Shown here: positions 1-59,599 of the stretch, piece by piece
Layout of the letters: each line of letters starts with the position of its first letter
Position numbering within the stretch: position 1 is the first letter of the stretch
NCBI GenBank assembly: GCA_017405765.1
Contig: JAFQZS010000051.1
Coordinates: 1 to 59,599, forward strand
Reading direction: 5' to 3'
Origin: Clostridia bacterium
Lineage (GTDB): Bacteria; Bacillota; Clostridia; Oscillospirales; RGIG577
Length of the DNA stretch: 59,599 nucleotides
Made by a program: the position numbers and the translations under genes
The notes under the pieces: generated by a model
The model's database searches: none
The model's input: the letters and a program-made list of their open reading frames with translations, nothing else
What the model was told of the DNA's origin: nothing

Positions 1-11
1 AGCCGCCGCCC

Positions 12-40
12 TTGACATGCATTCCGTTCCCGCTTATACT
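12..40 (+). promoter_or_regulatory. Sigma-70/A-type promoter at the window edge
   Basis: TTGACA at 12-17 and TATACT at 35-40 are separated by exactly 17 bp. The promoter fires rightward into the hairpin at 49-74 and the tandem IS-end repeats, with no protein gene immediately downstream on this strand. It may belong to a mobile element whose remainder lies left of the window. Confidence 0.45.
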
Positions 41-48
41 GCAAGAAA

Positions 49-74
49 GGGAGGCCGGAATAATCCGCCCTCCC
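49..74. other. GC-rich hairpin
   Basis: An 11-bp stem with one C-C mismatch and an AATAA-type loop joins GGGAGGCCGGA to TCCGCCCTCCC. It is followed on the plus strand by an AT-rich stretch ending in TTTTT, so it could act as a weak terminator. The right half of the stem is repeated in the second 84-bp copy, but the left half is not. Confidence 0.45.
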
Positions 75-226
75 GCAATATATTATTTTTGCTCTGTTTT
101 ACACCATGCTTCGGGCTTTACACAAATTTTGGGACAGACCCGAATAATCCGCCCTCCCGCAATATATTATTTTTGCTCTGTTTTACACCATGCTTCGGAC
201 TTTACACAAATTTTGGGACAGACCCT
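59..226 (-). repeat. Two tandem 84-bp copies of an IS256-like terminal sequence
   Basis: Copies at 59-142 and about 143-225 differ at one visible position (CGGGC versus CGGAC). Read on the minus strand each begins GTCTGTCCCAAAATTTGTGT and continues with a GGTGTAAAA-containing segment. This closely resembles the element end at 59464 onward, which precedes an IS256-type transposase start. I infer solo or duplicated ends of a related IS, possibly a MITE-like remnant. No transposase frame is present here. Confidence 0.6.
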
Positions 227-230
227 CTGT

Positions 231-268
231 AAAAAAACAAGGGGGCGTTTTCACGCCCCCTTTGTTTT
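231..268 (-). terminator. Rho-independent terminator after the repeat-protein gene
   Basis: A GGGGGCGT/ACGCCCCC stem at 241-260 with a four-base loop is followed in the minus direction by a run of T residues (233-239). It lies just past the stop of the gene ending at 278. Confidence 0.85.
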
Positions 269-277
269 TCATAAGCT

Positions 278-1198
278 TTATTTTTTTGTAAACTTCTCTT
301 TTAAACTGCTGAATCCTGCTTTGATCTTGTCGTCTATATCCGTCTTGTCAAGCGCTTCCTGCGCTTTGCTCTTTAAGTCGCCCACACCTGCTTTGATCTT
401 ATCGTCGATATCCGTCTTGTCGAGCGCTTCCTGCGCCTTATTCTTCAGATCGCCGACGCCTGCTTTGATCTTGTCGTCGATGTCCGTCTTATCGAGCGCT
501 TCCTGTGCCTTGTTCTTTAAATCACCGACGCCTGCTTTGATCTTGTCGTCGATGTCCGTCTTATCGAGCGCTTCCTGCGCCTTATTCTTCAGATCGCCGA
601 TGCCTGCCTTTATCTTGTCGTCAATGTCTGTCTTATCAAGTGATTCATGCGCTTTTTGCTTCAGTGTTTCCTTAGCATCCTCAACTTTTAATTTGGCCTC
701 ATCGCGAGCTTCCTGCGCTTTTTCTTTTGCTTCGCGCAGCTTCTCTTTTGCCTTTGCCTCAGCCTCTTCACGCGCTTCCATAGCCTTCTCTTTTGCGCCC
801 TCGACCGCGTCCTTTACTTTGTCTTCAGCCTCGTCACGCATTTCGAGCGCCTTGTCCTTTACTCCTTCTGCCGCATCCTTAACTTTATCTTCGGCCTCGT
901 CTCGTATTTCGATTGCCTTCTCCTTTACGCCTTCTGCCGCGCCTTTTACTTTGTCCTCGGCCTCATCACGTATTTCCAAAACTTTGTCCTTAGCGCCCTC
1001 TACCGCGCCTTTTACTTTGTCTTCAGCCTCGTCGCGCATTTCCATAGCCTTTTCCTTAGCGCCCTCTATCGCGCCTTTTACTTTGTCCTCGGCCTCGTCG
1101 CGTATTTCCAAAACTTTGTCCTTTGCGCCTTCTACCGTGTCTTTTACTTTGTCCTCAGCCTTGTCCTTAATGTCCTCAATTTTATCTTTAATATCCAT
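278..1198 (-). CDS. LEA/apolipoprotein-like amphipathic helical repeat protein
   Basis: About 306 residues made almost entirely of Lys, Asp, Glu and Ala. The N-terminal half has roughly seven 22-residue repeats of the form RDEAEDKVKGAVEGAKDKVL, matching the 11/22-mer periodicity of apolipoprotein-like and LEA-like helices. The C-terminal half has five 24-residue repeats built on DKTDIDDKIKAGVGDLKNKA. There is no signal peptide, membrane segment or Cys, so it is probably cytoplasmic. I chose ATG at 1198 because GGAG lies 10 bases upstream; the in-frame GTG at 1207 is only one base from that site. It has its own promoter (1234-1262) and terminator. The function is unknown; desiccation or stress protection is only an analogy to LEA proteins. 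Repeats near-identical at DNA level make length variation between strains likely. Confidence 0.8.
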   Translation of the reverse strand: MDIKDKIEDIKDKAEDKVKDTVEGAKDKVLEIRDEAEDKVKGAIEGAKEKAMEMRDEAEDKVKGAVEGAKDKVLEIRDEAEDKVKGAAEGVKEKAIEIRDEAEDKVKDAAEGVKDKALEMRDEAEDKVKDAVEGAKEKAMEAREEAEAKAKEKLREAKEKAQEARDEAKLKVEDAKETLKQKAHESLDKTDIDDKIKAGIGDLKNKAQEALDKTDIDDKIKAGVGDLKNKAQEALDKTDIDDKIKAGVGDLKNKAQEALDKTDIDDKIKAGVGDLKSKAQEALDKTDIDDKIKAGFSSLKEKFTKK

Positions 1199-1233
1199 AT
1201 GATCCACGCTCCTTTTTTAACTGTCTTTACTTC

Positions 1234-1262
1234 AGTATATCATTCTCTTTCATTAAAGTCAA
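1234..1262 (-). promoter_or_regulatory. Promoter of the helical repeat protein gene
   Basis: Minus-strand TTGACT (1257-1262), a 17-bp spacer and TATACT (1234-1239) lie 36 bp upstream of the chosen start. The promoter abuts the stop of trpF, so the gene can be expressed apart from the trp operon. I saw no strong terminator between the two genes, so read-through is also possible. Confidence 0.7.
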
Positions 1263-1263
1263 T

Positions 1264-1938
1264 TTATACGCGAGAACGGAATTTTAATACCTCGCGCAGC
1301 CTGTTTTCATCTTTTATTCCCGGGCATGTTTCAACGCCCGTCATTATATCTGCCATATATGGAGATATTTTTAAGGCGACGTCTTCGATATTATCGGGAG
1401 TTATTCCTCCCGCGAGTATCACCGGAACGCGGCTTATACTTCTTATCTCTTCAAACATTCCTATATCGGCAGGCATGCTGCCTTCGGCGGCGTTTTGCGG
1501 CGTGCGCGGATCGCAAAGTATCGCATATACGCCTGCTCTTCCAAGAAGGCGCGTACATTCTTTTATGTCTGCCGTTTTAAACTGGCGCAGGCGCTCCTCG
1601 CTTGTAAACGGCATAGTCTTTATAACACCTATACCCAACGGCGAAAGACTTCGCACTATATATTCTGTGTCGCTAAGCGTCTCTTTATAATGAAGCTGCA
1701 CATAATCGGGGCGAAGCTTGGATATGAGCCCGATTATCTTTTCTCTTTCCCCGCCCGTAACAACGCACGTTTTGAGGTTCGGCGGCGCGGCGACGATAAG
1801 ACGCGCCGCCTCGTCTCTTTTTAAATTCCACGGCACCCGCGCGGGATATTCGGTAACAAAACCCGCGACGTCCGCCGAAAGGTCGCCCAGAAGCTTTACG
1901 TCTTCCTTACGCATAAGTCCGCATATTTTTATTTTCAT
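1264..1938 (-). CDS. trpF: Phosphoribosylanthranilate isomerase TrpF
   Basis: Catalyses the Amadori rearrangement of N-(5'-phosphoribosyl)anthranilate to CdRP in tryptophan synthesis. The protein (224 aa, normal length) starts MKIKICGL, the family signature containing the catalytic Cys, and has the general-acid Asp in ILCDPRTP and a C-terminal ILAGGITPDN phosphate-binding loop. It overlaps the end of trpC by the four bases ATGA, indicating translational coupling. It is the last gene of the T-box-controlled minus-strand trp operon. Confidence 0.95.
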   Translation of the reverse strand: MKIKICGLMRKEDVKLLGDLSADVAGFVTEYPARVPWNLKRDEAARLIVAAPPNLKTCVVTGGEREKIIGLISKLRPDYVQLHYKETLSDTEYIVRSLSPLGIGVIKTMPFTSEERLRQFKTADIKECTRLLGRAGVYAILCDPRTPQNAAEGSMPADIGMFEEIRSISRVPVILAGGITPDNIEDVALKISPYMADIMTGVETCPGIKDENRLREVLKFRSRV

Positions 1939-2633
1939 CGCATCTCACCGCCGCACATTTCTCGGTAAAACTTTGCCGTGTCTGCGGCTTTCCACAGCGC
2001 CGTGCCGACAAGCGCCGCATCTGCGCCGTATTCTATGGCATCCCTTGCATCCCCGGGCGTTTCTATGCCGCTCTCGCTTATGATGCACGCGTCCTTTGGC
2101 GCATATGCGGCGAGAAGCTTCGTATGAGAAACGCCACCCGAGTCTTTTTCAAGTCCCGTAATATCGCGATTGTTTATCCCCACAAGCTTTGCTCCCAGTT
2201 CGCGTGAAAGCATAAGCTGCTCTTTTGTATGCGTCTCGACAAGCGGTTCAAGCCCCATCTCTAAAGCTTTATAATAAAGCCTTTTAAGGATCTGTCTTTC
2301 AGTCACAGCGCATATGAGCAGCACGGCTGACGCGCCCGCTTCTTTTGTTATGTATAGCTCTGACTCGTCCGTTATAAAATCCTTTCTCAGCACCGGTATA
2401 TTAACGGCGGAAGTTATACTTTTTAAAAGCCGGACAGAGCCGCCGAAATGCTTTTGCTCCGTTACTACCGACAGCGCAGGCGCCCCTAAGCTCTCAAAAA
2501 GCATTGCCATAGCCACAGGATCGCGTCCCCTTGTAAGTTCTCCCTCTTTAGGCGATATCAGCTTTATATCGGGGATAACGGGAACGATCCCCGTTTCCTT
2601 CTTCTTTTTTATGGAGTCCGAAAAGAGCATCAT
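1935..2633 (-). CDS. trpC: Indole-3-glycerol phosphate synthase TrpC (short form)
   Basis: Closes the indole ring of CdRP to give indole-3-glycerol phosphate. The protein is 232 aa, shorter than the usual 250-265, because the N-terminal extension before the first barrel strand is reduced. Visible catalytic elements are Lys in PDIKLISPKEG, Lys in VLRKDF, Glu in PLVETH, Asn in VGINNRD, and Glu-Ser in ISESGI. The residue two before the first Lys, usually Glu (AEIK/AEYK), is Asp here. Its start lies 10 bases downstream of trpD's stop and its end overlaps trpF. Confidence 0.92.
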   Translation of the reverse strand: MMLFSDSIKKKKETGIVPVIPDIKLISPKEGELTRGRDPVAMAMLFESLGAPALSVVTEQKHFGGSVRLLKSITSAVNIPVLRKDFITDESELYITKEAGASAVLLICAVTERQILKRLYYKALEMGLEPLVETHTKEQLMLSRELGAKLVGINNRDITGLEKDSGGVSHTKLLAAYAPKDACIISESGIETPGDARDAIEYGADAALVGTALWKAADTAKFYREMCGGEMR

Positions 2634-2643
2634 TATCAGCCAC

Positions 2644-3663
2644 CTAAAAAGAATTCGACTTTTCTTTCAGAACCGAAAGCTTCTTTTCGGCCGCACCGCT
2701 GTCAATAAGCGAAGCCGCCAGCTCTATTCCGTCCTTAATGCTCTCGCATTTTCCGCCCACATACAGCGCACCCGCCGAATTAAATACGATCGCATCACGC
2801 CTTGCATCTTTTATCTCTCCCGAAAAAACGCCGTTTATCGTCGCCGCATTCACCTCAGGCGTTCCTGTCTTTATATCATCAAGCCTGCATCTTTTAAGCC
2901 CGAAATCCTCGGGAGCCATTATGTATTTTTTGACCTCTCCGTCTTTAAGCTCGTTTACCTTCGTTTCTCCGATAAGAGATATCTCGTCAAGACCGTCCAC
3001 TCCGTAAACGAACATGGCTCTCGTATAGCCAAGCTCTTTTGCCACATATGTTACGGTATCCAAAAGCTCCTCCTTGTATACGCCCAAAAGATGCCTGGGC
3101 GCAAATGCGGGATTTATAAGCGGACCGATTATCGTATAGAAGATCGTCTTTATGCCAAGCTCCGTTTCGGGCGGAAGCACCTTGCCCATAACGGGATGAA
3201 AAAGCGGTGCGTAAATAAATGCTATACCAACATCTTCTATAAGCTTCTCGACCTGTTCGGGCGTAAGGTTTATATTTACTCCGAGCGCCTCCAATACGTC
3301 TGCGCTTCCCGAAAGGCTTGATATCGAACGGCTGCCGTGCTTTGCTATCGGTATGCCGCCCGCCGCCGCAACAAGCGCCGTCGCCGTTGAAATATTAAAG
3401 GTGCTGAGGCCGCCGCCGGTGCCGCAGGTGTCCATAAGCTCAAAATCGACCTTTGGGCGAAGCGGAACGCAGTTTACTCTCATAGCCTTGGCTATTGCGG
3501 CTATTTCGGGAAGAGACGCGCCCTTCATTAAAAGCGCCACCTGAAAACCGGCTATCTGCACATCTGATACCTCATTTTTATTTATAGCTGCTATCAGCGC
3601 GAAAATCTCATCCGCACTTAAATTCTGCCTTGTTGTAAGTTTTGTAAGTATGTCCTTATACAT
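2644..3663 (-). CDS. trpD: Anthranilate phosphoribosyltransferase TrpD
   Basis: Transfers phosphoribosyl from PRPP to anthranilate. The protein is 339 aa, the usual length, with the PRPP-binding glycine loop CGTGGGLSTFNIST near residue 80 and the KHGSRS motif that follows. ATG at 3663 is preceded by AAGGAGAG at good spacing. There is no fused TrpG glutaminase domain. It is third in the operon after trpB and trpA. Confidence 0.96.
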   Translation of the reverse strand: MYKDILTKLTTRQNLSADEIFALIAAINKNEVSDVQIAGFQVALLMKGASLPEIAAIAKAMRVNCVPLRPKVDFELMDTCGTGGGLSTFNISTATALVAAAGGIPIAKHGSRSISSLSGSADVLEALGVNINLTPEQVEKLIEDVGIAFIYAPLFHPVMGKVLPPETELGIKTIFYTIIGPLINPAFAPRHLLGVYKEELLDTVTYVAKELGYTRAMFVYGVDGLDEISLIGETKVNELKDGEVKKYIMAPEDFGLKRCRLDDIKTGTPEVNAATINGVFSGEIKDARRDAIVFNSAGALYVGGKCESIKDGIELAASLIDSGAAEKKLSVLKEKSNSF

Positions 3664-3692
3664 GTTTTTTCTCTCCTTTTCAATAAATTTAT

Positions 3693-4469
3693 TTATATGT
3701 TTTTTATTGCCTCTTTCATTGTTTTTACGTATTCATATACATACGTCTCACTGTCTTTACCGTGCTCGCCTATAATGCGCACTATTGCGGAACCTACGAT
3801 AACTCCGTCTGATAACGACGCCATTTCGCGTGCCTGCTTTGGCGTAGATATGCCGAAGCCCACCGCCGCGGGGATATCGGAAACGCGCTTTGCAAGCGCA
3901 GTCATATTGCCTATATTCGTAGTTATGCTGCTTCTTTCGCCGGTAACGCCCAGCGAAGAAACACAATATAAAAAGCCTTCCGCTTCGCGCGCTATAATTT
4001 CTATACGCTCGTTTGACGTCGGTGCGACAAGAGAGATAAAGTCTATACCGTATTTGCGGCATAGCGGCGCAAATTCGTTTTTCTCCTCAAACGGAACATC
4101 GGGAAGTATCACTCCGCAAATGCCCGCTTCAAGCGCGCGCTTTAAAAACCTTTCCGTTCCGTAAGAAAACAGCACATTGGCATACGTCATAATAACAAGC
4201 GGTACGCTCACTTCGTTTTTTATTCTTGCCGCCATGTCGAGTATCTTATCTGTTGTGACGCCGCCCGAAAGAGCGCGCGCATTCGCCGCCTGTATCACCG
4301 GTCCCTCCGCCGTAGGATCGGAAAACGGTATGCCAAGCTCTATTATATCGGCTCCGGCCCTCGCAATTGACTTAATAAGCTTCTCTGTAGTTTCAATATC
4401 CGGATCGCCGCATGTTAAAAACGGTATGAATGCTTTTCCGTTGTCAAACGCTTTCTTTATCCTGCTCAT
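3693..4469 (-). CDS. trpA: Tryptophan synthase alpha subunit TrpA
   Basis: Cleaves indole-3-glycerol phosphate to indole and glyceraldehyde 3-phosphate, channelling indole to TrpB. The protein is 258 aa. The catalytic Glu is in ELGIPFSDP (residue 44). The position of the second catalytic acid, Asp60 of the E. coli enzyme in ADGP, is Glu here (AEGP, residue 55); I believe this is a recurring Firmicute variant rather than an inactivating change. The start overlaps trpB's stop by ATGA, so the two subunits are translationally coupled. Confidence 0.96.
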
Positions 4470-5650
4470 TCGTAAATTTCCTCCCCTCTGTAACGCGCCA
4501 TGGCAGCGCAGTCCTTATCTCCGCGTCCCGAAATATTTATGACGATTATTTTGTCTTTTTCCATTGTCGGCGCAAGCTTTAAGGCGTATGCCACGGCATG
4601 TGCGCTCTCTATGGCCGGTATTATGCCTTCCGTCCTTGAAAGGTACTCGAATGCGTTTACCGCTTCTTCGTCAGTTATCGCGACGTACTGTGCGCGTCCC
4701 GTATCATGAAGGTATGCATGCTCGGGGCCTATACCCGGATAATCGAGCCCTGCCGATATCGAATATACGGGAGCGATCTGTCCGTATTCATCCTGGCAGA
4801 AATACGACTTCATGCCGTGGAATATGCCCTCTCTGCCGGTTGCTATCGTCGCTGCAGTCGACGGTGTGTCTATGCCCAGTCCCGCCGCCTCGCATCCTAT
4901 AAGCCCCACCTGTTCGTCTCCGATAAAGTGATAAAACGCGCCCATCGCATTCGATCCGCCGCCCACGCAGGCTATAACGGCGTCGGGCAGGCGTCCCTCT
5001 TTTTTCATCATCTGTTCCTTTATTTCTTTCGATATGACCGACTGAAAGTCGCGTACCATCTCGGGAAACGGATGCGGCCCCATTACCGAGCCCAAAACGT
5101 AATGCGTATCGTCCATTCGCGCCGTCCACTCGCGCATCGTCTCGGATACCGCGTCTTTAAGCGTGGCCGTTCCGCTTTTTACCGCATGTACCTTTGCCCC
5201 CAAAAGGCGCATCCTGTACACATTGAGCGCCTGACGCTTAGTGTCCTCCTCGCCCATGAATATCTCGCACTCCATGCCCATGAGCGCAGCTGCCGTCGCC
5301 GTGGCAACGCCGTGTTGACCTGCGCCGGTTTCGGCGATAACGCGCGTCTTGCCCATCTTTTTTGCAAGCAGCGTCTGTCCCAGCACGTTGTTTATCTTGT
5401 GGGATCCCGTGTGGTTTAAGTCCTCGCGCTTTAAATATATTTTTGCCCCTTTTAGATCCTTCGTCATATTATCGGCGTAATATAAAAGCGAAGGCCTGCC
5501 TGCGTATTCGTTTAAGAGCGATTTAAGCTCGCGGTTGAAATCAGCGTCGTTTTTATACTTGTCGTACGCTGCCTCCAGCTCTGTAACGGCGTTCATCAGC
5601 GTTTCCGGTATATACTGACCGCCGTGTATACCGTATCTTCCCTTTGACAT
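4466..5650 (-). CDS. trpB: Tryptophan synthase beta subunit TrpB
   Basis: Condenses indole and serine to tryptophan with PLP. The protein is 394 aa, the usual TrpB1 length. The PLP Lys is at about residue 85 in [11 protein letters not shown], the catalytic Glu at about 107 in ETGAGQHG, and the phosphate loop is GGGSNAMG. It is the first gene after the T-box leader, with GGAGG 7 bases before ATG. Having trpB and trpA promoter-proximal, ahead of trpD, C and F, differs from the common E-G-D-C-F-B-A order. Confidence 0.97.
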
Positions 5651-5687
5651 ATCTTATCCTCCGTATTAAGCTTTAAAAAATCAAATA

Positions 5688-5968
5688 AAAAAGACCCTTC
5701 CTCAACGTAAATACGTCAAGGACGAGTCTTATAAGCTCGCGGTGCCACCTTGATTCGGAAAAAAACTTTTCCGCACTCTTTGAGATACCATCATATCCCC
5801 GGCAACTTACGTATGCCTTCACGTCGCCGAATACTCAAAAGAAACCTCTTTCTTTGTTCGACGCCCTCAGCGGCCCATTTGACAGCTTGTTTTCCGCCGG
5901 GCTCTCACCTGCCCCGACTCTCTGTGGGAACATCACTGCCGTTACTTCCGCTTCAACGGTTTTTATTG
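5688..5968 (-). promoter_or_regulatory. Tryptophan T-box riboswitch leader of the trp operon
   Basis: The minus-strand leader shows a stem I region with AGAGAGTCGGGGC and GGTGAGAGCC, then a specifier segment AAATGGGCCGCTGAG. The specifier codon reads UGG (5875-5877), Trp. The T-box sequence AAGGTGGCACCGCG is at 5738-5751, where TGGC can pair with uncharged tRNA-CCA. A terminator hairpin built on GACTCGTCC...GGAAGGGTC ends in TTTTTT (5688-5728). Uncharged tRNA-Trp should favour antitermination into trpB. The 5' end is inferred from the promoter at 5975-6003. Confidence 0.93.
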
Positions 5969-5974
5969 TTTTAT

Positions 5975-6003
5975 ATAATACCAGCGCTTTTTTCTATTGT
6001 CAA
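5975..6003 (-). promoter_or_regulatory. trp operon promoter
   Basis: A consensus TTGACA (5998-6003), a 17-bp spacer and TATTAT (5975-5980) lie immediately downstream of the YyaL-like gene's stop codon. Transcription should begin near 5968 and enter the T-box leader. Confidence 0.85.
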
Positions 6004-6017
6004 CACTTTTTTGAAAT

Positions 6018-7895
6018 TTATTCTAATTCGTTGGCGGGCGGATAACAAAGCTCGCCCTCGCAGACATAGTATGTCGTTTTATCATTTAAAAGGCGGTACT
6101 CATCCGTTTCGCCCGCAAGCAAAAACGCCCAATCGGAACGAACATGCAGCCCTTTTGGCGTCATGCCGTCTTTCGTTACGCATACTATCTTCTTTACGGG
6201 GAGGCGCGAATAAAGATAAAACGCATACGCGACGGGGCGCCCTGCCGACTGAGCGTTCATAAACGCTGTCTGACTGTTTGATATCGCTTCAAAAGTCTCG
6301 TCTTCGGTAAGAAGTGCGATTCTGGAAAGCACGAAAGACATCATGCTGTTACCCGACGGCAGCGCGCCGTCGAAAGTTTCCTTGGGGCGCGAAAACAGTT
6401 TTTCGTTTTCTGTGCCTGAGAAGAAAAAGCCTCCGTCTTTTTCATCCCAAAAGTCGCGGCATACCTTTTTTGTAAGCTCCAAAGCCCTTAATAAATACCT
6501 GTTCTCAAAAGAAGCCTCATACATTTGAAGAAGGGCAAATATATAAAAAGCGTAATCGTCTATAAAGCCCGCGCCCATACGTTTGTCTCCGCTTATACCT
6601 GCAAAGACAACGTCGCCTTCTGTAAGCTTACTCTCAATAAAGGAGATCGTCTTCTCTGCTTTTTTTGTAAAGCTTTCATCTCCCGTTATACGTCCTGCCA
6701 TGGCATATGCCGCAGCGGTAAGAGCGTTTGACGAGGTCAGGCGCTTTTTGTCTGTATGAAGCTTTGCACGGTTCTTGCGATACTCATATACACGTTTTAT
6801 AAGATCGTCCATTTTGCCGGGATGATCGGGGTTATTTATAAGGTTTAGAATATTTTTGTCCTGGAAATTCCCCCCTTCGCTTACGCCGAAATAATTGCAG
6901 AAACGTTCTCCGTCCTCATTTCCCAGAAGATCGATAAGCTCGCTTTTTGAAAAAACGTAAAACCTTCCCTCTTCTCCCTCAGAATCCGCATCCTGCGCCG
7001 AATAGAATCCGCCGTCGGGCGAAGCCATCTCTTTTTCAAGATAAGAAAATACCCTTATCGCAACTTCCTTATAAAAATCATCACCCGTTTCCTCATACGC
7101 CATAAGATACGCCGCTGCCAACCATGCGTTCGTATAGAGCATTTTCTCAAAATGAGGCGCAAGCCAAAAGCGGTCTGTTGAATAGCGGCAGAATCCGCCT
7201 CCCACATGGTCGAATATGCCACCGTAAAACATCTGTTTAAGCGTCGTTTCGGCCATATACGGCGCCGTGCGCATAAGATACATCATGGCGTGCCCCGACG
7301 GAAACTTCGGCGCGCCGCCGAATCCTCCGAAATCCTTGTCAAAGCCGCTCTCGTACATGGAGACAATGTACTTCTGCGACGGATACTCCGCGTCGTCCGC
7401 GTCCGACTCTCTCGTGCGGTTCAATGCCTCCGCCACACGGGCAGACTGCGAGAGCACGCCGTCGCGGTTATTCTCCCACTGCTCATCTAAGGCTTCGATA
7501 AGCTTTAAAAAATATGGCTTTGTAAAATAATTGCCGGCGTAAAAGGGCTTTCCGTCGGCGTCGGCGAATATACTCATGGGCCATCCGCCGCGTCCCGTCA
7601 TTGCCTGACATGCGCGCATGTATACGCCGTCTATATCGGGACGTTCCTCTCTGTCGACCTTGATCGAGACAAACGAGCGATTTAAAGCCTCGGCAACTTC
7701 TTCGTCTTCAAAGCTTTCATGTGCCATAACGTGGCACCAGTGGCACGTAGAATACCCTATGCTTATAAAAACAGGCTTGTTTTCGCGCCTTGCCTTTTCA
7801 AACGCCTCCCTGCCCCACGGATACCAATTGACGGGATTATTTGCATGCTGCAAAAGATATGGGCTCGTTTCATATATAAGCGCATTAGTATGCAT
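6018..7895 (-). CDS. Thioredoxin-fold DUF255 protein, YyaL/SPATA20-like
   Basis: About 625 aa. Residues 1-170 form the thioredoxin-like DUF255 domain: [15 protein letters not shown], then the active-site-like [14 protein letters not shown] and the GGWPM segment. The remainder resembles the (alpha/alpha)6 barrel of N-acylglucosamine epimerase-like proteins, with the conserved [10 protein letters not shown] and [10 protein letters not shown] motifs. The protein is predicted cytoplasmic. The biochemical role of the family is not settled. I chose ATG at 7895 (GAGGTGA about 6 bases upstream) over the GTG at 7904, which overlaps that site. Confidence 0.9.
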
Positions 7896-8102
7896 CGATA
7901 TCACCTCAAATATATTCTCTGCTGTTTATTATGATATTATTTTTACATTTTATCACGAGCTTTGTCAAACTATGCGGAACAATTTCCGCGTTTTGTTTCG
8001 TCAAAAGTCGAAAAACTGAAAGTAAACTCTTGAATTACATTCCCAAACGTGATAAATTACCCTATACTACCCCTATACAGCTCTTAAGGAGACAAAAAGA
8101 AA

Positions 8103-9317
8103 ATGGCAAAAAGGAAAAAACGCTCACCGGGACAAGTTTTTAAAAACCTTGTTCTCATACTCCTGGTACTTAGCTGTACATATACCTTTTTGGTCTATAC
8201 GGATGTGCCTTTTATATCAAAATGGCGCACTATATACATAGAAACGGCCATGACGACATTTACCCATAAGTGGCTTGCCACCGCATTCATTCCAAAGGTG
8301 ATCATAGAAGAAACAATGGGCTATGCGCTTGAAAACGACCTTGAACAAGAGTCGCTTTCGACCGACTCATACTGGCATATCTCAAAGCCTCACACAGACA
8401 CGGCATTCATTAAGAACGATAAGAAAGACGATCAGAGCTTTTCAAAGAACAATCCCGACTTTAAAAAGGCTTATCCCGAGATAGACATACAAACGCTTGA
8501 CGAATATATGAGCGAACACAAAGATGATTCCTACGTTGACGACTATCTCTGGATAGACGCCGCCGATACGAACGATGCGGACACCGGAATAAGAACGACG
8601 TCGGGCGACAGAGTGCTTGTACTTGACACAAAAAACGGTATAGTGATCGTTATGCGAAAAACTGGAGATTTTGTGGCGCGCATGGCTATTATTAAAGACC
8701 CCTCCCGCGTTTCATTGGCCGTATCGCCCAATTACGGTCGCTCCGGCGCAAATATCGCCGATATCTGTAAGAAATCAGACGCCGTTTTAGGCATAAACGC
8801 TTCCGGATTCGACGATCCCGGCGGAAAAGGCGTCGGAGCATATCCTTATGGGCTGTGCATATCGGGCAAAACAAAATATACTTCTTCTGTCGGAGGCACA
8901 TACAAGATGACCGGCTTTACCGAAAGCGATACTTTGATGATAGGAAGCTATAATGATACTTCGATTTTCAGAGACGCCGTGGAGTTCAAGCCCATACTTG
9001 TGCTCGACGGTCAGCGCGTAGTTGAGGGAAGCGCAGGCTGGGGCGTTCAGCCGCGCAGCGCGATAGGGCAGACTAAGAACGGCGAAGTTCTGCTGCTTAT
9101 AGTAGACGGACGCGCGCCCGGCTATTCGATAGGCGCAACAATGCAGGAGATAGCCGAGTTCATGCTCGAATACAACGCATATCAGGCAATAAATCTTGAC
9201 GGCGGCTCGTCGAGCATAATGTATTATAACGGCAGGATAATAACAAAGCCCTCGGCGGGAGATAAGAAAAACGGACGTCTTTTGCCCGATGCGTTTATTG
9301 TAAGCCCTGCGCTGTAA
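8103..9317 (+). CDS. Membrane-anchored phosphodiester glycosidase family protein (NAGPA domain)
   Basis: 404 aa with an N-terminal membrane anchor (about residues 15-35, LVLILLVLSCTYTFLVY). The C-terminal half (from about 170) matches the phosphodiester glycosidase/NAGPA fold used on exopolysaccharide or sugar-phosphodiester substrates: GINASGFDD, then NLDGGSSSIMYYNG near the end. It is probably surface-exposed. AAGGAG lies about 11 bases before ATG. The gene is monocistronic, closed by a terminator at 9355. The specific substrate cannot be read from the sequence. Confidence 0.85.
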   Translation: MAKRKKRSPGQVFKNLVLILLVLSCTYTFLVYTDVPFISKWRTIYIETAMTTFTHKWLATAFIPKVIIEETMGYALENDLEQESLSTDSYWHISKPHTDTAFIKNDKKDDQSFSKNNPDFKKAYPEIDIQTLDEYMSEHKDDSYVDDYLWIDAADTNDADTGIRTTSGDRVLVLDTKNGIVIVMRKTGDFVARMAIIKDPSRVSLAVSPNYGRSGANIADICKKSDAVLGINASGFDDPGGKGVGAYPYGLCISGKTKYTSSVGGTYKMTGFTESDTLMIGSYNDTSIFRDAVEFKPILVLDGQRVVEGSAGWGVQPRSAIGQTKNGEVLLLIVDGRAPGYSIGATMQEIAEFMLEYNAYQAINLDGGSSSIMYYNGRIITKPSAGDKKNGRLLPDAFIVSPAL

Positions 9318-9354
9318 AATATATGACTTTGCATATATGACCAAAGTTAATAAT

Positions 9355-9395
9355 AAGTCTTCCGAAATACATAAATGGATCGGAAGACTTTTTTA
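9355..9395 (+). terminator. Terminator after the NAGPA-domain gene
   Basis: A perfect 10-bp stem AAGTCTTCCG/CGGAAGACTT (9355-9364 with 9381-9390) is followed by TTTTTT. Confidence 0.85.
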
Positions 9396-9467
9396 TATTG
9401 TCCGCCCCTTTTATTTTTAGATGAACATTCAACCACTATTTCAGCTAATTTCTTAAAACTTCCCGTA

Positions 9468-9503
9468 TGCCGGTAAAGCCTGATATTACAGGCGTTTCCG
9501 GCA
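9468..9503. repeat. Long imperfect inverted repeat near the island's left end
   Basis: TGCCGGTAAAGCCTG pairs with CAGGCGTTTCCGGCA across an ATATTA loop. It lies about 95 bp beyond the int stop, has no T-tract, and is outside the arm-site pair, so it may be part of the element end or of the target site. The exact insertion junction is not resolved. Confidence 0.5.
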
Positions 9504-9561
9504 TTTTGCTTTTCGGAAGAAACTCACAAATATGCTTAAATCCTCTTGCCATTTTGCTTTG

Positions 9562-9587
9562 AAAAGTAGTAAGCGAGTAGTAAATCC
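9562..9587. other. Left-end integrase arm-type binding sites (Tn916 DR2-like pair)
   Basis: Two GTAGTAA direct repeats (9566-9572 and 9577-9583) are spaced 11 bp apart. The second, in GAGTAGTAAATCC, closely matches the GAGTAGTAAATTC-type site bound by the Tn916 Int N-terminal domain, as I recall it. A matching pair with the same 11-bp spacing and orientation is at 23968-23990. Confidence 0.65.
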
Positions 9588-9597
9588 CCGCCGTTTC

Positions 9598-10791
9598 TCA
9601 CGCTGTCAATCGCTTCATTTCCGCCCTCGCGGAGTCAAACGAAGCGTGTGCGTAGTAGTTCAGCGTCATGGTGATGTTCGCGTGTCCCATGATGTACTGC
9701 AGGGCTTTGGGATTGATACCCGCATTGGCTAAATTGGTGCAAAAGGTGTGCCGCAGGACATGGGCTGAAAACATCTTCGGCAAAGGCGCTTCGTGACACT
9801 TATTGTACTTCTTCGCAAGATTGAGAAGCGTCATGGCGTAGTTTGATGCTGTCTTGGGGTAGCCGTCCCGCTTCAGAAACAGGAAATCGGTATAGCCTTC
9901 AATGATGATCGGATTTGCACCTTTGCGATTGTCCCGCACCCGCAGAAACGCCTGATAGACCTTCTCGCTCATGTGGATCTGACGTATGCCGCTTTTGGTC
10001 TTGGGGGTCGAGATGTAGTAGCCCTTTTCCTTGCAGCGCAGAAGCTGATGGTCTACATGGATTTTCCGTTCCTCAAAGTCCACGTCAGCAATCGTCAGTC
10101 CGCACAGCTCGGAAATGCGAAGCCCTGTTCCCAGCAGAATCACGATCTCGTCATAGTATTTGCAGTAGACGCTGTCGCTCTGCACAAACGCTAACAGGCT
10201 TTCCTCCTGCTCCGGGGTAAGAGGTTCCTTCGGCTCCGTGTCGTCCTCCAATACATCGGTGATTGGGAAGTCAAACGGATTTTTACGCACACAGTCGTTT
10301 TGTATCGCTGAATAGAATGCAGCGTTCAGAGATCGCTTGTCGTTGCGGATGGTGCTGAACGCAACGCCCTTTTCCTTCATTCTGAGCGCCCACTCTTTCG
10401 CGTCTGACATTTTTACGCTGTCGATGGGGCAACTTCCGATTGGGTCCTCTTTCAGCATACGCATGAGTCGGCTGCGGCTGCGGGTGGTATTGTATTTCAC
10501 ATTCCCGCGGTGGCGTATCTGCTGTGCGTAAAGCTCGCAGACGGTCATCTTCTTGCCGAGGGTATCTATTCCGTCGTCGATATCCCGCCGTATCTCCTGC
10601 TCCTTTTCCCTTAGAGAAATATCCTCCCGCTTTCCTGCGGGCGTCTTATCCGTAGGTACAAGCTTCCATGCGTAAACGAACTGCGACTTGCCGAAGGCGT
10701 CCACATATTTGTAAGCATATCTTCCGTCTTTTCTCTGGCTCTCTCCTGACCGCAAAACACGATTTTTGCTGTCTCGTCTCTTTTCTGACAT
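9598..10791 (-). CDS. int: Tn916-family tyrosine recombinase (integrase)
   Basis: 397 aa, close to Tn916 Int in length and in recognisable segments. An N-terminal arm-binding domain (about 1-65, SGESQRKDGRYAYKYVD) is followed by a core-binding SAM-like domain (about 85-180) and a catalytic domain. Visible catalytic residues are Arg225 (GTGLRISEL), Lys264 (TPKTKSG), His344-x-x-Arg347 (HVLRH), His370 (MGHAN) and Tyr379/380 (LNYYAH). It should excise and integrate the island about 9.5-24.0 kb. It reads toward the left end with GGAG before ATG. Isoleucine codons are mostly ATC/ATT, unlike the ATA-rich neighbours outside the island, which fits transfer. Confidence 0.96.
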   Translation of the reverse strand: MSEKRRDSKNRVLRSGESQRKDGRYAYKYVDAFGKSQFVYAWKLVPTDKTPAGKREDISLREKEQEIRRDIDDGIDTLGKKMTVCELYAQQIRHRGNVKYNTTRSRSRLMRMLKEDPIGSCPIDSVKMSDAKEWALRMKEKGVAFSTIRNDKRSLNAAFYSAIQNDCVRKNPFDFPITDVLEDDTEPKEPLTPEQEESLLAFVQSDSVYCKYYDEIVILLGTGLRISELCGLTIADVDFEERKIHVDHQLLRCKEKGYYISTPKTKSGIRQIHMSEKVYQAFLRVRDNRKGANPIIIEGYTDFLFLKRDGYPKTASNYAMTLLNLAKKYNKCHEAPLPKMFSAHVLRHTFCTNLANAGINPKALQYIMGHANITMTLNYYAHASFDSARAEMKRLTA

Positions 10792-10821
10792 TTTATAATG
10801 CTCCTTTCCTTAAGACGGAAA

Positions 10822-10864
10822 GAGCCCTGATATGCCGGTTGCCATTATAGCACATACAGGGCTC
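10822..10864 (-). promoter_or_regulatory. int promoter flanked by inverted half-sites
   Basis: The minus-strand TATAAT (10844-10849) upstream of int lies between GAGCCCTG (10822-10829) and its inverted copy CAGGGCTC (10857-10864). The -35 region is weak (TGCAAT-like). The symmetry could be a repressor operator or an RNA hairpin that controls integrase expression; this is inference. Confidence 0.5.
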
Positions 10865-10880
10865 AATTGCACTGTTTTTC

Positions 10881-11090
10881 TTAAATAGCGTCCAGACTGT
10901 CAATCACCTTTTCAAACTGCTTGCGCTTGATTTGAATGCGGTTGCCGTTCATAATGACCCAGCCTGCGGCGGGATTTTCCTCTGCAAGTCTCCGCAGCTT
11001 GTTTTCGCCTATGCGGAAATAGCGGGACGCCTCCTCAATGGTGAGCGTATATTTTTCCCAGATGGGAACATCGGTCTTATTCAAAATCAT
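10881..11090 (-). CDS. xis: Tn916-type excisionase Xis
   Basis: 69 aa, winged-helix MerR/excisionase-like. [20 protein letters not shown] and the C-terminal [14 protein letters not shown] closely match Tn916 Xis as I know it. ATG at 11090 has GGAGG six bases upstream, inside the end of the ParB-like gene (14-nt overlap). A longer upstream frame exists but is just the other frame of that gene. It bends DNA at the element ends to favour excision by Int. Confidence 0.93.
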
Positions 11091-11997
11091 CTCCTCCCTC
11101 CAATTTGAGAATATATTGTTTCGGTTTCTGCATGACTTCAATGACCTTCGCCTTGTAGTCCGGCTTTTCCAACAGACCGGGGAAATTGTCAAAGAGAACG
11201 TCGCAGCATTCAATCATATTCTCCGCCACATAGCGCAGACTTACCATCGCTGAATCCTCGTCGGCACGTTTGGGTGCTTTCATATCCTCGTAGCTTTTGT
11301 CGATTGCCGCATAAGCCTGTTTCCATCGCTTCGTATTATCGGCTTTGGGCTTCTTTTCCGGGATTGCCCTGAGCTGTTCCGCTTTTTCCCTGCGCTCCTC
11401 CGGGGATGCACGGGCGACAGCCGCCACATCGGTTTCGCGAGGCTTAAACTTTCCAAGGAGCAGGTCGTTCTTAATGCCAGGAAGCACTTCTTCGGCGGCG
11501 TCAACTCCCTGAGCATACCAATCCGCTCGCATCACATAGCTCTCACTTGTATTAGTTTCCTCCGCTATTTTTGTTCGCGTACCATGAGCCCTGTGGTCTG
11601 GTTCATTTTGAACCAGACCACTTTCGCCCAATAAAGTGTGCTGATTTCCGTTAAAATCAAGTATGCTTTTCTCGGCAGCATATCGCTCGCCTATGAGATA
11701 TTTCTTCTGCTGGGGCGTGAGGTTTCGCCGTCCGAGCTGGTTCTTGCAAATCCATGAGAGCGCTTCGTATTTATTGTTGAACGGTTTTTCATGGATGCGG
11801 AACTCGATGCCCGGATGATCCAGTGCGATGCGGTAGCGGTTATGACCGTCCACAATCGTGTTGTTCCACACGATGATAGGTGTCAGAATAAGCCCTTCCT
11901 CCAGGATGTTTTCTTCGAGCTGCGAAAGCTCGTCCTCGGTCAAAGGCGGGCACTTCGCCTCAAACTCCGGATCAATTACCAAAATGCGCTTCATCAT
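11077..11997 (-). CDS. ParB/Spo0J-like nuclease-domain protein
   Basis: 306 aa from ATG 11997 (GGAGGA four bases upstream; a second ATG follows at 11994). The N-terminal ParB-like domain spans about residues 10-90, with [20 protein letters not shown] and the signature [10 protein letters not shown], then an HTH-like stretch ([19 protein letters not shown], and [18 protein letters not shown] near 150). The C-terminal third is charged and unrecognised. Family members in mobile elements act in partition or transcription control. It overlaps xis, so the two are probably co-transcribed from somewhere in the repeat region 12.0-13.0 kb. Confidence 0.85.
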
Positions 11998-12097
11998 GAT
12001 TCCTCCGTTTCTTTTTGGGTATATCAGTTGTTTTGTGATTTCCAGTTTTGCTGTGATGCTTTCGCGTCGAGATTGTTTTCTTCCGCGTCGAGATTGT

Positions 12098-12960
12098 CCT
12101 TTCACCCTACAACGGACATTTTTACGCCGAATGTCAGGTATCGCCTGAAAAAGAGTTTGCTTTTTGCTGACGGCTGCCAGGGATAAAAACGATTCCGGAA
12201 GGTTACGAATACTGAGTTCATTTCGTGTTCTCCTGTTTTGTTGTGTCGCTTCCGCGGTTAAATTGTCCTCCCACTTTTCAATGGACATTTTTTCGAGCTT
12301 ATTCAACCGTCGACAAAATGGATTTTTGCTTTTTTGATAGTCCATGACGTAATGCTGCTCCGTTTTTTTCCGAATCCTCGGCAACGCTGCCCGCAGAAAA
12401 CTCAAAATGGTGTGCTGTGTCCGGATACCGGGGCTTTCGGATGAGCTGGCGATTACCGGGGCAAAAAATCAATTCCGCCGCAACGAAGACTGAGTTCATT
12501 TCCTGATCTCCTGCTTAGCTGTGACACTCTGCAAAGACTAAATTTTCGTATCCACTTGCGGCGAAATTGTCCTCTCACCCTACAACGGACATTTTTTTGA
12601 GCTTTTTAAACCATCCGCATAAATTTTTTTTGCTTTTTCGATAGGCCATGACGTTATGCCGTTCCGATTTTTCCCGAATCCTCGGCGACGCTGCCTGCGG
12701 AAAATGTAAAACGGTACGCTTTGTCCGGATATACCGGGGCTTTCGGACGAGCTGGCGATTGCTCGGGCAAAAAGCCAATTCCGGAAGATGCAGAAGGCTG
12801 AGTTTATATTGTGTTCCTCCCACTTTTCAATGGACATTTTTCTGCCGAATGTCAGGTATCGTCAGAAATATTTTTTTGATAGTCTATGGCGTTGTGAAGT
12901 TCCGAGATTCTTCTCCCACTTTTCAATGGACATTTCGGAAAGCTTTTTTACCCATTGCCA
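12098..12960 (-). repeat. Five-copy degenerate repeat array upstream of the ParB-like gene
   Basis: A core reading AAATGTCC(A/G)TTG...GTG(A/G)GAGG on the minus strand recurs at 12098-12123, 12267-12293, 12571-12598, 12816-12841 and 12913-12935. Copies 1 and 3 share CACCCTACAACGGACATTTT (plus strand); 2, 4 and 5 share CCCACTTTTCAATGGACATT. Longer homology follows: copies 1 and 4 are followed by GCCGAATGTCAGGTATCG, and the units at about 12300-12500 and 12605-12790 are alignable along most of their length. Small frames begin ATGAACTCAG after SD-like sites, but homologous units use different frames, so I do not call them genes. Confidence 0.8.
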
Positions 12961-13095
12961 AAAATATATTTTGGGGGTGAACTGAATTCGTCGAACAACT
13001 CTTGTCGCCCTCAACGCGCATGTTTCCAGTTGAAAGAAACAAAAAAAGCACCGGAACGGTGCGCAGCCGATTTTGCAGAAATCGTTCAAAGGGGT

Positions 13096-13113
13096 TTGGG
13101 GAGCTTTCCCCAA
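13096..13113. other. oriT-like inverted repeat
   Basis: TTGGGGA (13096-13102) and TCCCCAA (13107-13113) form a perfect 7-bp stem with a four-base loop, within GGGGTTTGGGGAGCTTTCCC. Such repeats often mark origins of transfer ahead of mobilisation genes in Clostridia. No relaxase is present in the window, so this is a candidate for mobilisation in trans or a remnant. Confidence 0.35.
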
Positions 13114-13176
13114 CAAGCGAAAAGTGGCTCCAAGCCGCCTTGCTTGCCAGAACTTAATCTGAGCGGCACATCGACA

Positions 13177-13205
13177 TTGATTTTGCTGGCGAATTATGAT
13201 ATAAT
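13177..13205 (+). promoter_or_regulatory. Promoter of the xre-hsd operon
   Basis: TTGATT (13177-13182), a 17-bp spacer and a perfect TATAAT (13200-13205) lie 43 bp before the xre start. It likely drives xre, hsdM, the RES-like gene, hsdS and hsdR. Confidence 0.8.
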
Positions 13206-13247
13206 TATGCTATATCTTTGACCAGTCGAAGTAAAGGAGACGCGGAC

Positions 13248-13475
13248 ATGAGTTTTTCTGAAGAATTAAAAAGCATCCGGCAGCACTCTTTCCTGTCACA
13301 GGAGGCTTTTGCGCGTGAGCTGAATGTTTCGTTTTCTTCCGTCAACCGGTGGGAAGGCGGCAGAGCGAAACCGAATCTCAACGCCATGAAGAATATAAAA
13401 GCGTTTTGCGAAACACACGATATAGATTTCTCCCGTCTCGAAAGAGAATGGCACGAGATGGGCAAGGAGGACTGA
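13248..13475 (+). CDS. Xre-family HTH regulator
   Basis: 75 aa, a single Cro/C1-type helix-turn-helix covering most of the protein: LKSIRQHSFLSQEAFARELN (helices 1-2), then VSFSSVNRWEGGRAKPNLN (recognition helix). ATG at 13248 has AAAGGAGA eight bases upstream. It is the first gene of the restriction-modification operon, five bases before hsdM, and probably autoregulates it so that methylation precedes restriction, like C proteins. It could alternatively pair as antitoxin with the RES-like gene two genes downstream, though I see no DUF2384-type C-terminal domain. Confidence 0.88.
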   Translation: MSFSEELKSIRQHSFLSQEAFARELNVSFSSVNRWEGGRAKPNLNAMKNIKAFCETHDIDFSRLEREWHEMGKED

Positions 13476-13480
13476 CTGAA

Positions 13481-15043
13481 ATGGCAGATATAAAAAAAGA
13501 ACAGGACGCCCTGTTCAGTACGATATATAAAATGGCCACCGATCTGGTACACGCAGGTCATGTCTCGGAGTGGGATTTCAAATCCTATGTGTTTGTAACG
13601 ATGTTTTACCGCTACATATCCGAGAATCTTACTGCGTACATCAATGCCGGTGAGCGCGCCGCCGGCGATGCGGATTTTGATTATGCCAAGCTGTCTGATA
13701 CGGACGCCGAGGGTGCGCGCGAGGGGCTTATTCAGGAAAAAGGCTTTTTCATCCTTCCCTCTGAGCTTTTCGGAAATGTGCTGAGAAACGCAAGAAATAA
13801 TGAAAATCTCAACGAAACGATAGAAGGTGTATTCCGTCATATTGAAGAATCTGCAAAAGGCAGCGATTCGGAAAGCAGCTTCTCCGGTCTGTTTGATGAT
13901 TTTGATGTCAACAGCAAATCCATCGGCGAGACCGTAGCAAAAAGGAACGAGGTGCTTGTTGACCTTCTCGAAGGCGTAAACCGGATGCCGCTGTACAGCT
14001 CCGAAGGTCTCAATGCCGATCTGTTCGGAGACGCTTATGAATATCTCATGGGCATGTATGCGGCAAACGCAGGCAAAAAGGGCGGTCAGTATTTCACGCC
14101 TGCGGACGTTTCTGAGCTTCTTGCGCGTCTCGGAACAATCGGCAAAACGGACGTGAACAAGGTATATGATCCCGCCTGCGGTTCGGGGTCTCTATTGCTC
14201 AAGGCCGAGCGCGTTCTCGGCAAGGGGCACATCCGTCAGGGCTTTTTCGGACAGGAGATTGACCTTACGACATATAACCTGTGCCGCATCAATATGTTTC
14301 TGCACAATATAGAATTTGACAAGTTCAGCATTGTCCGCGAGGATACGCTTATGGCTCCCCAACACTGGGATGACGAGCCGTTTGACCTTATCGTCTGCAA
14401 TCCGCCGTTCTCCAGACCGTGGAAAGCGTCAAGCAATCCCGTTCTGATCAACGATCCGCGATTCGCGCCTGCCGGTGTTTTGGCTCCCGATTCCAAGGGG
14501 GACTTGGCATTCGTTATGCACTGCCTGTCATGGCTTTCGGCAGACGGCGCGGCTGCAATCGTATGCTTCCCCGGCATCATGTATCGCGGAGGAGCGGAAC
14601 AGAAAATCCGAAAGTATCTGATCGATAACAACTTCGTGGACGCTGTGATCCAACTCCCGGCGAACCTGTTCCTTAACGTGACCATTTCCGTTGATATCAT
14701 GGTTCTGCGGAAGAACAAGAAGGGCAATCGGGTATTGTTTGTGGATGCCTCCGGCGAATGCGTTAAGGTCACGAAGAATAACAGGCTTTCCGATGACAAT
14801 ATTGCCCGTATCGTGAGCGCGGTGGCGAATCATAGCGAGATCAAACATTTCTCTCATCTGGCGAGCTATGACGAAGTCGCGGAGAACGGCTATAACCTTT
14901 CCGTTTCCACCTATGTGGAGGCGGAGGATACTCGCGAGAAAATCGACATCAAAAAACTGAATGCCGAGATTGAGGAGATCGTCGCACGTGAGGCGACCCT
15001 CCGGGAAGAAATAAATCGTATTATTATGGAGATTGAGATATGA
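13481..15043 (+). CDS. hsdM: Type I restriction-modification methyltransferase subunit HsdM
   Basis: 520 aa. N-terminal HsdM_N helical domain (about 1-150, beginning KKEQDALFSTIYKMATDL), then the N6-adenine methyltransferase domain with SAM motif YDPACGSGSLLLKAE (about residue 229) and catalytic motif NPPF (about 307). With HsdS it methylates adenine in the split recognition site. I chose ATG 13481, with GGAGG about 11 bases upstream in the end of xre; a longer frame upstream is only the alternate frame of xre. All catalytic motifs are intact. It overlaps the next gene by ATGA. Confidence 0.97.
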   Translation: MADIKKEQDALFSTIYKMATDLVHAGHVSEWDFKSYVFVTMFYRYISENLTAYINAGERAAGDADFDYAKLSDTDAEGAREGLIQEKGFFILPSELFGNVLRNARNNENLNETIEGVFRHIEESAKGSDSESSFSGLFDDFDVNSKSIGETVAKRNEVLVDLLEGVNRMPLYSSEGLNADLFGDAYEYLMGMYAANAGKKGGQYFTPADVSELLARLGTIGKTDVNKVYDPACGSGSLLLKAERVLGKGHIRQGFFGQEIDLTTYNLCRINMFLHNIEFDKFSIVREDTLMAPQHWDDEPFDLIVCNPPFSRPWKASSNPVLINDPRFAPAGVLAPDSKGDLAFVMHCLSWLSADGAAAIVCFPGIMYRGGAEQKIRKYLIDNNFVDAVIQLPANLFLNVTISVDIMVLRKNKKGNRVLFVDASGECVKVTKNNRLSDDNIARIVSAVANHSEIKHFSHLASYDEVAENGYNLSVSTYVEAEDTREKIDIKKLNAEIEEIVAREATLREEINRIIMEIEI

Positions 15044-15777
15044 GTTGGGGCAGAGTCTTTAAAAGTCAAGATTATGGACGTCCAACATACAAGCACAAAG
15101 ACCTGCCTGTTTATATTACTGATGAGTTTGATTTCTTCCGCTGTGTCGAATTCAATGACGGCTTATATAAAAAAACAGCATCTGAATTGTTTGCTGGGAA
15201 CCTACGCATGTGTAACGGACGATATTCTTTCTTATTTCCCGGTATGAAGATATCATATTGGGCTGATAGTCCTCAGACCGCGAGAGCTGAAATTAAAAAA
15301 CATGGTGCAGGCAACAATATATTGACCTTTTGGGCTTACGATGACGGAACCAGTACATTTCCGACGTTGCCGACACAAGATCCTCTTATCATTGTTGATG
15401 GACGGAAGTGCGGTGTGCAAGATTTGATAGACAAGGCCGACGCACAAGTTCCTTTAACCGAAAGAGAAAAAAGCTTGTTAGAGCAAATACTATCCACAGA
15501 ACCAGACTGTTTGGCTTTTGACTCCCATGCGATAAATGGCGGAGAGAATTTCATCTTTTTTGAAAAGGGCTTCAAAAAGCTGTCTTTGCGGCAGTTAAGG
15601 CTTCGCTTTGGGCGAAAGGACGGAGGAAGTCACAGTCGTATAGTATGTGCGGATTCATGTGATTACACCCCATTCATAGAGGCGTATGGTAAGTTCTTTT
15701 TACCAAAGGCAAGGCTTGGAATGGATAATAATTACCTTGAGTCTGATGAATATAGGATTCGGAAGAAAAATCTGTGA
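15040..15777 (+). CDS. Uncharacterised protein with possible RES-like domain, embedded in the hsd operon
   Basis: 245 aa, no signal or membrane segment. I do not firmly recognise it. Three blocks resemble the RES (Arg-Glu-Ser) fold of NAD-degrading or ADP-ribosylating toxins: NGRYSFLFPG (Arg61), SYWADSPQTARAEI (Glu84), and CLAFDSHAINGGENFIFF (Ser162). Spacing and order fit the family, but the similarity is by eye. It overlaps hsdM by ATGA and ends inside the hsdS leader, so it is co-translated with the RM genes. It could be an abortive-infection effector triggered when the RM complex is compromised, a regulator of restriction, or something else. Possible false positive for RES: N-terminal half has no familiar domain. 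Confidence 0.75.
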   Translation: MSWGRVFKSQDYGRPTYKHKDLPVYITDEFDFFRCVEFNDGLYKKTASELFAGNLRMCNGRYSFLFPGMKISYWADSPQTARAEIKKHGAGNNILTFWAYDDGTSTFPTLPTQDPLIIVDGRKCGVQDLIDKADAQVPLTEREKSLLEQILSTEPDCLAFDSHAINGGENFIFFEKGFKKLSLRQLRLRFGRKDGGSHSRIVCADSCDYTPFIEAYGKFFLPKARLGMDNNYLESDEYRIRKKNL

Positions 15778-15809
15778 TGAGTCATATAAAAGAATGCAGG
15801 AGGCAGTAC

Positions 15810-17663
15810 ATGAATAGATTGGGAGAACTTATAAAAGAATACTGCACTAATGGCGTTGAATATAAGCGTTTAGGTGAAATCGGCCCTGTTTGTATGTGTA
15901 AAAGGATTTTGAAATCACAAACCAACAGTGAAGGCGGTATACCGTTCTATAAAATTGGGACATTTGGCGGAGTTGCAGATTCATATATCTCTGAAGAGCT
16001 ATTTAACGAATACAAAAGTAAGTATTCATATCCGAAGGCTGGAGAAGTATTGATATCAGCCGCTGGTACAATAGGAAGAAGCGTCATTTTTAACGGTGAG
16101 TCTTCTTATTTTCAAGACTCAAATATTGTATGGGTTTCAAATGACGAAACACAAGTTCTAAATAAGTATCTTTTCTATTGCTATCAATTGTCCCCTTGGA
16201 GTATTTCATCCGGTGGGACTATTGCAAGGTTGTATAATGACAATATTTTGAAAGCAAAGATCCCTGTCCCTCCCATAGAGGTGCAGCGTGAAATTGTCCG
16301 TATCCTGGACAATTTCACGGAGCTTACAGCGGAGCTTACAGCGGAGCTTACAGCGGAGCTTACAGCGGAGCTTACAGCGCGGAAGAAACAGTATGAATAC
16401 TATAGGGATGCGTTGCTGGATGTGCGCAAGGAAATCCCTGTCGTTAAGCTCAAGGAGATCGCCACAGAGATGTTCCGTGGAGCTGGCATCAAGCGCGAGG
16501 AAGTGACCGAGGAAGGTATCCCTTGCGTCCGTTACGGCGAGATATATACGACCTACAACACATGGTTCGATACTTGCGTATCCCATACGAAGCTTGAATA
16601 TGTGCCGTCTCCTAAGTATTTTGAGTATGGTGATATTCTGTTTGCTATCACCGGGGAAAGCGTGGAGGATATTGCAAAATCCGTCGCATATGTAGGGCAT
16701 GACCGCTGCCTTGCAGGTGGTGACATTGTGGTGATGAAGCACAAGCAGAACCCGCGCTATCTTGCCCATGTCCTCTCTACCACTTATGCGAGAGAGCAGA
16801 AAAGCAAGGGCAAGGTCAAAAGCAAGGTGGTTCATTCCAATGTGCCGTCTATTGAAAATATAGAGATACCGTTGCCACCTCTGGATGTGCAGGAGCGATA
16901 TGCGAATGTGCTGGATAGTTTTGAGGCTATATGTAATGACCTCAACATCGGTCTCCCGGCAGAAATCAGCGCAAGGCAAAAACAGTACGAATATTACAGA
17001 GATTTGCTATTGACATTCGCCGAGACCGGAAACACAATCGTTAGACAGACAGACAGACAGGCTGAAATAGCGCTTTTGCAGTATGTGTTTGGGTATGCGG
17101 AGGTGCAGTTGCAGGATGTGGCTGAATATAGAAGTCAGAGAATCGATGCCGCTGAAATTGACGAGAACTCCTACATTGGGGTAGATAATCTTCTTCCAGA
17201 TAAAGGCGGTCGCAAGCCTTCAGAATACGTTCCAATTGAAGGTCGGCTTATCCGATTCGAGGCAAACGATGTTTTGATCGGAAACATCAGGCCATACTTA
17301 AAGAAAATATGGCTTTCTGACTGTTCAGGCGGCACGAATGGAGACGTCCTCACCGTAGGTATCCATGATGATGTGGAAGTATATCCACGGTACCTGTATT
17401 ATGTCCTTTCCTCCGAAAGGTTCTTTGCTTATGACAACCAATATGCAAAAGGAGCAAAGATGCCGCGTGGGAACAAAGATGCTGTGATGCAATATTGTTT
17501 TGCATTACCATCTTACTCCGAGCAAATAAGAATTGCCGGATTATTAGACCGTTTTGATGCCCTATGCAATGACATCACTAAGGGGCTTCCCGCCGAGATA
17601 GAGGCTCGTAGACAGCAGTACGAGTATTACAGAGATAAGCTGCTGACATTCAAAGAAGTATAA
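15810..17663 (+). CDS. hsdS: Type I specificity subunit HsdS with three target-recognition domains
   Basis: 617 aa from ATG 15810 (AGGAGG six bases upstream); typical HsdS is about 400-450 aa with two TRDs. Order: TRD1 (about 10-160), conserved helix 1 (EVQREIVRILDNFTELTA...RKKQYEYYRD), TRD2 (about 210-355), helix 2 (LDVQERYANVLDSF...ARQKQYEYYRDLLLTF), TRD3 (about 420-560), helix 3 (SEQIRIAGLLDRFDAL...ARRQQYEYYRDKLLTF). Helix 1 contains five ELTA repeats (residues 171-190). A (AGAC)4AG tract at 17043-17060 joins helix 2 to TRD3; one unit lost or gained gives a stop after 418 or 419 residues, a normal two-TRD subunit. TRD1 is AT-richer than the rest, as is usual for exchanged TRDs. Confidence 0.94.
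   Translation: MNRLGELIKEYCTNGVEYKRLGEIGPVCMCKRILKSQTNSEGGIPFYKIGTFGGVADSYISEELFNEYKSKYSYPKAGEVLISAAGTIGRSVIFNGESSYFQDSNIVWVSNDETQVLNKYLFYCYQLSPWSISSGGTIARLYNDNILKAKIPVPPIEVQREIVRILDNFTELTAELTAELTAELTAELTARKKQYEYYRDALLDVRKEIPVVKLKEIATEMFRGAGIKREEVTEEGIPCVRYGEIYTTYNTWFDTCVSHTKLEYVPSPKYFEYGDILFAITGESVEDIAKSVAYVGHDRCLAGGDIVVMKHKQNPRYLAHVLSTTYAREQKSKGKVKSKVVHSNVPSIENIEIPLPPLDVQERYANVLDSFEAICNDLNIGLPAEISARQKQYEYYRDLLLTFAETGNTIVRQTDRQAEIALLQYVFGYAEVQLQDVAEYRSQRIDAAEIDENSYIGVDNLLPDKGGRKPSEYVPIEGRLIRFEANDVLIGNIRPYLKKIWLSDCSGGTNGDVLTVGIHDDVEVYPRYLYYVLSSERFFAYDNQYAKGAKMPRGNKDAVMQYCFALPSYSEQIRIAGLLDRFDALCNDITKGLPAEIEARRQQYEYYRDKLLTFKEV
16320..16379 (+). repeat. Five tandem 12-bp GAGCTTACAGCG repeats in hsdS
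   Basis: Five perfect units encode ELTA x5 in the spacer helix between TRD1 and TRD2. In EcoR124I/EcoR124II, a change from two to three TAEL units alters the length of the non-specific spacer in the recognised site, so unit-number change here should do the same while keeping frame. Confidence 0.97.
17043..17060 (+). repeat. (AGAC)4AG tetranucleotide tract in hsdS
   Basis: 18 bp of AGAC repeats encode RQTDRQ between helix 2 and TRD3. Removing one unit gives V-R-Q-T-D-R-L-K-stop; adding one gives V-R-Q-T-D-R-Q-T-G-stop. Only changes in multiples of three units keep TRD3 in frame. Confidence 0.97.
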
Positions 17664-17681
17664 ACCCAAGGAGGTGGCATC

Positions 17682-20600
17682 TTGCCGTACTTCAACATTG
17701 TGGCTCAGACCACGGAAAATACAGTCGTTACGGAATACGAACCCGTAAAGGCCCGCTCTGACAGCTATCAGAGCGAGGCGGAGCTTGAACGGGAGTTCAT
17801 TCGTATGCTCACGGAGCAGGGCTATGAATACCTGTCGATCCATACGGAAGCGGAGCTGCTTGCCAATCTACGCACACAGCTTGAAAAGTTGAACGGCTAT
17901 ACCTTCACCGATTCCGAGTGGAGCCGTTTCCTCAAGGAAAGCGTTGCCAATCCCAATGAGCATATTGTGGAAAAGACCCGGAAGATACAGGAGGATTTCG
18001 TACAGGTGCTCCGCCGCGACGACGGCAGCAGCAAGAATATCCTGCTGATTGACAAGAAGAACGTGCATAATAATTTCCTGCAAGTCATCAATCAGTATTC
18101 TGTCGGGCAGGATGTCGGGGCGAAGCACGATAACCGCTATGATGTTACCGTTCTCGTCAACGGTCTGCCGCTTGTGCATATCGAGCTGAAACGGCGCGGC
18201 GTTGCTATCCGGGAGGCGTTCAATCAGATCAACCGCTATCAGCGTGATTCTTTCTAGGCAGGATGCGGACTGTTCGAGTATGTGCAAATCTTCGTCATCA
18301 GCAACGGCACGAATACGAAGTATTATTCCAACAGCACCCGCTTCAATGCTATAAAGGATGCGAATTCCTCCAAAGCAAAAAAGGAGAAGACTTCCAATAG
18401 CTTTGAGTTCACATCCTATTGGGCAGACAGCAACAATGTGGTGATCCCTGATCTGATTGATTTTACACGGACGTTTTTCGCACGGCACACCATTCTGAAT
18501 GTGCTGACGAAGTACTGTATTTTCACATCCGAGAATATGCTCATGGTCATGCGTCCGTATCAGATCACGGCAACGGAACGCATCCTCAACCGCATTGAGA
18601 TCGCCACGAACTACAAGAAGTATGGCAGCGTGGCGGGAGGCGGCTATATCTGGCATACCACCGGCTCCGGCAAGACGCTGACCTCCTTCAAGACGGCGCG
18701 GCTGGCTTCCAATCTGCCCTATATAGACAAGGTGCTTTTCGTGGTTGACCGCAAAGATTTGGACTATCAGACCATGAAGGAATATGACCGCTTTGAGAAA
18801 GGCGCTGCCAACAGTAATACTTCTACCGCAATCCTAAAGCGGCAGCTTGAAGACCCGAATGCACATATCATTATCACAACCATTCAGAAGCTGTCCACCT
18901 TCGTAAAAAAGAATCCTGGACATGAAGTTTATCACAAGCACGTTGTTATTATCTTTGACGAATGCCACCGCAGCCAGTTCGGTGATATGCATACGGCAAT
19001 CGTAAAGAATTTTAAGAAATATCATCTGTTCGGCTTTACCGGGACGCCGATTTTTGCGGCGAATGCCGGAGCGGTTAGGAACACGCAGTTTTTCACCACT
19101 GAGCAGACCTTCGGCGATCAATTGCACACCTATACCATCGTGGACGCCATCAATGATAAAAACGTTCTGCCGTTCCGCGTGGATTACATCAAGACGATGG
19201 ATACCGACCCGGATATTGACGATAAGAACGTCTGGGATATCGACCGAGAGAAAGCGTTCATGGCACCGAAGCGCATCGAACTTGTCACACGGTACATTCT
19301 GGAGCATTTTGACCAAAAGACATATCGCGGGGATAAGACTTACATTTTCAATACACTGACGAACATTTCGGAGGTAGCGTCTGCCGCCCGTGGCGCTGTT
19401 GAGGAGATAAAGCAGAAACAACGCATCAGCGGATTCAACAGCATTTTTTGCGTTGCCTCCGTTCCGATGGCAAGATTATACTACGAGGAATTCAAAAAGC
19501 AGATGGCTGCCGACCCTGCGCGTTCGCTCCGTATAGCAACTATTTACAGTTATGGTGCGAACGAGGAAGAGGCTGACGGCATCCTTGATGAAGAGAACTC
19601 TGAGGACACATCCGCTTTGGATCAGTCCTCTCGTGATTTTCTTGAAGCCTGCATCTGTGATTACAACGGGATGTTTCATACCAATTATTCTACGGACGGA
19701 GACCGGTTCCAGAATTACTATAAAGATGTATCACTCCGTATGAAGAACAAGGAGCTTGATCTGCTGATTGTGGTCAATATGTTCCTCACGGGTTTTGATG
19801 CCACCACGCTGAATACGCTATGGGTAGATAAGAATCTGAAAATGCACGGTCTGATACAGGCGTTCAGCCGCACAAATCGTATCCTAAACAGCATAAAAAC
19901 TTTCGGCAATATCATCTGTTTTCGCAATTTGCAAAAACGTGTTGATGATGCCATTTCGCTGTTCGGCGACAAAAATGCGTCCGGCATCGTACTGATGCAG
20001 ACATTCAAGGATTACTACTACGGTTTCATCGGCCCCGACGACAAGCATCATCCCGGCTATGTAGATATGATAGATGAGCTGACGGACAGATTTCCGCTCA
20101 CCGTGCCGCAGATCATTGGAGAGCAGAACCAGAAGGAGTTTATCGCACTGTTCGGCTCGATCCTGCGTATGCGAAACCTTCTCGTCTCCTTCGATGATTT
20201 TGCCGGGAAGGAGATTCTCACCGAGCGCGATCTGCAGGATTACCTCGGTCGCTATCAGGATCTGCGCGACGAATGGCGTGGTCGCAAACCCGGCGGCGAT
20301 AAAGAGGATATCACGGACGATGTAATCTTTGAGGTGGAGCTGATCCGCCAGATTGAGATTAATATCGATTACATCCTTCTGCTCGTGAAAAAGTTCCATG
20401 ACAGCCATTGCCAGGACAAAGAAGTGCTGATTACCATCCGTAAGGCTGTGGACGCATCGCCGGAGTTGCGCAGCAAGAAGGCACTCATCGAAACATTCAT
20501 TGCCGGAATTAACGATGTGGATGACGTTATGTTGGAGTGGCGCACGTTCGTTGCCGAGGAACGGGAGAAGCAACTCGTCCAAATCATTACGGAGGAGAAT

Positions 20601-20813
20601 CTGAAAGAGGAAGAGACACGCAAGTTCATGGAGGATTCTTTCCGCAACGGCGAGATAAAAACGACCGGTACAGATATTGAGAAGATTCTGCCTCCCGTCT
20701 CCCGCTTCGGAGGCGGCAACCGTACCCAAAAGAAGCAGACAGTCATCGATAAGCTGAAAGTTTTCTTCGAGCGGTTCTTCGGCATCGGATCGTCGGAGTT
20801 TTCAAAGCAATAA
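17682..20813 (+). pseudogene. hsdR: Type I restriction subunit HsdR, interrupted by one in-frame amber codon
   Basis: A single frame from TTG 17682 (AAGGAGG about 7 bases upstream) to 20813 encodes a complete HsdR except for TAG at 18255-18257, codon 192. The stop follows INRYQRDSF and precedes AGCGLFEYVQIFV; the missing residue is expected to be Trp, so TGG-to-TAG explains it. Before the stop is the nuclease domain (YDVTVLVNGLPLVHIELKRRG, then FNQINRY). After it are the SF2 helicase motifs: TTGSGKTLTSF, FDECHRSQFGDM, GFTGTPIF and AFSRTNRI. The helicase part (18282-20813, 843 aa) is otherwise intact. Likely no restriction, unless the stop is suppressed or is a sequence error. Confidence 0.9.
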
Positions 20814-20937
20814 ATAGGTGGCTGCCTTTTGCGATGGACCCGTTCGCATTTTGAGAGAACAAGATAGCGCCAAACATGTTCAACATGATTATACAATGGG
20901 CCGATTATTTGCTGCGGCATGAGACGAGGGGATTAAT

Positions 20938-23898
20938 ATGTATGAGAAAGAACTGCAAAGAATATTAAACGCTTCACAGAATAATGCACTTACGTTTTTC
21001 GTTGGTGCAGGCGTATCAAAACTCTCCGGAGCACCGACGTGGAAAGAGTTGATTGACGCAATTAGTGTCAAACTGGAACAACTACCCCAAAAAAAATATT
21101 CTTCCGATGAATCTCTTCAAATTCCGCAGATGTTTTATTATTCTTTAGGGGAGAACAAGGCAGAGTACTATAAGTTCGTCAAGGAACAGTTGTATTCTTC
21201 TTCATTGTTGCCAAATACCATCCATCGGGAAATGCTGAACCTAAATCCGGTATCCTTTATTACTACCAACTATGACACGCTACTGGAAGATGCGGCGATC
21301 CAGTATTGTCAAAGCTTTAAGGTAGTCTCACGAGATGAAGACGTTCCAACCGTTTTTGGAGATAGGTTTATACTAAAACTACACGGGGATTTTAAGCATA
21401 ATAATTTTGTGCTGAAGGAAGAGGACTACCTCAACTACAGCGAAAACTTCAAATTGATTGAAACCCTGGTAAAATCTATTTTTTCCACCAACACTGTTGT
21501 TTTTATAGGATACAGCCTTAATGATTATAATATTAAACTGATTCTTAACTGGACGAAAACACTACTTAAGGGTAGCTTCCGAGAGCCTATCTTCCTTTAT
21601 GTTGGTAGCTCGGCCCTTACAGATACTGAACTTATTTATCATCAGTCAAAGGGACTCGCAGTTATCGAGTTGAATAAACTCTTGCCTCCAACTGACGACT
21701 ACTTGAATCGCTACAATGCGATCTTTGCTGCGTTAAAGAATCAATCTAAACTGTCATTAGACGGAAAATCAGAGGATGAAGCGTTTGAGATTCTATACAA
21801 TTTGCTTCGACCCTTAAATCGATTAAATGCCCTTCGAATCGGAGATATTTCAAAAAGACTGTATCCCTACGTCAGAATAAGGGACACTGGAGTTATAAGC
21901 TATCCTCAAAATGATAGCCTGATATTAAAAAAGTTCTTTGCAATAAATCAATTATCATTGGCTGAACAAAATGCACTTTCAAAAGATGTATTGGCTAAAT
22001 ATCACTGCATTTTAGATGTCTTCCGAAAGGCGAGAGTATTAGAGGTAGAAGATAACCACAAGCACAGGCAGTTTATTACTGATGGAGTGCCTTTTGCTGA
22101 CAGGAATTGCATTCTATTCGATTATACACACATGCACACCTTTTCAGCAAAGACATACAAGTCAATCGAAAGCAATTATAGAAAGGCTTTTTATCTGTCC
22201 CGGCTGAGAAGATATGACGAAGCATTTTTCCTTTTTTCAGAAGTTACAAAGCAAGCGTTTAAGGCAGAGAACTATCTGTTGTACTATCTTGCTGAATCTA
22301 ACTGTATTAGCTTACGCAAAGTAATAAAGAATGTTAATACATGGTATCGCTGTTATGATATAGATGCAGTTGAAGCCTTATCACCAAATGATTCGGAGAT
22401 TGAAAATCTGTTTAGGCATTTGCCAGTGGAATTCAGGAGTACATATGACAACTTAACAGATATTCATAGTCCGGATTTGCTTTATAAATACGCTTATGAG
22501 TCGTTTGTTGATGGGCAAAAGCTGCAAAAGGCGATAGAATCCGGTTCAACAGAATTTGGATTAACAAGCAGCGGTAAGGCGGTTTGTCGAGTAAACGATT
22601 ATTTGCATTTCTTGCTTGGAAATGGAATTGTAGCAGATGTATTCTCCGAGTATAGAATTGCAGTGAAGAATCTGATGTCCCTGTTAGTATACAAGTACTC
22701 CACACAGGGAAAGAAAGTATTGCATGAGCGGCTATTTCCTTTTATTGAAGGGAATGACATTTATTTCGATGAAATCGATTTTCACTGTTTCGTAGAGTAT
22801 TTTGATGCAAAGGAAATAGTAGAGTTGCTGGACAAATATCACATTGAAACAATCGAGTTTCAGAATATGTCTTTGGTTGAGACCGCTGTAAACAACTTAT
22901 TGGATTACTACAGTTATGCGGTCAAATCTACAAAAAACAACATTGATGTTATTGGGTTGCAAACGCAAATTAAGAATTGCCTCGCATTACTCAGATATGT
23001 CAGCGTTTCGCAGGGCTTGGTTGATAAGATATGCGGCTTCATCCTAACACAAGAATTCAGGGAAATATTGATAAATGATAAGGTTCTTTTCCTTGATCGC
23101 CAACTGGCGAAAAGGAAAATGTATAGCGAAACAACAAGGAAAATCGTAGAGGATACATTGATTTCTTATTTGGATAAGAAGATTTCTGCACTGAAAAAGG
23201 GCGAGAAGTTTGAGTTGCCCTCAACAAGCACGGGTATCAATTATTTCAATCTTGTTCATTACATCTCTGCACCAGAGGAAAAATACTATTCACGAAGACT
23301 GTCTGTGAGAATCTCGCAGATTATTAATAATAATCTGTCCCAGATGTATGATCAGATAACCCAGCACTACTGCGGATATGTCTCAAAGAATCAGCAGAAA
23401 AAGCTTATCACATGGGCTAACAAACTAATACAAACGAATTTTAGCTTTAATTTATTTACAATGCTTATTCAATGTGATGCGCGTATTAGTAAAGTAGTTA
23501 ATATTCAACTGAAGGAATTCCTTAAGCAAAGAATAGATGCGGCTAAAAAAACAAATAACAATGGTGTAGTCGTATATCCAGCTAGACAACCATACGAAGA
23601 ATTAGATCGGGTCGGTTATTGGTGTTTGCTCAATATCCTCAAAGCGAAGGATTTCCAGGAATTTCTTGGTAATAGTGCGGTGTTTGACTTCTATTGTGAA
23701 TACACTAAATTCGATTTCGATAGGTTTGACGTTTCATGGCTATTACATCTTTTCCCGCATACATTGGAACAGATTGCAAAAAATGGAAAGGTCAAAGAAC
23801 ATATACGAGTTGCTATTGCAACTTCATTGAAAGATAAAGGAATAGCAATATCAGACCACCAACGACTTCAAGACATTCTCGTCAAACATTTTTGCTGA
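20938..23898 (+). CDS. SIR2-domain anti-phage protein, DSR2-like (probable NADase)
   Basis: 986 aa. Residues 1-250 are a SIR2 domain: FFVGAGVSKLSGAP (21-33), TTNYDTL (109-115), KLHGD (147-151), FIGYSLND (189-196). Putative catalytic Asn111 and His149 are 38 residues apart, the same as DSR2 Asn133 and His171 as I recall. No zinc Cys quartet, so not a protein deacetylase. The remaining 730 residues are helical and unrecognised; in DSR-type proteins this part senses phage proteins. It follows hsdR by 124 bp with its own GAGGGGAT site. Base composition is clearly more AT-rich than hsdM/hsdR, suggesting separate acquisition. Other SIR2 Abi families remain possible. Confidence 0.82.
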   Translation: MYEKELQRILNASQNNALTFFVGAGVSKLSGAPTWKELIDAISVKLEQLPQKKYSSDESLQIPQMFYYSLGENKAEYYKFVKEQLYSSSLLPNTIHREMLNLNPVSFITTNYDTLLEDAAIQYCQSFKVVSRDEDVPTVFGDRFILKLHGDFKHNNFVLKEEDYLNYSENFKLIETLVKSIFSTNTVVFIGYSLNDYNIKLILNWTKTLLKGSFREPIFLYVGSSALTDTELIYHQSKGLAVIELNKLLPPTDDYLNRYNAIFAALKNQSKLSLDGKSEDEAFEILYNLLRPLNRLNALRIGDISKRLYPYVRIRDTGVISYPQNDSLILKKFFAINQLSLAEQNALSKDVLAKYHCILDVFRKARVLEVEDNHKHRQFITDGVPFADRNCILFDYTHMHTFSAKTYKSIESNYRKAFYLSRLRRYDEAFFLFSEVTKQAFKAENYLLYYLAESNCISLRKVIKNVNTWYRCYDIDAVEALSPNDSEIENLFRHLPVEFRSTYDNLTDIHSPDLLYKYAYESFVDGQKLQKAIESGSTEFGLTSSGKAVCRVNDYLHFLLGNGIVADVFSEYRIAVKNLMSLLVYKYSTQGKKVLHERLFPFIEGNDIYFDEIDFHCFVEYFDAKEIVELLDKYHIETIEFQNMSLVETAVNNLLDYYSYAVKSTKNNIDVIGLQTQIKNCLALLRYVSVSQGLVDKICGFILTQEFREILINDKVLFLDRQLAKRKMYSETTRKIVEDTLISYLDKKISALKKGEKFELPSTSTGINYFNLVHYISAPEEKYYSRRLSVRISQIINNNLSQMYDQITQHYCGYVSKNQQKKLITWANKLIQTNFSFNLFTMLIQCDARISKVVNIQLKEFLKQRIDAAKKTNNNGVVVYPARQPYEELDRVGYWCLLNILKAKDFQEFLGNSAVFDFYCEYTKFDFDRFDVSWLLHLFPHTLEQIAKNGKVKEHIRVAIATSLKDKGIAISDHQRLQDILVKHFC

Positions 23899-23967
23899 TT
23901 GGAGAGTGCTTCGTTGTTTACGACGTTAACTACTATAGGCTGTATATCAGGGCGCAATCCGTTAATT

Positions 23968-23990
23968 AAAAGTAGTAAATCGGTAGTAAA
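23968..23990. other. Right-end integrase arm-type binding sites (Tn916 DR2-like pair)
   Basis: AAAAGTAGTAA followed by GGTAGTAAA gives two GTAGTAA repeats 11 bp apart (23972-23978 and 23983-23989), matching the left-end pair in sequence, spacing and orientation. The surrounding gap 23899-24213 holds only this pair and, near 24057, a TATAAT with a poor -35. The island's right junction should lie shortly after 23990. Confidence 0.65.
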
Positions 23991-24213
23991 ACCGCTAGTG
24001 ATAAGCTGGCAAAACGCTTTTGTTCCAAGGCTTTGCGTGCTTGTTGTTGAATGTTGGTATAATATATAAAAAGCGAAGACGGGCTCGGCGCGATGCGCGG
24101 GCATACTTCATATGCTGCGCTCTATTGGATCGCGGCGCAAAAATCCCCTTGCAAGCGAGCATTTTTCTTGCAGCATGATCACTAAAATTTAACACGCTTT
24201 TTTGGAGGCTTTC

Positions 24214-24714
24214 ATGGGCAGATTTGAAATAAAGCTTAGAATACGCTCCGAGGACGAACTTTATAACCGCTTTGATGAGGACAGACTTGTATTAAGCGAC
24301 GATGTTATATCATATATAACAGACCGATTTGAAGAAAAGCATTTCGGCGACGGGCTTGCCCTTAGGATAATAAGTGATACTCCCGTAAACAAGGACGCTG
24401 TGACTGCCGCATTTGCACGAAACATTCAGATAATGCAGCAAAAGAAGAAAAAGGAATATAAGAGAAATATAGCGAAACAGCTCAAATTTCTTGTTGTCGG
24501 AGTCATATTTCTTGCGGCGGGCATACTTCTTGCCATATCGCTTAATAAAATCCTTCTTGCCGTGATATCTACAATAGGTTCTTTCGCTATTTGGGAAGCG
24601 GCAAGCATATGGATAGTGAAAAACCCGCAGAAACGCTTAGAAAGCATGCTGCTGTCCCGTCTTTCGGAAACGGAGCTCATAATTGAAGTAAGAGACGGCG
24701 AGGCGCGCCCGTAA
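24214..24714 (+). CDS. Membrane protein of unknown function
   Basis: 166 aa. A soluble, acidic N-terminal region (1-95) ends in a Lys-rich QQKKKKEYKR stretch, then two transmembrane helices (about 97-117, FLVVGVIFLAAGILLAISL, and 120-142, ILLAVISTIGSFAIWEAASIW), and a short soluble tail with ESMLLSRLSETELIIEVRDG. ATG 24214 has GGAGG five bases upstream; the TTG at 24202 overlaps that site and is rejected. It is the first gene right of the island. I recognise no family; function unknown. Confidence 0.75.
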   Translation: MGRFEIKLRIRSEDELYNRFDEDRLVLSDDVISYITDRFEEKHFGDGLALRIISDTPVNKDAVTAAFARNIQIMQQKKKKEYKRNIAKQLKFLVVGVIFLAAGILLAISLNKILLAVISTIGSFAIWEAASIWIVKNPQKRLESMLLSRLSETELIIEVRDGEARP

Positions 24715-24758
24715 TGGCGTCTCTCGCTTATATAAAAAAATAAAATAAGGGGGTAAAC

Positions 24759-25907
24759 ATGAATATAGTAATAAAAAACGGCACGATATTCGATCCCATT
24801 ACAAATACCATGCGAGAAGGCGATATTTACATAAGAGACGGAGTTTTTGCCGAGCCGAAAGAGCATTACGGCCAGGCCACGGAGCAGGTAGACGCAAGCG
24901 GATGCATAGTGACTCCGGGCCTTATCGATGCGCATATGCACGCATTCCCCGCCGATTTTCCGTACGGCGCAAGCGCCGACGTAATGTGTCCCCCTTGTGG
25001 CGTCACTACCGTTATCGACCCGGGCAGCGGCGGCATATACAACATGGATATGTGCCTTAATACGACCGAGCTTTCCATAGTCACGATAAAAGCTCTGCTT
25101 GAGCCTTCTATGTACGGCGTTCAGCCTGCTCCCTACGGCGAGATACAGGATCCCATGTATGTTACGCACGAACGTGTAAGAGAACTGTTTAAAAAATATA
25201 AAAGCAGAATAATAGGCTTTAAGCTTCGCACCGGCGGAGGTCTTTCCTGCGGCTTCGGTCTTTCGGCCTTGGATGAAATAAAGAAAATGCAAAAAGAGCT
25301 GAACTGTGAAGGTTATCTTTGCAACACGACTGTCCATTTCGGGCCGCTGGACGACGGTATAACCGTGGGCGATATACTTTCGCGTCTTGAAAAGGGCGAT
25401 GTGTTCACTCATATGTTCCGCGGGGACTCAACTATATTTGCACCCGACGGAAGCGTCCTTCCCGAAGTCGTGGAAGCAAGACGGCGCGGCGTAATATTCG
25501 ATACGGCTGCGTCCGTCGTAAATATGACGCTGAACTGTGCGAAACAAGGCGTATCACAAGGCTTTCTTCCCGACATCATCAGCACAGACATGGTGCGGCC
25601 CACTCAGTATAAAAGACGCATAGGCTCGCTTATCCATCAGGCGTCGCTTTTTCTTAACATGGGAATGGAGCTTTCGGACGTTATCCGCGCCGTATCTTAT
25701 ACCCCGGCGCGCGTATACGGAATAACAAACGAGGCAGGCACGTTAAATATCGGTGCGCCGGGCGACTTGGCGGTCATAAAAGTTACGCCGCACGAGCTTA
25801 CCTTTTCAGATGCTTTCGGCGGCGAGGTACACGCCGACAAGATGCTTGTGCCTAAGCTCACCGTAAAGGCCGGTCATATAATTTACCGCGATGCACTTAT
25901 GTATTAA
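24759..25907 (+). CDS. Amidohydrolase/deacetylase-type metallo-dependent hydrolase
   Basis: 382 aa, amidohydrolase superfamily (dihydroorotase-like). Metal ligands: HxH in GLIDAHMHAFPAD (about residue 58), carboxylated-Lys candidate in IIGFKLRTGG, His in CNTTVHFGP, His in VFTHMFRG, and Asp in DIISTDMVRP. The N-terminal VIKNGTIFDP and C-terminal GAPGDLAVIKV are the usual beta-sandwich ends. It resembles the EF_0837-type amidohydrolase group; substrate unknown. AGGGGGT precedes ATG. It is followed 12 bases later by cobB, probably one operon. Confidence 0.85.
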   Translation: MNIVIKNGTIFDPITNTMREGDIYIRDGVFAEPKEHYGQATEQVDASGCIVTPGLIDAHMHAFPADFPYGASADVMCPPCGVTTVIDPGSGGIYNMDMCLNTTELSIVTIKALLEPSMYGVQPAPYGEIQDPMYVTHERVRELFKKYKSRIIGFKLRTGGGLSCGFGLSALDEIKKMQKELNCEGYLCNTTVHFGPLDDGITVGDILSRLEKGDVFTHMFRGDSTIFAPDGSVLPEVVEARRRGVIFDTAASVVNMTLNCAKQGVSQGFLPDIISTDMVRPTQYKRRIGSLIHQASLFLNMGMELSDVIRAVSYTPARVYGITNEAGTLNIGAPGDLAVIKVTPHELTFSDAFGGEVHADKMLVPKLTVKAGHIIYRDALMY

Positions 25908-25919
25908 GGAGGTTTGATC

Positions 25920-26642
25920 ATGGACGAAAAAATCAGTAAACTCAGCAAAATTTTAAAAGAGAGCAAAAACATAGTATTCTTCGGCGGAGCTGGCGTATCC
26001 ACCGAAAGCGGCATCCCCGATTTTCGCTCCGCGTCGGGCGTGTTCAATATGGAGTACAGATACCCGCCCGAAACGATACTCAGCCATACGTTTTTTGAAA
26101 CTCATACAAAGGAGTTTTATAAATTCTACCGCGAAGTCATGCTCTATCCCGACGCCGAGCCGAACGACGCGCACAAGGCGCTTGCCCTGCTTGAAAAAGA
26201 AGGCAGGCTTTTGGCCGTCGTTACGCAGAATATAGACGGGCTTCATCAGAAGGCAGGAAACAGCACCGTATATGAACTGCACGGCTCCGTACACAGAAAC
26301 TACTGCCAAAATTGCGGCAAATCATACGGACTTAAATTTATAATCGACAACACGCCTCTGCCTGTATGCTCATGCGGCGGCCTTATAAAGCCCGACGTAG
26401 TATTGTATGAGGAAGCGCTGAATCCGAACACGATAGACAATTCGATATACGCCATAAGCCGCGCCGACACGCTTATAATCGGCGGCACCTCTTTGAACGT
26501 ATATCCCGCCGCCGGCCTTATAGATTATTTCAGAGGAAAAAATCTCGTGCTCATAAACAAGAGCGAGACGCCGAGCGACAGAATGGCGACGCTCTGCATA
26601 CACGACTCCATAGGCAAGGTATTAAAAGAAGCTACGGCATAG
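25920..26642 (+). CDS. cobB: NAD-dependent protein deacylase, CobB/Sir2 class
   Basis: 240 aa. Canonical sirtuin motifs: FFGGAGVSTESGIPDFRS, TQNIDGLH, and ELHGSVH (catalytic His), then CQNC ... CSCGG zinc ligands, and GGTSLNVYPA. It removes acyl groups from lysines using NAD. AGGAGG lies seven bases before ATG 25920; the TTG at 25914 is rejected. It is distinct from the SIR2 defence protein inside the island, which lacks zinc ligands. Confidence 0.94.
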   Translation: MDEKISKLSKILKESKNIVFFGGAGVSTESGIPDFRSASGVFNMEYRYPPETILSHTFFETHTKEFYKFYREVMLYPDAEPNDAHKALALLEKEGRLLAVVTQNIDGLHQKAGNSTVYELHGSVHRNYCQNCGKSYGLKFIIDNTPLPVCSCGGLIKPDVVLYEEALNPNTIDNSIYAISRADTLIIGGTSLNVYPAAGLIDYFRGKNLVLINKSETPSDRMATLCIHDSIGKVLKEATA

Positions 26643-26681
26643 AAAAAGGCTTCTTCCGAATTTCTCGGAAGAAGCCTTTTT
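26643..26681. terminator. Bidirectional terminator between cobB and clpX
   Basis: A 17-bp stem AAAAAGGCTTCTTCCGA/TCGGAAGAAGCCTTTTT with a five-base loop serves the convergent genes on both strands. Confidence 0.92.
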
Positions 26682-26684
26682 AAA

Positions 26685-28001
26685 TTAAGAGGCCGTATTC
26701 TTTTTTTGCTCGGTCTTCTTTCTCGGCTTTGGCTTTGCTTTAGCCGTATCACGCTTTGTTATATGCGGTTCGCCTTTTCCTTCTATAAAGTCCTCAGTTA
26801 TGGTAAGAGTCTCTACATCCGGCTGCGACGGGATCTCATACATGAGCTTCATCATTGATTCTTCAAGTATCGACCTAAGGCCTCTTGCTCCGAGACCGCG
26901 CTCAAGCGCCATGTCCGCTACCTTCTCAAGGGCTTCCTGTTCAAAATCAAGCGTTACTCCGTCAACCTCGAACAGCTTTTTATACTGCTTCGTGAGCGCG
27001 TTTTTCGGCTCGGTCAATATGCTTATAAGCGCCGCGCGATCAAGGTCGCGAAGCACTACGCGCACCGGCAGGCGCCCTATAAGCTCCGTGATTATGCCGT
27101 ATCTCATAAGATCCTTCGTAGTCACCTGCTTTAAAGCGTCGTAAGTATTTGTTGTGACCTTGCTCTTTATGTCAGCTCCGAAGCCCATTTGGCTTTTTCC
27201 GATGCGCTTCTTTATTATCGACTCAAGCCCGCCAAATGCACCGCCGCATATAAAGAGTATATTAGTAGTATCTATCTGTATGAACTCCTGCTGCGGATGC
27301 TTTCGTCCGCCCTGCGGCGGAACATTGGCCACGGTACCCTCAAGGATCTTTAAAAGCGCCTGCTGTACGCCTTCTCCCGATACGTCGCGCGTTATCGATA
27401 CGTTTTCGCTTTTTCTCGATATCTTGTCTATCTCATCGATATATATAATGCCGTGCTCGGCGCGTTCTATATCGTAATCGGCAGCCTGAATGAGCTTTAA
27501 TAGGATGTTTTCCACGTCCTCTCCCACATATCCTGCCTGAGTGAGAGTCGTTGCATCGGCAATGGCAAACGGAATGTTCAAAACTCGCGCAAGCGTCTGC
27601 GCAAGATAAGTCTTTCCGCTTCCCGTGGGGCCTATAAGTAAAATATTGCTCTTTTGTATATCGGTGTCACCGTCATGCTCGCTGTTATAAACGGATCTCT
27701 TGTAATGATTGTACACCGCTACTGCCAGCGCCACCTTGGCGTCATCCTGACCTATAACGTAATCGTCCAGACGCTCCTTTATCTCTTTTGGTTTGAGCCT
27801 TGCAGACGACGAGGCGAAGAGGTCGCTTGCAGATGCGGCTCTATTCATCGGATCACGATCATTTTTAATTATCGCGCTGCAAAGCTCCACGCACTCGTCA
27901 CAGATATAGCCGTGCGGCCCCTCGATAAGGTGGCGCACCTCACGCTGCGATTTTTCGCAGAAGGAGCATCTTTTTTCGCTGTCTTTATAAAACTTATCCA
28001 T
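26685..28001 (-). CDS. clpX: ATP-dependent Clp protease ATPase subunit ClpX
   Basis: 438 aa AAA+ unfoldase feeding substrates to ClpP. N-terminal zinc finger (CSFC ... CDEC, about 12-38), Walker [11 protein letters not shown], Walker [10 protein letters not shown], and the ClpP-contacting loop region near [16 protein letters not shown] 28001 has AAGGGAG upstream; the longer frame to 28058 lacks a site and precedes the family's usual start. Downstream of clpP on the same strand. The C-terminal 30 residues are Lys-rich ([15 protein letters not shown]), beyond the usual end. Confidence 0.95.
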
Positions 28002-28064
28002 CCGGGTTCTCCCTTCGTCAAGACAAACGGTTCGGGATGAAAAAACATCCCGAACCAATACAGA

Positions 28065-28658
28065 TCATTGCTGTCTTTCAATAATTTTGTCGATAAGCCC
28101 GTAATTCAGCGCATCCTCGGCCGACATGAAATTGTCGCGGTCGGTGTCGTTCTCTATTTTTTCAAGAGGCTGACCCGTGCGCTCCGCCAAGATCTTATTT
28201 AAGCTGTCGCGGATCTTTAATATCTGCTGAGCGTGTATCTTAATGTCGGAAGCCTGACCCCTTGCGCCGCCCATCGGCTGATGTATCATTATCTCGCTGT
28301 TGGGAAGCGCGAAACGCTTGCCCTTCGCACCTGCCGCCAAGAGGAACGCGCCCATAGAGGCCGCCATTCCTATGCATATCGTCGATACGTCGCACTTTAT
28401 ATACTGCATCGTATCATAAATAGCAAAGCCCGCCGTTACGGAGCCGCCGGGACTGTTTATATAAAACTTTATGTCCGCATCGGGATCCTGCGCCTCAAGA
28501 TATAAAAGCTGCGCCACTATAAGGCTTGCGGTAGTATCGTTTACATCTTCCGACAAAAATATTATTCTGTCGTTCAAAAGTCTCGAAAAAATATCGTATC
28601 CGCGCTCGCCGCCACCCGGCGTCTGTTCAACAACATATGGCATTGTAGGCATTTTCAT
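28065..28658 (-). CDS. clpP: ATP-dependent Clp protease proteolytic subunit ClpP
   Basis: About 195-197 aa serine protease with catalytic Ser in GMAASMGAF, His in MIHQPMGG and Asp in the C-terminal DRDNFM. The start may be ATG 28658 (3 bases from GGAG) or ATG 28652 (9 bases), the latter matching the usual PxxVEQT N-terminus better. It lies between tig and clpX in the conserved tig-clpP-clpX order, but a terminator after tig suggests its own or partial read-through expression. Confidence 0.95.
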
Positions 28659-28702
28659 GCACTCCTTTCTTTGGGTTAATAACGCCCTTTATAAGAATTC
28701 TT

Positions 28703-28735
28703 AAAAAACGGCAGCGGTCACCCACTGCCGTTTTT
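28703..28735 (-). terminator. Terminator between tig and clpP
   Basis: AAAAACGGCAG/CTGCCGTTTTT stem with an 11-base loop, T-rich on the exit side in the minus direction. It probably reduces read-through from tig into clpP. Confidence 0.8.
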
Positions 28736-28762
28736 AAATACTTAAATCAAACACAGGGTTAT

Positions 28763-28780
28763 AAGTAAATATATTTACTT
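28763..28780. repeat. Perfect 18-bp palindrome overlapping the tig stop
   Basis: AAGTAAATATATTTACTT is its own reverse complement and spans the end of tig. It could be an operator for clpP expression or chance in AT-rich sequence; I see no second copy. Confidence 0.4.
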
Positions 28781-30227
28781 ACTTGTTCTCCTCAGAAGTC
28801 GTTTCGTCGTCAGCAGTCACGTGGATTATTTCAGGCTCCTTGGCAGTTGCCTCTTTTTCCTTTAATTCCTCGGCAGCCTTCTTCATAGCCTCCTCGGCCT
28901 GCTTTGCCTCAAATTCCTCCTGCTTCATCTTCTCATACTCTTCGCCGGATATTTCGGTTATCTCGGCAAGTCCCTTTATATGTTCAACTGCAAGATGAGT
29001 CTTCAGATCCTCTCTTACGGTATCAAGCGGCACTACGTTTCTTATCTGCTCGGGCTCCATATCGAAGCGCTCCGCAATACGCTTTATCTCCATATCGAGA
29101 TCTGCGTCGGAAACCTCGATATTCTCGATCTCGGCCACCTTTTCAAGGGCAAGTCTGCTCTTTACTCTGCGCTCCGCCTGATCCATCATAAGCTTAACGA
29201 ACTCCTGCGGATCCTGTCCCGTCATCTGGAAATACTGATCCATAGTCACGCCCTGCTCCATGAACTGCTGCTCCTGCTCTTTTTGTACCTGCTGAAGCTC
29301 ATTTGCTATCATAACGCTGGGTATGTCCGCCTCAAGCGTATCTACAAGGTGAGAGATTATCTCGCCCTCAAGCATATCATTTGCCGTTCTCACACGCATT
29401 TCAAGCATCTTTTCCTTAAGCTCCTGTCGAACCTCGGCAATCGTGTCATGCTCGCTTACTTCCTGTGCAAAATCGTCGTCTATTTCGGGAACTATTTTTT
29501 CTTTTATCTCATTTATCTTAACCTTGAATACAGCTTCCTTGCCGGCAAAGTCCTTCATATGATAATCTTCGGGGAAGGTAACGGTAACATCGAATTCCTC
29601 GCCCGTTTTATGGTCTATCATCTGATCCTCAAAGCCGGGAATGAACATGTCTGAGCCTATCTCAAGAGAGAAGCTCTTTGCGGCGCCGCCTGCAAACGAC
29701 TTTCCGTCTATAAAGCCCTCAAAATCAATAACGGCCGTATCGCCCTTCTTTATGCCTCTGTCCTCTACGGTCACAAGGCGGGAATTCTGCTCGGCAAGCT
29801 TTTTAACTTCCTCATCGATTTCCTCTTCGGTAACAGTATATACCGCACGGTTAAGTTTTAAACCCTTGTAGTCGCCGATTTTTACTTCCGGCTTTACGGT
29901 AACCGTCGCCTTCATTACAAGGCCTGCCTCGCCTACATCGACAACGTCTGCCTCGGGCTGATCAACAGGCTCGATCTTTGCTTCCTTTACCGCATCGTCA
30001 TACATATCGGGATAAACGAAGTTTATAGCGTCCTCATAAAACACGCCTTCTCCGTACATTTTTTCGATCATCCTGCGGGGAGCTTTACCCTTTCTGAAGC
30101 CGGGCACATATATTTTGCCCACGTTTTTACGATAAGACTTTTCGATCGCCTTATCAAATTCAGCGCGGTCTATCGCAAATTCCATCTCAACGGTATTGCC
30201 GTTTCTCTCCACTTTATTAAGTGTCAT
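28779..30227 (-). CDS. tig: Trigger factor, ribosome-associated chaperone and prolyl isomerase
   Basis: 482 aa. N-terminal ribosome-binding domain with the signature GFRKGKAPRRMIEK (about residue 45), central FKBP-type PPIase domain (about 155-245, KKGDTAVIDFEGF), and long C-terminal helical chaperone domain. The final 60 residues are an acidic/Lys tail (KEKEATAKEPEIIHV) longer than the family minimum. Promoter at 30271-30299; AAGGA ahead of ATG. Confidence 0.95.
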   Translation of the reverse strand: MTLNKVERNGNTVEMEFAIDRAEFDKAIEKSYRKNVGKIYVPGFRKGKAPRRMIEKMYGEGVFYEDAINFVYPDMYDDAVKEAKIEPVDQPEADVVDVGEAGLVMKATVTVKPEVKIGDYKGLKLNRAVYTVTEEEIDEEVKKLAEQNSRLVTVEDRGIKKGDTAVIDFEGFIDGKSFAGGAAKSFSLEIGSDMFIPGFEDQMIDHKTGEEFDVTVTFPEDYHMKDFAGKEAVFKVKINEIKEKIVPEIDDDFAQEVSEHDTIAEVRQELKEKMLEMRVRTANDMLEGEIISHLVDTLEADIPSVMIANELQQVQKEQEQQFMEQGVTMDQYFQMTGQDPQEFVKLMMDQAERRVKSRLALEKVAEIENIEVSDADLDMEIKRIAERFDMEPEQIRNVVPLDTVREDLKTHLAVEHIKGLAEITEISGEEYEKMKQEEFEAKQAEEAMKKAAEELKEKEATAKEPEIIHVTADDETTSEENK

Positions 30228-30270
30228 TTTAATACATCCTTCCTCAAATTGACTTTACCTGCATTATCTA

Positions 30271-30299
30271 AATATAATACATTTGATCCGTGTTGTCAA
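30271..30299 (-). promoter_or_regulatory. tig promoter
   Basis: Consensus TTGACA (30294-30299), 17-bp spacer, TATATT (30271-30276) on the minus strand, 44 bp before tig's ATG. Confidence 0.8.
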
Positions 30300-30341
30300 A
30301 TGTTCTTGCCGAATATTATTATTTATTTAACAAAAGCGCCT

Positions 30342-31040
30342 CTATCGTATCCTTTTCGGCACAAAATCCATAGTATCTGCCGAAACAAGCATATATTCCA
30401 CTCCGAAAAACGTGCCTTCTATTGAATTTTTTACCGCGCTTGAATGAATGTGTCCGTATACGCAGGTCGAAACGCCGTACTCTGTGAGCATATTCATTAT
30501 ATCGGGGCATTCATACGTTCTGTAAAGAGGAGGATAATGTATCGCCGCAACAATATCCGTTTTACCCGTATTCTTCGCCGCTTCAAGCGCGGCCCTGAGA
30601 CGCATCATTTCGCGCGCAAAGATCTTTTGGTCATGTGGCGTATTTTGCTGCTCGGGTGCAAACCACCCTCTCGTGCCGCAGACTGCCGTGTCTTCTATCA
30701 CAACACAGCTGTGATTTATGAAATCTATTGATCCAAAGCCGCAGCGCGCTGTGAAATCACGGTTTTTCTTCATTGTGTCGAACCAAAAATCATGGTTCCC
30801 CTTAACTATATACTTCTTTCCGGGCAGCGCGTCAAGAAACTCAAAATCAGCCTTAAGCTCGTCGTAATTCATGGCCCACGAAATGTCGCCCACCATTATA
30901 ACGCTGTCATCCTTGCCTACTGCCTTTTCCCAGTTTTCCTTAAGCTTTCTTTCGTAATCGCTCCAGCGTCCGCCGAACACATCCATAGGCTTATCCGTTC
31001 CGAACGAGAGGTGAGTATCCCCTATTGCAAAAATTGCCAT
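30342..31040 (-). CDS. Calcineurin-like metallophosphoesterase
   Basis: 232 aa. Metal-binding motifs in order: IGDTHLSF (D-x-H), VGDISWAM (GD), KGNHDFWF (GNHD), AIHYPPL, VYGHIHS (GHxH). This is a full set for a binuclear metallophosphoesterase. ATG 31040 follows AGGTGATGG. The longer frame upstream to 31100 has no ribosome site. Substrate unknown; the family includes phosphodiesterases and phosphoprotein phosphatases. Confidence 0.9.
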   Translation of the reverse strand: MAIFAIGDTHLSFGTDKPMDVFGGRWSDYERKLKENWEKAVGKDDSVIMVGDISWAMNYDELKADFEFLDALPGKKYIVKGNHDFWFDTMKKNRDFTARCGFGSIDFINHSCVVIEDTAVCGTRGWFAPEQQNTPHDQKIFAREMMRLRAALEAAKNTGKTDIVAAIHYPPLYRTYECPDIMNMLTEYGVSTCVYGHIHSSAVKNSIEGTFFGVEYMLVSADTMDFVPKRIR

Positions 31041-31138
31041 TCCATCACCTGTATGATCAAAATTAAGTTTTCCGCGCAGTGCTGCCGGTGAATATTGCAC
31101 ATGTTTTCAGACGATAATATCCTCGGAGGTGAAGATGC

Positions 31139-31312
31139 GTGAAAAACGTAAACATTAACAAGGAAGTTATCGAAGGCATCACCTGCACGGTAGACAACTG
31201 CGCATACAACTGCTCAGAGTCAAACTGCTGCTGCGCAGGCAGTATAGACGTAGGCCCCCATTCGGCAAAGGCCAAGGCCGACACCATATGCGCAACCTTT
31301 AAAAAGGGCTGA
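31139..31312 (+). CDS. DUF1540 small cysteine-rich protein
   Basis: 57 aa starting at GTG 31139, with GGAGG nine bases upstream. Eight Cys occur in the family pattern: GITCTVDNCAYNCSESNCCC, then a IDVGPHSAKAK segment and a final DTICATFKKG. DUF1540 proteins are common in spore-formers and may bind metal; role unknown. An ATG four bases before the GTG is in another frame and ends after seven codons. It is the only plus-strand gene between tig and folE. Confidence 0.8.
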   Translation: MKNVNINKEVIEGITCTVDNCAYNCSESNCCCAGSIDVGPHSAKAKADTICATFKKG

Positions 31313-31358
31313 GCATATTTAATATGCGGGACGCGGGATACGCGCCCCGCATACATGT

Positions 31359-32849
31359 TTATTTAAGATAATCGTCAACGAAGCTTTCCATATCTTCTCT
31401 CTTTATTTTCGCATTGAAGCGCACCGGCTTTGTTTTTAAAAGTCCCAGTGCATCGGGGACCTTTACGCTGCTCTTTTCACTTAACATATCGAGAAGCTCA
31501 AAGTCGTTTTTGCCCGAAATATCTACGTCCAGCGCCTCAAGCACGCTCTTTGCGAATTTATAGGGGCTTGCGGTCGAAGCTATCACTGTGGGCGTTTTGT
31601 CGCCCGTTTTCTTTACGTGATCCTCATACACCGTCACGGCTACGCCCGTGTGCGTATCGCATAAATATCCCTTTTCTTCAAATACGCGGCGTATCGTGGC
31701 TTTTGTGCCGTTATCGTCCGTAAAGCCTGCTGAGAACAGATGTGCAATCTGTACTTTCATTTCGTCCGTCACCTCATATTTTCCGCTCTCCGAAAGCGCC
31801 TTCATATAAGAGGATATGAGCTTTTCGTCGCCGCCCGAAAGGTCGAACAAAAGACGTTCGAGGTTAGATGAGATGAGTATATCCATCGACGGCGATATCG
31901 TAGTGTGGAACGTGCGGTTCTTGTCGTAAACGCCTGTGTTTATGAAATCCGTAAGCACGTTGTTCTCATTTGACGCGCATATAAGGCGGTTTACGGGCAC
32001 GCCCATTTTCATAGCGTAATAAGCGGCAAGTATGTTTCCGAAGTTGCCCGTGGGCACGCATATGTTTATCTTGTCTCCGGCATTTATTCTGCCTATTGAA
32101 ATAAGGCGCGCATAAGCGTATACGTAATACACTATCTGAGGAAGAAGTCTGCCCCAGTTTATCGAATTCGCGGAGGAGAGCATAAAACCGCGTCCTGCGA
32201 TCTTTTCTGAGAACGCCTTGTCTGTAAATATCTTTTTAACGCCGTTTTGAGCGTCGTCAAAGTTTCCTATTACGGCGCCCACATTTACGTTTTCGCCGCT
32301 TTGAGTCACCATCTGAAGCTTCTGCATATCGCTTACGCCGTCATCCGGATAGAATACGGCTATGCGAGTGCCCTCGACGTCGGCAAAGCCCTCAAGCGCC
32401 GCCTTTCCCGTGTCGCCGGAAGTTGCAACGAGTATCACGACGGTCTTGTCCTCGCCGGTTTTCTTTATCGAATACGTTAAAAACTTAGGCAGTATCTGAA
32501 GCGCAACGTCCTTGAACGCGCAGGTGGGGCCGTGGAAAAGCTCAAGAATATACGCGTTGTCCGAAAGTCCCACGATAGGCGTTATCTCCGAAGCCTCCCA
32601 ACGCTTTTCGCTGTATGCGGAGTCGATGCAGTCGAAAAGCTCCTCGTCTGAAAAATCGGTGAGATATTTTCTCATTACGGCGAAGGCCGCCTCGCGATAA
32701 GGCTTGCCCGAAAGCGCGGACAGCTCGCCCTTCTCAAACGGCACTATACTTTCGGGCACGAAAAGTCCGCCCTCTTTTGAAAGGCCCTGTTTCATCGCCT
32801 GTGCGGCCGAAAAGTTTATAGACGTGTCGCGCGTGCTTATGTATTTCAT
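31359..32849 (-). CDS. thrC: Threonine synthase ThrC
   Basis: 496 aa, class II-length enzyme converting O-phosphohomoserine to threonine with PLP. PLP Lys in FHGPTCAFKDVALQ (about residue 113), and the ATSGDTGKAALEGF phosphate-binding loop. TTGGAGG precedes ATG. A GC-rich hairpin (about 31322-31352) between this gene and the DUF1540 gene may end both, but it has only weak T-tracts. No other threonine genes are in the window. Confidence 0.95.
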   Translation of the reverse strand: MKYISTRDTSINFSAAQAMKQGLSKEGGLFVPESIVPFEKGELSALSGKPYREAAFAVMRKYLTDFSDEELFDCIDSAYSEKRWEASEITPIVGLSDNAYILELFHGPTCAFKDVALQILPKFLTYSIKKTGEDKTVVILVATSGDTGKAALEGFADVEGTRIAVFYPDDGVSDMQKLQMVTQSGENVNVGAVIGNFDDAQNGVKKIFTDKAFSEKIAGRGFMLSSANSINWGRLLPQIVYYVYAYARLISIGRINAGDKINICVPTGNFGNILAAYYAMKMGVPVNRLICASNENNVLTDFINTGVYDKNRTFHTTISPSMDILISSNLERLLFDLSGGDEKLISSYMKALSESGKYEVTDEMKVQIAHLFSAGFTDDNGTKATIRRVFEEKGYLCDTHTGVAVTVYEDHVKKTGDKTPTVIASTASPYKFAKSVLEALDVDISGKNDFELLDMLSEKSSVKVPDALGLLKTKPVRFNAKIKREDMESFVDDYLK

Positions 32850-32875
32850 TTCTGACCTCCAATTTCCCCGCGCGT

Positions 32876-33811
32876 TTAAAGCACGGTGAGCATTATTCTT
32901 TCCAAATTATCATAAAACAGCTTTTGTACGGTCCTTTCTTTATAATTGAGCTTCAAAAGCTCCTCATAAAGGTTTTCAATATGTACAACGTCCGAAAGTC
33001 CCTTGACCGTGCGCTCTATCCCGTCAAAATCCGCCCCTATAAAGAGGCTGTCCTCGCCGCCCAGAGCCATAAAGTGCTCGATATGGCGTACGACGTCGGA
33101 TATGTGCGCCGTCTGTCTGTCGCTTATAAAATCGGCGTAAAGATTTATGCCCGAGCCGCCGCCCGAGTCTTTGAGCATAAGAAACTGCTCGTCGGTAAGG
33201 TTCCGTCTGTGGCTGCATTCCTTTATCGAGTTTGAATGCGAGGCGACAACAATACCTTTGTGCGCCTCCATAACATCGTAAAAGCCGCGGACCGAAAGAT
33301 GCGACACGTCGATGAGCATATTCAGCTTTCCCATATGAGCTACAACTTCGCGCCCAAAGTCGGTAAGGCCTCGCCCTGTTTCCTCGGTTATTCCGTCTGC
33401 AATGCCGTTGTAGCGGTTCCACGTGAGCGTCATAAGGCGCACGCCCATCTTGTAAAACTTATCGAGATTGTCCAAGCGGCCGTTTAAGGGAAGCCCACCC
33501 TCTATCGATAAAAAGGCCGCGATCTTGCCTTCCTTTACGGCATTTTCGTAATCGGCGCGTTCCCTACAGAAAGCAACGATATCCTTTCTTTTTTCAACTT
33601 CGCCCGTAAAATAATCGTAATACTTAAAAAAATCGTTATAAGCCTCGGCGGGCGTTTTTGTGTCGTCCTGCCATATGGCAAAAATGCCCGCGTAATTCTT
33701 AAAGCGTTCAAGCTTTGAAAACGAGATGTGCATATCGTTTTCGTACATTGAAAGGCCCGCGTCGGCGGTGCGCGTTATCGTATCACAGTGCGCGTCGAAA
33801 TAGCGTATCAT
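32876..33811 (-). CDS. Membrane dipeptidase-family (renal dipeptidase) zinc peptidase
   Basis: 311 aa, peptidase M19. Metal ligands: HxD in DAHCDT (residues 7-12), Glu in LSIEGGLPL, His in DVSHLSV, His in ASHSNS, and Asp in IGADFDG. There is no signal or GPI-type anchor, so it is probably a cytoplasmic dipeptidase acting on D- or L-Xaa dipeptides. It overlaps yraN by four bases. Confidence 0.92.
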   Translation of the reverse strand: MIRYFDAHCDTITRTADAGLSMYENDMHISFSKLERFKNYAGIFAIWQDDTKTPAEAYNDFFKYYDYFTGEVEKRKDIVAFCRERADYENAVKEGKIAAFLSIEGGLPLNGRLDNLDKFYKMGVRLMTLTWNRYNGIADGITEETGRGLTDFGREVVAHMGKLNMLIDVSHLSVRGFYDVMEAHKGIVVASHSNSIKECSHRRNLTDEQFLMLKDSGGGSGINLYADFISDRQTAHISDVVRHIEHFMALGGEDSLFIGADFDGIERTVKGLSDVVHIENLYEELLKLNYKERTVQKLFYDNLERIMLTVL

Positions 33812-34191
33812 TCTTCCGTCTCTCCGAATGCGTTCTTTATGTGAGTTATCTGCCAGCGTGTGGAGTCGCCGCGTTCCCTGTCCGCGAACAACTCTATAAC
33901 GTCGAATCGCGGCTGAAGCGGAGGCTTGTTATCGTATATGAAGCGCTTGGCTGCTTTAATGAGCCTCTTTTGCTTTTCCGTCGTCACGGCCTCGGCAGGC
34001 GTGCCGAAGGGCGTGCCGATGCGGCTCTTTACCTCCACAAAGCAAAGATACGTATCGTCATTTGCGATTATGTCTATCTCGCCTTCCCGCGTGCGGTAAT
34101 TTACCGTTATCACGTCGTAGCCTTGATCGTATAAAAACTTAACGGCCAATTCCTCACCGTGTCTTCCGCGTTTTATATCGTCCAAAATCAA
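33808..34191 (-). CDS. yraN: YraN/UPF0102 endonuclease-fold protein
   Basis: 127 aa. PD-(D/E)xK-like core: GREGEIDIIANDDTYLCFVEVKSR, given here in two parts, REGEIDII and FVEVKSR, with the N-terminal HGEELAVKFL helix. It sits between rnhB and a dipeptidase; the rnhB-yraN neighbour pair is common in Firmicutes. Role unproven; Holliday-junction-resolvase-like fold. Confidence 0.93.
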   Translation of the reverse strand: MILDDIKRGRHGEELAVKFLYDQGYDVITVNYRTREGEIDIIANDDTYLCFVEVKSRIGTPFGTPAEAVTTEKQKRLIKAAKRFIYDNKPPLQPRFDVIELFADRERGDSTRWQITHIKNAFGETEE

Positions 34192-34201
34192 ACACCTCTT
34201 T

Positions 34202-34813
34202 TTAAGGTAATATCTTTTTTAAAAAAGTCTTTCTGTGTATTTTGCAGGGGCCGTATTTTTTAATAAGCTCCGTATGCTCGCGAGTGGGATATCCCTTGTG
34301 CTTTTCAAAGCCGTATTCGGGATACTTCTTCGCGTATTCGGCCATAAGCCTGTCACGCGTGACCTTCGCGATTATCGACGCCGCGGCAACGGAGGCGCTT
34401 TTTTGATCGCCCTTTACTATGCATCTGTGCGGTATTTCCATAAAGCGCGAGGTGTTTCCGTCTATAAGCACAAAATCCGGCCTGACATTTAAATCGTCAA
34501 CGGCGCGCGCCATGGCGCGCATCGCCGCGTTCAGTATATTTATCTCGTCTATCTCACGCTCGTCGGCGTAACCCACTCCTACGGAAACGGCGCGCGCCAT
34601 GATAACGTCGTAAAGCGCTTCGCGCTTCTTTTCGGAGAGCTTCTTCGAGTCGTTTATTCCCTCAATGGGCTCTTTCGGCAGTATAACGGCAGCCGCTACT
34701 ACCGGTCCCGCAAGCGGGCCGCGTCCGGCCTCGTCCGTACCGGCGACGACGCCGTAACCTGCGCTTTCGGCTTCTCTTTCGAACGCCGTCATGTCGAATC
34801 TTTTGCCGCTCAT
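34202..34813 (-). CDS. rnhB: Ribonuclease HII
   Basis: 203 aa. Cleaves RNA in RNA-DNA hybrids. Catalytic DEAG motif in GTDEAGRGPLAGP, later Asp in FVLIDG, and the C-terminal HKGYPTREH motif. It overlaps rbgA by four bases, indicating coupling. Confidence 0.96.
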   Translation of the reverse strand: MSGKRFDMTAFEREAESAGYGVVAGTDEAGRGPLAGPVVAAAVILPKEPIEGINDSKKLSEKKREALYDVIMARAVSVGVGYADEREIDEINILNAAMRAMARAVDDLNVRPDFVLIDGNTSRFMEIPHRCIVKGDQKSASVAAASIIAKVTRDRLMAEYAKKYPEYGFEKHKGYPTREHTELIKKYGPCKIHRKTFLKKILP

Positions 34814-35676
34814 ATATAGTCACCCGGCTTTTCCAACGATATTTTTCCGATTTTTGCGCTTCTGAATTCGTCAAGTATCATTTTGGCGGTACGCTCCTCG
34901 TCAATTTCTCCGCCTCCCGAAAGAAAGCCCCTCTTCTTTCCTATTTGCGAAAAAGCCTCATACTTTTCTGCGCCGGCAAGCTCATCCCGAGGTATGCCGT
35001 ATCGCTGCGAAAGCTCGCTTATATAATTCTTTCTTAAAAAATCGGCAAGCTCTGCGGCAAGATAAACGGTATCGGTTATCTCATCCTTTATTGAGCCGCA
35101 GAAGGCAAGTCTTTGGCCTACCTTTTCGTCTTCGAACTTCGGCCAGAGTATGCCGGGCGTGTCGAGAAGCTCAAAGCCGCCCGAAAGCCTTATCCACTGT
35201 TTGTCGCGAGTGACTCCCGGCCTGTTCTCCACCTTCATGGCCTTTCGCCCCGAAATGCAGTTTATGAACGCGCTCTTTCCCACATTGGGTATGCCCGCCA
35301 CCATTATCTTTATGGGGCGGTTCACTATGCCGCGCGCGCGCTGTCGTTCGAGCTTATCCTTAAGAATAAGGCGTATCCTTGCCAGCGTCTCCTTGTTCCC
35401 CTGCGGCGTGATCGCAGAAAAAAGCATGGCGTGCACACCAAGATCCTTATAATGCTCTATCCACTGCTCATTTATGCGCTTATCCGATATATCGCTTTTA
35501 TTTAATAGCACAAGCCTCGGCTTATCTTTTAAAAGCTCGTCTATCATCGGATTTTTAGACGATATGGGTATGCGCGCATCGCGTATCTCCACGACGATAT
35601 CGCAGAGCTTTAAATTTTCGGCTATGAGCCTGCGCGTTTTTGCCATATGTCCGGGAAACCACTGTATCTGTGACAT
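34810..35676 (-). CDS. rbgA: Ribosome biogenesis GTPase RbgA (YlqF)
   Basis: 288 aa, circularly permuted GTPase needed for late 50S assembly. N-terminal QWFPGHMAKTRR, G4 LNKSD before G1 GIPNVGKSAFIN, G3 DTPGILWP, and a C-terminal helical RNA-binding domain. Neighbours rplS, lepB and rnhB are the common Firmicute context. Confidence 0.96.
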   Translation of the reverse strand: MSQIQWFPGHMAKTRRLIAENLKLCDIVVEIRDARIPISSKNPMIDELLKDKPRLVLLNKSDISDKRINEQWIEHYKDLGVHAMLFSAITPQGNKETLARIRLILKDKLERQRARGIVNRPIKIMVAGIPNVGKSAFINCISGRKAMKVENRPGVTRDKQWIRLSGGFELLDTPGILWPKFEDEKVGQRLAFCGSIKDEITDTVYLAAELADFLRKNYISELSQRYGIPRDELAGAEKYEAFSQIGKKRGFLSGGGEIDEERTAKMILDEFRSAKIGKISLEKPGDYI

Positions 35677-35694
35677 ATCTTAACTTCCTGTTCT

Positions 35695-36303
35695 TTACCA
35701 GTCCATATTCTTATATATGCTTCCCAAAGAATTGAGCGGGAATATCCTAAACTGCGCCTTGCCCATGACATATCTTTTATCAACGCATCCTACAAGGGCG
35801 CTTCTGCTGTCGGTGGAGGCGTTTCTGTTGTCGCCCATCACAAACACCGTGCCCTCAGGCACGACTAGCGGGAAATCCAGCTGCTGGTATACGTCTTCGC
35901 GGATTATATCATTTATATACGGCTCGTTTAGCATCTGTCCGTCAACTATTACTCTTCCGGATGAAAAATCTATATCCACGCTCTGTCCGCCAGTTGCGAT
36001 AATGCGCTTTATGAAAGGTCTGTCTGTCCAGTTCGGCATATTGACGACTACGATATCTCCGTATTCGGGCTCGTATCCTATCGTGGTAAGCACGACCTTG
36101 TCGCTCGTGTGAAGCGTGCGCTCCATCGACTGGCCGTCAACCGTTATTATTCTTACGAAGAAGGAGAATACGAGAATAATAACGACGAGCGAGAATACGA
36201 GCGCCTCTGTCCAGTCGAGCGCCTCGGCGTAGGGGCGGCCTTTTCTTTCTTCCTTATCTTCGTCCGCCCTAGATTGCGGATCGGTCTGTTTATTCATATC
36301 CAT
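35695..36303 (-). CDS. lepB: Signal peptidase I
   Basis: 202 aa. One N-terminal membrane helix (about 30-55, EALVFSLVVIILVFSFFVRI), catalytic Ser in VDGQSMERTL, Lys in RPFIKRIIATGGQ, and the MGDNRNASTDSR box. Leader peptide cleavage on the outer face of the membrane. ATG 36303 has AGAGGTG upstream; the longer frame crosses the rplS terminator and is rejected. Confidence 0.95.
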   Translation of the reverse strand: MDMNKQTDPQSRADEDKEERKGRPYAEALDWTEALVFSLVVIILVFSFFVRIITVDGQSMERTLHTSDKVVLTTIGYEPEYGDIVVVNMPNWTDRPFIKRIIATGGQSVDIDFSSGRVIVDGQMLNEPYINDIIREDVYQQLDFPLVVPEGTVFVMGDNRNASTDSRSALVGCVDKRYVMGKAQFRIFPLNSLGSIYKNMDW

Positions 36304-36352
36304 GTTTGCACCTCTTTGAAAAAATATGGAGCAAATTCTTTTTTGCTTATAA

Positions 36353-36387
36353 AAAGCAAAAAAGGGACTCGTAAAAGTCCCCTTTTT
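36353..36387 (-). terminator. Terminator after rplS
   Basis: GGGACT/AGTCCC stem (36364-36381) extended by A/T pairs and followed in the minus direction by TTTTTT. It lies between rplS and lepB. Confidence 0.88.
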
Positions 36388-36388
36388 C

Positions 36389-36730
36389 TTAAAGCTTTTC
36401 CTTAACCTTTGCCGCTTTACCGACTCTGTCACGCAGATAAAACAGCTTAGCGCGTCTTACGCGGCCTTTTCTGGATACTTCTATTTTCGCTATGTTAGGC
36501 GAATTTACGGGGAAAGTACGCTCAACGCCGATGCCGTACGATATACGTCTCACGGTGATAGTCTTCTGAATGCCGCCGTGACGTTCTGCGATGAGTATGC
36601 CCTCGAACATCTGGATACGCTCGCGCGAGCCTTCCTTGATCTTTACATAGATCTTTAAGGTATCACCGATGGAATACTCGGGAATATCCGTGCGTATCTG
36701 ATCCTGAGTCAAAGTCTGAAGATAATCCAT
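36389..36730 (-). CDS. rplS: 50S ribosomal protein L19
   Basis: 113 aa, normal length. Recognised by [31 protein letters not shown] and [23 protein letters not shown] 36730 follows GGGAGG by eight bases. The 110-bp leader upstream may hold an L19-type autoregulatory structure, but I could not fold it convincingly. Confidence 0.97.
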
Positions 36731-36842
36731 TGAAAAGTCCTCCCTTCTTTCATAGATGTTCATGGGCCGCATCACCCGCCCAGAGGACCATCCGTTTTCT
36801 TAAAATTGCGCCGCTTTCACAATAAGCGCAATATACCATAGA

Positions 36843-36871
36843 ATAATACCATGCACATTAAAAAAAAGCAA
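36843..36871 (-). promoter_or_regulatory. rplS promoter
   Basis: TTGCTT (36866-36871), 17-bp spacer, TATTAT (36843-36848) on the minus strand, about 113 bp upstream of the rplS start. Confidence 0.65.
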
Positions 36872-36887
36872 GTGTTTTTTAGATTTT

Positions 36888-37550
36888 TCAGCGAAAAATC
36901 TCAATATTTTCATCTAAAAACTCTATTCTTCTGTAAAAAACGTCGCTAAATTCAATATTAAGCCGCTCGCTTACGGCGCGAATAACATATTCGGGGTTTA
37001 AAACGTCCTCGGGACGGCTCGAAAGCGCCGTCTCAATACGCACGGAGTTTTCGTCCTGTCTTATTACCGAAAATCCGCGCGACTTCTCCATTAAGTCTAC
37101 CTCGCTTACGGTGCGCTTCGTCTCCTTTGTTATCATAAGGCTGTTCGACAAAAGAAGCGTCCTTATCTTAGAAAGCTCGTCCTCCGTAAGAGGCGAGGCT
37201 TTCTCGGCTGTTATCTCCCAGCGCGCAAAGCCTATCTCTTTAAACTTCTTTACCGGCGCGCGGCAGTCCGTTATCTCGATCCCGCCGGGCATGGCGAGAT
37301 TCAAACGCCTTATTATCTCGTCGGCGCTCTCACCCGACAGCACCTCGAAATCGACGCGCTCGCACACGCTTTCATATCCTAACGAAAGCGGGACTCCGAA
37401 CACTATATAAGCGTGAGGATTAAAGCCCTGTGTGTATTTCACCTTTATCCCCGCGCGATTGAGCGCGCGCACGAAAAGGCGCGATATGTCAAGATGCGAG
37501 ATGAATACGGCCTCGTCTGTCTTTTTAAACGTCAGTCTTACCGGTCCCAC
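36888..37550 (-). CDS. DUF2344 / TIGR03936-family protein
   Basis: About 220 aa. Begins GPVRLTFKKTDEAVFISHLD, with YTQGFNPHAYIVFGVPLSLG in the first third, both typical of the radical-SAM-linked DUF2344 family. GTG 37550 is 8 bases after GGAGG; the TTG at 37565 would overlap that site. It overlaps the upstream radical SAM gene, as in many Firmicutes where the two may be fused. Probably involved in RNA or ribosomal protein modification; unproven. Confidence 0.88.
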   Translation of the reverse strand: MGPVRLTFKKTDEAVFISHLDISRLFVRALNRAGIKVKYTQGFNPHAYIVFGVPLSLGYESVCERVDFEVLSGESADEIIRRLNLAMPGGIEITDCRAPVKKFKEIGFARWEITAEKASPLTEDELSKIRTLLLSNSLMITKETKRTVSEVDLMEKSRGFSVIRQDENSVRIETALSSRPEDVLNPEYVIRAVSERLNIEFSDVFYRRIEFLDENIEIFR

Positions 37551-39381
37551 AAAGCTCACCTCCAAACGCCTGTTTTATGCCGCAGCCCGCGCAGCCGTCG
37601 CGGCAGTTCGTGCTTGTTTTCCCAAGCTTTGAAAGCTCGTTTTCACGCATGAGAAAGCGCTTTGAAACGCCCACGTCTATATGATCCCACGGCAGAACCT
37701 CATCATAGCTTCTTTTGCGGTTGGCGTAGAATGCGGGGTCGATGCCGCATTCTTCAAACGCTTCCATCCATTTTTCAAAGTCGAAGCACTCTCCCCAACT
37801 GTCGAACATACACCCCTTTTCGACGGCGCGAAGAATAACGCGCGAAAGCCGCCTGTCGCCGCGCGCAAACACCGCTTCGAGATGGCTCGTCTCATCGTCG
37901 CTGTAGCTTATATGTATCTTTCTCGATTTTACGGAGGATTTAAGGTGTACGTGCTTTTCGCGCATTTTTTCGCGCGTGTCCTGCGCCATCCACTGAAACG
38001 GTGTAAACGGCTTCGGCACGAACGCCGAAACACTCACGTTTATCATTATCGACTTTTTGGGCTTGTCCCCTTTTTTCGCACCGAGCGCAAGTACGGCGAA
38101 GGCAAGCTTTCCTATGCCGTCTATATCTTCTATTGTCTCCGTAGGCAGCCCCGACATGAAGTAAAGCTTTATAGTCGTATTGTTTCCCGTAAGGGCGATG
38201 CGGCAGGCGTTAAGTATCTGCTCCTCTGAGATGTTCTTGTTTATAACGTCTCTGAGCCTCTGGCTTCCCGCTTCGGGGGCGAACGTGATGCCGCTCGTTC
38301 TTACGGCCGTCGTTTTATCAAGGAACTCCTTCGTGAACTGGTCGGCGCGCTGCGACGGAATGGCAAAGTTTATCTTGTTCTCCTTCGACCATTCGAGCAT
38401 CCTGTCAAGAAGCTCGTCTATGTGCGAATAATCGCTCGTTGAAAGCGAGGCTAGCGATATCTCCTCATAGCCGCTCTGCGCAATGAGATCGCGCGCAAGC
38501 TCCATAAGCGTATCTACGCTTTTTTCTCTCACGGGGCGGTATATCATGCCCGCCTGGCAAAAGCGGCAGCCGCGAAGACAGCCGCGGAACACCTCCATGT
38601 TCACACGGTCGTGTACTATTTTTATGTTCGGCACTATTACGCTTCTCGGCGTATATACCTTGTCAAAATCTTCGATTATGCGCTTCTTTACAGTTTTCGG
38701 CACGTCGGGAAATTTAGGGCTAACGGCCTTAACCGTTTTGTCTTCGTTATATCTTACGTCGTAGAGCGAGGGAACGTACACGCCCTCGATATGCGATATG
38801 CGCCGAAGATATTCCTCCTTCGTCATGTCGGAATGCTTGTACTCCCTGTAAGCCGCTATCATTTCGCCCATTATCTCCTCGCCCTCGCCCATCATGGCGA
38901 AATCGAAAAAGTCGGCTATAGGCTCCATATTATATGCGCACGGCCCGCCCGCGCAAACTATGGGGTCGTCCTTCGTGCGCTCGCTTGAAAGCACGGGTAT
39001 GCCCGAAAGCTTCAGCATCATCACGATATTTGAATACGACATCTCATATTGAAGCGTAAAGCCTATAATATCAAACTCCGATACGGGCGTTCTGCTTTCC
39101 ATGGAAAAAAGCGGTATTCCCTCTTTTTTCATTTCGGCTATCATATCGGTCCACGGAGCGAACACGCGCTCGCAGGACACGCCCTCCATATCGTTCAAAA
39201 GCGAGTAAAGTATCTTTATTCCGAGATGCGACATGCCTACCTCGTAGCAGTCGGGAAAGCAGAAAGCAAAGCGCACGTCAACTCCGCTTGGATCCTTATG
39301 CACGCTTCCGAGCTCGTTTCCTATATAACGCGCCGGCTTTTGCACTCTTAGCAGTATGCGGCGCAGCTTTTTATCGATCAT
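37525..39381 (-). CDS. TIGR03960-family radical SAM protein
   Basis: 618 aa. N-terminal B12-binding-like domain (about 30-200, RFAFCFPDCYEVGMSHLG), then a radical SAM core with the [4Fe-4S] motif MEVFRGCLRGCRFC at about 265-278. The C-terminal domain has CCGxG-like Cys (CRDGCAGCGI) just before the end. Always found next to DUF2344. Substrate unknown. Confidence 0.92.
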   Translation of the reverse strand: MIDKKLRRILLRVQKPARYIGNELGSVHKDPSGVDVRFAFCFPDCYEVGMSHLGIKILYSLLNDMEGVSCERVFAPWTDMIAEMKKEGIPLFSMESRTPVSEFDIIGFTLQYEMSYSNIVMMLKLSGIPVLSSERTKDDPIVCAGGPCAYNMEPIADFFDFAMMGEGEEIMGEMIAAYREYKHSDMTKEEYLRRISHIEGVYVPSLYDVRYNEDKTVKAVSPKFPDVPKTVKKRIIEDFDKVYTPRSVIVPNIKIVHDRVNMEVFRGCLRGCRFCQAGMIYRPVREKSVDTLMELARDLIAQSGYEEISLASLSTSDYSHIDELLDRMLEWSKENKINFAIPSQRADQFTKEFLDKTTAVRTSGITFAPEAGSQRLRDVINKNISEEQILNACRIALTGNNTTIKLYFMSGLPTETIEDIDGIGKLAFAVLALGAKKGDKPKKSIMINVSVSAFVPKPFTPFQWMAQDTREKMREKHVHLKSSVKSRKIHISYSDDETSHLEAVFARGDRRLSRVILRAVEKGCMFDSWGECFDFEKWMEAFEECGIDPAFYANRKRSYDEVLPWDHIDVGVSKRFLMRENELSKLGKTSTNCRDGCAGCGIKQAFGGELCGTGKTDV

Positions 39382-39434
39382 TTTGCCTCTCCAATGAAAA
39401 GTTTATTAAAGTTATTATATAATAATCGCGGCCG

Positions 39435-40064
39435 TTATACAAGCTCTTCAAATCGGCTCACGCCATATAATAAAAACAGTGATATAAGAATGAGCGAAAT
39501 GTTGTACCCCGTATGATAAAGCAATATGCCTCCCAAAACAAAAAGCGTAAGCGACGCCGAAAGAGAAATATAGAACGCAAGGAAACGCGCATGTTTTTCA
39601 TCGTATCTCTGATAAAGCGCCGACAAAAGCATGACCCCTCCGTCGAGCGGCCATGCAGGTACGAGATTTAAAAGGCATAATATTAAATTTAAACCGCAAA
39701 AAAGAGATAAAAACCGGCTCTCGCTTCCCGAAGCGTAAAATGCATACGAAACGGCAAACGCCGCAGCGCTGAAAAGCGGCCCTGCGGCGGCGATAAATAT
39801 GTCATGGCGAAATCCCGTGAGTCCCTTTCTGTGAATGGCCGCGCCCAGCGCAGTAACGCTTACCTTGTCCACCTTAAAGCCCAAAAGTTTTATAACAGTC
39901 AAATGCCCCGCTTCATGAAGCGCCGCAGCCGATATGAGCGAAAAGAAAACTATAGCGTTTCCGCCTACAAAAAGCAGTAAAAAAAGCGCTATCGCAGACA
40001 ACTGCAGCTGCACACGACCGAATGTAAGGCACGCTCCCAGAGCCGTTTTTATTCTCTTTGTCAT
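39435..40064 (-). CDS. SpoIVFB-like site-2 intramembrane metalloprotease
   Basis: 209 aa with four to six membrane segments. Zinc motif HEAGH in AAALHEAGHLTVIK (about residue 50) and the second metal ligand in LVPAWPLDGG (about 140). In sporulation SpoIVFB processes pro-sigma-K in the outer forespore membrane. Its partner gene upstream is an M23-domain SpoIVFA-like protein, supporting this role, but a general site-2 protease is possible. Confidence 0.85.
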   Translation of the reverse strand: MTKRIKTALGACLTFGRVQLQLSAIALFLLLFVGGNAIVFFSLISAAALHEAGHLTVIKLLGFKVDKVSVTALGAAIHRKGLTGFRHDIFIAAAGPLFSAAAFAVSYAFYASGSESRFLSLFCGLNLILCLLNLVPAWPLDGGVMLLSALYQRYDEKHARFLAFYISLSASLTLFVLGGILLYHTGYNISLILISLFLLYGVSRFEELV

Positions 40065-40082
40065 TTTTTACGTCTCCTTTTG

Positions 40083-41117
40083 TCAGTCATAGATGAACTC
40101 AAAATAATTTTCGGGATTAAGTATCATCATATCCTTGTGAAGCTCAAAGTGAAGGTGAGGTCCCGTTGACCACCCCGTAGAGCCCACGCGCGCCACTGTC
40201 TGCCCTGCGCTGACGCTCTCACCCTCCGATACGAGCACCTCGCTTAAATGACCGTAAAAAGTGCCTATACCGTGATCGTGATGTATTATCATGTTTATTC
40301 CGTATGCCTCGCTTTCGGATACCTTGGCTACAACCCCGTCTGCCGGTGCAAGCACTGCATACCCTTCCGGCGCGCCCAAATCAACGCCGTAATGAAACGA
40401 TTCTTTTTTCGTAACAGGGTTTATTCGCGGACCGAATTTTGACGTAACGTGCCTGTCAACGGGAATTATCAGCTTTATGGGCAGTATAAGATTGTCGTTG
40501 CAGACGTTTGACGGCAGCTCCTCACGCGCCTCCCCCGTATCGCAGTCATAAGCTTCCGTTGCCGCTCCGAAAAGCTCGACATCGCTTAACGGTTCTATCA
40601 TTTCCGTATACTTCCTTGACGAAAGATTTACCGCGTAGTCGGAAACGCTCATCTCCCCGTCATACGCCTCTTCCTCTTTTGGCGTATCGTACGATCCTTT
40701 GGGCACAGACTTTTCTTCGCTTTGGGTATCATGATCAGATTTTTCTTCGCTTACGGCGCCCTCACGTCCGGAAAACACAGCTACCGTCGTTCCCGCTATC
40801 TCGCCTATACGCGAGGATACTCCCGAAGCAAAAACTTCAACATCCTCAGCCGTCGTCGTTGCCCCCAGCGTATCCGATATCGTTTCACGCAGTCGCTCCG
40901 CCGCCGGATCGTGCGCATTTTTTAAAGCAAGCGCCAAAAGAAAAATAATGACGCAAACAAAAAATCGTACGGCAGTTTTTTTGGCAAACGACATTGGTGC
41001 TTTTTCTTCATCTTTGCGCATACTGCCCGCACCCCGTTCATATGTACGCATGCCTTCCGTTCTTTGGCGGCGTCTGCTTTCGTATCTTTCATACCCGCTT
41101 TCTCTTTTGCTGCTCAT
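40083..41117 (-). CDS. M23/LytM-domain protein, SpoIVFA-like
   Basis: 344 aa. Basic N-terminus, one membrane helix (about 48-66, AVRFFVCVIIFLLALAL), a low-complexity Ser/Glu linker, then a C-terminal M23 domain. The domain has the first zinc-ligand motif HYGVDLGAP, an IIHHDHGIGTFYGHL segment and GPHLHFELH, so the residues for peptidoglycan endopeptidase activity appear intact, unlike the degenerate domain of many SpoIVFA proteins. It is 18 bases upstream of the SpoIVFB-like gene and likely anchors or regulates it. Confidence 0.85.
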   Translation of the reverse strand: MSSKRESGYERYESRRRQRTEGMRTYERGAGSMRKDEEKAPMSFAKKTAVRFFVCVIIFLLALALKNAHDPAAERLRETISDTLGATTTAEDVEVFASGVSSRIGEIAGTTVAVFSGREGAVSEEKSDHDTQSEEKSVPKGSYDTPKEEEAYDGEMSVSDYAVNLSSRKYTEMIEPLSDVELFGAATEAYDCDTGEAREELPSNVCNDNLILPIKLIIPVDRHVTSKFGPRINPVTKKESFHYGVDLGAPEGYAVLAPADGVVAKVSESEAYGINMIIHHDHGIGTFYGHLSEVLVSEGESVSAGQTVARVGSTGWSTGPHLHFELHKDMMILNPENYFEFIYD

Positions 41118-41207
41118 AGCGTCACCCCGCGTCCTTTTTTGAGTCTTTCTTAAAATGATATACTATGTCTATTAAACCAAGCGTCGAATTATGCTCATAC
41201 AAAAAAA

Positions 41208-41236
41208 TTGACACAAAAAAAGGATTAACGTATAAT
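41208..41236 (+). promoter_or_regulatory. Folate operon promoter
   Basis: Perfect TTGACA (41208-41213), 17-bp spacer and perfect TATAAT (41231-41236), 40 bp upstream of folE. Confidence 0.9.
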
Positions 41237-41275
41237 CTAAGAAAACGAAAAACAAAAGAATCGAGGCGTTTTTTC

Positions 41276-41839
41276 ATGGATAAACAGCGTATAGAAAACG
41301 CAGTACGAGAGATACTTATCGCAATCGGCGAAGACCCCGACCGCGAGGGCTTACTGGAGACGCCGAAGCGCGTTGCCAACATGTATGAAGAAATATTCGC
41401 TGGCATTGAATGCGATATAACAAAGCATTTTAAAGTTTTTGAAAACGAAAATTACGACGAGCTCATCGTCGTCAAGGATATACCGCTTTACTCGATGTGC
41501 GAGCATCACCTGCTGCCCTTTGTCGGCACGGCCAGCGTGGCATATCTGCCGCGCGACGGCAAGGTGCTGGGGCTTTCCAAGATCGCCCGCATAGTTGACG
41601 ACGTATCAAAAAGGCCCCAGCTTCAGGAACGGCTTACAAAACAGATCGCAGACATTATCGTTGAGGCCGTAGATGCGCGCGGCGTTGCCGTAGTCGTTGA
41701 GGCAGAGCATCTTTGCATGACTATGCGCGGAATAAGAAAACCCGGCAGCAAAACGGTTACAAGCGCGCTTCGCGGCACTTTGCGAAGCGACGCACGCACG
41801 AGAAGCGAGGCTCTTTCTCTTATTATGAAGGAGGCTTAA
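41276..41839 (+). CDS. folE: GTP cyclohydrolase I
   Basis: 187 aa. First step of folate synthesis, GTP to 7,8-dihydroneopterin triphosphate. Zinc-binding Cys/His in [11 protein letters not shown] and [15 protein letters not shown] 41276 follows GAGG; the longer upstream frame overlaps the promoter. It heads a tight operon with folP and folBK. Confidence 0.96.
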
Positions 41840-41840
41840 A

Positions 41841-42626
41841 ATGGAGATGGAAGAAAGAAAAATGCCTGTTTTAATGGGCATTTTAAATGTGACGCCCGAT
41901 TCGTTTTACGACGGCGGTAAGCACTATTCTTTAGACTCCGCCGTGCGCCATGCCGAAAAGCTCATACTCGACGGAGCCGACATAATAGATATAGGCGGCG
42001 AATCGACACGTCCGGGATCTACGCCCGTATCGGCGTCGGAGGAACTCAAACGTACAACAGAGGTCGTAAAGCGCGTATGCGCGCTGGGCGCTTTGGTATC
42101 GATAGACACAACAAAACCCGAAGTTGCGCGCGATGCGCTGTCTTTGGGTGCGTCGATAATAAACGACGTAAGCGGCAGGGTGAACCCCGAAATGGCGGCG
42201 CTTGCAAAGGAATACGGCGCGCGCCTTGTAATAACGCACGCACCCGCCGATATCGACGAGGAGATAAATATAGTAAACGATGTTCTCGAGTTTTTCGAAA
42301 TGGCCCTTTCGGACCTTTCGTATCTTGGCTTTCCGCCCGAAAACATCATATTCGATCCGGGCATAGGCTTCGGAAAGACCACTGAGCAGAATTTCGACGT
42401 CTTACGCAATCTGTACGAGCTTAAAACGCTGAAAATACCGATATTGCTCGGCGCGTCGAACAAATCGTATATTAAAAACACCATAGGCGCAGATGAACAA
42501 AGCCTTAATATCGGCAACACCATAACAATAGCGGCCGCATTGCGCGACGAAATTGACATGATAAGGGTGCATGATGTTTCTCATGCAAAAAAAGTATTTA
42601 AAATGTGCGCAAAGCTTGATATATGA
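41841..42626 (+). CDS. folP: Dihydropteroate synthase
   Basis: 261 aa. Signature LMGILNVTPDSFYDGG near the N-terminus, IDIGGESTRPGS, and the later IIFDPGIGFGK. Joins hydroxymethyl-dihydropterin pyrophosphate with p-aminobenzoate; sulfonamide target. One base separates it from folE, and its stop overlaps the ribosome site of folBK. Confidence 0.97.
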   Translation: MEMEERKMPVLMGILNVTPDSFYDGGKHYSLDSAVRHAEKLILDGADIIDIGGESTRPGSTPVSASEELKRTTEVVKRVCALGALVSIDTTKPEVARDALSLGASIINDVSGRVNPEMAALAKEYGARLVITHAPADIDEEINIVNDVLEFFEMALSDLSYLGFPPENIIFDPGIGFGKTTEQNFDVLRNLYELKTLKIPILLGASNKSYIKNTIGADEQSLNIGNTITIAAALRDEIDMIRVHDVSHAKKVFKMCAKLDI

Positions 42627-42629
42627 GGT

Positions 42630-43469
42630 ATGCCAATGTTTACGATATTTATAGACAGGCTCAAAGTCTTCGGACACATAGGCGTATATGACTTTGAAAA
42701 AAAGAACGGCCAGAATTTTCTTATCTGGGCTCAGGCCGACATAGACGACGAGCGTCTTTGTGACGATATTGAGACGAGCGTAGATTATACAAAGCTCGTT
42801 TCCTCACTTGAAGGCCTTGTAAGAGATTCGAGGTGCGATCTTTTAGAGGTATTTTTAAAAAATGCTCTGAAAGAGATAATGTGCCGCTTCCCCAGCATAG
42901 TAAAAATGCGCGCACGCATTTGCAAGGAAAGCGCGCCGATAGACGCCGAGCTTTGTGCGGTAGGCGTAAGCGCCTCGTTAAAGAGAAGCACGGTCTATCT
43001 TTCGCTCGGTTCAAATATAGGCGACCGCACGGCAAATCTTAAGACTGCCGTCGCAAAGCTTGGCGCGCTTGAGTCAACGCGCGTAGAAAGCGTATCGAAT
43101 GTTTATGAGACCTCTCCCGTGGACTGCGGCCCGTGCGATGATTATCTTAACTGCTGCGTAAAGGTATCTACGCTTTTGTCTCCCCGCAGGCTGCTTCATT
43201 TGGTTTTGGAAACAGAAAGCGAAATGGGGCGCGAGCGTCCTTATAAAAACGCTCCGCGCGTGATAGACATAGACATGCTTCTTTACGACGACGTTATATC
43301 TCTTGATGAGGAGCTTATTCTGCCCCATCCGCGAATGCTCGGGCGCAAATTCGTGCTCGTGCCGCTTCTTGATATATACGACTCCTCGCTTGAGCGAAGG
43401 TTGTATTTTTCCGATGCGCTGTCCTGTATAAACAGCGAGGATACTGTCAAATACTTTTGCAAACTATAG
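42630..43469 (+). CDS. folK: Bifunctional dihydroneopterin aldolase / HPPK (FolB-FolK fusion)
   Basis: 279 aa with two domains. Residues 1-118: FolB (IFIDRLKVFGHIGVYDFEK, then VDYTKLVSSLE). Residues 120-279: FolK (VYLSLGSNIGDRTANLKTAV, then PRVIDIDMLLYDD and LPHPRM). It supplies 6-hydroxymethyl-dihydropterin pyrophosphate to FolP, so folE, folP and folBK make a compact three-gene pterin branch. ATG 42630 or 42636 are both possible starts, as GAGG is six bases before the second. Confidence 0.95.
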   Translation: MPMFTIFIDRLKVFGHIGVYDFEKKNGQNFLIWAQADIDDERLCDDIETSVDYTKLVSSLEGLVRDSRCDLLEVFLKNALKEIMCRFPSIVKMRARICKESAPIDAELCAVGVSASLKRSTVYLSLGSNIGDRTANLKTAVAKLGALESTRVESVSNVYETSPVDCGPCDDYLNCCVKVSTLLSPRRLLHLVLETESEMGRERPYKNAPRVIDIDMLLYDDVISLDEELILPHPRMLGRKFVLVPLLDIYDSSLERRLYFSDALSCINSEDTVKYFCKL

Positions 43470-43486
43470 CCCAAAGGAGGCGCTTT

Positions 43487-44254
43487 ATGCATTCCTGCGA
43501 TTATTTCGACGTACACAATCACATAGAGAACTACGGCCCATATGAAAATATGCATGTGCTTTTAAACGGCGGCTCAAACGAAAAGATCGGCCTTCTTATG
43601 ATGGCTATGGATATGCCCACTTATCTTGAGGCGGCCAAGATAGAAAATAGCTCTGATAACGCCGCAGCCGCCTTTGGGATACATCCGTGGCGCGCGCATC
43701 TTTATCACGACCGCGCCGATGAATTTGAAAAATACGTAAGTCAGGCGAGGATAATAGGAGAGATAGGCCTTTGCGGCAAATGGGCCCCGAAAGAGTCGGA
43801 GCCGTATCAGAAAGAAGTGTTTGAAACGCTTCTCGCGCTTTCAGAAAAATACGACCGTCCCGTAAGCGTACATACCGTAGGACGCGAGGCGGAATGTCTC
43901 GAAATGATAAAGGCCTTTGGAGTAAAGAACGTATGCATACATTGGTTCCACGGCGATATCCCCATGGCGAAAAAGTATCTCGACTTGGGCTGTTACTTCT
44001 CGTTGGGGCCTGACGTCGGCTTTTCGGACGAAGCGGACGAGCTTGCGCGCTTTCTTCCGCGCGAGCGCATACTTATTGAAACGGACGGCGCGGACTGCTT
44101 CGCCTGGGCGAGAAAATGCGAAAAATCGCCGTGGCAGTACGAGCCTTCGGCGATCATTGACGTATATTATCACGCTGCAAAAGTGCGCGGGGAAAGCCTT
44201 GATACGCTTTCGATTTACGTAAAAGAGAATTTCTTCGCGTTCACGCGGTTTTAA
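43487..44254 (+). CDS. TatD-family metal-dependent hydrolase
   Basis: 255 aa. Starts with DYFDVHNHIENY (HxH metal ligands) and keeps the Glu in IIGEIGLCG, His in VSVHTVG, HWFHG and the C-terminal Asp in LIETDGAD. TatD proteins include 3'-5' DNA exonuclease and D-aminoacyl-tRNA deacylase activities; which applies is not visible. GGAGG lies seven bases upstream. Linked to the folate operon by 17 bases; its stop overlaps the convergent RseC-like gene by four bases. Confidence 0.82.
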   Translation: MHSCDYFDVHNHIENYGPYENMHVLLNGGSNEKIGLLMMAMDMPTYLEAAKIENSSDNAAAAFGIHPWRAHLYHDRADEFEKYVSQARIIGEIGLCGKWAPKESEPYQKEVFETLLALSEKYDRPVSVHTVGREAECLEMIKAFGVKNVCIHWFHGDIPMAKKYLDLGCYFSLGPDVGFSDEADELARFLPRERILIETDGADCFAWARKCEKSPWQYEPSAIIDVYYHAAKVRGESLDTLSIYVKENFFAFTRF

Positions 44255-44661
44255 AGCACGTGGGTTATAACGGGGATATTGCCCTTCTCTTTCTGCTTTT
44301 TGCTGTAACGCATCGTTATTATCACTTCTACTGCGGCCAATACAAGTCCTAAAAGGGCGCATAAGCCCTCGCCCATGCCCAAAAGATAATATCCTATCGC
44401 ATATCCCGCAAAGAAAAGTAGTATCGGCAGCATATACACGATAAACGCGCGCCGCACGATTATACCGTCGCCCTCGAGCGCGACGAAATCGCCTACGGAG
44501 GCGCGAGCGTCGTTTCGTGCGATTATCGTCGTTTCGCCTCCGCCGCAGCCTACGCATTTGCTGCAGTCGTGGCCGCATGCGCCTTCTCTTACTATTTTCA
44601 CTCCGGCGTAATCGCCGTCAAGCGATACGACCAGCCCCTCGTTATATAACATACCGTTCAC
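44251..44661 (-). CDS. RseC/MucC-like positive regulator family membrane protein
   Basis: 136 aa. N-terminal soluble part with four Cys in GACGHDCSKCVGCGG (residues 28-42), then two membrane helices (about 72-115, FIVYMLPILLFFAGYAIGYY). RseC-like proteins include components that reduce SoxR; in Clostridia they often pair with Rnf or FAD enzymes. Its start overlaps the FAD oxidoreductase gene upstream, suggesting a redox link. Confidence 0.85.
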   Translation of the reverse strand: MNGMLYNEGLVVSLDGDYAGVKIVREGACGHDCSKCVGCGGGETTIIARNDARASVGDFVALEGDGIIVRRAFIVYMLPILLFFAGYAIGYYLLGMGEGLCALLGLVLAAVEVIITMRYSKKQKEKGNIPVITHVL

Positions 44662-46229
44662 CCTTCCAGATTTTTAAGAATTTGCATGGCCGTGTTCACA
44701 CCGTCCACCGCTGCGCTCATTATACCTCCGGCATAACCTGCGCCCTCTCCGCACGGGTAAAGACCTTTCACATCCGGCGACTGACGCGTATCGTCTCTTA
44801 TGATGCGCACGGGCGCGCTGGTGCGTGTCTCAACTCCTGTTATTACGGCGTCGGGAGATGAAAAACCCGCAAGCTTACGTTCAAAAGCCATAAGCCCGCG
44901 TTTTAAGAATCCATCTATATTCTTTGGAAAAAGCGCAGAAATGTCGGCTTCACACGTTTTGAATCTTATAGACGGCAAAACGCGGGTAAATTCGTTTTTC
45001 CCCGTTCCCATATATGCGCCCAATGTAGAAACGGGCGCGCGTCCCTGTGCAAGCGAATATGCGCTCTTCTCAAGCCTGCGCTGGAAATACATGCCCGCAA
45101 GCGGCCCGCTTCCGAAATCCTCGGCGGATACCGACGCAACGACGGCGCTGTTTGAGTTTACACCGTCGCGCGCATGCCTGCTCATTCCGTTTACGGCAAA
45201 CGCGCCCTCCTCCGACGATGCGGCCACCACTTCTCCTCCCGGGCACATGCAAAATGTGTATACGCCTCTGTCTCCCTCACGATACGAAAGCTGATACTCG
45301 GCGCTCTTTAAGTTTTTATGCTCCGCAAATCGGCCGTACATGGCCTCGTCGATATCTTTTCTTAAATGCTCTATGCGAAATCCCACGGAAAACGGCTTCG
45401 GCATTATGCTTATCCCGCTTTCGTAAATATGTTCATACATCTGCCGCGCGCTGTGACCCGTAGCAAGTATCAGCGTGTCTGTTTCAATAGTGCGGCCATC
45501 TTCCGTAAAAACGCCGCATATGCGTCCATTTTTTGTAATTATCTTCTCTGCCCTGCACAAGAACCGCACCTCGCCGCCCAAAGATATTATCTCGCGCCGT
45601 ATGCTCTTTATAACATTCGTTAGTATATCGGTACCTATATGTGGTCTTGCAAGGTAAAGTATCTCTTCCGGCGCGCCGTGAGAGGCAAATGTCTTTAAAA
45701 CGAACTCGCATACCGGGCTGCCTATGCGAGTGGTGAGTTTTCCGTCCGAAAAAGTACCGGCGCCGCCCTCTCCGAACTGTATATTTGTATTTATGTCAAG
45801 CTTTCCGGTTCGCATATATGTGCGAACCGTCTCTATGCGTGCATCGGCGTCGGCTCCGCGCTCGATCACTACAGGGTGAAGGCCCGCGCGCGAAAGCACC
45901 AATGCGGCAAACATCCCCGCAGGGCCGAATCCGCAAATTACGGGACGGCAGGCGTCATGCGCGCGTCTGATCTTCGGTATGTCGAGCGAAAATTCGCTCC
46001 TTACAGACGCGCCTTTTATGGCTTTTGCCGCCTTTTGTTCATCTGTGCGCATAAAAAGCCCCACCGAATAAACAAAATTTACGTTCTTGCGGCGCGCGTC
46101 AACGCCTTTTCTTACGATGAGAGCGCGTTCGCATTCGCTTCGTCGGCTGCCGAGGCGTGAAAGCGCCTCTTCTATCGCGTCGCCGTCGTCCGCGTCAAGG
46201 CTTTTTCTTATATCGCTTATAACAAGCAT
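44658..46229 (-). CDS. Uncharacterised FAD-dependent oxidoreductase (COG2509-type)
   Basis: 523 aa. N-terminal approx 90-residue domain (SRRSECERALIVRKGVDARR), then the FAD-binding PVICGFGPAGMFAALVLSRA Rossmann motif at about residue 97, central GGEGGAGTFSDGKLTTR-type segment (FGEGGAGTFSDGKLT), and C-terminal GLYPCGEGAGYAGGI. Electron donor and substrate unknown. Immediately downstream of cdaR, overlapping the RseC-like gene. Confidence 0.88.
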   Translation of the reverse strand: MLVISDIRKSLDADDGDAIEEALSRLGSRRSECERALIVRKGVDARRKNVNFVYSVGLFMRTDEQKAAKAIKGASVRSEFSLDIPKIRRAHDACRPVICGFGPAGMFAALVLSRAGLHPVVIERGADADARIETVRTYMRTGKLDINTNIQFGEGGAGTFSDGKLTTRIGSPVCEFVLKTFASHGAPEEILYLARPHIGTDILTNVIKSIRREIISLGGEVRFLCRAEKIITKNGRICGVFTEDGRTIETDTLILATGHSARQMYEHIYESGISIMPKPFSVGFRIEHLRKDIDEAMYGRFAEHKNLKSAEYQLSYREGDRGVYTFCMCPGGEVVAASSEEGAFAVNGMSRHARDGVNSNSAVVASVSAEDFGSGPLAGMYFQRRLEKSAYSLAQGRAPVSTLGAYMGTGKNEFTRVLPSIRFKTCEADISALFPKNIDGFLKRGLMAFERKLAGFSSPDAVITGVETRTSAPVRIIRDDTRQSPDVKGLYPCGEGAGYAGGIMSAAVDGVNTAMQILKNLEG

Positions 46230-47492
46230 CTATTTCACCTCTGCGCTGATCGTATATGTTCCCGTAACTGCGGCGTTGCTGTCGGGGTCGTCTGTCTGCA
46301 ATGTTACTTTTACAGGTATCTCATACGTGCCTGCCTCAGCGCCGAGTCCCGAAAAATCGGCTTCGGCAGAAATGTTGTCGGCCATTACTGCGGCAAGCTC
46401 GTCTATACTGCCGACTACTATTACGTTTACCGTATCGGACGATACCGTGATGTCGTCGGGCGAAAGCCCCGTTTCGCTTATTCCCGACATATCTATTTCA
46501 ATATTTTCAATTGATTTTGACGCATATCCTTCAAGCGGCGTGTTCACATTTGCATTGTCCTGAGGCGTCTGCGCCGTTATGCGGGCCGACGTTACCTCGC
46601 TTGATATCGTTACTCCCTGCGGTACGGGAATAGTGAGATATACCTCTCCGCCTTCAATAAGATTCTCCGCATTAACGCTTCCCACGTTTATTTCGCTTAC
46701 TGCGTCGACCGCTTGTGCGCTTCCCGTTATCTCAACGCTGTCCGGCGTTATGGTAAATTCCAGCCTTTCGTCTGCTTCTCCCGTTATATCGAATGTCAGC
46801 GGCACTGTCTTTCGCCTGCTCATTTTTATTTGAGCTGCGGCGGTCTCTGTGCTGCACGTCACGTTTTTAGAGCGTACGCGCTCACCCTCCTTATTTATAA
46901 GCGCGATCTCGCCTTCATACGTCATGTCTCCGGCCGCATTCGTAACGTCCACATAAAGCGCCGCGTAAGAAATATAATTTACCTCACTTACGGGGCCCGT
47001 AACTCTTACATAAGACGGCGTTGCCGCAGTTTCGTCTATCACATACTCTGCGCTGTGAGTACCCGAAAGCACGACCTGTACGGGAACGCTTGCCGTAGTC
47101 ATCTTGGAAAACGTATACGAAAGACGCGTCGGCGTATAATTTACAAGCCATACGTTATCTCCGGGCACATATACGTTTACGGGCAGAGCATACGTTCCCT
47201 CCTCCGTTATCGAATTTATGTCCACGGTAGCCGTTATTTTGCTTGCATCGTATTCGACGAGCGCGCTGTTTCGGCCGCGTATCCTTACGTCGATAGTCTG
47301 AGACATTCCCTCCGTTATCGCAAGGCCTGCGTTGTACGGCACTGATCCTTCGGTATTGATAGTTACCTTTACGGAGCGTATATCCTTGTCTCTTTCGGGA
47401 TTTTCGCTGTTAATGGCGTATGCCCAGATTATCACTGCCAGAATTACAGAAACTATTTTTAAAACAAGAGGTTTTTTTAAAAAATTATTCAT
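46230..47492 (-). CDS. cdaR: YbbR-domain regulator of diadenylate cyclase, CdaR
   Basis: 420 aa. One N-terminal membrane helix (about 8-28, LVLKIVSVILAVIIWAYAI), then four YbbR repeats outside the membrane, each with a VxVxGxxSxV-like core (VRIRGRNSALVEYD, VTGPVSEVNYI, ITGSAQAVDAV and VVGSIDELAAV). CdaR binds CdaA and modulates cyclic-di-AMP synthesis. Overlaps cdaA by eight bases. No glmM follows here, unlike the usual cdaA-cdaR-glmM set; instead an FAD enzyme follows. Confidence 0.9.
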   Translation of the reverse strand: MNNFLKKPLVLKIVSVILAVIIWAYAINSENPERDKDIRSVKVTINTEGSVPYNAGLAITEGMSQTIDVRIRGRNSALVEYDASKITATVDINSITEEGTYALPVNVYVPGDNVWLVNYTPTRLSYTFSKMTTASVPVQVVLSGTHSAEYVIDETAATPSYVRVTGPVSEVNYISYAALYVDVTNAAGDMTYEGEIALINKEGERVRSKNVTCSTETAAAQIKMSRRKTVPLTFDITGEADERLEFTITPDSVEITGSAQAVDAVSEINVGSVNAENLIEGGEVYLTIPVPQGVTISSEVTSARITAQTPQDNANVNTPLEGYASKSIENIEIDMSGISETGLSPDDITVSSDTVNVIVVGSIDELAAVMADNISAEADFSGLGAEAGTYEIPVKVTLQTDDPDSNAAVTGTYTISAEVK

Positions 47493-48372
47493 CCTTGGTT
47501 TTATCCTCTTTCTTTTTCTTTGGATTGAAGAAATCGATGAAAATATCCCTGAAATCCTTCTGCTTTGTCATGATCTCGTCTTGCGCGATAAGCGCGCCCT
47601 GAAGCTTATCGCTGAGTGCGGCCGCGTCAAGCCCTCTCGTCAGTACGCCCTTTTGGGCGAATGATATCATGCCGCTTTCCTCAGATACCACAACAACGAC
47701 GGCGTCACTCGTCTCGCTTGCGCCCAAAGCCGCCCTGTGGCGTGTTCCCAGCTCCTTATTTATGCCGCGCTGCTGCGAAAGCGGCAGTATGCAGCCCGCC
47801 GCGGCGACTAAGTTCTCGCTTATGATCGCCGCTCCGTCGTGAAGCGGAGCCTTCGGATAGAAAATGTTCTGCAAAAACTCCTCGCTTACGCGCGCATCAA
47901 GCCTCGTACCGGATTTGGCAATATCCTGAAGATACGTTTTTCTTTCAAATACGATGAGCGCGCCTATATGTGCTTCCGACATTTTCGCCGCGGCCTTGCA
48001 TACGCTTTCGATAACGGCAAGAGTTTCGGCATTCTCGCCGCTTTCATTTCGTGTAAAGAACGAAAGCCCCCATCCGCGCGTACCCACGCTTTCAAGCATA
48101 CGCCTAAGCTCGGGCTGGAACACGACGATAAGAGCAAGCAGGCCTATCTGCATAAGATTTTTAAGTATGTAATTGACGGCGTTAAGCTGCAAGAACGCAC
48201 TTACCTGCATAACGACGAGCAGAATCACGATACCTTTTAAAAGCTGGCTTACTCTCGTGCCCTTGGCGTATGTTATTATTTTGTATATTGTAAAAGCGAC
48301 AATGGCTATATCGATTATGTCAATGATGGATATAAGTCGTATATAGCTCCATATGTTTTCAAACAAACCCAT
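47485..48372 (-). CDS. cdaA: Diadenylate cyclase CdaA
   Basis: 295 aa. Three membrane helices in the first 85 residues, then the DAC domain (PELRRMLESVG, DGA in LHDGAAIISE, RHR in TRHRAALGASE). It makes c-di-AMP, which controls potassium and osmolyte balance. Last 40 residues are Lys-rich. The 149-bp upstream gap (48373-48521) is AT-rich with an unclear promoter. Confidence 0.96.
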   Translation of the reverse strand: MGLFENIWSYIRLISIIDIIDIAIVAFTIYKIITYAKGTRVSQLLKGIVILLVVMQVSAFLQLNAVNYILKNLMQIGLLALIVVFQPELRRMLESVGTRGWGLSFFTRNESGENAETLAVIESVCKAAAKMSEAHIGALIVFERKTYLQDIAKSGTRLDARVSEEFLQNIFYPKAPLHDGAAIISENLVAAAGCILPLSQQRGINKELGTRHRAALGASETSDAVVVVVSEESGMISFAQKGVLTRGLDAAALSDKLQGALIAQDEIMTKQKDFRDIFIDFFNPKKKKEDKTKDE

Positions 48373-48521
48373 ATATCGATCTCTTTTCAGCGAATTGTAC
48401 CTGCACGTCCAAACGCGCCCGATCGGTACATATATATTTACATAATAACATAATTATATATCACGTTGCAATCAATATATGAAAAAATAGCTTGAGAAAA
48501 TCTGCGAAACGCAAATAACGC

Positions 48522-49646
48522 CTATGCGATGCTTCGCACCGCCCAAATAAGCCGCTCGGCCTCCTCAAACGTATTGTATATGCCCGCGCTCACTCTCACC
48601 GTGCCGCATTCAAGCGTTCCCGATGACTTGTGCGCAAGAGGCGAACAGTGAAGACCGCTTCTTACGCATATTTCCAGCGCGTCAAGACGTGCTGCAGTCT
48701 CCTCAGAGTCTATGCCTTCTATATTAAACGAAAAAAGGCCGGCCGTGTTTTGTGCGCGCTCATAGATCGTGACGTTCGGCAGTTTTGAAAGCTCGGTCTT
48801 AATAAATGAAATTATGCTTTTTTCGTGCTCGAAGATCTTCTCAACGCCCAAATTTTCAATAAAGCCCATACCCTCGCCGAGCGCTATTATTCCCGGCGTG
48901 TCGTGCGTTCCCGCTTCAAACCGATCGGGAAGATACTTGGGCATATCGGGTGAAACAGAGTCGCTTCCCGTGCCGCCGTGTATGACAGGGTTTATATCAA
49001 CGTCGGAGTTTACGCACATAAGCCCCGTGCCCTGCGGACCCATAAGCCCCTTATGTCCCGCACAGCAAAGTATGTCGATATTATCGTCTTCCATATTTAT
49101 TTTAATGCTGCCCGCCGATTGAGAGGCGTCCAATATCGTAAGGATACCATGCTTTTTTGCATCTTCAAAAATACGACGTATCGGCAAAATGTTTCCAAAT
49201 ACATTGGAAATATGTGTTATGCACACGGCGCGCGTTTCTTTCGAAAATGCCGCCCTGAAATTTTCACATGTTTCGTCGTCGCTGAAAGCTATATGCACTA
49301 TATCTATCTTTACGCCGCAGTTTTTAAGCCACATCGCCGTTCGATATACGGCGTTGTGTTCCATATCGGAGATCACAAGTCTTTCCCCCGGTAAGATCGT
49401 GCCCTTCAGCGCTGTATTTAAGGCGTGAGTGGCATTATGCGTAATTACCGCGCCGCAAGGTTTGGGCATACCGAAGAACTCCGCCGCCCGCTCGCGCACC
49501 TCGTATATCTTTTCGGCGGCGCGCAGGGCGGGCGCATATCCCGAGCGGCCTACGCCGCAGGAAAACGCGCGCATGGCCGTTATATGCGCGTCATACACGG
49601 ACGGAGGCTTTTGAAGAGAAGACGCCGCACAGTCAAAATATATCAT
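48522..49646 (-). CDS. Cysteine desulfurase-like class V aminotransferase (EF2568-type)
   Basis: 374 aa PLP enzyme. PLP Lys in CAGHKGLMGPQGTG (about residue 196) and active-site Cys in VRSGLHCSPLAHKSSGT. N-terminal IYFDCAASS. EF2568-type enzymes are linked to selenium-dependent molybdenum hydroxylase clusters; no such genes are in this window. It overlaps the DUF3343 gene by four bases, suggesting a sulfur or selenium relay. Confidence 0.88.
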   Translation of the reverse strand: MIYFDCAASSLQKPPSVYDAHITAMRAFSCGVGRSGYAPALRAAEKIYEVRERAAEFFGMPKPCGAVITHNATHALNTALKGTILPGERLVISDMEHNAVYRTAMWLKNCGVKIDIVHIAFSDDETCENFRAAFSKETRAVCITHISNVFGNILPIRRIFEDAKKHGILTILDASQSAGSIKINMEDDNIDILCCAGHKGLMGPQGTGLMCVNSDVDINPVIHGGTGSDSVSPDMPKYLPDRFEAGTHDTPGIIALGEGMGFIENLGVEKIFEHEKSIISFIKTELSKLPNVTIYERAQNTAGLFSFNIEGIDSEETAARLDALEICVRSGLHCSPLAHKSSGTLECGTVRVSAGIYNTFEEAERLIWAVRSIA

Positions 49647-49891
49647 GCATCTATCCTCCGCGCCTCTTCTCCCAAGACCTCATATATGCCTTTATATGAC
49701 GCTTTATGTCGTTTTAAAACGGACATGGCTCGTTCAAGCTCGCTGTGTTTTATCCTTACGGCGAAGCCGCATCCCGTGTGCGATATAAAGAAAGGCGTCT
49801 TTCGCACAGAGGCATATATAGCGTTCGACTCAAGCATTTTCATGATCCTGCCCGCCTCGGTCTGCGATACGACGTGTATGAGTATATACAT
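49643..49891 (-). CDS. DUF3343 small protein
   Basis: 82 aa. ISHTGCGFAVRIKHSELERA is the family signature with a single conserved Cys. DUF3343 proteins accompany EF2568-type aminotransferases and may carry sulfur or selenium from the downstream enzyme. ATG 49891 follows GAGGTGG; the GTG at 49900 is rejected. Confidence 0.82.
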   Translation of the reverse strand: MYILIHVVSQTEAGRIMKMLESNAIYASVRKTPFFISHTGCGFAVRIKHSELERAMSVLKRHKASYKGIYEVLGEEARRIDA

Positions 49892-49990
49892 AAATACCAC
49901 CTCGGTATCATGATATGAACGCGGCGCACGACATGTGAAACAAAAAACGAACTCGGCAGTCGAGGCCGTAAATACGGCTTTCGTGAATAT

Positions 49991-50022
49991 AAAAAAGGAA
50001 GGGGCTTCCCTTCCTTTTTATA
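49991..50022 (-). terminator. Terminator after the histidine kinase gene
   Basis: AAAAGGAAGGG/CCCTTCCTTTT stem with a GCTT-type loop, followed in the minus direction by T residues. Confidence 0.85.
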
Positions 50023-50028
50023 ATGCTT

Positions 50029-51492
50029 TTATTTGATCTCGCTCGTCTCTTTCGCCTTAAGCTCGAACCAGAACGTGCTGCCCTTCCCCACTTCGCTCGT
50101 AACTCCGTAGCGCGCGCCGTGCTGCTCAAAAATGTGCTTCACTATCGAAAGGCCGAGGCCCGTGCCTATATGCGCGCGTTTATGCGTTTTGTCTACCTTG
50201 TAGTATCTGTCCCATATATAAGGAAGGTCGCTTTCGGCTATCCCCTCACCGGAATCTATGACGCTGACGCATACGGTATCGTTCTTTACGCTCTGCACGA
50301 TCCGCACGCGCTTATCTTTTCCCGAATAATTTATCGCGTTGTTCACGAGATTATATACTACCTGAGCCATTCGCGTCTCGTCTGCGTCAACGTAAACGTT
50401 CTCGGTCCTCTCGAAATCTATCGAGTATCCGTCGCGGCTCACGAGCTTTCCGTAGCGGCCCAGTATCTCCTCTATCATATCGGTAAGGCAAAAACGCTCC
50501 ACGTTGAATACCTGCTCGCCGGACTGAAGCTTAGATATGTCGAGCACGTCGTTCACAAGCTCCGACAGTCGGCTCGTCTCGTCAATGATTATCTGGATAT
50601 TCTCCGCCGTATTCTCGCCCGGGATGTCGCGCATCATCTCGCCGTATCCCTTTATCAGAGTAAGCGGCGTGCGAAGGTCGTGGGATACGTTGGCAATAAG
50701 CTCACGCCTCAGATTTTCCACCTTTGACAATTCCTTTGAGGCATGGTCGAGCGTGTTTGAAAGCTCTTTTATTTCGAGAAATTCTTTGCCGTTTACCGAA
50801 AAGTCGGCTTCATAATCGCCCTGCGCCAGCATTTTCGCCGATTCGTTTATCTTCACTATCGGCTTTGCTATGCGCTTTGATATAACTAGCGCCAAAACGA
50901 ACGCAAGCAATATCATTATCGCCGTGATTATGATAAGCTGTGTGCGCAGCGTATTTACGGTGGCGTTCACCGGCGATATCGTGGAGTTCAAGAGCACGAG
51001 GCATTCGCCGCCGTCGGCGGTCTTAACTATGCGCGAGTATATGAGCGACGCGCCCATTCCTCCGTCGCGTCCCGGCGCTCCTTTGCGGAAGTCGTCCTCG
51101 TCGTAGTTTCTGTCAAAAAACGCCTCGCGCGAGAATATCTCCATATGCTCGCCTCCGCTTTCAAGGGTTCTTGCGTATATCTCCTCGATAATGAACGCCG
51201 GCAGCTTATGGATAACGCAGTCCGGCAGTATATCTATCGACAACTTCTGTTCGAACGACTGATCGTAAACGGCTGCGCACATATTGCCTTCTCTCGCAAT
51301 GCGTATCGCCAGATCCTCAAGCTGCTCGTCGTCTATATTATGCTCTATCGTTTCCGCCGCCTTCTGTATCTCATAAATCTTTATCTGCTTGTAAAACGAG
51401 TCCAAAAGCACTATCTGAAATATCCACAGACACGCAAGCACGACTGCGGCAAAAATTATAAACTGGATGAACACCTTCCATTTAAGGTGCAT
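50029..51492 (-). CDS. Two-component sensor histidine kinase
   Basis: About 487 aa. N-terminal membrane helix (about 6-28), extracytoplasmic sensor segment with Asp/Glu-rich YARTLESGGEHMEIF, second membrane helix (about 175-198, LIIITAIMILLAFVLALVIS), HAMP, then HisKA (ANVSHDLRTPLTLIKGYG, His about 265) and HATPase_c (NAINYSG, DSGEGIAESDLP, GTGLGLSIVKHI). All catalytic motifs intact. ATG 51492 is likely; a TTG at 51525 has GAGGAG directly against it. Its response regulator partner upstream is broken. Confidence 0.92.
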   Translation of the reverse strand: MHLKWKVFIQFIIFAAVVLACLWIFQIVLLDSFYKQIKIYEIQKAAETIEHNIDDEQLEDLAIRIAREGNMCAAVYDQSFEQKLSIDILPDCVIHKLPAFIIEEIYARTLESGGEHMEIFSREAFFDRNYDEDDFRKGAPGRDGGMGASLIYSRIVKTADGGECLVLLNSTISPVNATVNTLRTQLIIITAIMILLAFVLALVISKRIAKPIVKINESAKMLAQGDYEADFSVNGKEFLEIKELSNTLDHASKELSKVENLRRELIANVSHDLRTPLTLIKGYGEMMRDIPGENTAENIQIIIDETSRLSELVNDVLDISKLQSGEQVFNVERFCLTDMIEEILGRYGKLVSRDGYSIDFERTENVYVDADETRMAQVVYNLVNNAINYSGKDKRVRIVQSVKNDTVCVSVIDSGEGIAESDLPYIWDRYYKVDKTHKRAHIGTGLGLSIVKHIFEQHGARYGVTSEVGKGSTFWFELKAKETSEIK

Positions 51493-51502
51493 ATTCCTGC
51501 TT

Positions 51503-52180
51503 TCAGGCTTCAAACCTGTATCCAACTCCTCTCAACGTGACGATAAGCCCCGCATAAGGGCCGAGGCTCTTTCTTAAAAGCTTTATATGCGTGTCTAGCG
51601 TTCTGTCGTCGCCGTAAAAATCGTATCCCCACACATCCATGATAAGCTTCTCTCTCGAAAGAGCAATATTTCTGTTCTTTACCATGTAGAACAAAAGATC
51701 GTATTCCTTTGGAGACATACTGGCGCGCTCATCGTCTACCGTAACTATGCGCCCCGTAAAATCTACGCAGAGCCCCTTGAAAGTAAACACGTCTTTTTCC
51801 GGCGCATTCTCACTTTTTGAGGCTGCTCGCTTTAATACTGCGCTGACTCTCATCATAAGCTCCTTCGGCGAGAACGGCTTTACAACGTAATCGTCTACTC
51901 ATATTTCAAAGCCGTGTATCCTGTCGTACTCCTCGCCGCGCGCCGAAAGCATGATTATCGGCGTGTCCGCGTGCTTTCTTATTTCCTTGCAGGCAGAAAA
52001 GCCGTCAAGCTCCGGCATCATAACATCCATGATGATTATGTCGAAGGTCGTTTTGCGGCAAAGCTCCACGGCCTCCATGCCGTCTTTCGCCTCTACTACG
52101 CTGTGTCCCTCAAAAGTTGCGTATTTCTTTATTATCTCGCGTATTCTTTCCTCGTCGTCAACTACTAAAATGTTATACAT
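51503..52180 (-). pseudogene. OmpR/PhoB-family response regulator with in-frame TGA
   Basis: One frame from ATG 52180 to 51503 encodes a full regulator, except TGA at 51899-51901 (codon 94). Before it: receiver domain with VVDDEERI acidic pocket, phospho-Asp in IIIMDVMMP, and ending IMLSARGEEYDRIHGFEI. After it: VDDYVVKPFSPKEL (Lys of the receiver) and a PhoB-type winged helix with DRTLDTHIKLLRKSLG and RGVGYRFEA. Expected residue is Gly (GFEIG-DDY), consistent with GGA-to-TGA. Translation may restart, but the DNA-binding half would lack a receiver. Pairs with the histidine kinase downstream. Confidence 0.9.
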
Positions 52181-52280
52181 AATATCCCTCTTCAGTCTTT
52201 TCTTTGATGTTATTGTATCATTTAATGATCCATCAGTAAAGCTTCAAAAATGATCCTGCGCGCAAAAAAATCCCGTAAAA

Positions 52281-52312
52281 CGACAAAAACGGCACTTAAG
52301 CCGTTTTTGTCG
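52281..52312 (-). terminator. Terminator after htrA
   Basis: CGACAAAAACGGC/GCCGTTTTTGTCG stem (12-13 bp) with an ACTTAA-type loop, followed in the minus direction by TTTT. It lies 63 bp past the htrA stop. Confidence 0.75.
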
Positions 52313-52374
52313 TGGAGCGTCTTTCGCTCCGATTTATGTTAAAGAAAGGAAGGGTAAATATGAAAATGTCAGTT

Positions 52375-53832
52375 TTATTTAAACGTAACGTCAAAGCTCA
52401 GCGTCTCGTCGCCTCGCTTTACGACCATCGTTGCGGTATCTCCCTCGGAATGCGTCTCCACGAGGTTTTTAAGCTGGGTGCCGTTTGTCACTTCCGTTCC
52501 GTCAAAGCTTACGATGTAGTCGCCGGACTTTAGCCCCGCGGCGTCTGCAGAGCCGCCCGGAGTAGTTTCAAGAATATACGTTCCGTACTCCTGAACTCGG
52601 TAACTCATAGCCGTGCGCACGTCGTTTATATCTATCAGCATAACTCCTAGCACCGCTCTTCCCGGTACGCGGCCCGTGTTCATAATGTTTTCGACTATTT
52701 CTTTTACATCGTTTATCGGTATCGCGAAGCCGAGCCCCTCTATACTCGTTCCGGCCGACTTTGCGTTGACTATACCGACGAGCTGTCCTTTGCCGTCGAA
52801 AAGTCCGCCGCCCGAGTTGCCGGGATTTATCGACGCGCTTATCTGCATAAGGTTCATCTTCTGTCCGTCGATCGCGATCTCGCGGTCAAGCGCGCTTATT
52901 ATGCCGTCCGTGACCGTGCCGCCAAGCTGTCCGAGCGGATTGCCTATGGCGACTATGTGATTGCCGACTCTAAGCTCATCGGAATCGCCGTAGATCGCAG
53001 TCGTAAGATCGCTTGCATCTATCTTTATCACCGCTATATCGCTCTGCTCGTCTGAGCCTATAAGCTCTGCGGCGTACTGTTTGCCTGAAGTGAGCGTTAC
53101 GCTTATTTTTGACGCTCCGCTTATAACGTGATTGTTCGTTATTATGTAGCCGTTTTCGGAGATTATAACGCCGCTTCCGGCGCCCTGCGTCACGTACTGG
53201 CCGAACCAGTAGTCGAACACCGTCTTTTCCGTCGATATCTCAACTACGGAATCGCTTACGAGCGCCGCTATATCCTCAGTACTGAGCGACTGTCCGGACT
53301 GCATGTTCTGTCCTTCAAAATTCGTCTCAACGGCCTGATATATTACCTTCGGTTCGAGCGTGGGATCGTTTTTTATCATTACCCTAGTAGATATCGCGCC
53401 GCCCGCCATGCCTAAAACGAGCGACCCTATCATGCATGCTGCCATAACGCCCCTCGTGATAGGTCTTTTTTCTTTCTTTTTTACGCCGCCGTTATCGTTC
53501 TCTTTATTAAATGAAGACCTGCCGTCAGCGTAGTCCCTCGAATATCCCTCGCCGTCCGTATCGCGGCTTTGGCTTTGCGCCTCGTTTGTTTCAATATACT
53601 CTCCGCCGTAATAAGCGTTCTCTTTGCCATCTTCGCCGCCTTGGTGATCATATGATGTGTTTTCTTCGCTCGAAGCATCGCCGGTTTTGCTATATCCTCG
53701 TTCGGCGCCGCTTTCTGCGCTGCTTTGAGAACTGCAGTCTTCGCCTTCAGAATAATTGCTTCTCTCTTCTCTATCGGCATTCTGTTCATTATTGCCAGAA
53801 GTATTATCAAAAGTATCGTAAGAGTCATTCAT
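52375..53832 (-). CDS. HtrA/DegP-like serine protease with PDZ domain
   Basis: 485 aa. A 130-residue acidic, Ser/Glu/Asn-rich disordered N-terminus, one membrane helix (about 131-152, MAACMIGSLVLGMAGGAIS), trypsin-like domain with His in TNNHVISGA, Asp in SDIAVIKID and Ser in NPGNSGGGLF, and one C-terminal PDZ (GVMLIDINDVRTA, ... GLKSGDYIVSFDG). Surface quality-control protease, next to a two-component system that may sense envelope stress. Confidence 0.94.
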   Translation of the reverse strand: MNDSYDTFDNTSGNNEQNADREERSNYSEGEDCSSQSSAESGAERGYSKTGDASSEENTSYDHQGGEDGKENAYYGGEYIETNEAQSQSRDTDGEGYSRDYADGRSSFNKENDNGGVKKKEKRPITRGVMAACMIGSLVLGMAGGAISTRVMIKNDPTLEPKVIYQAVETNFEGQNMQSGQSLSTEDIAALVSDSVVEISTEKTVFDYWFGQYVTQGAGSGVIISENGYIITNNHVISGASKISVTLTSGKQYAAELIGSDEQSDIAVIKIDASDLTTAIYGDSDELRVGNHIVAIGNPLGQLGGTVTDGIISALDREIAIDGQKMNLMQISASINPGNSGGGLFDGKGQLVGIVNAKSAGTSIEGLGFAIPINDVKEIVENIMNTGRVPGRAVLGVMLIDINDVRTAMSYRVQEYGTYILETTPGGSADAAGLKSGDYIVSFDGTEVTNGTQLKNLVETHSEGDTATMVVKRGDETLSFDVTFK

Positions 53833-53924
53833 CGTACAGCCTCCTTTGCCTGTTTTTATCTTACGCTCATATCATAAACCGCCAATGTGACGGTTTTTTG
53901 AAGTTAATATGAAAAACAGGCGAA

Positions 53925-53957
53925 AAAAACTACCTTCGTTTTGTGAAGGTAGTTTTT
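53925..53957 (-). terminator. Terminator after fbp
   Basis: AAAACTACCTTC/GAAGGTAGTTTT stem (12 bp) with a GTTTTGT loop, followed by T-rich sequence in the minus direction. Confidence 0.9.
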
Positions 53958-53965
53958 CGTTATGA

Positions 53966-55900
53966 CTATTTGAACAGCTCTTTTATTCTGCCGCTTCTAT
54001 ACGCTGCTAAAAGCTCGGTAAGATCGTCTATCTGCGCCTGCAGCCTTACGCCGACGTCGGTGTCCGCTACGCGAAGTCTTCTCTTCGTCTTTATCTGTAT
54101 TACCTCGGTCGAGTAGATGTCGGCTTCGTTCTCTATCGCCTCCTGGCGCGACTTGAACGCCTCATGGGAAACAAGCCTTATGCTGTATGAATTGTATATG
54201 AGCGTATATCCGGCGATACCCGTTACCGACTGGTAAGCCTTTGACATGCCTCCGTCGATATCCATAAGGCGTCCTCCGGCCTTTATCGGGCTTTCGTCCT
54301 CTTTGACCTTTACGGGAACGTGACCGTTTATTATGTGCGTCGTCTCCTTAGACATTGAGAACTCCTCGCAGACCATATCGCATAGAGCGTCGCTGTCGCG
54401 CAGCTTGAAGTAGGTGTTGTTCTCTTCCTTGTGAAGCGCCTTATCCTTTGCTATGTAGCGCTCCAAAGTGGCCATTTTCTTTTTGCCGAAAAGCGGTGAT
54501 TTCGGGCCGTTCCAAAGATACCACATCATATCCATGCCCTGCTCTTTTTCGCGGCTGCCCTCGGGCGCGTAATATCCGCGTCTTACTATCTTCTCCATCT
54601 CTTCAAGCAGCGCCCTGCCTTTATACGGTACGCCGTCTATCTCCACAGACGCAAATGTACCGTCCTTATTGAGCGGGATACAGCCGTGGAACAGAAGGTT
54701 GCCGTTATACTTTATATACATACCGCCCTTTGCGAACATAAAGCGAATATGCTTCTGGAGCAGGCGGCTGTTCTTAAAGGAATTGCGGAGCTTTACGACT
54801 ATGTGCTCTTCATCGGGAGTAAGCTTGTAGGGGTCTTTCGGGTCTATCGTCGGAAAATCGCAGTCCAAAAGCTCGTATTCCTTGCCGTCTATACGTATTA
54901 CCTTTTTATCGTAGTCGATAAGATGAAGCTGCGCGCGGTCCTCCATCTCGTATTCGGGATGACGGCGTATCACTTCGGCCTCCAGCTTGAACTGTATCAC
55001 GGCCATAGCCTTCTGCATCATAGCGGCCATACCCGTAAGCTCAGACTCGGCGTTCTTCGGTATAAAGCGCGAAATGTCGGTATTTCCGTATTTGTCGAGC
55101 GCGAATTTTGCAAGCGGCAGTAGGTTTATGCCGTAGCCTTCCTCAAGGCAAGCCATATGGCTGTAACGCAGCGAGATGCGCAGTACGTTCGCGATGCAGG
55201 CGTCGTGTCCCGCCGCGGCGCCCATCCAGAGAATGTCATGATTTCCCCACGTTATGTCAACCGAATGGTGATTTATAAGCGCGTCCATGACCTTGTCGGG
55301 GCCGGGTCCTCTGTCGAATATATCGCCCAGCACGTGAAGATGATCCACCGCAAGGCGTTTGATAAGCTCGCACATGGCGTAAATGAAGGAATCGGCGCTG
55401 CCTATGTTTATTATAGTTGAAACGATATTTGCGTAATACTGCTCCTTATTGCCCAGGTCGTCCTGATAATTCAAAAGCTCGTCGATTATGTAGGCGAAGT
55501 CGGGCGGGAGCGCCTTACGCACCTTGGAACGAGTATATTTTGAAGAAACGACGCGCACGACCTCAATAAGGCGGTGAAGCGTTATCTTGTAGAACTCATT
55601 AAGATTATCCTGTTGCGTCTTTAATATCTCAAGCTTCTCCTCGGGATAATATATCAGAGCGGCAAGGCTTTTTTTCTCTCTTTCTGTGAGCTTGCCTTCG
55701 AACAGGTCGTCGATCTTTGCGCGGATAACGCCCGACGCATTATTCAGAATATGCGTGAAAGCGGCGTCCTCGCCGTGTATGTCGGACACGAAATGCTCCG
55801 TAGCCTTCGGAAGGTTCAAAATGGCGTTCAAATTGATTATCTCCGTTATCGCGCTTTGTATGTTCGGATACTTTTCCGCTAAAAGATTAAGATACTTCAT
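53966..55900 (-). CDS. fbp: Class III fructose-1,6-bisphosphatase
   Basis: 644 aa, the usual length for this Firmicute-specific gluconeogenic enzyme. Metallophosphatase motifs: VSDIHGEDAA, ILGDIFDRGPGPD-type (VLGDIFDRGPGPDK), WGNHDILWMG, and a C-terminal IINGHVPVKV. ATG 55900 begins MKYLNLLAEKYP as in the family. Confidence 0.96.
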   Translation of the reverse strand: MKYLNLLAEKYPNIQSAITEIINLNAILNLPKATEHFVSDIHGEDAAFTHILNNASGVIRAKIDDLFEGKLTEREKKSLAALIYYPEEKLEILKTQQDNLNEFYKITLHRLIEVVRVVSSKYTRSKVRKALPPDFAYIIDELLNYQDDLGNKEQYYANIVSTIINIGSADSFIYAMCELIKRLAVDHLHVLGDIFDRGPGPDKVMDALINHHSVDITWGNHDILWMGAAAGHDACIANVLRISLRYSHMACLEEGYGINLLPLAKFALDKYGNTDISRFIPKNAESELTGMAAMMQKAMAVIQFKLEAEVIRRHPEYEMEDRAQLHLIDYDKKVIRIDGKEYELLDCDFPTIDPKDPYKLTPDEEHIVVKLRNSFKNSRLLQKHIRFMFAKGGMYIKYNGNLLFHGCIPLNKDGTFASVEIDGVPYKGRALLEEMEKIVRRGYYAPEGSREKEQGMDMMWYLWNGPKSPLFGKKKMATLERYIAKDKALHKEENNTYFKLRDSDALCDMVCEEFSMSKETTHIINGHVPVKVKEDESPIKAGGRLMDIDGGMSKAYQSVTGIAGYTLIYNSYSIRLVSHEAFKSRQEAIENEADIYSTEVIQIKTKRRLRVADTDVGVRLQAQIDDLTELLAAYRSGRIKELFK

Positions 55901-56075
55901 ACGCTTTCACGTTCCTTTCCTATGAGAATTTAGCCGATTTATTCTAATCATATTATGATAATACTCTAAAAAACGCTCTTTTTCAAGACAAGCCTGCAAA
56001 ACATTATTTTTTATGGAAACCAACGCGCCTTGTGCGCAGATACAGAAAAAAATTAAATTTTTTCGTCTCTACTGC

Positions 56076-56104
56076 TTGACAAATCAAAGTATGTGTTGTA
56101 TTAT
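56076..56104 (+). promoter_or_regulatory. tRNA-Gln promoter
   Basis: TTGACA (56076-56081), 17-bp spacer, TATTAT (56099-56104), 13 bp before the tRNA. Confidence 0.85.
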
Positions 56105-56117
56105 GAGAAAGTCGTAA

Positions 56118-56191
56118 AGCGGGATTGTGTAATGGTAGCACGACAGACTCTGACTCTGTTTGTCTGGGTTCGAATCCTAGTCCCGCTGCCA
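56118..56191 (+). tRNA. tRNA-Gln (anticodon CUG)
   Basis: 74 nt with CCA encoded. Acceptor AGCGGGA pairs with TCCCGCT, followed by discriminator G and CCA. Anticodon loop CTCTGAC gives CUG at 56150-56152, reading CAG. T arm with GGTTCGAATCC. Promoter and terminator flank it, so it is a single-gene unit. No element is integrated in it. Confidence 0.95.
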
Positions 56192-56195
56192 AGTT

Positions 56196-56238
56196 AAAGC
56201 CCTTGAAAATGTGGATTTTCAAGGGCTTTCTTCTTTTA
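56196..56238 (+). terminator. Terminator after tRNA-Gln
   Basis: A 14-bp perfect stem AAAGCCCTTGAAAA/TTTTCAAGGGCTTT with a six-base loop, followed by CTTCTTTT. Confidence 0.92.
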
Positions 56239-56301
56239 ACTATAAAGATCGCAAAAATGAAACGTCTCAGTTTGACCCGCGTATCCCCCGCCGCTTCGCT
56301 A

Positions 56302-56336
56302 AAAAAGTTTCGTATATAAAAATGCGAAACTTTTTT
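56302..56336 (+). terminator. Hairpin with T-tract upstream of the vWA lipoprotein
   Basis: AAAAAGTTTCG/CGAAACTTTTTT stem with a TATATAAAAATG-type loop, T-rich exit. No gene lies between the tRNA terminator and this hairpin, so it may end a short transcript or be a backup terminator. Confidence 0.55.
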
Positions 56337-56386
56337 CATTTTACTTTCGTCTTTTAAGACAAACGCTTGTAAGGAGGGTCAAAGTA

Positions 56387-57652
56387 ATGAAATCAAGAAA
56401 AAAGATCTTAACGCTCATTTCTCTTATATTATCACTCGTTATGCTGTTTTCGCTTGCCGCCTGCTCCATTTGGGAAAAAGAAGCCGAGGATGACGGCGCA
56501 GATTACGCTGTCCGCGAAGAAGCCTCCGAAGCAGGCGGAGACTACTATCCCGCGTCTGCATCGCATACGACGGATACGGGCAGCGGGCCCTCTGACACTT
56601 CCGCACCTGCACCCGCCGACGCCATATACGTCGATCCGGGCGAGGCCTTCGTGCTTACCGCCGGAGAATGGAACGACAACGACAACTGGCCGTTTTTTAC
56701 GAATCTTGTAAATTCAGGTGCCATTTCCTTCCCTTCCTACGGCATAGACCCGCGCGGACGCATAAAAGTTACGCTCACCGATGATTCGGGCATACCTCTT
56801 GAGGGCGAAAGCGTCGTCATGTCAGATGACGGCGGCGTGCTGTGGACTGCCCTGACGAATAAGAACGGCGTTGCATACCTTTTCTATTATGACGGCGAAA
56901 CGCCCCGCACCGTGTCGGCAGGCGGAGCGTCGGCGGAAATATCATATGAAAGCATCCCGTCCGATGACGCTCAAAGCCCGTCTGTTATGCGTGCGTCAGA
57001 TGAGATAAGCCTTGTCGGCACGTCTTCTGCACAAAAGAAGACACACCTTCAGGTCATGTTCATCGTTGATACTACGGGCTCCATGAGCGACGAGCTTACG
57101 TATCTTCAGAAGGACTTTGCGTCTATCGCATCCGACACAGGAAGCGACAACATAACCTACAGCGTGAACTTCTACCGCGACGAAGAGGACGAATACGTGA
57201 CTAAGACGAACGGCTTTACCTCCGACGTCTCCGAAGTGTCGCGCCTGCTCATGGCCGAATACGCAGACGGAGGCGGCGACCTGCCCGAAGCCGTTGCACA
57301 GATTCTCGACGAAACGATAACGCATAATAACGACTGGAGCGACGAATCAAGAAAGCTTGCGTTCCTGATTTTCGACGCGCCTCCGCACTCGCAGTACGAC
57401 GCACTTATCGATGAAGCCGTTCGCTCCGCCTCCCAAAGAGGCATAATGATGATTCCCGTCGTCGCATCTAACGCTGACCGTGACACGGAGCTTTTCGGCC
57501 GTGCGCTCGCAATTTGCACTAACGGCGACTACGTCTTCCTTACCGACGATTCGGGCGTGGGCGAAAGCCACCTCGAGCCCATAATAGGCGATTACACGGT
57601 CGAGCTTCTTCACGATATTATCGTGCGTATCATAAACGAGAACAAGGTATGA
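56387..57652 (+). CDS. vWA-domain lipoprotein
   Basis: 421 aa. Lipoprotein signal with lipobox SLAAC (Cys26), a Gly/Ser/Pro-rich linker, then a predicted carbohydrate- or Ig-like domain (about 90-200) and a von Willebrand A domain from about 218. The MIDAS is FIVDTTGSMSDE. GGAGG precedes ATG. Probably displayed on the outer membrane face as an adhesin or binding scaffold. Neighbouring genes give no clear partner. Confidence 0.82.
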   Translation: MKSRKKILTLISLILSLVMLFSLAACSIWEKEAEDDGADYAVREEASEAGGDYYPASASHTTDTGSGPSDTSAPAPADAIYVDPGEAFVLTAGEWNDNDNWPFFTNLVNSGAISFPSYGIDPRGRIKVTLTDDSGIPLEGESVVMSDDGGVLWTALTNKNGVAYLFYYDGETPRTVSAGGASAEISYESIPSDDAQSPSVMRASDEISLVGTSSAQKKTHLQVMFIVDTTGSMSDELTYLQKDFASIASDTGSDNITYSVNFYRDEEDEYVTKTNGFTSDVSEVSRLLMAEYADGGGDLPEAVAQILDETITHNNDWSDESRKLAFLIFDAPPHSQYDALIDEAVRSASQRGIMMIPVVASNADRDTELFGRALAICTNGDYVFLTDDSGVGESHLEPIIGDYTVELLHDIIVRIINENKV

Positions 57653-57675
57653 TACAATAAAAAAGGGAGCGTAAC

Positions 57676-58353
57676 ATGAAAGGGATATTATACGGAATAG
57701 GCACAGGACCGGGCGACGGCGAGCTTATGACATTAAAGGCCGTGCGTCTTATAAAAGAAAGCGATATAATTGCAGTCGCCGCATCTTCAGCAGAGTCGTC
57801 AATATCATATAAAACGGCGCTCTCGGTCGTGCCCGAGATGAAGAATAAGCGCGTTCTTCTTTTGCGCGCCCCGATGACGGGCGACAGGGCGCGCATTATG
57901 AGCATACACACCGAAAACGCGCGCAGGATAGAGTCGCACCTTGACCGAGGCGAAAACGTGGCCTTTCTTACGCTGGGCGATCCGTCTATATACAGCACCT
58001 TCGGCTATATCCGCGACGCGCTCAAGGCCGACGGATACGAGACGCGCGCCGCAAGCGGCGTTGCGTCGTTTTCCGAGGCCGCCGCGCGTCTCGGGATCAC
58101 GCTTGCATCGTGGGACGAACCCGTATTTATAATACCGGCAGGACGCGCGTATAAGCTCTCCTTCGATAAAAAGGGCGCTTATGTGCTTATGAAGCCCCAA
58201 AAGAACATAGGCATAGTAAAAGCCGCTCTCAAAAAAAGCGGCCGAAGCGTTGCGGCCGTTATGAACTGCGGCATGGATGGCGAAACGATCTGGCTTGATA
58301 TCGACGATATCCCCGACGACGCGGGGTATTTTACGGTGATCATAGTGAAGTGA
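57676..58353 (+). CDS. cbiL: Precorrin-2/cobalt-factor II C20-methyltransferase
   Basis: 225 aa. SAM-dependent methyltransferase of cobalamin synthesis: N-terminal GILYGIGTGPGDGELMTLKA, then FLTLGDPSIYSTFGYI and the C-terminal AAVMNCGMDGETIW. It methylates C20 of the corrin ring. It stands alone with no other cob or cbi genes nearby, so the pathway must be elsewhere or incomplete. Which of cbiL/cobI depends on the cobalt route; anaerobes use cbiL. Confidence 0.9.
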   Translation: MKGILYGIGTGPGDGELMTLKAVRLIKESDIIAVAASSAESSISYKTALSVVPEMKNKRVLLLRAPMTGDRARIMSIHTENARRIESHLDRGENVAFLTLGDPSIYSTFGYIRDALKADGYETRAASGVASFSEAAARLGITLASWDEPVFIIPAGRAYKLSFDKKGAYVLMKPQKNIGIVKAALKKSGRSVAAVMNCGMDGETIWLDIDDIPDDAGYFTVIIVK

Positions 58354-58369
58354 GGAGCAAAAGATAATA

Positions 58370-58395
58370 CCCGCCGAAGCTTCTGCTTCGGCGGG
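58370..58395. other. GC-rich hairpin after cbiL
   Basis: Perfect 11-bp stem CCCGCCGAAGC/GCTTCGGCGGG with a TTCT loop and no T-tract. The remainder of the gap 58396-58656 is AT-rich and I see no gene in it. Confidence 0.6.
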
Positions 58396-58656
58396 GAGCA
58401 CGGATGGTGTTTGTCTTCTGAACCGATTAGCTTATATAAAGCCGTCCTCTCATCAAATTGAAATTGTTTTTATAATAACTAATTATTGCAATGTTAATTT
58501 ATTTCATGCATAATAATATATGATCAATATTGCCATTCAAGTATTGTCAAAAAGCTATGCGTAATAAATGAAGTGTGCCGAACCTTTTCTCGTAGCAGTA
58601 TTTTAGGAAAAATCGGAAGAAACTAAAAAACAATTGTTGAATAGAGGTCGTGCAAT

Positions 58657-59364
58657 ATGTTTAAACGAATATTATCCACTCTTTTGGCCGTTCTTTTTAG
58701 CTTTGCCCTATGCGCTTGCTCAGTTGAAATAAACATTAATTCCAAAGAGGATTCAGACTCGAAACAGGAAAGCACTCAAACTTCACCTGTTCAAACGGAA
58801 CATTCTTATGAAACTAAAAACGAATCAACAAGATCATCGGGAAGAATATCGCAAGAACGAGCTGATGCAATAATGGAAGCCGTACAAAAAGACGCTGATA
58901 ACCGTGCTGATATCTACTATAACCCTCAAGCGAAGCAGTACGCATATATAGCCGACCCTGATACAGCAAGCACCGTTCCTGTTAAAAATGGAGAATTCTT
59001 TATTGTCCCTTATTCTGAACGAATTGCGCCGTTAACAGTATCTGTGAAAGGTGAATACGCATATTATGTATATCTTAAAAGTTTATCCGCCTCAAAGAAT
59101 GACAATATGGCCTTTTATGTGTCTCCAAATTCAACGGTTGACGTTAAGGTACCTATTGGAACATATCAAATATACTATTGTTGCGGTGAAAAATGGTATG
59201 GATTGGCTTTGAAATTTGGAGAACAGACGCAGTACTATAAAGTCGAAGAAAACTTTTCCTTTTCTAAAGATACGAATAATGCTTACGGATATACATTAGA
59301 GCTTTTTGCACAGCCCAACGGCAACTTAGCAACTCAACCCATAAATGAATCAGATTTTCCTTGA
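58657..59364 (+). CDS. Lipoprotein of unknown function
   Basis: 235 aa. Lipobox ALCAC (Cys21), a Ser/Glu/Thr-rich linker to about 75, then a domain with VPVKNGEFFIVPYSERIAPL, YYVYLKSLSASKNDNMAFYV and YQIYYCCGEKWYGL. I do not recognise the domain. Base composition is much lower in GC than cbiL and the genes to the left, and the adjacent IS end suggests recent acquisition. Ribosome site GAGGTC is weak. Confidence 0.75.
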   Translation: MFKRILSTLLAVLFSFALCACSVEININSKEDSDSKQESTQTSPVQTEHSYETKNESTRSSGRISQERADAIMEAVQKDADNRADIYYNPQAKQYAYIADPDTASTVPVKNGEFFIVPYSERIAPLTVSVKGEYAYYVYLKSLSASKNDNMAFYVSPNSTVDVKVPIGTYQIYYCCGEKWYGLALKFGEQTQYYKVEENFSFSKDTNNAYGYTLELFAQPNGNLATQPINESDFP

Positions 59365-59463
59365 TAAACAATGGTATTTAATTAGTGCAGAGAGATATCT
59401 CACTCCGTTTGAAGAAACCAACGCAACTATTAAAAAAGGAAAGAAATAGTTTCACAAATGGAG

Positions 59464-59599
59464 GCCGTCCCGAAAATTGTGTAAACCTCCGATAAGGTGT
59501 AAAATAGAAGCACCATATTGGAGGTTTAATTATGAGCAGCAGAAGAAAACGCAGTTCCGAGGAACGAGCACGGAGGGAGAAAATTCGTGAATTGCTGCA
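59464..59599 (+). mobile_element. 5' end of an IS256-family insertion sequence (cut by the window)
   Basis: Terminal sequence GCCGTCCCGAAAATTGTGTA is followed by a GGTGTAAAA segment and, at 59532, a transposase start with GGAGG eight bases upstream. It is homologous to the reverse complement of the tandem repeats at 59-226. Only the left end is inside the window. Confidence 0.8.
59532..59599 (+). CDS. IS256-family transposase, N-terminal fragment (runs off the window)
   Basis: 22 complete codons are visible: MSSRRKRSSEERARREKI and then RELL, a basic N-terminus typical of IS256/mutator-type transposases. The catalytic DDE residues lie beyond the window end. Confidence 0.75.
   Translation, partial: MSSRRKRSSEERARREKIRELL

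Follow-up and report, generated by a model that had tools for sequence, protein, structure and literature searches.

SigO-RsoA of Bacillus is a two-part sigma factor in which a region-4-like domain occurs without region 2. Among integrative islands, SGI1 has an xis gene that is switched on by AcaCD of its helper, as outlined in PMC4605294. IMEs that have no relaxase are also described (PMC5704250), and the nic motifs given for Tn1549 and pRJ6 are RYGCTTG|C and TGCTTG|CCA, respectively (PMC7755788). The locus analysed here lies in a window of 59,599 nucleotides (the whole stretch of DNA studied, contig JAFQZS010000051.1 of the Clostridia bacterium assembly GCA_017405765.1) and has an array of repeated cores ahead of ParB-like, xis and integrase genes. 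The best explanation of this array is that it consists of five tandem control boxes of about 62 bp, of the kind that heads excision and mobilization operons of mobile elements in Clostridia.

Organization of the array

The five minus-strand cores described in the original prediction are borne out. A pattern scan of the window with AAATGTCCRTTGWARRGTGRRRGGACA finds each of them with 0-2 mismatches (Table 1), and 100 dinucleotide shuffles give 0 matches. The core has two versions, ATTGAAAAG in three copies and GTTGTAGGG in two, and the flank GCCGAATGTCAGGTATCG is shared, as had been claimed, on the 3′ side of the cores at 12095 and 12813. Versions of core and flank are uncoupled: flank type GATACCTGACATTCGGC is found with one core of each version. 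The GGAGG that was thought to end each core is literally present in two of the five, but the wider consensus is RRGG. Similarly, the cores are real, but the conserved unit is larger, extending from about −37 to +24 around each of them, and a core makes up the 3′ half of a box of about 62 nt. The DNA between the cores has longer degenerate repeats (174 nt at 80% and 53 nt at 89%), whose reading frame differs from unit to unit, as noted earlier. An ORF of 66 aa lies between boxes 3 and 4 (12299-12499, minus strand) and has a similar 73-aa counterpart in locus L060; its homologous unit within the window is frameshifted.

The whole array is known from two genomes only, that of the window and a Mogibacterium MAG (L060), in which seven boxes adjoin the ParB-like gene and the same nic pattern lies upstream. 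The part of the degenerate repeats that lies outside the boxes has its second occurrence only in L060. Between the two arrays, the cores are identical at 123 of 135 positions (91%) and the inter-box DNA at 444 of 569 (78%; Fisher p = 4e-4), while whole boxes are identical at 267 of 303 (p = 2e-4 against the same inter-box DNA) and the 5′ halves of the boxes at 86%. For the ParB-like gene, nucleotide identity is 90%. The slower change of the cores upholds the view that DNA, or RNA, is conserved here rather than protein. In L060, the one full relative found, no intact protein gene spans the array, contrary to what a pseudogene cluster would predict.

Table 1. Features of the array and of the element around it (window coordinates)
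Feature	Position	Strand	Basis or class
Five cores	12095-12121, 12264-12290, 12568-12594, 12813-12839, 12909-12935	−	Pattern AAATGTCCRTTGWARRGTGRRRGGACA
Box 1	12912..12972	−	Spacer class beta (GGGTAAAAAAGC); core version ATTGAAAAG; PWM score 45.7
Box 2	12816..12876	−	Spacer class alpha (GATACCTGACATTCGGC); core version ATTGAAAAG; PWM score 66.2
Box 3	12571..12631	−	Spacer class beta; core version GTTGTAGGG; PWM score 64.7
Box 4	12267..12327	−	Spacer class beta; core version ATTGAAAAG; PWM score 51.6
Box 5	12098..12158	−	Spacer class alpha; core version GTTGTAGGG; PWM score 67.1
Degenerate repeats lying between boxes 5 and 2, not counting boxes 3 and 4	12159..12815	−	Alignments
ParB-like gene, first after the array	11077..11997 (ATG at 11997)	−	Weak PHROG ParB-like matches
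Excisionase, Tn916-Xis family	10881..11213	−	PF09035, E 3.5e-19
Tyrosine integrase with Tn916-type arm-binding domain	9598..10791	−	PF00589, PF02920
Left end with AGTAGTAA as direct repeats, putative arm sites of the integrase	9562..9586	.	
Right end, AGTAGTAA direct repeats	23968..23990	.	
Terminator-like hairpin and T-run, upstream of the array	13048..13062	−	Shape only
Inverted-repeat block GCTTGTTGGGGAAAGCTCCCCAAACCCC	13091..13118	−	Present too in a Tn1549-type element, where it lies between oriT and mobC
oriT-like nic region TGGCTCCAAGCCGCCTTGCTTG|CCA, MOBP type	13125..13149	+	Nic motif comparison
HTH regulator beyond the oriT-like site and divergent from the array	13218..13475	+	PF13560, PF01381
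Cargo: hsdM, specificity-subunit-like ORF, hsdR, SIR2/Dsr2-like gene	13349..23898	+	NCBIfam

Consensus and distribution of the box

The box begins with an AAAAWTTTTT tract, which is followed by a variable stretch and then by AAAAAATGTCCGTTGTAAAGTGARRGG. Read more closely from 5′ to 3′, the tract is succeeded by a stretch of weak conservation whose start resembles TACC, then by an A-run and TGTCCGTTGTAAAGTGARRGG. The logo of 76 aligned non-redundant units is sharp-edged, with conservation from −37 to +24. A weight matrix (PWM) built from 64 such units gives all five window copies 45.7-67.1 bits, with no match in shuffled or reversed sequence. A tiny ORF within the box (ATG TCC GTT GTA AAG TGA) was considered and, by eye, rejected: its third codon positions are nearly invariant and its stop codon is changed to TGG in some window copies.

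The core is present with at most two mismatches in 5 of 295 genomes of the order, the window's own genome counted. An exact 24-nt pattern finds it in 69 stretches of the GTDB genome collection, nearly all of them Clostridia by record title. Two viral-collection contigs found by pattern scan provide two further loci, and one locus (L090) came from a MobC protein search. Array DNA gave no match among plasmids and, among phages, one faecal contig covering 13% of the query. Searches by core strings or by topic found no published description of the box among the matches listed; judged by title, none of the listed papers with core strings concerns mobile elements. A lone box in Flavonifractor sp. 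An82 (L004 / L053) sits amid ordinary chromosomal genes, with no mobile-element genes seen nearby, and has a near-perfect inverted repeat, AAAATGTCC...GGACATTTT. At four other loci (L023, L024, L026 and L056), the T-tract of the box sometimes also looks, by eye, like the T-run that completes a terminator-like hairpin immediately upstream.

Gene context of the boxes

There is good support for the box family and for its association with genes. Among 72 box-bearing loci, a count that includes same-lineage copies, mobC is next to the box in 32 and xis/int in 14, a gene for a sigma-region-4-like (sigma4-like) protein is directly upstream in 17, and 9 have none of these. The xis operon of the window is preceded by the box family that also lies ahead of mobC and behind sigma4-like genes. 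The genes after the box are always on the box strand (mobC 32/32, xis/int 14/14). A start codon was identified in 28 of the 32 mobC loci; in 23 of these 28 the box ends 8-13 nt 5′ of that start, which probably places the 3′ end of the box within the transcript. Clusters linked to the sigma4-like gene have a single box (17/17), and those linked to mobC have several in 15/32.

MOBP nic motifs are separate from the box, roughly 70-250 nt away in several loci. The Tn1549-type nic motif may be on either side of the box, and its orientation to mobC flips while that of the box is constant. The box is therefore not an oriT, and the cores were rejected as such; the motif RYGCTTG|C is also absent from the box consensus.

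The sigma4-like protein and the variable stretch

By sequence, the sigma4-like protein has at most weak matches to sigma region 4, while its predicted C-terminal domain resembles the ‘-35 promoter binding’ domains 3hug, 2h27 and 3vfz in Foldseek, with a target TM of about 0.7-0.8 and weak E-values (best 0.026 among the matches listed). A profile made from ten of these proteins was searched in 295 genomes without reference to the box. All nine strong matches (E below 1e-40), five of which are in genomes already reached by the box search, have a box with at most two mismatches 22-79 nt past the stop codon. The 11 weak paralogues have none even at four mismatches, and 32 of 2000 random 240-nt windows, taken from a box-enriched pool, have one at two. 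The sigma4-like gene is found in 9 of 42 genomes with mobC or xis-int boxes (three with other boxes included); with the cut-off unchanged, the order sample has it in 10 of 295 (p = 1e-4). It is enriched in box-bearing genomes and is not required there. Since the complete genome G323, which holds the xis-int box of L043, has no sigma4-like gene, the protein cannot be the sole reader of every box. In five loci of the sigma4 type (L016, L025, L035, L037 and L074), the leader downstream of the box contains a pemK RNA (RF02913), which lies outside the box and precedes serine recombinases or a PemK/MazF-like gene.

Some elements have both a sigma4-linked and a mobC-type box, several kb apart, and the two often share their variable stretch. 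In G172 both boxes have GGTACTCAACAAACG, as they do in the related G314 and G322; the shared stretch is CCGGACAAACGG in G312 and CCGCTAATT in G096, and in G299 the two stretches differ. Ranked by variable stretch, a box finds its own partner first of 15 in three of the four lineages that have both kinds. The remaining sigma4 regions (G213, G035, G084, G193, G272 and G296) showed no second box within the stretches taken. A stretch common to both boxes of one element points to an element-borne factor that reads it, and the best candidate for this reader is the sigma4-like protein.

The window has three boxes with beta stretches, which resemble those of sigma4-linked boxes in L074 and L017, and two with alpha stretches, which resemble those in L016 and L081. 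Each of the five spacers agrees with that of a sigma4-linked box at 13-16 of 19 positions: box 1 with that of L017 (15/19), boxes 3 and 4 with that of L074 (15/19 and 16/19), and boxes 2 and 5 with that of L081 (14/19 and 13/19). Among boxes without the sigma4-like gene, 29/112 reach at least 15/19 to a sigma4-linked spacer, compared with 0.6% in column shuffles, a null that ignores common descent and so inflates the spacer statistics. The region of box 2 also aligns to L016 (84% over 63 nt), and that of box 3 to L074 (79%, 119 nt) and L017 (77.6%, 125 nt). Since this homology of about 120 nt extends beyond box 3 on both sides, at least some window boxes look as if they were copied from sigma4 regulator loci.

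The element that carries the array

The element is about 14.4 kb long between its putative AGTAGTAA ends. The ParB-like gene matches 0 NCBIfam families, and its relatives in L018 and L019 are 76 and 74% identical to it. Terminator-like sites number two, against 2.4 expected in shuffles. Profile searches of the window's own genome (99% complete, 54 contigs) find the integrase and excisionase and no sigma4-like, MobC (PF21983) or relaxase (PF03432) match. Of the cargo, hsdM and hsdR pass the curated NCBIfam cut-offs, and the specificity-like and Dsr2-like matches fall short. The SIR2-domain protein at 20938-23898 (plus strand), whose similarity to Dsr2 is weak and well below the cut-off, adjoins the type I restriction-modification genes, and this combination suggests a mobile defence island. 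The hsdR gene is apparently split between ORFs at 17682-18257 and 18282-20813 (plus strand), the second of which matches the HsdR profile from position 170; a frameshift or an assembly error is a possible cause. Elsewhere in the window, a T-box leader (5715-5965, minus strand) lies upstream of an ORF that we take to be tryptophan-synthase-beta-like.

Proposed function and alternative explanations

The box family, its geometry, direction and gene association, the sharing of the stretch within an element and the slower change of boxes than of inter-box DNA are all observed directly. Whether the array is a set of promoter-like boxes with two specificities, which let the regulator of a helper switch on parB-xis-int much as AcaCD acts on SGI1, is in our judgement an even question. 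The geometry fits a promoter with −35 and −10 regions, and the boxes point toward their genes in 46/46 cases. The A/T tract would be an UP element and the variable stretch the −35 region read by the sigma4-like protein; TGTCCG, 17 nt after the −35 stretch, would be the −10 region, with a start near +15, and RRGG(AGG) would be the ribosome site. In many elements the gene for the sigma4-like protein lies immediately ahead of one box, and some of them have another box with the same stretch at the head of mobC-relaxase. In a cell where a helper is active and supplies a sigma4-like regulator that matches, parB-xis-int would be switched on from the array, expression of Xis would excise the island, and the helper relaxase could then act on the oriT-like site. 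Helpers of either the alpha or the beta type could thus wake an island whose own genome shows no sigma4-like match. We infer promoter function, sigma4 binding, helper sensing and transfer from the sequences. A broader proposal is tentative and rather doubtful: that relaxase-less defence islands of Clostridia collect boxes of several specificities, copied from conjugative elements together with the ends of regulator genes, and so can be excised and mobilized by several unrelated helpers, each with a private sigma4-like/−35 signal.

Several features fit a promoter read by the sigma4-like protein less well. Promoters are not usually conserved beyond the −10 region, as the boxes are through TTGTAAAGTGARRGG, the A/T tract is better conserved than the −35 region, and 33/42 genomes with mobC, xis-int or other boxes have no sigma4-like gene. 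The continued conservation and the missing gene, together with a box end so close to the mobC start that its 3′ part is probably in the mRNA, favour a serious rival, in which the boxes are operators of the transfer and excision operons, or 5′-UTR RNA elements acting in translation or antitermination, read by some other factor of the host or element. We consider this rival possible, with a probability well short of even. A pairing pattern common to the RNAs is not seen by eye, and both the sharing of the stretch by boxes of one element and the constant position of the box behind sigma4 genes agree with a reader that acts on DNA. No curated covariance model (Rfam) matches in the array, so it is not a known structured RNA, and the suggested tandem leader RNAs find no support so far as a known family.

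The other explanations have much lower probabilities. That the boxes are relaxosome or oriT-type sites for MobC-like accessory proteins is improbable, even though mobC adjoins the box in 32/72 loci, many of them tandem, and the window array adjoins an oriT-like site, since the MOBP nic motifs are separate and flip relative to mobC when the box does not, 31/72 loci are xis-int or sigma4 contexts, and mobC and oriT occur without a box in the Tn1549-type plasmid copy examined. We think it just as unlikely that the boxes are a functionless by-product, that is, duplicated 3′ ends of sigma4-like genes plus leader, kept by recent copying only. The flanks of boxes 1, 3 and 4 do resemble degenerate sigma4 gene ends plus leader in DNA alignments to L017, L074 and L060, and the inter-box DNA is frameshifted between units, but a profile search finds no significant sigma4 remnant in the window array. 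The earlier idea of a decaying repeated gene start accordingly holds only for some flanks, and for the 3′ end of a gene rather than its start; between the window and L060, the boxes themselves have diverged less than the DNA that separates them (p = 2e-4), and they stay at five or seven in the two elements and form multi-box clusters ahead of mobC in 15/32 loci. A parS-like partition site for the ParB-like protein, also proposed originally, is hardly credible: the array abuts that gene in the window and L060, but the protein has weak ParB matches only and, since its gene is downstream in only 4/72 box-bearing loci, this reading is unsupported.

Significance and comparison with known systems

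The box provides a sequence tag for excision and transfer operons in a large, poorly studied set of gut-Clostridia elements, and also gives the sigma4-like proteins, an unstudied family, a testable job. If helper sensing is true, sequence would predict which conjugative elements mobilize which islands, restriction/SIR2 islands included, and a single mobile element would be tuned to several helpers at once.

With its integrase and xis, oriT-like site, cargo and lack of a MOBP relaxase match (PF03432), the element resembles the relaxase-less IMEs; a helper, a box array and defence cargo are not described in the part of PMC5704250 compared here. It shares with MOBP elements of the Tn1549 type an oriT-like nic and the GCTTGTTGGGG inverted-repeat block, and related elements have the MobC and relaxase partners. 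However, the Tn1549-type copy examined (pMG2200, L089) has no box, and the window element has no MobC or relaxase match. In domain make-up, a region-4-like domain without region 2, the sigma4-like protein is comparable to SigO-RsoA. As far as they are covered by the source used, SGI1 and related islands with an IncA/C helper are similar in being integrative and helper-dependent, with an xis that here, too, would answer to a helper-encoded regulator. The regulator there is AcaCD, of the FlhDC type, whereas here it would be a sigma-region-4-like protein, the host belongs to a different phylum, and the arrays of the window and L060 have five to seven tandem boxes with two variable stretches.

Follow-up and report, generated by a model that had tools for sequence, protein, structure and literature searches.

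The hsdS gene considered here raises the question of what a perfect tetranucleotide repeat is doing in the middle of an open reading frame. The gene is located at 15810..17663 of the window, the term used here for the entire 59,599-nucleotide stretch of Clostridia bacterium DNA that was analyzed, and the features of the restriction-modification locus described here lie on the plus strand. Beginning with the ATG at position 15810, upstream of which is a GGAGG, the gene in its present state encodes 617 residues, and the closest solved relative of the protein is EcoR124II HsdS (7bst). Three Pfam Methylase_S matches delineate three complete target-recognition domain (TRD) modules in a single frame, an arrangement also found in three-TRD HsdS proteins. 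These are TRD1 (15852..16364), TRD2 (16437..16970), and TRD3 (17097..17606), the last of which is in frame only in the present state. No mutual similarity among the three was detected at E ≤ 1e-8. Conserved helix 2, ICNDLNIGLPAEI...QYEYYRDLLLTFAETGNTI, is of the middle-module type and extends over 16911..17039, where it served as both query and match of a helix search. The same search placed conserved helix 3, of the ordinary C-terminal type, at 17544..17660. The repeat, (AGAC)4AG (AGACAGACAGACAGACAG), is positioned between helix 2 and TRD3 at 17043..17060 and comprises 4.5 perfect units. Its occurrence by chance is excluded, because dinucleotide-preserving shuffles of the window gave a mean of only 0.02 matches at three or fewer mismatches. 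Three consecutive AGAC units also occur elsewhere in the genome, in C5 and C50, at no Methylase_S match; these were treated as chance occurrences rather than as further switches.

The consequences of a change in tract length can be read directly from the frames. Loss of one unit yields a protein of 418 residues that ends in VRQTDRLK at a TAG (17068-17070), and gain of one unit yields 419 residues ending in VRQTDRQTG at a TGA (17063-17065), such that the two alternative stops together occupy only 17063..17070. When three units are gained or lost, the long frame returns, with 621 or 613 residues, respectively. The rule of two TRDs that applies to the type IC family is thereby broken in the present frame and obeyed in either slipped frame. 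The first-pass annotation of this DNA had proposed that the tract joins helix 2 to a complete third TRD, and that slippage would toggle the architecture of the subunit rather than destroy it. Its three lengths and the position of the tract are all correct, and the three Methylase_S matches bear out the proposed junction. The architecture and its frames are on firm ground at the level of the sequence, and the description of TRD3 as a frame-switched domain is well supported.

A second repeat, absent from the first-pass annotation, lies within conserved helix 1. It consists of a 12-bp unit encoding TAEL (16318..16379; 5.2 copies at 100% according to TRF), and helix 1 would act as the spacer ruler. 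The lengths of helix 1 form a ladder of 17, 21, 25, 29, and 33 residues; the window is the longest at 33, the relatives examined spanning 17 to 29, and its TAEL array is one unit longer than in any of them. EcoR124I and EcoR124II, whose HsdM, HsdR, and HsdS belong to the same families as those of the window (PMC3874165; PDB 7bst), likewise carry TAEL repeats in helix 1, and there the number of repeats sets the spacer of the recognition site (PMC3874165). They have two TRDs and two or three TAEL units, whereas in the window the 12-bp unit is present 5.2 times and a frame-switched extra TRD is added. The in-frame TAEL repeat of the window may set the spacer of its own recognition site. Since the TAEL unit is a multiple of three, a change in its number only extends helix 1. 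In contrast, the units of the tract, here and in the relatives described below, are never a multiple of three, and therefore the tract would exist to shift the frame. We regard this as the best argument that the sequence provides.

The surrounding genes assign the locus to a family. The hsdM gene (13481..15043) encodes the N6-adenine methyltransferase subunit of a type I system, with matches to Pfam N6_Mtase and HsdM_N and to NCBIfam TIGR00497 (hsdM, 631 bits). The hsdR gene is present in two parts, a 5' part with an HSDR_N match (17682..18257) that ends at an in-frame TAG (18255-18257), and a 3' part (18282..20813) that encodes the helicase motor and an EcoR124-type C-terminus (SWI2_SNF2 and EcoR124_C). 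Given that a TIGR00497 HsdM and an EcoR124-type HsdR adjoin hsdS, the locus is of type IC, albeit with an internal stop in HsdR, and the TAEL-type repeats of the central helix are a further type IC trait. At about 30 loci, HsdM proteins that are 62-84% identical to that of the window adjoin a tract-bearing hsdS. The TAG separates the N-terminal nuclease region of HsdR from the remainder of the protein, and in all relatives examined (∼30 loci) that position is an open codon. As a result of this interruption at most methylation can vary in the window genome, and judging from the gene sequence the system probably methylates without restricting.

Several other features of the neighborhood were noted. 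An open reading frame of 245 residues (15040..15777) lies between hsdM and hsdS and was recorded as overlapping both. It has no match in Pfam, NCBIfam, or PADLOC, and copies of 73% identity occupy the equivalent site in L087/L033 and L027 only (L numbers denote loci or contigs of relatives). Directly after hsdR, a protein of 986 residues (20938-23898) has an N-terminal SIR2-like domain with ThsA/Dsr2-like scores and is likely a defense gene beside the restriction-modification locus. Upstream of hsdM, on the minus strand (9598-12405), are a tyrosine-recombinase-like frame of 397 residues and a ParB-like, plasmid-type frame of 442 residues, both recognized by motifs only; the locus may sit on an integrated element. 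Long tandem arrays with periods of 66 and 72 bp are found near the window start (315-1165).

The first-pass annotation had regarded a tract that adds a whole third TRD as unusual, and as an isolated case this did not hold. A DNA pattern consisting of the helix and (AGAC)3, scanned over 84,980 species-representative genomes, identified 27 more contigs in which the phase varied, and overall a simple repeat was found at the same junction in dozens of Clostridia-type genomes. The 27 contigs are mostly from Lachnospiraceae and other Clostridia, with two labelled Coriobacteriia, one Bacteroidales, and one Anaerolineae. In all of them the tract lies directly 3' of QYEYYRDxLLTFAETGxTI or a close variant. 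Of the matches in Fusobacterium, Escherichia coli, and Methylophaga, those opened were ordinary or IS-interrupted hsdS genes. No tract-bearing relatives were found in the phage and plasmid collections, no viral contig matched the helix-plus-tract pattern, and neither of two other genomes from the window's own family carries the hsdS gene in question. A second AGAC tract in genome G004 (C18) is not preceded by an HsdS helix and was set aside as a candidate hsdS switch. The L014 genome contains another long tract, (GACA)n, that lies outside hsdS (L093, 4475-4522); it is preceded by a hexamer resembling TTGACA and may therefore modulate a promoter.

The association of the repeat with the middle helix was also evident from a tract-blind search, in which the helix-2 protein alone was compared with about 1,480 genome slots from overlapping samples. 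Middle-module helices are characterized by the motif ICxDLxIGLPAEI, or by LLSDTxGLLPxE in a second sublineage. As classified by script, a repeat follows 27 of 29 distinct middle helices, three of which came from genomes first found by their tract, versus one of 62 "end" helices (Fisher p about 1e-19). That sole exception, L182, is truncated at the end of its contig and has the motif of a middle helix. With L182 reclassified, the repeat follows about 28 of 30 middle helices versus none of 61 genuine C-terminal helices. The script's classifier had also dropped one more middle helix, that of L141, which is followed by a heptamer repeat. The two middle helices without a repeat are those of L142, where the region is masked by N, and L102. 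In the latter (reverse complement of 843-2208), a deletion has removed TRD2 such that helix 1 is joined directly to helix 2, and the eroded tract is now a linker that contains no repeat; this locus may have escaped from switching.

Seven different units occupy the junction. AGAC is found in the window and many relatives, GAAC in L100, AG in L145, L124, and L211, and AAGC in L212, and there are three heptamers, ACGAGCA (L141), GCACGCC (L210), and GCAAGCC (L215). The units are thus 2, 4, or 7 bp in size, never a multiple of three, and contain no stop in any frame. What follows the tract was analyzed in 34 complete loci with sequence on both sides of it. One frame remains open for 184-224 codons, enough for a full TRD and helix, in all 34. 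Both other frames stop within two codons in 21 loci and within four codons in 28; at control codons taken from within these TRD3 frames, the corresponding values are 2% and 7%. Because part of the post-tract sequence is common to related loci, the effective number of observations is below 34. Several unlike sequences provide these double stops, for example GCTGAAATAG (window), TAATTAG (many other loci), and AGGATAGCTGAC (L091). The conservation of the switch, and its convergence from dissimilar units, are therefore as apparent as its structure. The idea that slippage toggles the architecture is strongly supported, for in the relatives the same junction carries varied tracts of 2.6-31 units, stops lie directly after them in both alternative frames, and TRD3 is intact when out of frame.

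Relatives differ in both state and length. Thirteen of the 34 loci are ON, with TRD3 in frame, and 21 are OFF, which is near the one in three expected for random phase. Besides the window, 12 loci are in frame after the tract, and 11 of these have two modules upstream. The OFF copies of TRD3 are still open for 184-224 codons and display no decay. L084, with 25.5 units, is OFF and L087, with 12 units, is ON, the two being 93% identical over 1396 nt. Likewise, L024 and L082 are 97.8% identical over 765 nt that abut different tracts, and L128 and L135 have 22.5 and 4.5 units between similar flanks. The expectation in the first-pass annotation that AGAC counts would vary was borne out between related species, which is the level that collections of one genome per species represent. 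Slipped-strand mispairing within a clone would account for these differences.

It could be argued that the tract is simply a hydrophilic linker produced by expansion of a microsatellite, and that the out-of-frame genomes reflect assembly errors or pseudogenes. Indeed, all of the units encode polar, stop-free peptides. Several MAG contigs were seen to end inside the tract, which indicates that long tracts do hamper assembly, and with many contigs ending in this manner tract lengths can be misassembled. The design is also present, however, in isolate genomes (L016, L022, L032, and L038), isolates with the tract being Lachnoanaerobaculum OBRC5-5, Gemmiger formicilis MCC627 with 15.5 units, Faecalibacterium An121 with 17.5 units, and Flavonifractor An306. 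Moreover, a linker would favor units that are multiples of three, and the TRD3 frames of the OFF genomes are undecayed. We consider such an origin very improbable.

The TRDs themselves are exchanged among positions 1, 2, and 3 across loci. The TRD1 type of the window occupies position 1 in L087, position 2 in L099, and position 3 in L137 and L089, and its TRD3 type is found at position 1 in L086 and L092. To judge from its sequence, TRD3 is a real TRD. This mobility would also be expected if the repeats were joints for the recombination of TRD modules between hsdS genes, with slippage playing no role, and DNA repeats mediate TRD movement in Helicobacter pylori (PMC3077401). Yet the unit sequence varies among loci, which would defeat homologous joints, and neither units that are not multiples of three nor stops in both other frames are needed for recombination, such that this explanation seems improbable. 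Nor does the third TRD appear to have been gained by duplication or recombination at flanking repeats within the same gene, given that its three TRDs do not match one another at E ≤ 1e-8 and that the joint is a simple repeat.

With respect to the window itself, 4.5 units is the shortest tract among complete AGAC loci, shared with L082 and L135, and all three are ON. Slippage at tetranucleotide repeats is slower with fewer repeat units. The window copy, having a short tract, may therefore switch rarely, and it probably either switches slowly or is all but fixed in the three-TRD ON state. A more extreme possibility, which we regard as real but doubtful, is that the tract is a relic that shrank to 4.5 units and that hsdS has since become fixed in its three-TRD form. 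Consistent with such a history are the minimum length, as in the two other ON loci, and an HsdR that is already broken; against it, both alternative stops after the tract are intact, and the repeat is without interruption.

Each component of the proposed switch has precedent. In the NgoAV system of Neisseria gonorrhoeae, the loss of one guanine changes the recognition site from GCAN8TGC to GCAN7STCA (PMC9577141). As in the window, the length of a repeat in a type IC-like hsdS fuses or separates a downstream TRD, the outcome being a changed specificity rather than a plain off-switch (PMC9577141), and the window gene, like that of NgoAV, contains within its open reading frame a repeat that is not a multiple of three and whose slippage would give alternative HsdS proteins. 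The two differ in that the poly-G of NgoAV follows TRD1 and converts one TRD to two, whereas the window tract follows the second module and converts two to three. In addition, the relatives employ tetra-, di-, or heptanucleotide units instead of poly-G. An AGAC tract after the first TRD module occurs in three complete loci (L080, L085, and L091) and in four cut contigs (L018, L019, L023, and L034). The complete loci share the one-to-two, or half-size to full-size, arrangement of NgoAV, but with AGAC. Three-TRD HsdS proteins exist in H. pylori and Mycoplasma agalactiae (PMC3077401), with three TRDs in one frame as in the window; there the number of TRDs is altered by recombination between flanking repeats, and, as far as the available text extends, no frame-switching tract at the joint of the second and third TRDs is described. 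Three-TRD subunits and repeat-driven switching are thus each known separately (PMC3077401 and PMC9577141), which tempers the first-pass view of the combination as unusual; what is surprising is the convergence of the repeats and the breadth of their distribution. Simple repeats occur in 7.9% of the hsdS genes in REBASE, according to PMC7394358. Some of the genes of the relatives may already have been counted in the REBASE survey (FASEB J 2020). The literature searched contained no account of a frame switch from two TRDs to three.

The explanation that we favor, and consider reasonably probable, is that the window carries a phase-variable type IC hsdS in which slippage of the tract toggles a third TRD, with the specificity changed or mixed as a result. 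A slipped-strand change in (AGAC)n would determine whether a complete module of TRD and helix is in frame. If it is not, translation would end a few codons past the tract and give an ordinary two-TRD HsdS, TRD1-TRD2, that recognizes one bipartite site. If it is, the product would be a three-TRD HsdS in which a flexible (QTDR)n linker carries TRD3. The linkers in the ON genes vary from 6 to 33 residues, and therefore TRD3 is tethered loosely rather than rigidly placed. TRD3, together with helix 3, would then most likely compete for incorporation into the M2S complex with TRD1 or TRD2, and methylation at TRD1-TRD3 or TRD2-TRD3 sites would either supplement or replace that at TRD1-TRD2 sites. Half-size HsdS proteins are known to dimerize, and active enzymes with new sites are obtained from EcoR124I and EcoDXXI subunits reduced to their N- or C-terminal half (PMC3874165). 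On the basis of these precedents, either of the first two helices could be a partner for helix 3, and by the same analogy the three-TRD form would assemble and change the methylated motif. That TRD3 might be translated on its own in the OFF state, beginning at an internal start, was also considered and set aside, as no conserved in-frame start codon was seen by eye when TRD3 is out of frame.

Whether the long form is functional bears on one further alternative, namely that the three-TRD protein is dead or dampening and that the tract is a plain ON/OFF switch with the two-TRD states active. The assembly of a three-TRD HsdS is at most a prediction, and the AlphaFold models are uninformative in this regard. 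The model of the 617-residue protein was poor, with a pLDDT of 66.6 and most of TRD3 below 50, as was that of TRD3 alone (pLDDT 55.9). Foldseek with the 617-residue model retrieved S subunits with TM scores of only ∼0.3, and when TRD3-type fragments were aligned, MAFFT put them on the first module instead of at the third position. Furthermore, an extra TRD would have to be pushed aside, as is thought to occur in other systems (PMC3510504). For an off-switch, however, any frameshift would do, whereas here TRD3 and helix 3 are intact and of exchangeable TRD types, and the shortest, presumably most stable, tracts in the window, L082, and L135 are all ON. A plain ON/OFF switch thus appears unlikely.

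In broader terms, there is perhaps an even chance that these genes constitute an undescribed and widespread class in gut Clostridia, in which a convergent di-, tetra-, or heptanucleotide switch adds a tethered TRD3 and the long form pairs TRD1-TRD3 or TRD2-TRD3, a single gene thereby specifying one recognition site in two of its frames and a different one, or more than one, in the remaining frame. To our knowledge, phase-variable methylation has hardly been studied in the bacteria concerned, and the switch is probably an overlooked, widespread way to change DNA methylation. The signature of ICxDLxIGLPAEI followed by a repeat that is not a multiple of three makes such genes easy to find in genomes and in long-read methylomes, and the system provides a testable case for the choice of partners by S subunits with three TRDs. 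Should the long form prove functional, a single slip would alter the methylation pattern of the whole genome, and a type I enzyme would be able to carry a spare TRD that is used on demand.
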